Of a DNA stretch of 24,007 nt, positions 1-24,007 are shown piece by piece. Location of the stretch: the IMG/VR virus record IMGVR_UViG_3300049830_000056, positions 1 to 24,007 of that record. One strand, 5' to 3'. A model generated the notes under the pieces. That model did not search any database, was not told where the DNA came from, and saw nothing but the letters and a program-made list of their open reading frames with translations. The stretch comes from a virus. The position numbers and the translations under genes were made by a program. How positions within the stretch are numbered: the stretch's first letter is position 1; each line of letters begins with the position of its first letter.

Positions 1-686
1 ATATTAGCATATTCATTAACATAAGCTTTATAATACTCACTACCAAAAACCCCAGTTAATAAATGGTCAGTATAACCAACTGTGTTTAGTGCCAATTCTC
101 TAATTACACATTGCCGGCAAGCAGCACATGGTTTCCCATCAGCATGATGACACGAAATAGTATTCTCAATAATATCATTGATATCTATATTTCTATATAT
201 ACATTCTTGTAACATAGAAACTTTATTAAGACCCAATTCAGCAATTGGTAACTTTACCATAATATTAGGGCAGAACTGATTTAATACATATTGAAACAGT
301 TTAGAGGTTTCTTCGGCGAATGTATAGTTTTTATCTTTGTGTTTATTAGATACTTCTGTCGCCAGTGCACCCAGCCAAATTTCATCTGGAGTATATTCAC
401 ATGCAGCATATGTTGCTAGAAGTAAGTTCCTGCCAGGAATATAATATTTAGCACCAGGCAAATTGCCACCTGGTTGTTCGACTGCCCCCCCTTTTAGAAA
501 GTCGGGCAATCTATGAATATGAACGTCGCTAGGAAGTCTAGTTACTTCTTCGTCCATGCTTTCGTTATTATGCGAAATATATAGTTTAATGATGTTGTCA
601 GCTGATGTTTCAAACTCAGCAAATTTGGACATAATATAACTGTCCATTCCTCCACTATAGAGGATTACTATCTTCTTTTGTTTCAT
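1..686 (-). CDS. queC: 7-cyano-7-deazaguanine (preQ0) synthase QueC, 3' end outside window
   Basis: QueC converts 7-carboxy-7-deazaguanine (CDG) to preQ0 with ATP and ammonia, the last step of the GTP-to-preQ0 route. 228 residues are visible and the frame is open to the window edge. The N-terminal PP-loop is SGGMDS (residues 11-16). YIPGRN (82-87) matches the conserved family motif. The zinc site is C179-x7-C187-x2-C190-x2-C193, very close to the family pattern. The ATG at 686 is chosen because MKQKKIVILYSGG is a normal QueC start and an AAGGAA-type ribosome site lies upstream. The gene overlaps the end of the HAD-like gene by 32 bases, so translation is probably coupled. The C-terminal end is not visible. 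Identity is secure; a role in DNA modification rather than tRNA queuosine is inferred. Confidence 0.95.
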   Translation of the reverse strand, partial: MKQKKIVILYSGGMDSYIMSKFAEFETSADNIIKLYISHNNESMDEEVTRLPSDVHIHRLPDFLKGGAVEQPGGNLPGAKYYIPGRNLLLATYAACEYTPDEIWLGALATEVSNKHKDKNYTFAEETSKLFQYVLNQFCPNIMVKLPIAELGLNKVSMLQECIYRNIDINDIIENTISCHHADGKPCAACRQCVIRELALNTVGYTDHLLTGVFGSEYYKAYVNEYAN

Positions 687-1056
687 GCCAAACATTTTCC
701 TTCTCAACTAATTCATGCTGCAATAATACCACGTTAACCCAGCCAAGCTGCGATACAACCGCAGCTTGGATTGGATCGTCTTCGAAATGAATTCCAATAT
801 CTATACCATCTTCTCTAAGATTTTGAATAGTAGACTTTTTATGTTCACCAGAAGATTGTCTAGTCTTTTCATCAAATTTTAGTGGATTGAAGTAAACTTT
901 ATTATATATGCCTTTAGAAGTCAACATTTTTCTTGTGTATTCTTCTTCTTCAAATGATCTACCAGTAATTAAAATATCGTTGGGTCCGGGGTAGACTCCA
1001 TTAAAGGAGTCCCCCATATATATTACGCCATCAATATCAAACGAATTAATTCGCAT
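655..1056 (-). CDS. HAD-like phosphatase
   Basis: This 133-aa protein has the HAD-superfamily motif series. Motif I is D7-I-D9-G, motif II is the Thr of ITGRS (T31), motif III Lys is K73 or K74, and motif IV is E92-D93-D94. It has only a minimal cap, so it is a small phosphatase-like enzyme whose substrate cannot be read. The ATG at 1056 is preferred over an upstream in-frame TTG because AAGGAG sits about 10 bases ahead and motif I falls at the usual place near the N-terminus. It overlaps the preceding inositol-phosphate-synthase-like gene by 11 bases and queC by 32 bases, forming a tightly coupled trio. Dephosphorylation of the neighbour's sugar-phosphate product is an attractive guess. Similar small HAD proteins in phages are also annotated as nucleotidases or 3'-phosphatases. 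Confidence 0.75.
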   Translation of the reverse strand: MRINSFDIDGVIYMGDSFNGVYPGPNDILITGRSFEEEEYTRKMLTSKGIYNKVYFNPLKFDEKTRQSSGEHKKSTIQNLREDGIDIGIHFEDDPIQAAVVSQLGWVNVVLLQHELVEKENVWHETKEDSNPL

Positions 1057-2326
1057 AATCGTTTGTCTCCTTCTGGAAACTATACGATAGACTTTCAACT
1101 GTTGGGGTATTATCTTTAAGTTGTTTAGTAGTTAATGGTGTTAAAATGCGTCTAGCTAATGCATCGCATTCAAACTTAGCATCTTCTGTCTTCATTTGTA
1201 ACGGTGGTGTCTTTTGTGTCCAAGCAGAAGCACCTCTTAAATATCCAACAATGCCAAGTTCCGATGCTACCTTACAAAAACGAATTGCAGATACCACAAC
1301 CGAACCCGAATTTGGAGAATCTTGCACTGATAATCTAGCAGTTAGTTCATATCTAGCACCAGCAAAACCATAAGCGACAATATCAAAATTGGCAATCTTG
1401 TTGTCAGAACCTACATATTCACCACCCGGCTTTTGTTGTACTGTCAGACTAGGTCCAGCATATAGCGTCATTCCAGCGATGCTTTCGTCTCTAACTTCGT
1501 TTTGTCCCTTTAGCACATTTTCTTTAGAGATATGCTTTGACTTTAGTCGATATTCTTTAGCCATATTAAGGAAGTCGCAGTTAGCAGTTCTGCCAGTTCT
1601 AATATTCTCTTGTCCTTGAGTAGATCCACAAGCCATATTCATTTGAATGTGTTGTGTTACCATAAGACCAGAATCTAACATGGCACCCTGTAGAACTTCT
1701 GACATCCTAGAAGCTCCCCAACCCGAACGCATATCAGAACCAACGAACGTTAGTCCCGCTTCAATGAAGGCTTTTTCTGTATCTGCGGCTTCTTGTGTAG
1801 ATATTAAAGTTGGGATACAATTAACAAAGTGACACTTAGCTTCTAACGCAGCCTTAACATAAAAGGCAGTAGCTTCGGAAGACCCTACTGGAAGATAGTT
1901 AATAATAACATCGACATTATGATATTTTAATAATTGTACCACTCTATCATAAGATTCGGCTGGGATGGCGCCAGTCCTAAATGACACTTCTTCTGGATAG
2001 TCTAACATATGGGGTGCAATGCCATCAAGCTCTGGTCCCGAATATACTAATGCACCAGGTAATATGCAAGCATCTGTAATTTCAGTTACGTGATTCATCG
2101 CACAATTAGGTTTAGCCCTAAGTGCGTCTTTTAATGGGTGATTTACTTTTCTAATATCAACATCGAAACCACAAACAAACTCAATATCGTTTACTGTATA
2201 TCCTCCAATATCTGGATACATTAAACCTACATTATCATTAGGATTTTCGATGTAATATTGAATTCCCTCTACGAGAGATTTAGCACAATTTCCGACGCCG
2301 ATAATGGCGACCTTGATTTTTTTCAT
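1046..2326 (-). CDS. Myo-inositol-1-phosphate synthase-like protein (actinobacterial type)
   Basis: MIPS turns glucose-6-phosphate into inositol-1-phosphate in an NAD-dependent reaction. This 426-aa protein resembles the short actinobacterial/archaeal form. It has a GVGNCAKSLVEG nucleotide-binding loop near the N-terminus, GGYTVNDIEFVCGFDVD, NYLPVGS, a SKHISK segment and a DSPNSGSVVVSAIR segment, all in family order. Where the family has D-[IL]-K-S with a Lys I recall as catalytic, this protein reads SDMRSGWGAS with Arg, so the chemistry may differ. The ATG at 2326 follows AAAGGAA by about 6 bases; an upstream in-frame TTG would put that site inside the gene, so it is rejected. It is the first gene after a late promoter at 2416-2423 and is followed by the HAD-like gene and queC. 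Its role in the phage is unknown. Confidence 0.85.
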   Translation of the reverse strand: MKKIKVAIIGVGNCAKSLVEGIQYYIENPNDNVGLMYPDIGGYTVNDIEFVCGFDVDIRKVNHPLKDALRAKPNCAMNHVTEITDACILPGALVYSGPELDGIAPHMLDYPEEVSFRTGAIPAESYDRVVQLLKYHNVDVIINYLPVGSSEATAFYVKAALEAKCHFVNCIPTLISTQEAADTEKAFIEAGLTFVGSDMRSGWGASRMSEVLQGAMLDSGLMVTQHIQMNMACGSTQGQENIRTGRTANCDFLNMAKEYRLKSKHISKENVLKGQNEVRDESIAGMTLYAGPSLTVQQKPGGEYVGSDNKIANFDIVAYGFAGARYELTARLSVQDSPNSGSVVVSAIRFCKVASELGIVGYLRGASAWTQKTPPLQMKTEDAKFECDALARRILTPLTTKQLKDNTPTVESLSYSFQKETNDYAN

Positions 2327-2364
2327 TGGTATTCCTTTCAATATATCAGTTGTTTTACGGAATT

Positions 2365-2384
2365 AATTTCCGAAGGCGGAAATT
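2365..2384 (-). other. Perfect 8-bp hairpin in the leader of the MIPS-like gene
   Basis: AATTTCCG and CGGAAATT form a perfect inverted repeat around a 4-base loop. An overlapping alternative pairing (CGGAA with TTCCG, about 2356-2370) could compete with it. It lies in the 98-base gap between folE and the MIPS-like gene, downstream of the late promoter, so it would be in the 5' leader of that transcript. No T-tract follows on the minus strand, which argues against a simple intrinsic terminator. An mRNA-stabilising hairpin or regulatory element is possible. Confidence 0.5.
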
Positions 2385-2415
2385 TGGCTCAGGATAGAGG
2401 TAGCCGCCTATATGG

Positions 2416-2423
2416 TATTTATA
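2416..2423 (-). promoter_or_regulatory. T4-type late promoter for the MIPS-like/HAD/queC genes
   Basis: The minus strand reads TATAAATA, the exact late-promoter box recognised by gp55-RNA polymerase in T4-like phages. It abuts the folE stop codon and sits about 90 bases before the MIPS-like start, in one of the few intergenic gaps of the left operon. Position and perfect match support it. No upstream -35 element is expected for this class. Confidence 0.7.
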
Positions 2424-3107
2424 TCATGCATGACAAGTTTGTGTCTGCATTGCAATATTATCGAAGAATTCTTTTTTAAGGTCTGGGCGCATAAAGCTTC
2501 CTTTTAATACTGTTGTCTGAGTTAAAGAACTATGAGCGTTAATTCCGCGGTTTGTGCAACATCCATGTTCAGCTGCAATATATACAGCTACATCTTGTGA
2601 CTCAGTAGCGGCTTGAATTTCCCGAACAATATTGTTACATAGCTCTTCTTGCAACGTACCGCGTCTTGCACACCATTGAGAAATCCTAACGTATTTCGAC
2701 AAGCCGATAACTTTATGACTTGGAATGATACCGATATAAGCAACACCTGTAACTGGCTGATGGTGGTGGGAGCATTGCGACTTTAATTCGGCTCGAACTA
2801 CCAACATACCTTCGTATTTATCTTCTCCGTCATTAGGAAAAGCAGTGGCAGCTGGTTTCTTTTTATAACGACCTGACATAATCTCATTAAAGTACATCTT
2901 AGCTAGACGTCGAGCAGTACCATGCGAATTGGGATCGTTCTCTCTATCAATTACTAGTGCATCTAAAACACTTTCAAATGCAACAGTAGCTTCATCAATT
3001 AAATTTTCAATATCGCCATCTTCAATGGCAGATGAGATATTATCTCCTGCCCAAAACCTAACATTCTCTTCTTTTAATCTTGTAGCAATAGCTTCGCTTG
3101 TCTTCAT
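2424..3107 (-). CDS. folE: GTP cyclohydrolase I (FolE)
   Basis: FolE opens GTP to 7,8-dihydroneopterin triphosphate, the first step of both folate and 7-deazaguanine synthesis. This 227-aa protein has the usual family length. The zinc ligands are visible: C112-S-H-H115, with C183 in EHGCC, matching Cys-x-x-His and Cys in the E. coli enzyme. HKVIGLSKYVRI, RRGTLQEELC and TNRGI are standard T-fold segments. The ATG at 3107 begins immediately after the TAA of the small membrane-protein gene (TAAATG), suggesting coupled translation. With queD, queE and queC in the same operon its product is most likely channelled to preQ0. The gene is followed directly by a late promoter. Confidence 0.95.
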   Translation of the reverse strand: MKTSEAIATRLKEENVRFWAGDNISSAIEDGDIENLIDEATVAFESVLDALVIDRENDPNSHGTARRLAKMYFNEIMSGRYKKKPAATAFPNDGEDKYEGMLVVRAELKSQCSHHHQPVTGVAYIGIIPSHKVIGLSKYVRISQWCARRGTLQEELCNNIVREIQAATESQDVAVYIAAEHGCCTNRGINAHSSLTQTTVLKGSFMRPDLKKEFFDNIAMQTQTCHA

Positions 3108-3287
3108 TTATACCATCTCTTCAATAATGCCAACTACTTCGGCTGCTAATAGACCTACAGCTAAGATATGGATAGCTGTCATAGCATCCATAGTTACTGC
3201 GGCAATAATAGCAGAAGTAATTCTAATTCCACTCTTTACAAAACTAATAATCTTATGTGCGATTGCGTTTGGGTATTCAGTTTGCAT
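3108..3287 (-). CDS. Small membrane protein between queD and folE
   Basis: This 59-aa protein is not recognised. After a short polar N-terminus (MQTEYPNAIAHKI) it is largely hydrophobic, with a likely amphipathic stretch followed by one or two membrane helices (about residues 20-55) and an acidic tail EEMV. The ATG at 3287 is chosen over one at 3308 because AGGAGA lies 8 bases upstream of 3287. It starts inside the end of queD (11-base overlap) and its stop abuts the folE start, so it is embedded in the pterin/deazaguanine gene run. Nothing shows a link in function. Confidence 0.7.
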   Translation of the reverse strand: MQTEYPNAIAHKIISFVKSGIRITSAIIAAVTMDAMTAIHILAVGLLAAEVVGIIEEMV

Positions 3288-3744
3288 TTGGTCTATCTCC
3301 TGATACATAAGCCATATTACTATCGGTTTCTCTTACTTCTACTCTAGTACACCATACTCTATCTCCATAACCATAAGTAGGGAGAAACTGTTCGTTTACA
3401 TAATCGTAAAGGAATTCGGCAAGTCCTTCACAACCAGTCTTTTCTACAATAGTAATTTTAGCTAGCTTTAAATCGCCTAGCTTTTTAATATCTTCGAAGT
3501 TAGGGTCGTCTTCTGCAAGCAATAGTGCATGGTCAAACCATTCTTCTAACTTGTCTTTTAGTGGACGAAGTGACCCATAGTCTACGGACCAGTTTCGGGC
3601 ATCTAGTTCATTAGTGCCAAATTCAAAATGAAAAGAGAAGGCGTAACCGTGGATTTGATTGCAATGTGAATCTGCTCGCCATTGCCTATATGCACAAGGT
3701 GCAATTTGTCTATATGTCTTTGTGGATGTATATTTATAGGACAT
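3277..3744 (-). CDS. queD: 6-carboxy-tetrahydropterin synthase-like protein (QueD)
   Basis: QueD converts dihydroneopterin triphosphate to 6-carboxytetrahydropterin, the second step to preQ0. This 155-aa T-fold protein keeps the catalytic Cys (C28), H32 of the IHG segment, the D71-H72 pair in WFDHALLL, and Glu in CEGLAE (E106); VRETDSNMAY matches the C-terminal ET motif. Two usual zinc ligands appear changed: the His of the A-H-R motif is Tyr (A-Y19-R) and HGH is HGY (Y34). Phage QueD-like proteins with HGY are familiar to me, the first change less so. The ATG at 3744 overlaps the previous stop as TAATG and follows GGGAAT; an in-frame TTG at 3753 is rejected. The context with folE, queE and queC supports the assignment. 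Confidence 0.88.
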   Translation of the reverse strand: MSYKYTSTKTYRQIAPCAYRQWRADSHCNQIHGYAFSFHFEFGTNELDARNWSVDYGSLRPLKDKLEEWFDHALLLAEDDPNFEDIKKLGDLKLAKITIVEKTGCEGLAEFLYDYVNEQFLPTYGYGDRVWCTRVEVRETDSNMAYVSGDRPNAN

Positions 3745-4100
3745 TATTCCCAATATTCCCTTTCAAGATCTTCAATTCTATTACTTATGTTAATTGGTAG
3801 TATTACATCATCGTAATTTTCGATGTGTCCTAGACTATTTATCTTTCTAAGATATTCAATAAATGGAATACCTTTCCAAGGCAATTCTGGTCTAGGCCAA
3901 ATAGAAAAGCCATCAATCACATTATTGTCATCATCTAGCAACAAACATTCGCATATTAGCATATTATAACAATTAACTACATAACGGCCAATTCTATTTT
4001 GGGAACTGCCGTTATAGTTTAATCTGCCATAGAAAATTTGAGCAGTATCTGCTTCAAGCACTTTACTTTTTGGTTGAACTATCATGTTCTTTTGTCGCAT
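3744..4100 (-). CDS. Small acidic protein, second gene of cassette copy 2
   Basis: This 118-aa protein has no recognised function. Its middle, NMLICECLLLDDDNNVIDGF followed by an L-P-W-K and an IEYL segment, matches the 90-aa protein at 7396-7668 (NMLI..., LVFDDQGKVVDGY, F-K-W-N, ILEHL), so the two are paralogues. Both lie directly downstream of paralogous His-rich genes. The start at 4100 has AAGAG upstream and overlaps the end of the His-rich gene by 38 bases; a second ATG at 4085 is possible. Its stop overlaps the queD start. The acidic character and pairing with a basic partner would allow an immunity- or chaperone-like role, but that is conjecture. Confidence 0.7.
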   Translation of the reverse strand: MRQKNMIVQPKSKVLEADTAQIFYGRLNYNGSSQNRIGRYVVNCYNMLICECLLLDDDNNVIDGFSIWPRPELPWKGIPFIEYLRKINSLGHIENYDDVILPINISNRIEDLEREYWE

Positions 4101-4620
4101 ATGCTCTTATAATATTATAGCTTGCTGGATCTGTTTTATTCCACAAATGATCGACATGATTATCGATATTAGTATGATCAATTGGTAGTTTCTTACCATT
4201 TATTTTTGCTTCGAACTTAACGCCTTTGGGTTTGCTTTTGATAAACTTAACCCAAAGATGTTTGGCACCTACAGATTGTTGCGCATCTGTGAGTAATTCG
4301 CCATGTTCTTTAATATGGTGTTTCATATGATGCACAATATGTTTTACTTCACCAGAACCCTTTACGATATAATTCTGAACATTATTGTTGTTCATTCTAG
4401 AATATTCGTGCGGAATGCCATTTGTTTTATGAAAATAATGATGACCGTCATGATCTTTATAATAAAAATTAGAATTGCCAATTGATCTGCTTTTAACTGC
4501 CGCTAGTTTAGTTTTAAGTTTCTCAATACCAGCTTCCATATTATCCTTTGTGAAAAAGGTATTAATTTGTGGGTTCTCTTGTAGAGCTCTTAGTCTTTGT
4601 TGAAACGTTTTAAATGACAT
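4063..4620 (-). CDS. His-rich basic protein, possible internal head protein, cassette copy 2
   Basis: This 185-aa protein is not recognised by function. The N-terminus MSFKTFQQRLRALQE resembles T4 capsid-targeting leaders and ends in L-Q-E, which fits the gp21 head-protease rule [LI]-x-E. The centre is rich in His and Lys (HHMKHHIKEHGE). The block EL-T-D-x5-G-A-K-x-LW-x2-FIK-x2-P-x2-VKF is shared with the protein at 7665-8195. That block resembles, from memory, a segment in diverse phage GNAT-like or virion proteins, but I would not assign an activity. The ATG at 4620 is used because GGGAG precedes it and the phosphoribosyltransferase stop is 2 bases upstream; an in-frame upstream TTG at 4641 is rejected. 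Confidence 0.75.
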   Translation of the reverse strand: MSFKTFQQRLRALQENPQINTFFTKDNMEAGIEKLKTKLAAVKSRSIGNSNFYYKDHDGHHYFHKTNGIPHEYSRMNNNNVQNYIVKGSGEVKHIVHHMKHHIKEHGELLTDAQQSVGAKHLWVKFIKSKPKGVKFEAKINGKKLPIDHTNIDNHVDHLWNKTDPASYNIIRAYATKEHDSSTKK

Positions 4621-4622
4621 GT

Positions 4623-5099
4623 TTACTCCCAAGGAAAGCAATACCAGCGCAGCTCTTCCGAGCGTTTAATCTTATAGTGATAAAAGTTCGCTGGTGTTTC
4701 CTGATCTTCGTTATAGATCATAGTGGCAATTCTAATGTTATCCATATTTAACGGATCTCTAATCGAACTCTGCCAGTCTGCTAGTAGTTCACGAATGGTA
4801 TCACCGCCATCTAGAATATCGTCAACGATAAGAATTGTCTTACCGGCATTAATATCTTCAGGAACCCAACAGTTACTTTCGTTACCAATAAACGTACTAT
4901 CTCTAGCACTCCATTGAATCATGACTACTGGTAACTTTAGTTTATGGGCAAGATATACTGCCGGAACAGCGCCACCACGAACTATTCCAACAATATAACT
5001 TATTTCTGCTTTAGAGTCAAGCACTTCTTTTGCAATTTTATTAATACCTTCTAGAAATTCCGGATAGGTATAATCAATAATACTGGTGGCGTCAATCAT
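4623..5099 (-). CDS. Purine-type phosphoribosyltransferase
   Basis: This 158-aa enzyme of the type I PRTase fold would join a base to PRPP. The PRPP-binding motif is ILIVDDILDGGDTIREL (about residues 89-105) with the D93-D94 pair, and the loop before it is YIVGIVRGGAVPAVYLAHKL. The short length and layout resemble bacterial xanthine-guanine/hypoxanthine PRTases (Gpt-like). The C-terminal aromatic segment WYCFPWE fits that group. The ATG at 5099 follows AAGGAAA. It lies in the deazaguanine operon between an unknown gene and the second His-rich cassette. A simple purine-salvage role is the default; use of 7-deazaguanine bases as substrate is possible but unproven. Confidence 0.88.
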   Translation of the reverse strand: MIDATSIIDYTYPEFLEGINKIAKEVLDSKAEISYIVGIVRGGAVPAVYLAHKLKLPVVMIQWSARDSTFIGNESNCWVPEDINAGKTILIVDDILDGGDTIRELLADWQSSIRDPLNMDNIRIATMIYNEDQETPANFYHYKIKRSEELRWYCFPWE

Positions 5100-5110
5100 G
5101 TATTATTTCC

Positions 5111-5776
5111 TTACTTCTTAAAGGACTCTAGAACGTCCATAACATCAACGTCTGATTCTGTTGTAATTACTTCTTCTACTTCCACTGCATCAAGATTAGC
5201 TCTGCCAATAGTACCACTTGAAAGGATTCCACTACCAATGCTAATACCGATGCCAGTAATTGATGGGCTTAGTGTACCAGTACTAGCTACTGGGTCTGAC
5301 CAGATATTATATGAATTAACTCTAGGCATAGTCGAAGCAGGTTCTGCGTCTGTCTCCTCAGTAGCGGCAGTTGTTTCCATATTATAAGTTGGTGCATAAT
5401 TATACATCGAACCCATATACTGCTTGACAGAGTTAACAAATACCTTACCAGCTTCAGACGCGGCTTCTAGACTAGGTGCAGTCACAGTACCACTAGCCAT
5501 ATCAATACTAATTAAAATATCACCCTTAGTATTCCAAAGATTGTATGAATTTCTAGAGGGCGCAATTGAATAATTATTAATTGTATCGGTTAAAATACCC
5601 GCTGTAGTAAAATTTAAAGATGGTTCAGCAAATGTATTTTCATACTCTTGTTTGAAAGTTCTTAACTCAGTCGCCGCAGGCAGTGACACCCAATCATATT
5701 CTATATTACAACCTTTAATTGTTACATCTTTCGCAATAACCATATTATTCTCCTCTGATTGTTCTTCTTGGTACAT
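5111..5776 (-). CDS. Unknown 221-aa protein with repeated NSYN[IL]W motif
   Basis: The product is not recognised. It has two short repeats, N-S-Y-N-L-W (about residue 77) and N-S-Y-N-I-W (about residue 155), each following a Pro/Arg turn. A Gly/Ser/Thr-rich stretch (about 165-190) and an acidic C-terminus ending DVLESFKK come after. The composition suggests a secreted or virion beta-structure protein rather than an enzyme. Two starts each have good ribosome sites: 5776 (AAGGAGA, 8-10 bases) and 5743 (AGAGGAGA, about 5 bases), giving 221 or 210 residues. It lies 3 bases after dexA and 11 bases before the phosphoribosyltransferase gene, in the same operon. Confidence 0.65.
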   Translation of the reverse strand: MYQEEQSEENNMVIAKDVTIKGCNIEYDWVSLPAATELRTFKQEYENTFAEPSLNFTTAGILTDTINNYSIAPSRNSYNLWNTKGDILISIDMASGTVTAPSLEAASEAGKVFVNSVKQYMGSMYNYAPTYNMETTAATEETDAEPASTMPRVNSYNIWSDPVASTGTLSPSITGIGISIGSGILSSGTIGRANLDAVEVEEVITTESDVDVMDVLESFKK

Positions 5777-5779
5777 TAA

Positions 5780-6415
5780 TTATATCTCCTTATCTGAAAT
5801 TATCCGTTCGATGCGTTGCATACGCAAAACGTCTGCCGCGATATCGTGGACGGGATTATGAAGTTGAAACATTTCTTTCCATTTGGTTTCATCTGAAATG
5901 GGGCAGATTCCATTAACTATATTCTTAAAATCGAATCTAGTATCTATAAACGTTCTAATATCACGAACTTTCCAGAAGTCCAGTACTTGGTTAACTGCTA
6001 AGTTATCACCATAGACATCAAAAAAATTCCGCTGTAACAATAGTGGATCGAATGTATTACTTCGAGACCACCATCGTTTAACTTTTCTATTATTACTTTT
6101 GATATAATCAGTAAAGTTTTCACAAAACTGTTCTGTAGTAATATCATCTTCACTTGGCTTAATTTGCTTCTTGGCTATTGGTCCTTGTTTGGTCCACCAA
6201 GCTACATCATCTTCTAATGCAGTATAACCACGTTTAAGTTGATGTTTAATATCAAACTTATCGAACTGTGCGTCTGATATAATTTCTTCGAACGTATAGG
6301 GATTATTACTGGCAAACCTATCCCAATCAAATGTATAGTATGCACAATTAACTACAGCACAAGTAAATACGTAAGGTCCAATAGTTTCGTAATCGATAAT
6401 TAAATTTAGCTGCAT
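5780..6415 (-). CDS. dexA: DexA-like 3'-5' exonuclease
   Basis: This 211-aa protein aligns along its length with T4 exonuclease A (227 aa), a DEDD-family 3'-5' DNA exonuclease that degrades host DNA. Visible metal-binding motifs are I-D-Y-E near residue 9 (T4 has IDFE) and the late H-D-I-A-A-D motif near the C-terminus. The segments WWTKQGPIAKKQIKPSEDD, NTFDPLLL and VRDIRTFID match T4 counterparts closely. The ATG at 6415 lies 3 bases after the queE stop. No clear ribosome site is visible, so translation is probably coupled to queE. In a phage with modified DNA, selective decay of unmodified host DNA by DexA would fit, though that is inference. Confidence 0.9.
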   Translation of the reverse strand: MQLNLIIDYETIGPYVFTCAVVNCAYYTFDWDRFASNNPYTFEEIISDAQFDKFDIKHQLKRGYTALEDDVAWWTKQGPIAKKQIKPSEDDITTEQFCENFTDYIKSNNRKVKRWWSRSNTFDPLLLQRNFFDVYGDNLAVNQVLDFWKVRDIRTFIDTRFDFKNIVNGICPISDETKWKEMFQLHNPVHDIAADVLRMQRIERIISDKEI

Positions 6416-6418
6416 AGG

Positions 6419-7359
6419 TTATCGTCCAATTTCGTTGCCAAAGATCGAAACGTGTACTCGAGCCGATACATTATAACCAAGCGATAATGCTCGTAGTGTT
6501 ACTTCCTTAGCTACCGCTTGCTGGCCTGCTTCAGTTGCACCCACTGGCATAATGAATACAGGATACGAAACGCCAGCTGCCCTAAATTCCTTTACAACTC
6601 GATCCAGTTCGTCCCACTGTCTATCTTCTGGTCCTAGAACAAATTTAAGTTGCCCCTTAGTAGAAATATTAGAATAGCTCTTAACTACTTCTGGCTTAAT
6701 TGCCTTTTCATTTCGTTCACCCGATACGGTAAATAGCTTAGGAGATACAGAGAACATAATACGAGTATATTGACTGATATCCTTGAAATAATCAGAAAAT
6801 TCTTTGGTAAGATTTTGTGTGCCATTAGTTTCAAAAGTAACATACCTTGGTAGATTATTAGAACGTCGCATTGTAGTACCGGGCATAATACCGCCTGTAT
6901 ACTTTTCAAACTCCTGCATAAGAGCTATAGTATCTCTTTGTGACTTAGCTAATAGTGGTTCGCCACCAGTAAAGCACATATGCGTCTCTGATTGCGAATA
7001 ATCATTTAGGAATGTACCATAAGGATTGTGATCTGCTGTCATTAAGTCCATTAACTTCTTGGCTAAGTCCTCTGCCGTATCTGAATGTGATAGGCATTTA
7101 AACTTTTTCGACCAAGTATAAGACGAATCACAACCATAATCCCAAACAGGAAGATCTTCTAATCTATTTACCAAAGCTACATCAAAGTCTTTATATGGCA
7201 ATATATAGGTTTCTGGATTAGTTGGATCTTTTTGCCCGAAGCCCGAACATTGGAGGTTACATCCCCAGTAACGTAACCAGACTGTATTACAGCCGGTGTA
7301 CATACCTTCTCCTTGAAGACTAGAGAAAAAAACTCAGAATAAGAAATTAAATTACTCAC
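6419..7359 (-). CDS. queE: 7-carboxy-7-deazaguanine synthase QueE, split by a frameshift at codon 11
   Basis: QueE is a radical-SAM enzyme that makes CDG, the third step to preQ0. Downstream motifs are clear: RYWGCNLQC, GCDSSYTW, FTGGEP, FETNGT, SVSPKL and an IMPVG segment. A GTG at 7359, 5 bases after AAAGGAGGT, encodes MSNLISYSEFF and then meets a run of seven T (7332-7326). The family-specific S-S-L-Q-G-E-G follows only in the -1 frame, joined to the main frame that continues to 6419. That main frame has a TGA at 7336-7334, so it cannot be entered from farther upstream. Joined, the protein is about 313 aa. The Fe-S cysteines read C-x3-C-x38-C. An ATG at 7303 with AAGGAGAAGGT ahead could start a version without QGEG, which I expect to be inactive. 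Either programmed -1 shifting, a mutation or a sequence error explains this. Confidence 0.88.
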
Positions 7360-7364
7360 TCTGC

Positions 7365-7373
7365 ACCTCCTTT
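7365..7373 (-). promoter_or_regulatory. Very strong ribosome binding site of queE
   Basis: The minus strand reads AAAGGAGGT, a near-complete anti-16S match, 5 bases before the GTG at 7359. It decides that translation begins in the upstream frame, which encodes the first 11 QueE residues and not the frame of the main body. Most genes nearby use weaker AAGGAA or AAGGAG sites. Confidence 0.85.
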
Positions 7374-7395
7374 CGAAAATAGAATTGTCATAATA

Positions 7396-7668
7396 TTAAA
7401 TTGTTCCTTTTTGTAGAGCTTCTACTAGATGTTCTAGTATGCTTTTATTATTCCATTTAAAAGTATCATCGTCTACGATACAATACCCGTCAACTACTTT
7501 ACCTTGATCATCAAACACTAAACATTGGTCTAGTGGATACCTTGCATTAGTGATGAGCATATTATCCTTATATAACATAACGTTATCAATGTCAAGTGAA
7601 TTATGGAACTTGTTATATGCTTTTTCTAGTAATGCTTCATCGTTTGGCTTAAAGATATACTGTATCAT
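7396..7668 (-). CDS. Small acidic protein, second gene of cassette copy 1
   Basis: This 90-aa protein is a paralogue of the 118-aa protein at 3744-4100. They share an N-M-L-I stretch, a hydrophobic-Asp-Asp-x4-V-[VI]-D-G-[FY] turn, a W-centred segment and a final I-[EL]-[EY]-x-L helix. It lacks the longer C-terminal tail of the other copy. The ATG at 7668 overlaps the stop of the His-rich gene as ATGA, so the two are translationally coupled. queE begins after a 36-base gap. No function is recognised. Confidence 0.7.
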   Translation of the reverse strand: MIQYIFKPNDEALLEKAYNKFHNSLDIDNVMLYKDNMLITNARYPLDQCLVFDDQGKVVDGYCIVDDDTFKWNNKSILEHLVEALQKGTI

Positions 7669-8195
7669 AGTCTAGTCGCATGTATTCTATGTTTATCATT
7701 TAGTTTGATATTATCGCCCCAAAGATCTTCTTTATGTATATTGGCAGCATTAACTAGTCTTGGTTTTTGATATTGACTAGAGTGTGTAAATTTAATATCA
7801 GGAGAGTCTTTAATAAAGTTAGTCCATAACTTCTTAGAACCACTAGTGTGGAATACGTCTGAATGTAATTCATTATGTCTATAAATGTGATATGCCATAG
7901 ATCGACTAATATTCTTAGCAGAACCAGCAGGTCCTTTCGCTACATATTCTTGGTTGTGAGTAGGTCCTACAACAGATATACTGTGTACCCTAGTACCTAA
8001 AATACTAGGTGATGTGTGAAAATATATAGTCTTATCGTCATGTTCGATATATTTGTGATTAGGACCAATGCTAGTCCAAGGCTTATTTGATTTAATAGTC
8101 TTAACTAATTCCTTAGTTTTCTTAGCCATAAGATCTTTACTATCACCAGGTGAGTGATAAGGCATCTCTCTTAGGAATTGTTTAAATGATTTCAC
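7665..8195 (-). CDS. His-rich basic protein, possible internal head protein, cassette copy 1
   Basis: This 176-aa protein starts with MKSFKQFLRE. That closely resembles the capsid-targeting leader of T4 internal proteins (MKTYQEFIAE), including a terminal [LI]-x-E that fits gp21 cleavage. Its body shares with the 185-aa protein at 4063-4620 a YVAKG-type segment, a His-rich HIYRHNEL helix and a G-S-K-K-LW-x2-FIK-x-SP block. The protein is basic. It starts with GTG overlapping the def stop as GTGA, with only a weak AGAAGA site, so coupling is likely. Packaging into the head and delivery into the host is inferred from the leader alone; the body has no assigned activity. Confidence 0.75.
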   Translation of the reverse strand: MKSFKQFLREMPYHSPGDSKDLMAKKTKELVKTIKSNKPWTSIGPNHKYIEHDDKTIYFHTSPSILGTRVHSISVVGPTHNQEYVAKGPAGSAKNISRSMAYHIYRHNELHSDVFHTSGSKKLWTNFIKDSPDIKFTHSSQYQKPRLVNAANIHKEDLWGDNIKLNDKHRIHATRL

Positions 8196-8689
8196 TTGTT
8201 TCTTCTGTTTAGTATTTTCATTTTCTTCTTAGCTTGCTCTTTGTGATAAGCAGTTGCTTGGTCGAACATGCATAGTCCGTCGAGATGGGAATTTTCGTGC
8301 TGAAACGCGCGAGCCGTAATTCCGTCAAATACCTTGGTCGTAACTTCACCATTAGGATCACTATAACGGACTTTAATCTTCTTAGGACGTCTAACCTTTA
8401 CAACTAACCCGGGATAACTTAGGCAACCTTCTTCTAAATATAGCTGCTCGTTCGATACATCGATTATCTTGGGATTAAAGCATGGAATAAGCTCTGTACC
8501 ATATAATACAAATACTCTAGTATTAAACCCTACTTGGTTTGCTGCTAATCCAATCCCATTATAGTGCATCATAGTTTCTGCTAGGTTACTAACAAAGTCT
8601 AGTGGATCCACAATGGGATTGGAAAAGTCAAAAGGATCCAATACCGTTTTTAAAATAGGATCATTATTTGGTACTAGATCATATAACAT
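8192..8689 (-). CDS. def: Peptide deformylase
   Basis: This 165-aa metalloenzyme removes the formyl group from new proteins. All three family motifs are intact: GIGLAANQ (45-52), EEGCLS with metal ligand C89, and QHENSH with H131, E132 and H135. The length is that of a full bacterial enzyme, slightly short at the C-terminus as in other phage deformylases. It is the first gene of the left operon, 12 bases downstream of the -10 box of a sigma70-like promoter at 8701-8729. The ATG at 8689 has a modest GAGAG site; the messenger leader would be very short. It overlaps the next gene as GTGA. Phage deformylases are usually explained as boosting processing of phage or photosystem proteins. Confidence 0.95.
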   Translation of the reverse strand: MLYDLVPNNDPILKTVLDPFDFSNPIVDPLDFVSNLAETMMHYNGIGLAANQVGFNTRVFVLYGTELIPCFNPKIIDVSNEQLYLEEGCLSYPGLVVKVRRPKKIKVRYSDPNGEVTTKVFDGITARAFQHENSHLDGLCMFDQATAYHKEQAKKKMKILNRRNK

Positions 8690-8700
8690 AATATTCTCTC

Positions 8701-8729
8701 ATTATATAGTATTTAGACAACAAAATCAA
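8701..8729 (-). promoter_or_regulatory. Sigma70-like early promoter of the left operon
   Basis: On the minus strand TTGATT (8729-8724) and TATAAT (8706-8701) are separated by exactly 17 bases. It sits in the 43-base gap between the membrane-protein gene and def, pointing at def. Three other promoters in the window share the same architecture. Confidence 0.75.
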
Positions 8730-8732
8730 GTA

Positions 8733-9029
8733 TTAACTTCCAACCTTGATATTATTTCTTACTACTAGAGCATAACCAATACAACTAGCAACTAATAGTC
8801 CTGTTACGACAAGACTTGCAGGGTATAAAGCAACTAGTAATGTGAATGGAACAATAATAGCCCCTGTTTTTAGGATAATTAGTCCCTTAGTAATACCAAA
8901 CCGAAACATAAGAGTTTTAGCAATAGGGTTCAATTCTCGGCCTTTTCCATTCGATAGAAAGGTAATAGTAGTCTTAATATCCCAGACATTAAGTCCAAGT
9001 AAAACTAATAGTAAAATAATATTTAACAT
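8733..9029 (-). CDS. DUF5658-like membrane protein
   Basis: This 98-aa protein has three or four hydrophobic helices. It shows the pattern N-x2-D-x-K-T-T...L..G.G-R-E-L-N-P followed by a K in the next helix, which I associate with the DUF5658 family of small membrane proteins. Function is unknown. The ATG at 9029 follows AAGGAG by 4 bases and lies 13 bases after the gene 46 stop. It ends the recombination-gene operon, just before the def promoter. Confidence 0.75.
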   Translation of the reverse strand: MLNIILLLVLLGLNVWDIKTTITFLSNGKGRELNPIAKTLMFRFGITKGLIILKTGAIIVPFTLLVALYPASLVVTGLLVASCIGYALVVRNNIKVGS

Positions 9030-9041
9030 TCTTCTTCTCCT

Positions 9042-10751
9042 TTAATTAACTATTCGACTAAAGTTACCAACCTTGGCGAACTTTATTACATTATCGAATT
9101 TATCTTGCATTCTTTCGCTATGTGATATAATAAACACATTAGAATCCGTTAGCGACTCAATCATTTCCATTAGTGCATCTTGCGCTTCTGAATCTACTGC
9201 GCCATCAACTACTTCATCCATAATCAATAGGTTTGTTGACGCACTATTTCTAATCTTAGCCACTGCACGCCATGTCATCATTAATGCTAAGTCAATACGA
9301 GCCTTCTCGCCTTCACTAAACGAAGCATAAGTAAACACATCTCTAAATCGTGATTTAATTGTCTCATTAAATGTTTCGTCTAACTGAAACTCACACATAA
9401 AGTTCATCTGTGCTAGATACTTATTTATCAATTTATTCATCACAGGTACATATTGCTTGATGATTTTAGTTTTAATGCCAGTATCTTTTAATAGATGTGC
9501 TGCCATTTCATAAACAGACTTCTGGTTACTTAAGGCTTCGCTTTTCTTTTTATATAACTTTAGCTCTTTAATATAGTTAGCAGAGTCTTCAGATTCCTTA
9601 TGAATCTTTTGTGTCTGAGTATGCAATGTTTGTATTTCGTCATTTAGTTCATTAATATAACGCTGATAAAAGCCAATCTGTTGATTGTTCTCTGATATAC
9701 GTTTATTTAATTCGCCAATCTGTTCGTTATACTCGTTAATCTCTTTCAGCTTGGCATTGGTAATATTAATTTCTAGTTCAATTTTATGTAGTGCGTCTTT
9801 AACTTCTTCAGTTTTAGACTTCCTGCTATCAATTGTGCTAATTTTAAACTCGTGATCGATACCTTGTTTACACGTAGGGCAATTATCGTGATCGTGGAAA
9901 AACTGTATCTCTTTATTAAGTTTACGTACCTTATCTTCTAAGGCAGACTCCATAGATACTAGTTTATTCTTGCGCTGATCAAATTTATTTAATCCAGATA
10001 CAATATCGTTAAGCTCATCTGTTTGAATTAAAAGCAGATCAACTTCATTAGAAGCAGTAACAATTAACGAGTCGTAGTCAGCAATCTTCTTACGCTTCTC
10101 TTCAATTAACTCTTCGTTGTTTGCCTTTAAACTATCTAGATGCTTATTGTGTAACTTAATCTTTTGATCACAAAGACTAATTTGCTGATCTGTTTCTCGC
10201 ATCTCATATTTATTATCACTAATTTTATCTTTAAGAATACTATTCATAATAGAGAAGATTTGAATATCTAACAGATCTTCTACAACACCGCGCCTTTGTG
10301 CTGCTGGTAGCTGCATAAAGGGCATATAGTTAGCAGAACCAAGTACGACAATTTGACTAAACGTCTTGAAGTTCATTTTAAGGATTGACTTTTCAAGATA
10401 CTCTTGGTCGTCTCTAATACCAGCATTTTGATTTAGCATAATTCCATCTTGATATATTTCAAAAATATTAGGCTTCATGCCACGTCTAATCATATACTTC
10501 TTGTTAGAAACACTAAAGTCAACTTCAACTAATAAGTTCTTGTTAGTAATTGAATTAATAATTTGTGGTTTATTGATATTGCGGAATGGTTTGCCATATA
10601 AAGCATAAGTTAAAGATTCCAAAACCGTGCTTTTCCCCGCACCATTCTCGCCCATAATAAGGGTAGACTGTGCCCGGTTGAGCTGTATTTCTGTAAATTG
10701 GTTACCAGTACTTAATATATTTTGATATCGTAGAGTTTCAAAATTAATCAT
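9042..10751 (-). CDS. 46: gp46 recombination endonuclease subunit (Rad50/SbcC-like ATPase)
   Basis: gp46 with gp47 forms the T4 Mre11/Rad50-type complex that resects DNA ends for recombination-dependent replication and degrades host DNA. This 569-aa protein aligns with T4 gp46 (560 aa). Visible are Walker A GENGAGKST (34-42), a Q-loop region QIVVLGSANYMPFM, long coiled coils flanking a zinc hook CPTC (291-294), ABC signature FSEGEK (478-483), Walker B LLIMDE (508-513) and the H-loop ISHS. The ATG at 10751 directly follows the small gene upstream (2-base gap); no strong ribosome site is seen, so coupling is likely. Confidence 0.97.
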   Translation of the reverse strand: MINFETLRYQNILSTGNQFTEIQLNRAQSTLIMGENGAGKSTVLESLTYALYGKPFRNINKPQIINSITNKNLLVEVDFSVSNKKYMIRRGMKPNIFEIYQDGIMLNQNAGIRDDQEYLEKSILKMNFKTFSQIVVLGSANYMPFMQLPAAQRRGVVEDLLDIQIFSIMNSILKDKISDNKYEMRETDQQISLCDQKIKLHNKHLDSLKANNEELIEEKRKKIADYDSLIVTASNEVDLLLIQTDELNDIVSGLNKFDQRKNKLVSMESALEDKVRKLNKEIQFFHDHDNCPTCKQGIDHEFKISTIDSRKSKTEEVKDALHKIELEINITNAKLKEINEYNEQIGELNKRISENNQQIGFYQRYINELNDEIQTLHTQTQKIHKESEDSANYIKELKLYKKKSEALSNQKSVYEMAAHLLKDTGIKTKIIKQYVPVMNKLINKYLAQMNFMCEFQLDETFNETIKSRFRDVFTYASFSEGEKARIDLALMMTWRAVAKIRNSASTNLLIMDEVVDGAVDSEAQDALMEMIESLTDSNVFIISHSERMQDKFDNVIKFAKVGNFSRIVN

Positions 10752-10753
10752 AT

Positions 10754-11179
10754 TTAAAGGTTACTCAGCCCTTGCTTATACCGTTCTTGGTTAATTGCAG
10801 TGATCCAATTTTGAAGCATAGAACTTACATGTGATGTAGCTTGTTTATCTTGAACCATTTGAACATAAGCTATTAGACCTTTATCCGTTACTTGTGTCCA
10901 ATAATCCTTAACTACGTCTGCATTCTCGACTATCCATTGGTTGACGATAACGGCTGCTTGTTCTTTTAAAACAGTCTGCATAATTTCTATAATAAGAGGT
11001 TCTTTAGTTCCTGTTATATTACCATAAGAATTTTTAGTTTCTTGACGTTCGAAGAATACCTTGGGTATTGCAGACTTAACGATATCATAAAGATCTTCTT
11101 CTGTAATAAGATCGCCAAGCGGTTGTTTTTGAATTCGTTCTACTACTCTATCTACAATATTAGAATTACCAGTACTCAT
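10754..11179 (-). CDS. Unknown 141-aa protein between genes 47 and 46
   Basis: This is a soluble, mostly helical protein without recognised motifs. The N-terminal half contains an LGDLITEEDLYDIVKSAIPKV-type segment and the C-terminal half is rich in Gln, Val and Trp (YWTQV, LQNWITAIN). It starts at the ATG 11179 with AGAGGAAA upstream, overlapping the small gene before it by 14 bases, and ends 2 bases before gene 46. Small genes between 47 and 46 are common in T4-like phages. The tight packing suggests co-expression with the nuclease complex but does not prove a shared function. Confidence 0.75.
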   Translation of the reverse strand: MSTGNSNIVDRVVERIQKQPLGDLITEEDLYDIVKSAIPKVFFERQETKNSYGNITGTKEPLIIEIMQTVLKEQAAVIVNQWIVENADVVKDYWTQVTDKGLIAYVQMVQDKQATSHVSSMLQNWITAINQERYKQGLSNL

Positions 11180-11342
11180 TTACGTCTTTCCTCTCATCAT
11201 TTTTACCTTGTTCATATGCAGATTCTAACCACTTAATTATGAGTTTATATTTGTCTACATCATTATCTGCTAGTTCTTCGAATAGTCGTTCTACTCTAAG
11301 AGAATACGATTCTATTTCATTGAGCCAGTTATCAAAGCTCAT
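11166..11342 (-). CDS. Small 58-aa acidic helical protein downstream of gene 47
   Basis: The minus strand from ATG 11342 reads MSFDNWLNEIESYSLRVERL, then continues through EELADND, KWLESAYEQGKND and ends NEYW before TAA. It has an excellent ribosome site (AAGGAGT, 7 bases upstream). It begins 2 bases after the gene 47 stop and overlaps the next gene by 14 bases, as real genes in this operon do. It is predicted to be two charged helices. No homologue is recognised. Confidence 0.75.
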   Translation of the reverse strand: MSFDNWLNEIESYSLRVERLFEELADNDVDKYKLIIKWLESAYEQGKNDERKDVNEYW

Positions 11343-11344
11343 AG

Positions 11345-12413
11345 TTAAACTCCTTGGTGTAAGGCTTCATTATATAGATCTGCCAATAATTTGTCAAGAC
11401 TTTTCTTTTCAACTGTAGTTTCTATTTGCTCTACTACTTTACGAAGTATAGTAAGTGTATCTTCAGCTTCGTCTACAATATCATCAACATCTTCTAGATT
11501 AATGTTGAGTTTATCCTCTAGAACTTGTATATCAATAACGCCGGACTCTTCTAGCTTAGTAATAAACATATCAAACCAATAAGGATTATTTTTGTTATTA
11601 ATTACTACTTTAACATAACTTCCTTTGTAAGAAGAAACGTCCATATCCATAAAGTCTTGCAGTTCTTTATTGCTATCATCATAGAAAATTTTAGTGAACA
11701 TCATAAACGGATTTCGAATAAACGTTATCTCGCGAGTTTCTGTATCAAAGATGTGAAACCCTCTTGGATCATTAAAATCTGACCAAGACATTTCATATGG
11801 TGTACCTAGATAGTTAATATTACCACGACTTGATTTATGGTGATAGTGCCCTGAGCATACAATATCGAACTTGCTAAACAGTTTAACGTCCATGCCGTGA
11901 TCATTAAACGAGCCACGATGCATTTCAAACCCAGCTAGTTCTAGATGTCCTAATAAGATAGGCGCATCTGTCTCTTCGACAAACGACATCATCTTACCAT
12001 AGTTACTATTATTAACCCATGGTAGCAAAGCAATCTTTAAATCATCAATGACAAGATGACTAGGTTCATTTGCATGTACTGTTATATTGGGATATTCGTT
12101 TAATAGTAACTCGGGTGAATTAACGTGGTTTGAGTCTTTATAGAACACATCATGATTACCAACAAAGGTAATTAGATTGATATTCTTTTCTTTACAAGGA
12201 TCGAAGAAGTATTTACGTGCCTTATATAAAGTTAGAAAGTTAATATATTTCCTTCGCTCGAACAAATCCCCTAACTGTATAACAGTAGAGATATTATTAG
12301 CTTCTAAATAAGGAAATAGTGATTGTGAATAGAATTTTTCAAAGTAGTCATGGAACGCTAAGTTATCGTTGCGCGCTCCGAAAGTGTGTATCACCAAGAA
12401 GACAAATCTTCAT
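11345..12413 (-). CDS. 47: gp47 recombination endonuclease subunit (Mre11/SbcD-like), split by a frameshift at codon 11
   Basis: gp47 is the metallophosphoesterase nuclease partner of gp46. The ATG at 12413 (AAAGGAGGT 8 bases upstream) encodes M-K-I-C-L-L-G-D-T-H-F, the expected GDxH metal site (D8, H10). At TTT (12383-12381) the frame would continue to a stop five codons later. One base on (+1), the sequence resumes as F-G-A-R-N-D-N and runs to 11345. The remaining nuclease motifs are intact: LGDLFERR, VGNHD, LGHLEL and SGHYHH. The joined length is about 355 aa, against 339 in T4. Without the first 10 codons two metal ligands would be missing, so the downstream frame alone is unlikely to be a working nuclease. 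Slippage of tRNA-Phe from TTT to TTC before a CGG codon would restore it; mutation or a sequence error are alternatives. Confidence 0.9.
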
Positions 12414-12421
12414 AAGCGATA

Positions 12422-12430
12422 ACCTCCTTT
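12422..12430 (-). promoter_or_regulatory. Very strong ribosome binding site of gene 47, partly in a hairpin
   Basis: AAAGGAGGT lies 8 bases before the ATG at 12413 and fixes initiation in the frame that encodes the GDxH motif. An upstream CTCCT (minus strand, 12443-12439) can pair with AGGAG (12428-12424) across a 10-base loop, which could mask the site. The pairing is only 5 bp, so any control by it is tentative. Confidence 0.7.
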
Positions 12431-12452
12431 CTATTAAGAGGAGAAATAATGT

Positions 12453-12617
12453 TTAGCGGCGTGTCTTATTGTGTTTAGTTAAAACAGTTTCACAATAGTC
12501 TTTAATAGTTTCTAGAACTTGTGCTTGATTAAATTTTACATGTGAAGGTGTGGTCGAGTCAAGGATAGACTCACCAATCTGCTGAACAATTGCTGGAATT
12601 GAATTAAACCTGCTCAT
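12453..12617 (-). CDS. Small 54-aa protein between genes 55 and 47
   Basis: From ATG 12617 the minus strand encodes MSRFNSIPAIVQQIGESILD, then a TTPSHVKFNQ turn, a Q-V-L-E-T-I-K-D-Y helix and a basic tail ending KTRR. AAGGTGAG lies about 8 bases upstream and the start overlaps the end of gene 55 by 14 bases. It is followed by a 39-base leader for gene 47. It is not recognised. The basic tail would suit a nucleic-acid-binding accessory protein, which is only a guess. Confidence 0.7.
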   Translation of the reverse strand: MSRFNSIPAIVQQIGESILDSTTPSHVKFNQAQVLETIKDYCETVLTKHNKTRR

Positions 12618-13176
12618 CTGTATTCTCACCTTCTGTAATAAATTTAGTTACGCCTTTAGCCTTAGCTGCGTCTTTCTTCTCTTTTTGTTTAGTTTCGTAC
12701 TTCTCTGCCATAACAGATAGCTTCTCATGGTCCATAGTTAATACTGTAGCTTGGAAATAAGAAGCATCGTCTGGAGCCATTTCAATAAGAGAGTTCATAG
12801 CTATTGAATTTTCCATCGACTTATACTTAATATACGATTGCTTCTTCTCTTTATCAATACGCCTTAAAAAAGCATACCAAATAATTTGTGTGAAGTAAGA
12901 AAATGGATTCTTAGTCTTCTCCGGATTAAAATTGTGTAGGTACCTCAAACAATTTTCAATGCCATCGCCGATCATTTCTTCTCTATATGAATATCCAATA
13001 AAGTTATAATTAAGCGAAAGATTATTAGCAATTAAATATACACAATTGCCAATATAATCATTAATCCTAGGAGACTCTTCTCCGGCTTCTTTTGCTAATT
13101 TATAGTTAGCAATATGTATAACCATTTCTTCGTATAATTTTTTGTTATCTATGTAATTATTAGCAACCTTAGCCAT
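12604..13176 (-). CDS. 55: gp55 late sigma factor
   Basis: gp55 is the phage sigma factor that directs host RNA polymerase to TATAAATA late promoters, with gp33 and the sliding clamp as co-activators. This 190-aa protein is close to T4 gp55 in length (185 aa). It has the sigma region-2-like core: Y-R-E-E-M-I-G-D-G-I-E-N-C, a Y-L-H-N-F-N-P segment and NPFSYFTQIIWYAFLRRI, followed by a charged C-terminus. The ATG at 13176 has AAGGAA 5 bases upstream. Perfect late boxes elsewhere in the window agree with the assignment. It is placed between UvsW and gp47, a common order in cyanophage-type genomes. Confidence 0.95.
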   Translation of the reverse strand: MAKVANNYIDNKKLYEEMVIHIANYKLAKEAGEESPRINDYIGNCVYLIANNLSLNYNFIGYSYREEMIGDGIENCLRYLHNFNPEKTKNPFSYFTQIIWYAFLRRIDKEKKQSYIKYKSMENSIAMNSLIEMAPDDASYFQATVLTMDHEKLSVMAEKYETKQKEKKDAAKAKGVTKFITEGENTDEQV

Positions 13177-13184
13177 TGACTTCC

Positions 13185-13547
13185 TTATTGTAATGTATTA
13201 TTGCCGAGGTTGGCAAACGTCGATTTTAAATTTGCTTCTAGAATTTTAGAGCATTCTAGTATTTCATTTTGTGCTGTTTGATATCCAGCATCATTATATG
13301 TTAAGAACGTATTGTAATATTGTGTCATATTCTCAGATGCTTCATAACAATATATAACATTTTCTTCCTTAAAAGTCAAGCACTTATCTTTAGCCAATAC
13401 CAAAGTATCTTTTAATGCCATACCGCCACTTGTGGTAGTATATACTGTTAATGGATCAATAATTTTAATAGCAGAAGTATAAGGATAGTCGCACTTAGCA
13501 ATAATCTCATCATAAACACCGTTTAGTCTAAAGATATAAACTTTCAT
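13185..13547 (-). CDS. Unknown 120-aa protein between uvsW and gene 55
   Basis: The protein is not recognised. It starts MKVYIFRLNGVYDEIIAKCD and contains a T-T-T-S-G-G turn followed by a basic/hydrophobic beta segment, then a helical C-terminal half rich in Asn, Tyr and Gln (QYYNTFLTYNDAGYQ). It could be a small alpha/beta protein. The ATG at 13547 overlaps the uvsW stop as TAATG, and gene 55 starts upstream-coupled 8 bases after its stop. Its fixed place among recombination and late-transcription genes suggests co-regulation only. Confidence 0.75.
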   Translation of the reverse strand: MKVYIFRLNGVYDEIIAKCDYPYTSAIKIIDPLTVYTTTSGGMALKDTLVLAKDKCLTFKEENVIYCYEASENMTQYYNTFLTYNDAGYQTAQNEILECSKILEANLKSTFANLGNNTLQ

Positions 13548-15037
13548 TATTTCAATCCTACATTATAAATTCTATAGTCAAATTCTTCTGCATCATATAT
13601 CTTGGTACGCTCTTCAAAATGATTTAGTGTGAAGTTTCTACTTGACTTATAGGACAAATCGTCTACTATGTCATATAGGACTGCATGAGTTTTTTCTTCG
13701 TGTTGTCTAAGCATACGTCCAATAGATTGAAGCACTTTAATCTTTGACTTAGAAGGACTAGCAGCAATCATATGATGTAACCGTTTAACAGAGAAACCGG
13801 CAGAGATAGTACCAAGCGAACCAACTAAAATGGCATTCTCTTCATCTTCCATAGCATGTCTAAACTTTTCTCTATCTATAGCCTTAACATCACCATCGAT
13901 ATAAAATATGTTACCTAGATCTTCTAATGCATCGTTTAGTGCCTTACCGTGCTCTTTAAGTCTAAAGAATACTAACTTATTACCTTTTAAAGAAAGTGCT
14001 AAGTTTTTAATAAACTTCATTCTAGATTCACTATTAGAGATATAGTCAATCTCTTCAGCATATGTCTTTTTACGGTTCTTTCCTGCTTTAGGATCGAATG
14101 TTGACTTATTAAATTCTTTACGTTCTGCCTCAGGATATTTTAATACTATGCATTTAATTTTTAGTTTAGATACATGACCGGTATCCATTAACTTCTTAGT
14201 AGTTGTAGTTTGGAATAACGGACCAAATAATCCTTCGATCGTTGCTCGATTTAAAGTATGATCACCAAGTGTACCAGTTGTACCAAATCTATAAGGCGTA
14301 TTTTCCATCGCACTTAGAATTTTAATAAGTTCGGTTGCTTTAGCATGGTGTGCTTCGTCAGCTACAACTACACCAAACTGATCATACCAACCCTTAGGCA
14401 TAGTACGTTTACCTGAAGATAAACTTTGCCACGTAGTTATAACAATATCCGCATCTATATTAGCTGCTTTATCAATACCACCAATAGAAGTGGCAATAGT
14501 ACCTTCAAAACCATATGATCTTAGATCGGATTCCATTTGGGCGACCAAGCCGGTTGTTGGCGTTATAATTAATGCTTTGTGTTCTTTATACCAAGAAGTG
14601 ATAGCATAGATAATTAAACTCTTGCCGCTTGATGTAGGGCTAATTAATGTTCTGCGTCTTGAGCGTAAACACTTAACAATTGCATCAACTTGATATTCTC
14701 TTCGTTCTAACCAATCTGGTAACTTCAAACTATCTAGATGATCTTCTACTTCTTTAACCGATACATTATCATATAATAATTCATCATCAAACGAAAAACT
14801 GTATTCGTTACTATCACAAAACTTTTTAATTCTTTGTGCTAACCCAGCATATATAACACCCGTCATTCTATTAATTAAGCAAATCTTTCCGTCCCAGACT
14901 TTTGAGCGAAATCTTGGGTGGTATCTGTAATTCTCAGCAAAAAACGTCAATGTATCTGCTAATTCCATAATAATTCCTGGATTAGCTATAACTTGTATTT
15001 GTGTATATGATAAGTGTCTTAAATGTACGTCAGTCAT
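13547..15037 (-). CDS. uvsW: UvsW-like RNA-DNA and DNA helicase
   Basis: UvsW is the superfamily 2 helicase that unwinds R-loops and branched DNA and shifts T4 from origin- to recombination-dependent replication. This 496-aa protein (T4: 503) has an N-terminal DNA-binding region, REYQ (113-116), Walker A PTSSGKS (134-140), ITPTTGLVAQ, DEAHH (227-231), a TGT motif III and QSIGRMLRQ as motif VI. Length and motif order match. It overlaps uvsY by one base (TAATG) and is followed in the same way by the unknown 120-aa gene. Confidence 0.96.
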   Translation of the reverse strand: MTDVHLRHLSYTQIQVIANPGIIMELADTLTFFAENYRYHPRFRSKVWDGKICLINRMTGVIYAGLAQRIKKFCDSNEYSFSFDDELLYDNVSVKEVEDHLDSLKLPDWLERREYQVDAIVKCLRSRRRTLISPTSSGKSLIIYAITSWYKEHKALIITPTTGLVAQMESDLRSYGFEGTIATSIGGIDKAANIDADIVITTWQSLSSGKRTMPKGWYDQFGVVVADEAHHAKATELIKILSAMENTPYRFGTTGTLGDHTLNRATIEGLFGPLFQTTTTKKLMDTGHVSKLKIKCIVLKYPEAERKEFNKSTFDPKAGKNRKKTYAEEIDYISNSESRMKFIKNLALSLKGNKLVFFRLKEHGKALNDALEDLGNIFYIDGDVKAIDREKFRHAMEDEENAILVGSLGTISAGFSVKRLHHMIAASPSKSKIKVLQSIGRMLRQHEEKTHAVLYDIVDDLSYKSSRNFTLNHFEERTKIYDAEEFDYRIYNVGLK

Positions 15038-15471
15038 TAAAATCCTGCTTGAAATTGCGCCCAGTCTACGGCCGCGCGCAAATTGTAACTGCGTCCATGA
15101 AGTGTTTTTAGTATTGAATCTAGCAATGTTATCTTTTCGTGTTGTATGCCAATTTTAAGGGTTAGTTCGATAATGTCTTTATCTGCATCAATATAATTGT
15201 TAGCATCTGCTTTTAATATCCTACCAATGTCTGGTAGTTTCCAACCCTTGTCTAATGTTTCCTTAGTTGGACCTTGTGTATAGAACTCAAACTTATCTAA
15301 CCGAAGAACTTTTAATTCTGTTTCGTATTTCCTTAATACTAGTCGTTCGTTGGTATAAATTTGATGGTACTTACTATGTAGTCTAGATATTTTAATTGCT
15401 TCTTCGCCCAGTTCATTCGGGTTAATTACACAATCTTCTTCCCATAATTTAAATATTGATTCTAACTTCAT
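15037..15471 (-). CDS. uvsY: UvsY recombination mediator
   Basis: UvsY helps load UvsX recombinase on single-stranded DNA covered by gp32. This 144-aa protein (T4: 137) shows the family layout. There is an acidic N-terminus (L-W-E-E-D-C-V-I-N-P-N-E-L), a helix with K-Y-H-Q-I-Y, a basic middle, LDKFEFYTQG in the place of T4 LDYYSGRG, the I-L-K-A-D segment (T4 VLSADKDVL) and a C-terminus ending A-x-F-Q-A-G-F (T4 MRAFEAG). The ATG at 15471 has AGGTGAG just ahead; a GTG at 15477 is possible. It is the first gene of the recombination operon, about 30 bases after the promoter -10. Confidence 0.9.
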   Translation of the reverse strand: MKLESIFKLWEEDCVINPNELGEEAIKISRLHSKYHQIYTNERLVLRKYETELKVLRLDKFEFYTQGPTKETLDKGWKLPDIGRILKADANNYIDADKDIIELTLKIGIQHEKITLLDSILKTLHGRSYNLRAAVDWAQFQAGF

Positions 15472-15501
15472 ACTCACCTATTTCATAGCATAATATTTTG
15501 A

Positions 15502-15530
15502 ATTATATAACAAAACAACATTAAAGTCAA
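15502..15530 (-). promoter_or_regulatory. Sigma70-like early promoter of the uvsY-uvsW-55-47-46 operon
   Basis: On the minus strand TTGACT (15530-15525) and a perfect TATAAT (15507-15502) are spaced by 17 bases. It fills the gap after the tail-like gene and points at uvsY. This is the best early promoter in the window. Confidence 0.85.
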
Positions 15531-15536
15531 GTAATA

Positions 15537-16022
15537 TTATAATACTGGCTTAAAATAAAATCGTTCAAACGCAAATGATACACTAGCTTGCATATAAACT
15601 GTTTCAGTTAAAGTTGAGTCGAACATCAATGGACTTAACGAAGTAGGAAACGCATTAGTAAAATCTACTCTATACAATGGATTTTGTGAACTATTAGTAA
15701 TAATAACACTAGCATCCGAAGTTACGTCTGTTTTAGACTTAGGAAACTGACTTAGACTATCTGGATGACCTAATTGAACCATCCAGTCGAATATACTAAG
15801 ATAGTCTTCTAGGTTTTCTCCAACAATAAACGTCATGTCCAATGTATCATACATTAAATTACCAGATACTGGAATTGATAGACCTAGTTGAGTAGGAACT
15901 CTAATAGGAGTTAATTGCATACCTGGTATATTAACAGTTTGTGCTCGATAGTTTAACTGTGGTAATTTAGCGAACTGAACTTTGTAATTTAGTTGTGATA
16001 AATTATTCTGTGTATAATCCAT
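15537..16022 (-). CDS. Tail-tube-fold-like virion protein
   Basis: This 161-aa protein resembles the gp19-like tail tube fold family. An N-terminal strand Y-K-V-Q-F-A-K-L-P and V-N-I-P-G-M-Q-L lead to a M-Y-D-T-L-D-M-T-F-I-V strand, then the E-D-Y-L-S-I-F-D-W-M helix typical of these proteins, and a C-terminal beta hairpin V-S-F-A-F-E-R-F. It could be a tail tube terminator, baseplate-tube connector or small tube variant; I cannot tell which. The ATG at 16022 is preferred over an in-frame TTG at 16037. The perfect late promoter at 16102-16109 fits a structural role. It directly precedes the uvsY promoter. Confidence 0.65.
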   Translation of the reverse strand: MDYTQNNLSQLNYKVQFAKLPQLNYRAQTVNIPGMQLTPIRVPTQLGLSIPVSGNLMYDTLDMTFIVGENLEDYLSIFDWMVQLGHPDSLSQFPKSKTDVTSDASVIITNSSQNPLYRVDFTNAFPTSLSPLMFDSTLTETVYMQASVSFAFERFYFKPVL

Positions 16023-16030
16023 TTTTCTAC

Positions 16031-16059
16031 TTGACAACCTTTTGACTATATGTTATACT
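16031..16059 (+). promoter_or_regulatory. Sigma70-like early promoter of the rightward accessory genes
   Basis: TTGACA (16031-16036) and TATACT (16054-16059) are separated by 17 bases on the plus strand. It starts 9 bases beyond the start codon of the leftward tail-like gene and would give a leader of about 210 bases before the first rightward gene. Confidence 0.8.
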
Positions 16060-16101
16060 TAGTATGTAACGAATGAATAATAACATATTTACTTCTAGTG
16101 T

Positions 16102-16109
16102 TATTTATA
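16102..16109 (-). promoter_or_regulatory. T4-type late promoter for the tail-like gene
   Basis: The minus strand reads TATAAATA, 80 bases before the ATG at 16022. It is a perfect match to the gp55-dependent late box in an intergenic position, upstream of a likely virion gene. Confidence 0.75.
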
Positions 16110-16137
16110 TGTTTTACTAGAATTAATTACATAAGTC

Positions 16138-16165
16138 GTTGCTGAAGGCAACTTTGCGAAGCAAA
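16138..16165 (+). other. Two tandem hairpins in the rightward leader
   Basis: GTTGC-TGAAG-GCAAC (16138-16152) is followed without a gap by TTTGC-GAA-GCAAA (16153-16165). Each has a perfect 5-bp stem. They lie between the early and late rightward promoters and have no T-tract, so a terminator is unlikely. A leader RNA structure is the simplest reading. Confidence 0.5.
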
Positions 16166-16192
16166 TAAACTAACATTGGGTTGCTAGTATCA

Positions 16193-16200
16193 TATAAATA
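16193..16200 (+). promoter_or_regulatory. T4-type late promoter, rightward
   Basis: TATAAATA on the plus strand, 77 bases before the ATG at 16278. It would add late expression to genes already served by the early promoter at 16031-16059. Confidence 0.65.
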
Positions 16201-16277
16201 ATTCGTGTCAATAATGGCACTTATCTTACTCACTTTAACTTGGATACTTAGTGGGTGTATCGTTTAAGGAGAAAACT

Positions 16278-17072
16278 ATGATGTATCATAATAAGTTAGT
16301 TGCGACTATTAAATCAAACGGTAAAGTTCTTAGGGAATTTAAAGACACCGTTTACATCCCATACAGCTCAGAATATTCTATATTGCTTAAGAACTTAAAC
16401 ACTCTTAAAGCAATTGTTAATGTATTTATAGACGGTGAAAATGTAGTTTCTGGCGGACTAGTATTATATGCTGGGCAGGAAATTGAACTCGAACGTTCTA
16501 TAAAGAATAATAATCTACAAAGCGGTAATAAGTTCAAGTTTATCGAAATGACTTCTAATATCGAGAAGCATCGTGGTGTTAAACTTGAAGATGGTATTAT
16601 TCGTGTAGAGTATCAGTTCGAAAAGGTGTATCCTACTAATCCTCCATTGCATTGGAATATGACAGGTAATCCACAATATCCTAGAATGGGTGATGTTTGG
16701 TCTGATTCCGTTCCTTGCGGTGATTGGGTAGGTCAACTTAATGGTAATATTACTTATACTGCTTCTAATATGGCTGTTGGAAGTGCTTCTGCTTCAATAA
16801 GTAATCTTAGTGTTTCTAGTGCAGCTAACGAAGCTGGTATTACTGTCGCGGGTAGTAAGTCAGAACAGAAGTTTAATACCGTTAGTTCGTTTACTTTAGA
16901 TGCTACTAAGCATAACATCGTGTTGAAACTGTTAGGGGAAACTGAAGAAAATAAGCTGGTTACTAAGTCAGTTACAGTTAGCCATAAACCTAAGTGTAAC
17001 ACATGTGGAAAACAAAATAAAGCTAAATCGAAGTTTTGTTCAGAATGTGGAACTTCATTAGAATTTTTTTAG
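16278..17072 (+). CDS. Beta-rich protein with C-terminal zinc ribbon
   Basis: This 264-aa protein is of unknown function. The N-terminal domain (about 1-125) has alternating strands including V-N-V-F-I-D-G-E-N-V-V, a Gly-rich turn, Q-E-I-E-L-E-R-S-I and GIIRVEYQFEK. I associate this layout with a conserved phage/prophage family without known role. A Ser/Ala-rich linker follows. The C-terminus is a zinc ribbon with C-x2-C near residue 241 and C-x2-C near 256, separated by about 11 residues. The ATG at 16278 follows AAGGAG by 6 bases; an upstream in-frame GTG at 16251 is rejected. It heads the rightward accessory run and can be expressed early and late. Confidence 0.8.
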   Translation: MMYHNKLVATIKSNGKVLREFKDTVYIPYSSEYSILLKNLNTLKAIVNVFIDGENVVSGGLVLYAGQEIELERSIKNNNLQSGNKFKFIEMTSNIEKHRGVKLEDGIIRVEYQFEKVYPTNPPLHWNMTGNPQYPRMGDVWSDSVPCGDWVGQLNGNITYTASNMAVGSASASISNLSVSSAANEAGITVAGSKSEQKFNTVSSFTLDATKHNIVLKLLGETEENKLVTKSVTVSHKPKCNTCGKQNKAKSKFCSECGTSLEFF

Positions 17073-17081
17073 GAGTATATA

Positions 17082-17237
17082 ATGACTAAAAGAAAAAGCA
17101 AATATAAACCAACAAGTATACCTTACTTCGATAGCATGGTTAAGTCTGATGGCTGTGTTCATAACAATGAAATTTATATCGAAGACCAAAGAATGTATCT
17201 TATTTGTAAAAAGTGTGATAAAAGTTGGCCTGTGTAA
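17082..17237 (+). CDS. Small 51-aa zinc-finger-like protein
   Basis: From ATG 17082 the reading is a basic N-terminus MTKRKSKYKPTSIPYFD, then C-V-H-N-N-E, a short beta pair Y-I-E-D-Q-R-M-Y-L and I-C-K-K-C-D-K-S-W before TAA. The C-x-H ... C-x2-C arrangement would bind zinc and is typical of treble-clef or ribbon miniproteins. AGGAG lies 7 bases upstream. It follows the zinc-ribbon gene by 9 bases and is followed by a promoter. It is not recognised by family. Confidence 0.75.
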   Translation: MTKRKSKYKPTSIPYFDSMVKSDGCVHNNEIYIEDQRMYLICKKCDKSWPV

Positions 17238-17247
17238 AAATAAATGC

Positions 17248-17276
17248 TTGACTATTTTCCTTCGTTACGTTATATG
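17248..17276 (+). promoter_or_regulatory. Sigma70-like early promoter before the 72-aa gene
   Basis: TTGACT (17248-17253) and TATATG (17271-17276) have 17-base spacing, in the 70-base gap between two small genes. The -10 is weaker than at the other early promoters, so confidence is moderate. Confidence 0.6.
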
Positions 17277-17307
17277 TATTTTATTAACAAAGCGAAGGAG
17301 AATAGAA

Positions 17308-17526
17308 ATGCGTATATTGTGGGATGGTTCATCTGAGTTTAACACCGCTACTAAGAAGACCTATAAGACATATGACAACGCTGTAAAGGCTGCGACTGAT
17401 ATTGCTGAGATGGATGACGTTACGGTAATTATTGCAGCTACTCCAGAAGGTAGATTCTTTCCTGTAGCTATTGGGGAGAAGGCACTACAATGTGGCCTTC
17501 ATTTTCATATGTCAGTAGCAGCGTAA
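17308..17526 (+). CDS. Unknown 72-aa protein
   Basis: The protein starts MRILWDGSSEFNTATKKTYK, continues with a Y-D-N-A-V-K-A-A-T-D helix, a D-D-V-T-V-I-I-A-A strand, and a G-R-F-F-P-V-A strand ending near H-F-H-M. This is a compact alpha/beta layout without known motifs. The ATG at 17308 is chosen because GAAGGAG lies 8 bases upstream and the longer in-frame extension back to 17149 would overlap the preceding gene and the promoter. It begins a run of tightly spaced rightward genes. Confidence 0.75.
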   Translation: MRILWDGSSEFNTATKKTYKTYDNAVKAATDIAEMDDVTVIIAATPEGRFFPVAIGEKALQCGLHFHMSVAA

Positions 17527-17538
17527 AGGAGATTTAAT

Positions 17539-17733
17539 ATGGACAAATTACAAGCTATTGTTCGCTCAGTTCCAGATATGCTAGAAGCACTTTATCGAGC
17601 CAGGGAAATACTTAAACGCAATAATTATACTTCAACTGTTGAAATAGTTGAAGCTGCTATTTCTAAAGCAGAAGCTGCTCTAGAAATCGATTCGAGTCTC
17701 GACGATAAAATTTTCAAAAAGGAAAGTGAATAA
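17539..17733 (+). CDS. Unknown 64-aa helical protein
   Basis: A charged, almost entirely helical protein with Ala, Glu and Lys periodicity (LEALYRAREILKRN, then VEIVEAAISKAEAALE) and a lysine-rich end. It may be a helical hairpin. AAAGGAG precedes the ATG. Its stop overlaps the next ATG (TAATG). Function is not recognised. Confidence 0.7.
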   Translation: MDKLQAIVRSVPDMLEALYRAREILKRNNYTSTVEIVEAAISKAEAALEIDSSLDDKIFKKESE

Positions 17734-17915
17734 TGCTGTTTAACATTATCATTGGCGTACTAGCATATATTGCTATTGGCTTCTTTTTTCTTGGGCTATT
17801 TATTGGTGATGGTAAGCAACCACACAAAGATTATGTATTAGTATTGTTAATGTGGCCAGCAATCATATTAATTGCACTAGGGCTGCTGATCCGCGACGTT
17901 ACACATGATTCTTAA
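17733..17915 (+). CDS. Small two-helix membrane protein
   Basis: This 60-aa protein has two hydrophobic helices, about residues 3-25 and 34-53, joined by a polar loop G-D-G-K-Q-P-H-K-D. The ATG at 17733 overlaps the previous stop, and the C-terminus overlaps the nucleotidyltransferase start by 11 bases, so all three genes are coupled. No family is recognised. Confidence 0.7.
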   Translation: MLFNIIIGVLAYIAIGFFFLGLFIGDGKQPHKDYVLVLLMWPAIILIALGLLIRDVTHDS

Positions 17916-18789
17916 AAAGCTAACCAAAGCCCAAGTAGCACACCCTCCATCGTGGCTACCAGACAATACTCATTATATGACTATAATGGGTTCGGATGCC
18001 TATGGTGTATCGTCAGACAGTTCTGATATTGACGTCTATGGATTTTGTATGCCACCTAAGGATATGGTGTTTCCCCATCTACGTGGTGAAATTCCTGGGT
18101 TTGGTACTCAAATTAAAAGATTTGAAGTATGGCAAGAGCATCACTTAAACCAGCCAGGAACGGATAGGGAGTATGATTTTTCTATCTACTCTATTGTAAA
18201 GTATTTTCAACTGTGTATGGAAAACAATCCTAACATGGTTGATAGTCTATTTACGCCGAATAGATGTGTGTTGCATCAGACACCTGTTGCTGTTATGGTA
18301 AGAGAGAACCGTAAACTATTTTTGTGTAAGAAGTCGTTTCATACATTTAAAGGATATAGTTACGCTCAGTTAGCCAAGATTAAAGCTAAGAAGAATGCAG
18401 AAAATCCAAAGCGAGCAGCTGATATTGCTAAGTATGGGTTCGATCTTAAGATGGCCTACCATGTAGTTAGACTAGCTAATGAATGTCATCAGATATTAGA
18501 AGAAGGTGATCTCGATTTAGAGCGTAGTCGCGAGCAGTTAAAGAGTATTAGGCGCGGTGATTGGACCTTTGCTCAAATCGAAGAGTATTTCGAACGTTAT
18601 GAACGACTGCTTAGTGATATCTATGCTAAGTCAGAACTACCACATTCACCTAGAGAAGAAGAGATTAAGGACTTGTTGCTTAAATGTCTTGAGCAACATT
18701 ATGGCTCTTTAGATCAAGTTATTAAACGGCAGTTACCTGTTGATAAGTTACTAAACGAAATAAGTGCTATTGTGGAGAAGTATAGGTGA
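17905..18789 (+). CDS. Nucleotidyltransferase of the polymerase-beta superfamily
   Basis: This 294-aa protein has the signature G29-S-D-A-Y-G then S-D41-I-D43-V-Y-G-F, i.e. G-S followed by D-x-D metal ligands as in minimal nucleotidyltransferases. The rest is helical and basic, including YSYAQLAKIKAKKNAENPKR and a conserved-looking K-M-A-Y-H-V-V-R-L segment that I associate with a phage/bacterial family annotated simply as predicted nucleotidyltransferase. The target (RNA, protein or antibiotic-like small molecule) is unknown. The ATG at 17905 lies inside the preceding gene's end, and the next gene overlaps it as GTGA. Similar proteins are common in large myoviruses. Confidence 0.85.
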   Translation: MILKKLTKAQVAHPPSWLPDNTHYMTIMGSDAYGVSSDSSDIDVYGFCMPPKDMVFPHLRGEIPGFGTQIKRFEVWQEHHLNQPGTDREYDFSIYSIVKYFQLCMENNPNMVDSLFTPNRCVLHQTPVAVMVRENRKLFLCKKSFHTFKGYSYAQLAKIKAKKNAENPKRAADIAKYGFDLKMAYHVVRLANECHQILEEGDLDLERSREQLKSIRRGDWTFAQIEEYFERYERLLSDIYAKSELPHSPREEEIKDLLLKCLEQHYGSLDQVIKRQLPVDKLLNEISAIVEKYR

Positions 18790-19331
18790 TAGAAATAGAA
18801 GACTTCTATGGTAATAAAACAACTAAAAGGTCTAAAGTACCTTTAATGAATCATATCAACGAAGGTATTAAAATATTAGAACACTATAGTATGGATATTT
18901 TCACTAAGCGGGCTTATAAATTGCATCCTATATATCAGAACAATGAAGATCTAAGCCTCAATTTTCGGCATCTATATGATGAATCTCCAATAGTGGTTAT
19001 GTTAGTAATGGAATATAGAAATATAGCTAATGCTAGTCTTAGTGATATAATTGAAAGGAATTATAATGTTGGGGGCTTAGGTGGTGGTTATTATACCTAT
19101 GAACTACGACGCGAAATTAAAACTTCGCCTATTAACTCAGTAAATGCTATGCTTATCGCAGATAAAGTGCAAAATTATAAAGACTTCAAACAATATCACG
19201 AAGGTACTCATCCCCGCTCTGTAGAATTAGAATTGTATTTTAAAGAATGGTTTAAAGCTCTTAGATTAACAGATTTAGAAGTTGCAAATTTAGAAGAAAT
19301 TTGTTATAAAGTTCAAAGAGGTGAAAAATGA
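18786..19331 (+). CDS. Unknown 181-aa protein coupled to the nucleotidyltransferase
   Basis: The N-terminal half contains N-H-I-N-E-G-I-K-I-L-E-H and F-T-K-R-A-Y-K-L-H-P-I-Y-Q, a pattern I recall from phage proteins of unknown role. It superficially resembles the helical part of HD-type phosphohydrolases, but no clear His-Asp pair is visible, so I do not assign that activity. A Gly-rich turn G-G-L-G-G-G-Y-Y follows at about 95. The GTG start at 18786 forms a GTGA overlap with the nucleotidyltransferase stop, and its own stop overlaps the next ATG. The three genes are probably translated together. Confidence 0.75.
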   Translation: MIEIEDFYGNKTTKRSKVPLMNHINEGIKILEHYSMDIFTKRAYKLHPIYQNNEDLSLNFRHLYDESPIVVMLVMEYRNIANASLSDIIERNYNVGGLGGGYYTYELRREIKTSPINSVNAMLIADKVQNYKDFKQYHEGTHPRSVELELYFKEWFKALRLTDLEVANLEEICYKVQRGEK

Positions 19332-19684
19332 GCAGAGTTTATTTCATCGACGAGATGCCGTTATGGCTGAATAACATTAAAGAAACCCAGAATAAAATTA
19401 CTGGGTATGTTATCAACGGTGATTGGTATGCTAAGATTTATTTGAAAGAAAAACGAATAGATGCATGTGCCGAATATACAGAAAATTATACTAATAAGAA
19501 AACTACTATTATCGTAAATAGCTTTGAGTATAAGACAATACGAAGTAAAGAGGTACCAGATGGATATTTTAGAAACTCAGATTATAATGAAGCTATAGCA
19601 TGGGCTGAAACCGGTGGTGAACTACCAAAGAAACTCAAAGTATATGAACATCCAACCGATTATGAAGATGACATACCGTTTTAA
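19328..19684 (+). CDS. Unknown 118-aa protein
   Basis: A soluble alpha/beta protein with strands such as R-V-Y-F-I-D, K-I-T-G-Y-V-I-N-G-D-W-Y-A-K-I-Y and T-T-I-I-V-N-S-F-E-Y, and an acidic tail ending D-Y-E-D-D-I-P-F. That last stretch resembles the acidic C-terminal tip of single-stranded-DNA-binding proteins (DDIPF), but the body does not show an OB-fold pattern I can confirm. The ATG at 19328 overlaps the previous stop as ATGA with AAAGAGGTG ahead. Confidence 0.7.
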   Translation: MSRVYFIDEMPLWLNNIKETQNKITGYVINGDWYAKIYLKEKRIDACAEYTENYTNKKTTIIVNSFEYKTIRSKEVPDGYFRNSDYNEAIAWAETGGELPKKLKVYEHPTDYEDDIPF

Positions 19685-19698
19685 GAAGTGATATAACA

Positions 19699-19785
19699 AT
19701 GATAAATTTTCTTCTAGCGGTTACTATATTTATCGTTGTAATATTTGGATTTCAAATCATGCGCATTATTTTAGATGATTTGTAA
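19699..19785 (+). CDS. Tiny 28-aa single-span membrane protein
   Basis: ATG 19699 opens MINFLLAVTIFIVVIFGF, one hydrophobic helix, followed by Q-I-M-R-I-I-L-D-D-L and TAA. AAGAAGTG lies upstream and the gene sits 14 bases after its neighbour. The next gene's GAAGGAG site follows. It is likely real because tiny membrane genes recur in this region. Confidence 0.5.
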   Translation: MINFLLAVTIFIVVIFGFQIMRIILDDL

Positions 19786-19800
19786 GTGAAGGAGAAATAG

Positions 19801-20220
19801 ATGATTGTAATTAGTATAATAGTAATAGGTTCTATTATTGCGGGTATATTTCTTTTTTATATAAATTTAAAAAACCCACTATCACCTGCTGATATCCTTT
19901 GTCATTTAGTTGCATCAAGAATGTTACTTAATCTTGACGAAAGTCAAGCGAAAACCATAAACTACGATAAAATGTGGTTAGATGGTTCTAACATAAAGGT
20001 ATATTTCGGAAGTGGCTGGACTGAAGGTGGAGTATATTTCAAAAGCCTTTCATACAATGAAAAATCTATATATCCAAGTAAAGCATCACAAAAGAAACTC
20101 GAGCGGGCGTTTCAGCAACGACGAGACCTCATTGACAAGAAAAAAAGTGCAGAAATTAAATATGAATCAGAAATGACTGCCATTTCTGCAATTGAAGAAT
20201 TAATGGGCATCGCTGCTTAA
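19801..20220 (+). CDS. Membrane-anchored unknown 139-aa protein
   Basis: An N-terminal membrane helix (about residues 2-21, MIVISIIVIGSIIAGIFLF) is followed by a soluble domain with a beta-like stretch S-N-I-K-V-Y-F-G-S-G-W-T-E-G-G-V-Y-F and a charged C-terminal helix K-K-L-E-R-A-F-Q-Q-R-R-D-L-I-D-K-K-K. The start has AAGGAGAAATAG ahead. Its TAA is followed at once by ATG of the next gene. It lacks an obvious lipobox or cleavage site, so it is probably anchored. Function is not recognised. Confidence 0.75.
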   Translation: MIVISIIVIGSIIAGIFLFYINLKNPLSPADILCHLVASRMLLNLDESQAKTINYDKMWLDGSNIKVYFGSGWTEGGVYFKSLSYNEKSIYPSKASQKKLERAFQQRRDLIDKKKSAEIKYESEMTAISAIEELMGIAA

Positions 20221-20241
20221 ATGACTAAAGGAATGTTAACG

Positions 20242-20625
20242 ATGGACTTACATCTACCACAACGATCAGTTCTTGACTGTCAAAAAGAACATGATGAAGC
20301 ATGGGCTGCTCTTACTCCTGAAGAACAGGAAGCAAAAAGAGAAGCTAATCGAATTGAAAACGAAAAGTATCAAAATAAAACGATGAATGAACTAATGGAT
20401 GAAGCATATGCTGAACTAGCAGTACAATGTGGTAAACCTGGTTGGATTTATAAGGATCTACCTAAGCTAACCCAACATAATATGATATTGTTTAAGCGTC
20501 TTATTGGTGAAGATAATCTACACTGGATTGCATATTCGACATATCAACCAGGTGGTTTGTGTAGAGGACAAGTATTAATTAATCCAGAAGCACTAGATAG
20601 AATTAAGGAGTTTAACAATGGCTGA
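20242..20625 (+). CDS. Unknown 127-aa soluble protein
   Basis: The N-terminal third is a highly charged helix (W-A-A-L-T-P-E-E-Q-E-A-K-R-E-A-N-R-I-E). A mixed domain with Y-A-E-L-A-V-Q-C-G-K-P-G-W-I-Y and a Gly-rich Y-Q-P-G-G-L-C-R-G-Q-V-L-I-N-P end follows. Of the in-frame ATGs at 20221, 20233 and 20242, the last is preferred because AAAGGAA lies 8 bases upstream; 20221 would abut the previous stop and add seven residues. No family is recognised. Confidence 0.7.
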   Translation: MDLHLPQRSVLDCQKEHDEAWAALTPEEQEAKREANRIENEKYQNKTMNELMDEAYAELAVQCGKPGWIYKDLPKLTQHNMILFKRLIGEDNLHWIAYSTYQPGGLCRGQVLINPEALDRIKEFNNG

Positions 20626-20683
20626 TATTATTATAACTGTTGCATTGCTTTTGTTTTATTTGGCAATTATCAATAGACTTTGA
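20618..20683 (+). CDS. Tiny 21-aa membrane peptide
   Basis: ATG 20618 encodes MADIIITVALLLFYLAIINR then Leu and TGA, a single hydrophobic helix with a charged end. AAGGAG is 7 bases upstream, and it overlaps the end of the previous gene by 8 bases. It is too short for homology, so support rests on the ribosome site and context. Confidence 0.5.
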   Translation: MADIIITVALLLFYLAIINRL

Positions 20684-20695
20684 AAGGAACTGGCA

Positions 20696-20905
20696 ATGGA
20701 TTTAGAACGACTAAAGCTTGCATTTAAATTAACGCTTAAAGACATACGACTGTTTGTAATTTCGATAATTCCCTTTCTATGCTTCTTGGCAATTATTACT
20801 TTATTAACTTGGTTGATGATAACCCATCCCTTGCTTCTGATAGTTGTTATACCAATAATTGGTCTTTCCATAACATTTATAATTAACTATTTGAATTTAA
20901 CATAG
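20696..20905 (+). CDS. Small membrane protein, tandem copy 1
   Basis: This 69-aa protein starts MDLERLKLAFKLTLKDIR and then has two membrane helices (about 20-42 and 45-65). It shares its N-terminal amphipathic region and overall layout with the next gene, and the two begin with the same 18 bases, showing a tandem duplication. GAAAGGAAC precedes the ATG. Function is unknown. Confidence 0.7.
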   Translation: MDLERLKLAFKLTLKDIRLFVISIIPFLCFLAIITLLTWLMITHPLLLIVVIPIIGLSITFIINYLNLT

Positions 20906-20924
20906 ATATAAAGGAAGCTTAACT

Positions 20925-21122
20925 ATGGATTTAGAACGACTAGGACGAGCAATTAAATTAACAATTAGCGAAATCGCAAGAGGTGTATTTCCTTTGATTG
21001 TTATTGGCGTCATTGCATTATTTGGCAGTTATCTAATTATGCATCATCCAGGCGGCGCGGTGATTATCTTGCCTATATTAGTTTTTGTATTTCTGGTTTG
21101 TATAAATTATTATTGTGATTAA
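20925..21122 (+). CDS. Small membrane protein, tandem copy 2
   Basis: This 65-aa paralogue of the preceding protein starts MDLERLGRAIKLTISEIARG, with two helices and an H-H-P-G-G loop where copy 1 has T-H-P-L-L. AAGGAAGC precedes the ATG. The stop overlaps the start of the homing endonuclease gene. The copies have diverged strongly beyond the first helix. Confidence 0.7.
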   Translation: MDLERLGRAIKLTISEIARGVFPLIVIGVIALFGSYLIMHHPGGAVIILPILVFVFLVCINYYCD

Positions 21123-22578
21123 AGAAGAAGTATTATCAAAGTTAGAAATTAATGGGATTCTTGTGGCTAAACGCTGCACAGAATCTTATTTAATTAAGCA
21201 TGGCTTGTTTGATTTTGTTAATAAAAATACACCAGATATATTTGTAACTGTTAGTGAAAAGATTAGACATTTAAAATATGGCGGCGGGCTTTGTTTGACT
21301 TGTGGATGCGTTACTAAAGTATGTGCTAATGGCGGTCCTTTTGAAGAATATTGCTCGCAACATAAGACTTGGAACAAAGGTAACAGAACTGCTCATAATA
21401 AAAAAGAATTAGATATGGATCTAATCAAACATCTATATTATGAAGACAAGTTATCATTCCTTGATATTGCTAAGAAACTTGGTGATGTTTCTAATGTAAC
21501 TATTATGAAGAGTTTTACTAAGCATAATCTGCCAAGGCGTACACATTCAGAGACGCAGAAGTTAAAAGCGAGACCTGGTATTCCTACAGGTGATGTAATT
21601 AAGATAGACAAAGACGAGTTAATCCATCAATATCAAGTATTAAAAATACCAGTTAAAACTCTAGCGAGGCGATATAGTTGCGATGGAGAAACTATTCGTA
21701 AAAGATTGTTATCTTATGGTATTAAATTGACACACAGAAGAACTGATATAGAACAAATTATTGCAGAACTTCTTGATAAACATAATATTAAATTTAAACC
21801 TAATGATAGAAAAACACTAAAAGGCAAATATGAAATAGACTTCTTGCTTCTAGATTATAATATTGGCATAGAAGTTCATGGTGTTTATCATCATTCGATA
21901 ATTAAAACAAATAATGATAAACTATATCATTATCGTAAATATGAATTATCAAAAGAAGCAGGAATTAAACTATTTCAGTTTTGGGGATGTGAAATTAATG
22001 ACAGCATTGATATTATTGAAAGTATTATATTAAATGCTTGTGGTCTTTCATTATATAGTATAGGAGCTCGTAAATGTAAAGTTAAACCTATATCATATTC
22101 TGTTTTAGCCGATTTTTGTCTTGATAATCATATGTTAGGTGCTCCTGGTAAAAATACCAAAGGCACAGGGCTTTACTATAACGAACAATTAGTTTCTATA
22201 ATAGGATATATTAAAACAGAATCTAAAACTACTATTACTAGGTTTTGTTCGTTATTAAATTATAATATTGTTGGTGGATTTTCTAAATTGTTAAAGCAAG
22301 TACCAGGCAATATGATCATTACATATAGTGCAAACGATATTAGTGATGGTAATTTATATAGTAGACATAACTTCAAAAATATTAGATCTTGCAAGAGTGA
22401 TATGTGGTATATAGATCAAAAGTATAATCAATTACTTAACCGACAAAAGTTTATGAAACACAAATTAAAACATCTACCAGCATATTCTGATGATAAAACA
22501 GAACAAACTATAATGTTAGAATCTGGTTATGGAATTGCTTATAGGTCAGGTACTAAGACATGGGTATTAGAAAGATAG
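21115..22578 (+). CDS. Free-standing homing endonuclease (EDxHD/Vsr-like)
   Basis: This 487-aa protein has a Cys-rich N-terminal zinc region (C60, C63, C65, C80), two helix-turn-helix-like segments (about 103-140 and 166-205), and a Vsr-like nuclease core: Y-E240-I-D242-F-L, N-I-G-I-E253-V-H-G-V-Y-H-H-S and K-E-A-G-I-K-L-F-Q-F-W. A C-terminal domain with F-C-L-D-N-H and R-F-C-S-L-L-N-Y-N-I-V-G-G-F-S-K-L-L recurs in phage homing endonucleases. The likely role is double-strand cutting of a related genome lacking the gene. It starts at GTG 21115 inside the preceding gene with no clear ribosome site. It stands convergent to gene 23, and its target may be in that region. Codon use looks more AT-rich than its neighbours by eye. 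Confidence 0.85.
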   Translation: MIKEEVLSKLEINGILVAKRCTESYLIKHGLFDFVNKNTPDIFVTVSEKIRHLKYGGGLCLTCGCVTKVCANGGPFEEYCSQHKTWNKGNRTAHNKKELDMDLIKHLYYEDKLSFLDIAKKLGDVSNVTIMKSFTKHNLPRRTHSETQKLKARPGIPTGDVIKIDKDELIHQYQVLKIPVKTLARRYSCDGETIRKRLLSYGIKLTHRRTDIEQIIAELLDKHNIKFKPNDRKTLKGKYEIDFLLLDYNIGIEVHGVYHHSIIKTNNDKLYHYRKYELSKEAGIKLFQFWGCEINDSIDIIESIILNACGLSLYSIGARKCKVKPISYSVLADFCLDNHMLGAPGKNTKGTGLYYNEQLVSIIGYIKTESKTTITRFCSLLNYNIVGGFSKLLKQVPGNMIITYSANDISDGNLYSRHNFKNIRSCKSDMWYIDQKYNQLLNRQKFMKHKLKHLPAYSDDKTEQTIMLESGYGIAYRSGTKTWVLER

Positions 22579-22580
22579 TC

Positions 22581-22609
22581 AAAAAGAAAGGGGCGATTAA
22601 ACCCCTTTC
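22581..22609 (-). terminator. Intrinsic terminator of gene 23
   Basis: GAAAGGGG (22586-22593) and CCCCTTTC (22602-22609) form a perfect 8-bp stem with an 8-base loop. On the minus strand the stem is followed by TTTTT (22585-22581), giving a standard rho-independent terminator 33 bases after the gene 23 stop. On the plus strand a T-tract is absent, though the stem may still slow convergent transcription. Confidence 0.88.
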
Positions 22610-22641
22610 CCTTATAGCTAAACTAAGTTGCAAATAACAAC

Positions 22642-24000
22642 TTACATCAAGTTGTTGACTATTAATCTTCTGTAATAGTTATTACTGTCCTGCTCTAGAC
22701 GACCATCGCCTTCGGTTAAACCTTCTGCAAATGGATTTGCTACCATTCCGTAACGAGTCTTGAAGCCGATCTTTGGCGCAAACGTATTAGGATCAACTGC
22801 CCTAACTAGCTGAAGTGGAACATATGGGCAGTAAAAGAGTCCAGCATCATATGCGCTTGAGCCCTTATAGCCAACAACCATATAGTTGCCACCTGCATAA
22901 GGATCAATATAAACCTTTAGACGTCCATTAAGAACACCAGCAAAGGTATTGCCAGTGTCATCAACGTTGAGGTTATTAGAAGCTAGTGCTGGAGTATAAT
23001 CAAGAACACCTGCCATCTGTAGTGCAGACGCAACGTCTGAAGAACAAATAACGATGTTACCCTTACCGCGTCTGGTGCCCTTAGCGATTGCGTTAGCTTC
23101 GCGTTCTACCTGGAACATAAGACCCTTGAACTTTTCAACTGACCAACGACCATTAGAGTCTGTGTCAAGATCGAAAATACCAGTGGTAGTAGTACCATCA
23201 GTTGCACCCTGCTTTGCAGTTGAAACGATAGTACGAACTACTTCTCTGTTAATTTCAGAAAGGATTTCGCTTGAAAGAATATTTGAAAGTTCTGACTCAG
23301 CATCTAGACCGTGAATTGCCTTTAGATCCTGTGCTAGTTCTAAGCTGTATTCTGCCTTTAGGCCACGGCTCTTAGCAGTTACTGAAACCTTCTCAATGCT
23401 AAATGCCATTTCTGGGAAAATTGCAGTTGAGTTAGAACCAAGTGCTTCAGCAGCTGAAGTCTGGATACCACCAGCGAAGTTATAAGTATTGCCACCGATG
23501 TTATTAGCAGTGCCAGGAACGGTGCCGACATTAGTTGCCTGACCACCAGCGATATTAGCAGTTGCATAACCAGCAGCGGCAGCGGCAGTATTAGAACCAC
23601 CACGTGCTGACTTACCAGTGTCAACTTCGTTGTAGAATGTTTCTGTGCCTGACTGTGTGTCGTAGCGTGAACGCATTGCGAAGATAAGACCAGTTGGTCC
23701 AGTCATTGGCTGTACGCCGCAGATATCATAAGCAATGAGGTTAGGCATTGATCTACGAACTAGTGAAATTAGAACTGGATCAAAGTTGTCGATGCTTGAA
23801 CCAGTAGCATTGGTTGGGGTTGATTCCGAAAGGAAACCTGAACCATTACCTACTGAACGAGCTTCGTTAACTGCTCTCTCGGTATTCTCGAGGATGGTAG
23901 CAGTAACTAGTCGACGGTGGGAGTCTTTAATAGGAGTCAAATCTTCGTGCTCAAGAATTGGCTTCCACTTAGACTGAATGTCTTCGGCTAGATATGTCAT
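22642..24000 (-). CDS. 23: gp23 major capsid protein
   Basis: This 452-aa protein is the T4-like HK97-fold major capsid protein that builds the head hexamers. Diagnostic segments are IDNFDPVLISLVRRSMPNLI, YDICGVQPMTGPTGLIFAMR, the E-M-A-F-S-I-E-K-V-S-V-T-A-K-S-R-G-L-K-A-E-Y-S-L-E run, and the YVPLQLVRAVDPNTFAPKIG C-terminal run. The acidic/basic N-terminus ends at FLSE (E59), the likely gp21 protease site, comparable to E65 in T4. An Ala/Gly-rich insert (about 125-170) replaces the T4 insertion region. The ATG at 24000 is the only sensible start; its promoter lies outside the window. Prominent use of common codons fits high expression. Confidence 0.97.
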   Translation of the reverse strand: MTYLAEDIQSKWKPILEHEDLTPIKDSHRRLVTATILENTERAVNEARSVGNGSGFLSESTPTNATGSSIDNFDPVLISLVRRSMPNLIAYDICGVQPMTGPTGLIFAMRSRYDTQSGTETFYNEVDTGKSARGGSNTAAAAAGYATANIAGGQATNVGTVPGTANNIGGNTYNFAGGIQTSAAEALGSNSTAIFPEMAFSIEKVSVTAKSRGLKAEYSLELAQDLKAIHGLDAESELSNILSSEILSEINREVVRTIVSTAKQGATDGTTTTGIFDLDTDSNGRWSVEKFKGLMFQVEREANAIAKGTRRGKGNIVICSSDVASALQMAGVLDYTPALASNNLNVDDTGNTFAGVLNGRLKVYIDPYAGGNYMVVGYKGSSAYDAGLFYCPYVPLQLVRAVDPNTFAPKIGFKTRYGMVANPFAEGLTEGDGRLEQDSNNYYRRLIVNNLM

Positions 24001-24007
24001 TTTATTT

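What the first reader, a model, noticed from the sequence alone, without database searches (positions are those of the whole stretch)
7301..7373. queE needs a -1 frameshift at a T7 run at codon 11
The strong site AAAGGAGGT plus GTG 7359 starts a frame encoding MSNLISYSEFF. The family motif S-S-L-Q-G-E-G and the whole enzyme lie in the -1 frame after seven T (7332-7326). The main frame has a TGA just upstream (7336-7334), so it cannot start earlier. QGEG residues contact substrate in known QueE structures (from memory), so the ATG at 7303 would give a damaged enzyme. P-site tRNA-Phe slipping on TTT is plausible. A run of eight T, or five T as in related EIFYSIQGEG alignments, would also restore the frame.
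Basis: partly seen in the sequence, partly recalled or inferred. Interest (0 to 1): 0.8.

Follow-up and report, generated by a model that had tools for sequence, protein, structure and literature searches.

The report
Phage queE read across a frameshift
In this environmental phage the gene for a base-modifying enzyme (QueE) is split between two reading frames at a run of seven Ts, and other phages carry far longer T runs at the same codon, so the enzyme is probably made by a slip of the ribosome or RNA polymerase; a second gene nearby (nuclease gp47) carries a widespread, conserved frame-shift site that seems not to have been described.

Summary
Behind the window's strongest Shine-Dalgarno, GTG 7359 opens MSNLISYSEFF; after T7 (7332-7326) the rest of QueE, including substrate-binding QGEG, lies in the -1 frame, with no start between TGA 7336 and ATG 7303. 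All 80 queE relatives fetched are in frame, so the shift is not conserved in this subfamily. But a distant queE subfamily carries T12-T20 at exactly this codon (six lineages; the only A/T run of 9 or more in each locus), in and out of frame alike. Over 162 queE starts, a T run of 7 or more goes with a broken frame (6 of 8, against 1 of 154). In the same window gp47 also breaks at codon 11, and that break is conserved: UUU-[C/U]GG, +1, behind strong SDs, in over 90 viral contigs (58 lineages) and isolate Cr30; the extra base is always a pyrimidine (67 of 67). queE and gp47 have the two strongest SDs of about 35 starts. Most likely queE is expressed by slippage at T7 (P-site -1, or one U added by RNA polymerase). 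A recent real frameshift or an assembly error cannot be excluded without reads. The gp47 site is the firmer and more important result.

The parts
7365..7373 (-). Shine-Dalgarno AAAGGAGGT of queE, strongest of about 35 gene starts in the window (-12.9 kcal/mol)
7357..7359 (-). GTG start codon of queE (0 frame)
   Evidence: N-terminus SYSEFF aligns with family YYSEIF
7326..7332 (-). T7 run, proposed slip site (GAG TTT TTT TCT)
   Evidence: same place as T12-T20 in other phage queEs
7177..7359 (-). 0-frame ORF (60 codons) made if no slip occurs
6419..7325 (-). body of QueE in the -1 frame (S-S-L-Q-G-E-G to the stop); ATG 7303 is the first in-frame start and lies after QGEG
12422..12430 (-). Shine-Dalgarno AAAGGAGGT of gp47, second strongest of the window (-12.3 kcal/mol)
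12381..12413 (-). gp47 N-terminus MKICLLGDTHF (ATG 12413 to codon 11 TTT)
12378..12383 (-). +1 shift site TTT C GG: C at 12380 is skipped; the 0 frame reads CGG and stops at TAA 12365-12363
11345..12379 (-). body of gp47 (SbcD/Mre11-like nuclease) in the +1 frame (GARNDN...)

Best explanation
queE is a two-frame gene. Ribosomes start at GTG 7359 behind a very strong SD, read eleven codons to Phe-Phe, and a minority enter the -1 frame at the T7 run and make full-length QueE (SYSEFFFSSLQGEG...), while the rest make a 60-residue dead end. The slip is either P-site tRNA-Phe stepping back from UUU to UUU, or one extra U added by RNA polymerase at the seven-T run; both give the same protein. Shown: the frame break, the absence of another start, the intact conserved motifs downstream, the strong SD, and T runs at the same codon in unrelated queEs. 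Inferred: that slippage really yields enough enzyme, its direction and its mechanism. The same phage has a conserved +1 site at UUU-CGG at codon 11 of gp47, so recoding right after a strong start has a precedent in this genome, at the level of sequence conservation.
For: Frame break at a homopolymer with no other start. The body is intact: no stop in 294 codons, and the cluster cysteines, TGGEP and TFETNGTQ motifs of the family are kept. The other three preQ0 genes, queC, folE and queD, are intact in the window, so the pathway looks selected. In a distant queE subfamily a T12-T20 run sits at the same codon in six lineages, is the only A/T run of 9 or more in each locus, and its length ignores frame (Fisher p 8e-9 for T run of 7 or more against broken frame). 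In-frame members with T15 (L262, L269) indicate that extra Phe are tolerated there. queE and gp47 have the two strongest SDs of about 35 starts (pair by chance 1/595; queE given gp47 about 1/34); in-frame queEs average -3.4 kcal/mol. Bacterial RNAP is reported to need at least seven T to slip, with insertion commoner than deletion (PMC6260861), which is the direction needed.
Against: No relative of the same subfamily has the shift, so conservation, the usual proof of programming, is missing for this exact site. T7 is short: transcriptional slippage at such runs was below 1% in the gene measured (PMC6260861), and U_UUU_UUU is much less shift-prone than A_AAA_AAG in E. coli (PMC5009743). No significant hairpin (z -1.6). 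Homopolymers are also where mutations and assembly errors fall. The -1 product has one residue more than the family.
Confidence: 0.55

Rival explanations
1. A real but recent frameshift mutation (slippage mutant or phase-variable allele): T5 or T8 is the active state, this genome carries the off state, and the gene is inactive here.
For: The site is T-rich in many in-frame queEs (T4-T6), hence an indel hot spot. L265 and L277/L258 are 99.96% identical contigs with T12 against T13, so run length may vary between near-identical phages. No conservation of the shift in the subfamily.
Against: The SD is the strongest of the window, unlike in-frame queEs. The rest of the gene and of the pathway is intact. 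In the poly-T subfamily out-of-frame and in-frame lengths both persist in otherwise intact genes.
Confidence: 0.25
2. Sequencing or assembly error in the homopolymer of a metagenomic contig; the true gene has one continuous frame.
For: The window is a single IMG/VR record of 24,007 bases, reads cannot be inspected, and the break lies in a homopolymer.
Against: No other break was noticed in the window's genes except gp47, whose break is conserved in over 90 other contigs and an isolate, so the contig shows no other sign of indel errors. A 7-mer is short for consensus errors in short-read assemblies (general knowledge).
Confidence: 0.15
3. Translation restarts at ATG 7303, which has an SD-like AAGGAG five bases upstream, and the 294-residue protein is the working form.
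For: SD-like AAGGAG (-8.5 kcal/mol) before ATG 7303.
Against: That SD is simply the QGEG codons. The product lacks QGEG, two of whose residues bind substrate in E. coli QueE (PMC11142719), and relatives retain it.
Confidence: 0.05

Closest known systems
Transcriptional slippage at poly(A/T) runs that rescues frame-broken genes (insect endosymbionts, Shigella spa13, Citrobacter tssM, IS elements)
   Same: A homopolymer run in a conserved gene, with lengths in and out of frame, and an intact frame beyond it; applies best to the T12-T20 queEs.
   Different: Not reported for queE or a phage base-modification gene in the papers searched; the window's run is only seven T and sits behind an unusually strong SD.
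Programmed -1 ribosomal frameshifting (dnaX, IS3 transposases, phage tail chaperones)
   Same: A net -1 shift at a run of identical bases.
   Different: No tandem X_XXY_YYZ heptamer with a perfect P-site match (GAG UUU UUU UCU), no clear downstream stimulator, no conservation within the subfamily, and the unshifted product is only a short dead end.
+1 frameshift of influenza A PA-X at UCC_UUU_CGU and of bacterial prfB (for gp47)
   Same: tRNA-Phe on UUU followed by C and a rare CGN codon, re-pairing on UUC (PMC3498833); a shift early in the gene, as in prfB.
   Different: A phage nuclease gene; the A-site codon is CGG or UGG rather than a stop; E-site codon CAY; no SD next to the site but a very strong initiation SD about 40 nt upstream.
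QueE, 7-carboxy-7-deazaguanine synthase of phages (phrog_2076; KVP40, nt-1, Ahp1)
   Same: Full-length radical-SAM QueE-like protein in a folE-queD-queE-queC set, as in phages with 7-deazaguanine DNA (PMC6884629).
   Different: Here the N-terminal eleven residues are in another frame.

Membership tests
QueE (7-carboxy-7-deazaguanine synthase) | Sequence similarity over the whole enzyme | tested here: met
   phrog_2076, E 2.8e-43 over profile 27-245/247; 58% identity to L001; Pfam gives no hit
QueE (7-carboxy-7-deazaguanine synthase) | Substrate-binding QGEG joined to the body in one protein | tested here: inconclusive
   QGEG is in frame with the body but not with any start codon
QueE (7-carboxy-7-deazaguanine synthase) | Three cysteines for the 4Fe-4S cluster | tested here: met
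   C15, C19 and C58 invariant in the alignment; the third is displaced by an insertion, as in all phage relatives aligned
Programmed ribosomal frameshifting (queE) | Conserved shift site in homologues | tested here: not met
   80 relatives in frame; no other viral contig with the 11-nt spacing
Programmed ribosomal frameshifting (queE) | Downstream or upstream stimulator | tested here: inconclusive
   hairpin -20.7 kcal/mol, z -1.6
Programmed ribosomal frameshifting (queE) | Trans-frame product detected | not testable with these tools
   needs reporter or mass spectrometry
Transcriptional slippage genes | A or T run long enough for RNAP slippage | tested here: met
   T7 is at the reported minimum for bacterial RNAP (PMC6260861); T12-T20 in the other subfamily
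Transcriptional slippage genes | Mixed run lengths in mRNA | not testable with these tools
   needs RNA sequencing
Programmed +1 frameshifting (gp47) | Conserved site across homologues with intact downstream frame | tested here: met
   94 of 94 contigs with the pattern are gp47 with this break; 58 lineages; isolate Cr30
Programmed +1 frameshifting (gp47) | P-site tRNA can re-pair in the +1 frame | tested here: met
   extra base C 50, T 17, A 0, G 0
Programmed +1 frameshifting (gp47) | Unshifted frame ends soon after the site | tested here: met
   median four codons to the 0-frame stop, 84 genes
Programmed +1 frameshifting (gp47) | Trans-frame product detected | not testable with these tools
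   needs experiment

The most novel reading that the evidence does not exclude
Large tailed phages use recoding right after a very strong start site as a deliberate expression switch: gp47 by a conserved +1 slip of tRNA-Phe at UUU-[C/U]GG in many T4-like lineages, and queE by slippage on T runs that arose at least twice at the same codon. Output of a DNA nuclease and of a base-modification enzyme would thereby be tied to the translational or transcriptional state of the infected cell.
Probability: 0.4. Interest if true: 0.85.

Novelty: new variant of a known kind. Interest (0 to 1): 0.7.

Why it matters
If true, annotation pipelines truncate QueE and gp47 in many phages and miss the catalytic N-termini (Cr30 gp47 is annotated from a downstream start). 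It gives testable slip sites in bacterial systems of a kind known mainly from PA-X and prfB, and suggests that preQ0-based base modification and recombination-nuclease dosage in phages can be set by recoding.

Tried and rejected
Megablast of the locus in phages: no match. Scan of viral contigs for queE with the same 11-nt spacing: none. T7-QGEG in bacterial and archaeal genome contigs: none. Sequence search of the PDB with single-sequence QueE: no QueE found. Downstream RNA structure as stimulator: not significant for queE; on average none for gp47 in 58 lineages (mean z -0.3), although the window's own gp47 hairpin has z -2.2. Isolates Melnitz-3, HTVC008M, Mosig and DLP_6 are annotated with a continuous gp47. 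Literature searches for gp47 or queE frameshifting found no report; only open-licence papers are held. That the contig is simply full of indels was rejected because the only other break noticed (gp47) is conserved elsewhere.

Full report
The finding. On the minus strand, SD AAAGGAGGT (7373-7365) is followed by GTG 7359 and the codons MSNLISYSEFF. Seven T (7332-7326) follow GAG. The QueE body, from S-S-L-Q-G-E-G to the stop at 6419, lies in the -1 frame, which is closed upstream by TGA 7336-7334 and has no ATG, GTG or TTG before ATG 7303.

Is it QueE, and is the N-terminus part of it? The 294-residue body matches phrog_2076 (QueE-like radical SAM, E 2.8e-43), although Pfam gives no hit. Eighty viral relatives, up to 58% identical, read YSEIF[HNY]SIQGEG or close variants in a single frame, so the 0-frame peptide SYSEFF is the missing N-terminus. 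In E. coli QueE, Q13 and E15 of QGEG take part in substrate binding (PMC11142719). A protein from ATG 7303 would lack them. The family's cluster cysteines and the TGGEP and TFETNGTQ motifs are kept downstream, and queC, folE and queD are intact in the same window. With FolE, QueD and QueC, QueE makes preQ0, the precursor of 7-deazaguanine bases in phage DNA (PMC6884629).

Is the break conserved? Not in this subfamily. Of 162 distinct queE starts, those with a T run of six or less are in frame in 153 of 154 cases (the exception, L071, may use an unusual start). Of eight with seven T or more, six are broken (Fisher p 8e-9). Apart from the window these belong to a distant queE subfamily (VSE-[T run]-S[IL]QGEGRYMGVPSIFLRTFGCNF) with runs of 12, 13, 14, 15, 16 and 20 T at exactly the same codon. 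In each of those loci it is the only A or T run of nine or more. Near-identical contigs carry T12 and T13. On the tree they lie among in-frame queEs and far from the window's clade, so T runs at this codon arose more than once. Lengths that ignore frame are what transcriptional slippage would allow; lengths of such runs in assemblies are also uncertain by a base or so.

A second break in the window. gp47 (SbcD/Mre11-like) starts at ATG 12413 behind an identical SD (12430-12422), reads MKICLLGDTHF to codon 11, and then needs +1: CAC TTT C|GGA GCG CGC. Here conservation is decisive. Relative L085, 57% identical, has the same break. A pattern for this site hit 94 viral contigs and all 94 are gp47 with the break; held sequences thin to 58 lineages. 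When any base was allowed after TTT, the extra base was C in 50 and T in 17 distinct genes and never A or G, as expected if tRNA-Phe must re-pair on UUC or UUU. The 0 frame stops a median of four codons later. SDs are far stronger than in in-frame gp47s (mean -10.8 against -4.2 kcal/mol, p 4e-8; AGGAG or GGAGG in 70 of 78 against 0 of 12; the in-frame sample is small). The shifted and in-frame states interleave on the tree (seven changes). The isolate Caulobacter phage Cr30 has the site (GAT ATT CAT TTT CGG AAC) and its gp47 is annotated from a downstream start. CGG is the rarest Arg codon in the window (1.8 per 1000). The nearest described site is PA-X UCC_UUU_CGU (PMC3498833). I found no report of gp47 recoding.

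Bearing on queE. Of about 35 gene starts in the window, the two strongest SDs are exactly those of queE (-12.9) and gp47 (-12.3); the next is -9.3. Three start coordinates in that list, gp47's among them, were off by one or more bases; this is unlikely to alter the ranking. In-frame queEs average -3.4, and one of 52 comes close (-12.3). Both shifts come at codon 11. This makes deliberate recoding of queE more likely than a random break, but it is one genome and one site.

Mechanism. A net -1 can come from P-site slippage UUU to UUU at GAG UUU UUU UCU, or from one inserted U. Bacterial RNAP is reported to need at least seven T to slip, with insertions favoured over deletions, at levels below 1% for the runs measured (PMC6260861). 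U_UUU_UUU is a weak -1 site in E. coli compared with A_AAA_AAG (PMC5009743). A very strong SD would compensate for a low yield, as seems to hold for gp47. No significant hairpin follows the run. Both routes give SEFFFSSLQGEG, one residue longer than the family; in-frame T15 members suggest that extra Phe are tolerated at this point.

Verdict. Expression by slippage is the most likely reading (about 0.55), ahead of a recent real frameshift (0.25), an assembly error (0.15) and restart at ATG 7303 (0.05). The gp47 +1 site is much firmer evidence of programmed recoding and is the more important result. The collections may leave out near relatives of this window, so the absence of close queE relatives says little about its own population.

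Noticed in passing
12430-11345 (-): gp47 nuclease gene needs a +1 shift at TTT C GGA after codon 11; the same site is conserved in over 90 viral contigs (58 lineages) and isolate Cr30, always with an extra C or T.
   Followed up: yes
L257, L258, L262, L263, L264, L265, L266, L267, L269, L276, L277: Distant phage queE subfamily with T12-T20 at the same codon as the window's T7, in and out of frame, the only A/T run of 9 or more in each locus.
   Followed up: yes
L071 around 2930-3000: queE relative with no ATG or GTG in frame upstream of YYYSETFNSIQGEG; possibly an unusual start codon or another break.
   Followed up: no
6422-7303 (-), alignment A1: Phage QueEs have C-x3-C and a third conserved cysteine (GCDSS/GCDSY) about 39 residues further on instead of C-x3-C-x2-C.
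   Followed up: partly
1-7373 (-): queC, folE, queD and queE lie together with a phosphoribosyltransferase (4623-5099) and an inositol-1-phosphate-synthase-like protein (1046-2326); no DpdA-type transferase was identified among the window proteins searched.
   Followed up: partly
8192-8689 (-); 17905-18789 (+): Peptide deformylase and an RlaP-type nucleotidyltransferase (RNA repair) encoded by the phage.
   Followed up: no
L301 601-715: Caulobacter phage Cr30 gp47 is annotated from a downstream start because of its +1 site; its true N-terminus is missing from the record.
   Followed up: yes

Follow-up and report, generated by a model that had tools for sequence, protein, structure and literature searches.

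Probable programmed +1 frameshifting at a conserved UUU codon near the start of gene 47 in T4-like phages, with a predicted upstream hairpin as putative stimulator

The window analysed here, a virus record of 24,007 bases with T4-like genes for a major head protein, a DNA helicase, the late sigma factor gp55, gp46 and gp47, raises the question of how gp47 can be made from a gene that changes reading frame at its eleventh codon. Gene 47 lies on the minus strand and starts at ATG 12413–12411. Read from there (ATG AAG ATT TGT CTT CTT GGT GAT ACA CAC TTT CGG AGC GCG CAA CGA TAA), frame 0 encodes a 16-residue product beginning MKICLLGDTHF and stops at TAA 12365–12363. The break lies at TTT-CGG, where a +1 shift gives back GDTHFGARND; a sequence-only reading had claimed this and it is seen directly in the sequence. 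The features of the locus are collected in Table 1.

Table 1. Features of the gene 47 locus, in coordinates of the window.
Feature	Position	Strand	Basis
Very strong Shine-Dalgarno AAAGGAGGT of gene 47	12422..12430	-	Present twice in the window (shuffle mean 0.15)
5' arm of predicted upstream hairpin, UAUCGCU	12415..12421	-	Fold of the window; pairing conserved across relatives
ATG of gene 47, enclosed by predicted hairpin	12411..12413	-	Start aligned in 70 shifted loci
3' arm of predicted hairpin, GGUGAUA (codons 7–8 and first base of codon 9)	12389..12395	-	Ends 5 nt before UUU
UUU, codon 11, putative P-site shift codon	12381..12383	-	TTT in 70/70 non-redundant shifted loci
CGG, putative A-site codon at the shift; C would be the passed-over base	12378..12380	-	CGG in 56/70, UGG in 14/70 shifted loci
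Short 0-frame ORF, 16 codons and TAA	12363..12413	-	Reading of the window sequence
Gene 47 body, +1 frame, SbcD/Mre11-like nuclease, FGARNDN onward	11345..12382	-	PHROG 100, Pfam Metallophos

The +1 body matches PHROG 100 (SbcD-like) with an E-value of 3.5e-106. The joined protein scores 39.3 bits against Pfam Metallophos, starting at profile position 1, compared with 29.7 bits from profile position 20 for the +1 body alone. The gp47/SbcD-like identity is thus based on profile matches that cover both the body and the metal-site N-terminus. No PDB sequence match was obtained for gp47 at an E-value of 0.01 and no Rfam match was found within the window. Gene 47 shares with T4 gp47/SbcD/Mre11 the sequence family and the gene order beside homologues of gp46 and gp55; it differs in that the gene is one open frame in most of the relatives first fetched. 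Comparison of the sequences makes it very probable that gene 47 is decoded by programmed +1 frameshifting at UUU, with the upstream hairpin as the putative stimulator.

Among the gp47 loci first fetched (L002–L157, from which L134 was dropped as a partial hit), the assessable ones are single open frames with the exception of L005 and L119, which carry the same +1 break at TTT-CGG as the window. IMG/VR was searched with a pattern in which the protein is specified on both sides of the break while the four bases at the break are left free. This gives 104 stretches with the same break, and a pattern of TTY plus one free base also gives 104. Among the 80 matches of the first pattern that were listed, TTT is followed by C in 64 and by T in 16. 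When the start is moved one codon upstream, as in the cultured Caulobacter phage Cr30, a second pattern gives 36 stretches, of which 28 are gp47, that of Cr30 among them, all with TTTC (15) or TTTT (13); the other eight are without a gp47 match and read as other in-frame proteins. The −1/+2 version of the break pattern is found in 0 stretches of IMG/VR, and the bacterial genome contigs scanned with the break pattern give 0 matches. Among the loci pooled before the second pattern was applied, 105 of 263 gp47 genes are shifted. Dropping near-copies and contig-edge rows leaves 169 loci, 70 of them shifted, all with TTTCGG or TTTTGG (Table 1). The sequence-only reading had allowed that unbroken relatives would make this isolate a mutant. 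Many relatives are indeed unbroken, yet in total more than 130 IMG/VR stretches, from many metagenomes and including many divergent relatives, share the break at one triplet.

At this triplet the base after TTT is never A or G (70/70 and 28/28 loci for the two start positions). The earlier proposal that tRNA-Phe moves from TTT to TTC agrees with a putative P-site codon that is always TTT and a next base that is always C or T. In the unshifted loci TTT occupies the position of codon 11 in 38 of 99 cases and nine different codons occur there; judged by this comparison, the shift-prone codon TTT is conserved beyond the need of the protein. ACTGACACNCAC is the consensus 5' of UUU, and CGG or TGG fills the putative A site. 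Since GGN is needed after the site, the YGG form follows from the protein, and selection is visible only in which codon (UUU) and which following base (Y) are used. Of all Arg codons CGG is used least, making up 3.4% of them in the ORFs of the window and 4.6% in the shifted contigs. The distance from AUG to the shift codon is constant at 30 or 33 nt, and the 0-frame stop in relatives comes after 13–37 codons (median 14).

A quick tree was calculated from 160 of the 169 gp47 bodies (length filter), 62 of them shifted, with residue 11 omitted. The shift state changes at least 12 times on this tree, by gain or loss and always at the same triplet, and six of the changes are forced by well-supported branches. 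Close pairs of opposite state are S_L119/U_L105 and S_L005/U_L012. A state that comes or goes repeatedly at one triplet is reminiscent of the shift of prfB, the gene of bacterial release factor 2.

Among cultured phages, Cr30 has the same break at codon 12. Its deposited gp47 (KF301602 69886–70836; L263, L351) starts 105 nt past the site and is without the catalytic N-terminus, which the frame break explains. This is a warning that gene callers can truncate a core recombination nuclease and so remove its metal-binding residues. The gp47 genes of Melnitz-3 and DLP6 are unshifted by sequence and that of phiM12 is classed as unshifted by script, while those of S-SRM01, Mosig, HTVC008M and S-PRM1 were assessed from annotation alone. 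Short nucleotide searches, as distinct from a match-by-match reading of the phage collection with its 2769 gp47 matches, found no isolate with the break besides Cr30.

Two further elements, both absent from the sequence-only reading, are linked to the shift: an upstream hairpin and a very strong Shine-Dalgarno. For the hairpin and pair analyses L264 (not oriented) and L076 (no start) were dropped, leaving 167 loci. Folding upstream of the site is stronger in shifted than in unshifted loci (−8.4 versus −4.6, p = 2e-14), which is due to a predicted hairpin whose short 5' arm, lying 3' of the Shine-Dalgarno, pairs with codons 7–8. No downstream stimulatory structure is apparent, the folding energies of shifted and unshifted loci being no different in three downstream windows (p = 0.55–0.72). 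Bases −12 to −7 are fully complemented in the leader of 46% of the 70 shifted loci and of 0/97 unshifted ones. Swapping the partners lowers this figure to 8.4%, and 0/500 swaps reach the native 46%; several pair types are seen at positions −12, −11, −10 and −7. The same swap test on a second set gives 58% for 24 distinct sequences versus 27% when swapped (0/1000). Where the best helix has at least 5 bp, it ends 5–7 nt before UUU in 50 of 64 shifted loci and in two of 55 unshifted ones. A strict five-base stem is present in 50/70 shifted and 1/97 unshifted loci, and is absent from the other 20 of the 70 shifted loci. On the tree this stem differs in about three of six independent pairs, always together with the shift, which is too few for a test. 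In the window itself the hairpin folds at −11.4 kcal/mol (z = −1.74), mildly better than shuffled sequences, 10/200 of which fold as well. Taken over the family, these data point to a covarying predicted hairpin between the Shine-Dalgarno and codons 7–8 in most shifted genes.

The median energy of the anti-Shine-Dalgarno duplex is −12.1 kcal/mol in shifted and −3.3 kcal/mol in unshifted genes (70 and 98 loci). The median share of other ORFs of the contig with a stronger Shine-Dalgarno is 0.0 for the former and 0.67 for the latter, and the predicted Shine-Dalgarno of shifted gp47 genes is usually the strongest of its contig. With a cut at −8 kcal/mol, the shift and a strong Shine-Dalgarno coincide in 5.9 of six independent pairs (median p = 0.03).

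Sequence comparison shows that the selected protein begins at ATG 12413, with ten codons in frame 0 and, after UUU, a continuation one base on. In the mechanism that we propose, UUU would stand in the P site and the slowly decoded CGG, replaced by UGG in some relatives, in the A site; the peptidyl-tRNA-Phe would slip onto UUC or UUU and translation would resume at GGN. Ribosomes that do not slip would stop within a few codons and produce a short peptide. As the putative stimulator, the hairpin would form again once the ribosome has passed, close to the E site, and favour forward movement, while the very strong Shine-Dalgarno would offset both the structured start and the ribosomes lost at the site. 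As for its purpose, we conjecture that gp47 is held low or tied to the state of translation.

The hairpin, by analogy with engineered systems, is placed where a +1 stimulator would act, and it may have a role in initiation instead or as well. The strongest competing explanation accepts a programmed +1 shift at UUU-YGG but has the hairpin and the strong Shine-Dalgarno control initiation and not the shift, for example as the operator of a phage translational repressor. The hairpin encloses the AUG directly 3' of the Shine-Dalgarno, Cr30 encodes a RegA homologue, and in the literature examined no upstream hairpin was found that acts at such a distance in a natural bacterial gene. On the other hand, the stem tracks the shift and mostly ends 5–7 nt before UUU, as described above. 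This tie argues against an initiation operator, which would have no reason to track a frame break, and we consider this explanation rather unlikely.

A programmed shift could also be driven mainly by queueing, with a ribosome held at the start pushing one that is paused at UUU-YGG. Codon 11 lies 30 nt past the AUG, which is approximately the length of one ribosome. Such a model fits the invariant spacing (30 or 33 nt) and the Shine-Dalgarno, in most cases the strongest on its contig. The distance is, however, also fixed by the protein motif and is therefore not independent evidence, and the covarying hairpin is left unexplained. Queueing as the main driving force thus appears improbable.

Whether the joined protein is what is selected was assessed from single-base codon differences. 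In codons 2–10 of shifted genes, 6403 silent versus 1678 other differences are counted in frame 0, compared with 2079 silent versus 8069 other in the +1 frame. In the seven codons past the site the relation is reversed, with 5477 silent versus 707 other in the +1 frame and 631 silent versus 5599 other in frame 0. These counts include related sequences repeatedly and are to be read as contrasts between frames, not as independent events. By this measure frame 0 before the site and the +1 frame after it are each under protein-level selection, and it follows that the joined protein is what is selected. The alternative that no joined protein is made, with gp47 starting in the +1 frame and the short ORF serving as a leader peptide, could draw on TTG 12397, which opens the +1 frame, and on the Cr30 record, which annotates a late start of this kind. 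Such a protein, however, would be without the metal-site residues D and H, and codons 2–10 are under selection in frame 0 and correspond to the N-terminus seen in unshifted relatives. A late start is accordingly very improbable.

Equally remote is decoding without slippage, by a tRNA of phage or host that takes UUUY as a four-base codon, which would account for a site that is always UUUC or UUUU. No tRNA gene was found in the window, and in the 150 kb of Cr30 examined the tRNA genes are those for Arg-TCT, Asn-GTT and Gly-TCC; unusual tRNAs may escape ARAGORN. Furthermore, such a tRNA would misread the 1751 cases of TTT-pyrimidine in other frames of the shifted contigs. A four-base-codon tRNA was rejected, no candidate being found in the window or in the relatives examined.

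A one-base change is the usual sign of a sequencing or assembly error or of a single broken phage, but the conservation of the break at one triplet in more than 130 stretches and the Cr30 isolate, never with A or G next, with 0 breaks of the opposite type and accompanied by the strong Shine-Dalgarno and hairpin, rejects this for the family and makes it scarcely credible.

Among known systems, prfB resembles gene 47 in a P-site tRNA that slips +1 at a conserved site early in the gene, in a duplex just upstream of the E site as stimulator (putative in gp47) and in a shift that is repeatedly absent in relatives. It differs in its site, CUU-UGA, where gp47 has UUU-YGG with a sense A-site codon, and in its internal Shine-Dalgarno, in place of which gp47 would have an intramolecular hairpin. 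The gp47 product is moreover a nuclease, so there is no obvious feedback as for a release factor. According to PMC5009743, UUU_Ynn is especially prone to +1 shifting in bacteria, and the bacterial sites of YopN-TyeA and of FseA of a rhizobial ICE (a UUU site) share with gp47 the UUU, generally a pyrimidine next and a sense A-site codon. The same review gives UUU_CGU as the site of influenza A PA-X (UCC_UUU_CGU), which likewise has UUU, then a CGN codon, and a +1 shift. PA-X differs in using eukaryotic ribosomes and, according to this review, in its very low efficiency and its lack of evident stimulators, and its shift yields an alternative product whereas that of gp47 would be needed for the main product.

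Closest to the proposed stimulator are engineered hairpins. Refolding hairpins placed upstream raise +1 shifting in yeast at CUU-CGG-C (PMC3639245), and in a 70S system such hairpins are ∼60% as effective as an internal Shine-Dalgarno (PMC6321510). As in gp47, these hairpins lie just 5' of a +1 site with a stem on the scale of 6 bp, and the yeast site has the slow codon CGG. They differ in being synthetic reporters with a spacing of 2–5 nt in −1 tests, while the gp47 hairpin mostly lies 5–7 nt before the P-site codon. The gp47 hairpin additionally encloses the start codon.

The gp47 family would make the upstream-hairpin model testable in bacteria. To our knowledge, upstream-hairpin stimulation of +1 shifting is known mainly from engineered constructs; gp47 is a widespread natural candidate for it, with shifted and unshifted sister phages as built-in controls. 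No report of programmed ribosomal frameshifting in gp47/SbcD/Mre11 was found in PMC; subscription papers lie mostly outside this archive and may contain one. More tentatively, and with odds that we put somewhat below even, hairpin and site may form a two-in-one RNA device, in which the hairpin closes the start codon, re-forms behind the ribosome and pushes it +1 at a UUU whose next codon is rare or has a single tRNA, so that gp47 output would read the translation state of the host; T4-like phages would have acquired or lost this device repeatedly. In that case gp47 output would sense the supply of Arg-CGG or Trp tRNA and ribosome loading during infection.

Some observations on tRNA and codon usage may be added. 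Genes for tRNA-Gly(TCC) occur twice each on the shifted contigs L215 and L227 and once in Cr30 (L352), and this tRNA could read a GGA codon that follows the shift. Other genes of the shifted contigs show no avoidance of in-frame TTT-CGG (10 TTT, 6 TTC). Before pyrimidines, TTT is under-used relative to TTC in shifted contigs (0.566 versus 0.676) and in unshifted contigs too; no such under-use is seen in Cr30 (0.53 versus 0.45). The under-use possibly reflects avoidance of slippage or a general context bias.

The sequence-only reading had placed the gene 47 break 'also at codon 11', probably in parallel with queE of the window (GTG 7359, minus strand, region 7303–7373). The queE gene is indeed broken near codon 10–11, and its GTG is preceded by the second copy of AAAGGAGGT, at 7373–7365, and by a predicted hairpin of −12.8 kcal/mol. 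The parallel ends at the break itself, seven consecutive T, where a −1 or +2 change and not +1 would restore the frame. The distinct 5' ends listed for 80 relatives, and 23 more, are unbroken, and the +1 pattern for queE gives 0 matches. A second case of the gp47-type shift was rejected on account of the different shift type and the unbroken relatives; the T run may have been given the wrong length or may be a site of −1/+2 shifting. Scanning the pooled loci for a strong Shine-Dalgarno, a short 0-frame ORF, an in-frame TTTY and a long +1 frame gives 97 matches. Eleven of them do not end in the gp47 motif: four are later TTTY triplets inside gp47, and the remaining seven, located elsewhere, look like chance. 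The queE gene is part of a block of metabolic genes beside the replication genes (655–8700, minus strand), whose other products we take to be inositol-1-phosphate synthase-like, GTP cyclohydrolase-like, QueD-like, phosphoribosyltransferase-like and peptide deformylase-like proteins.
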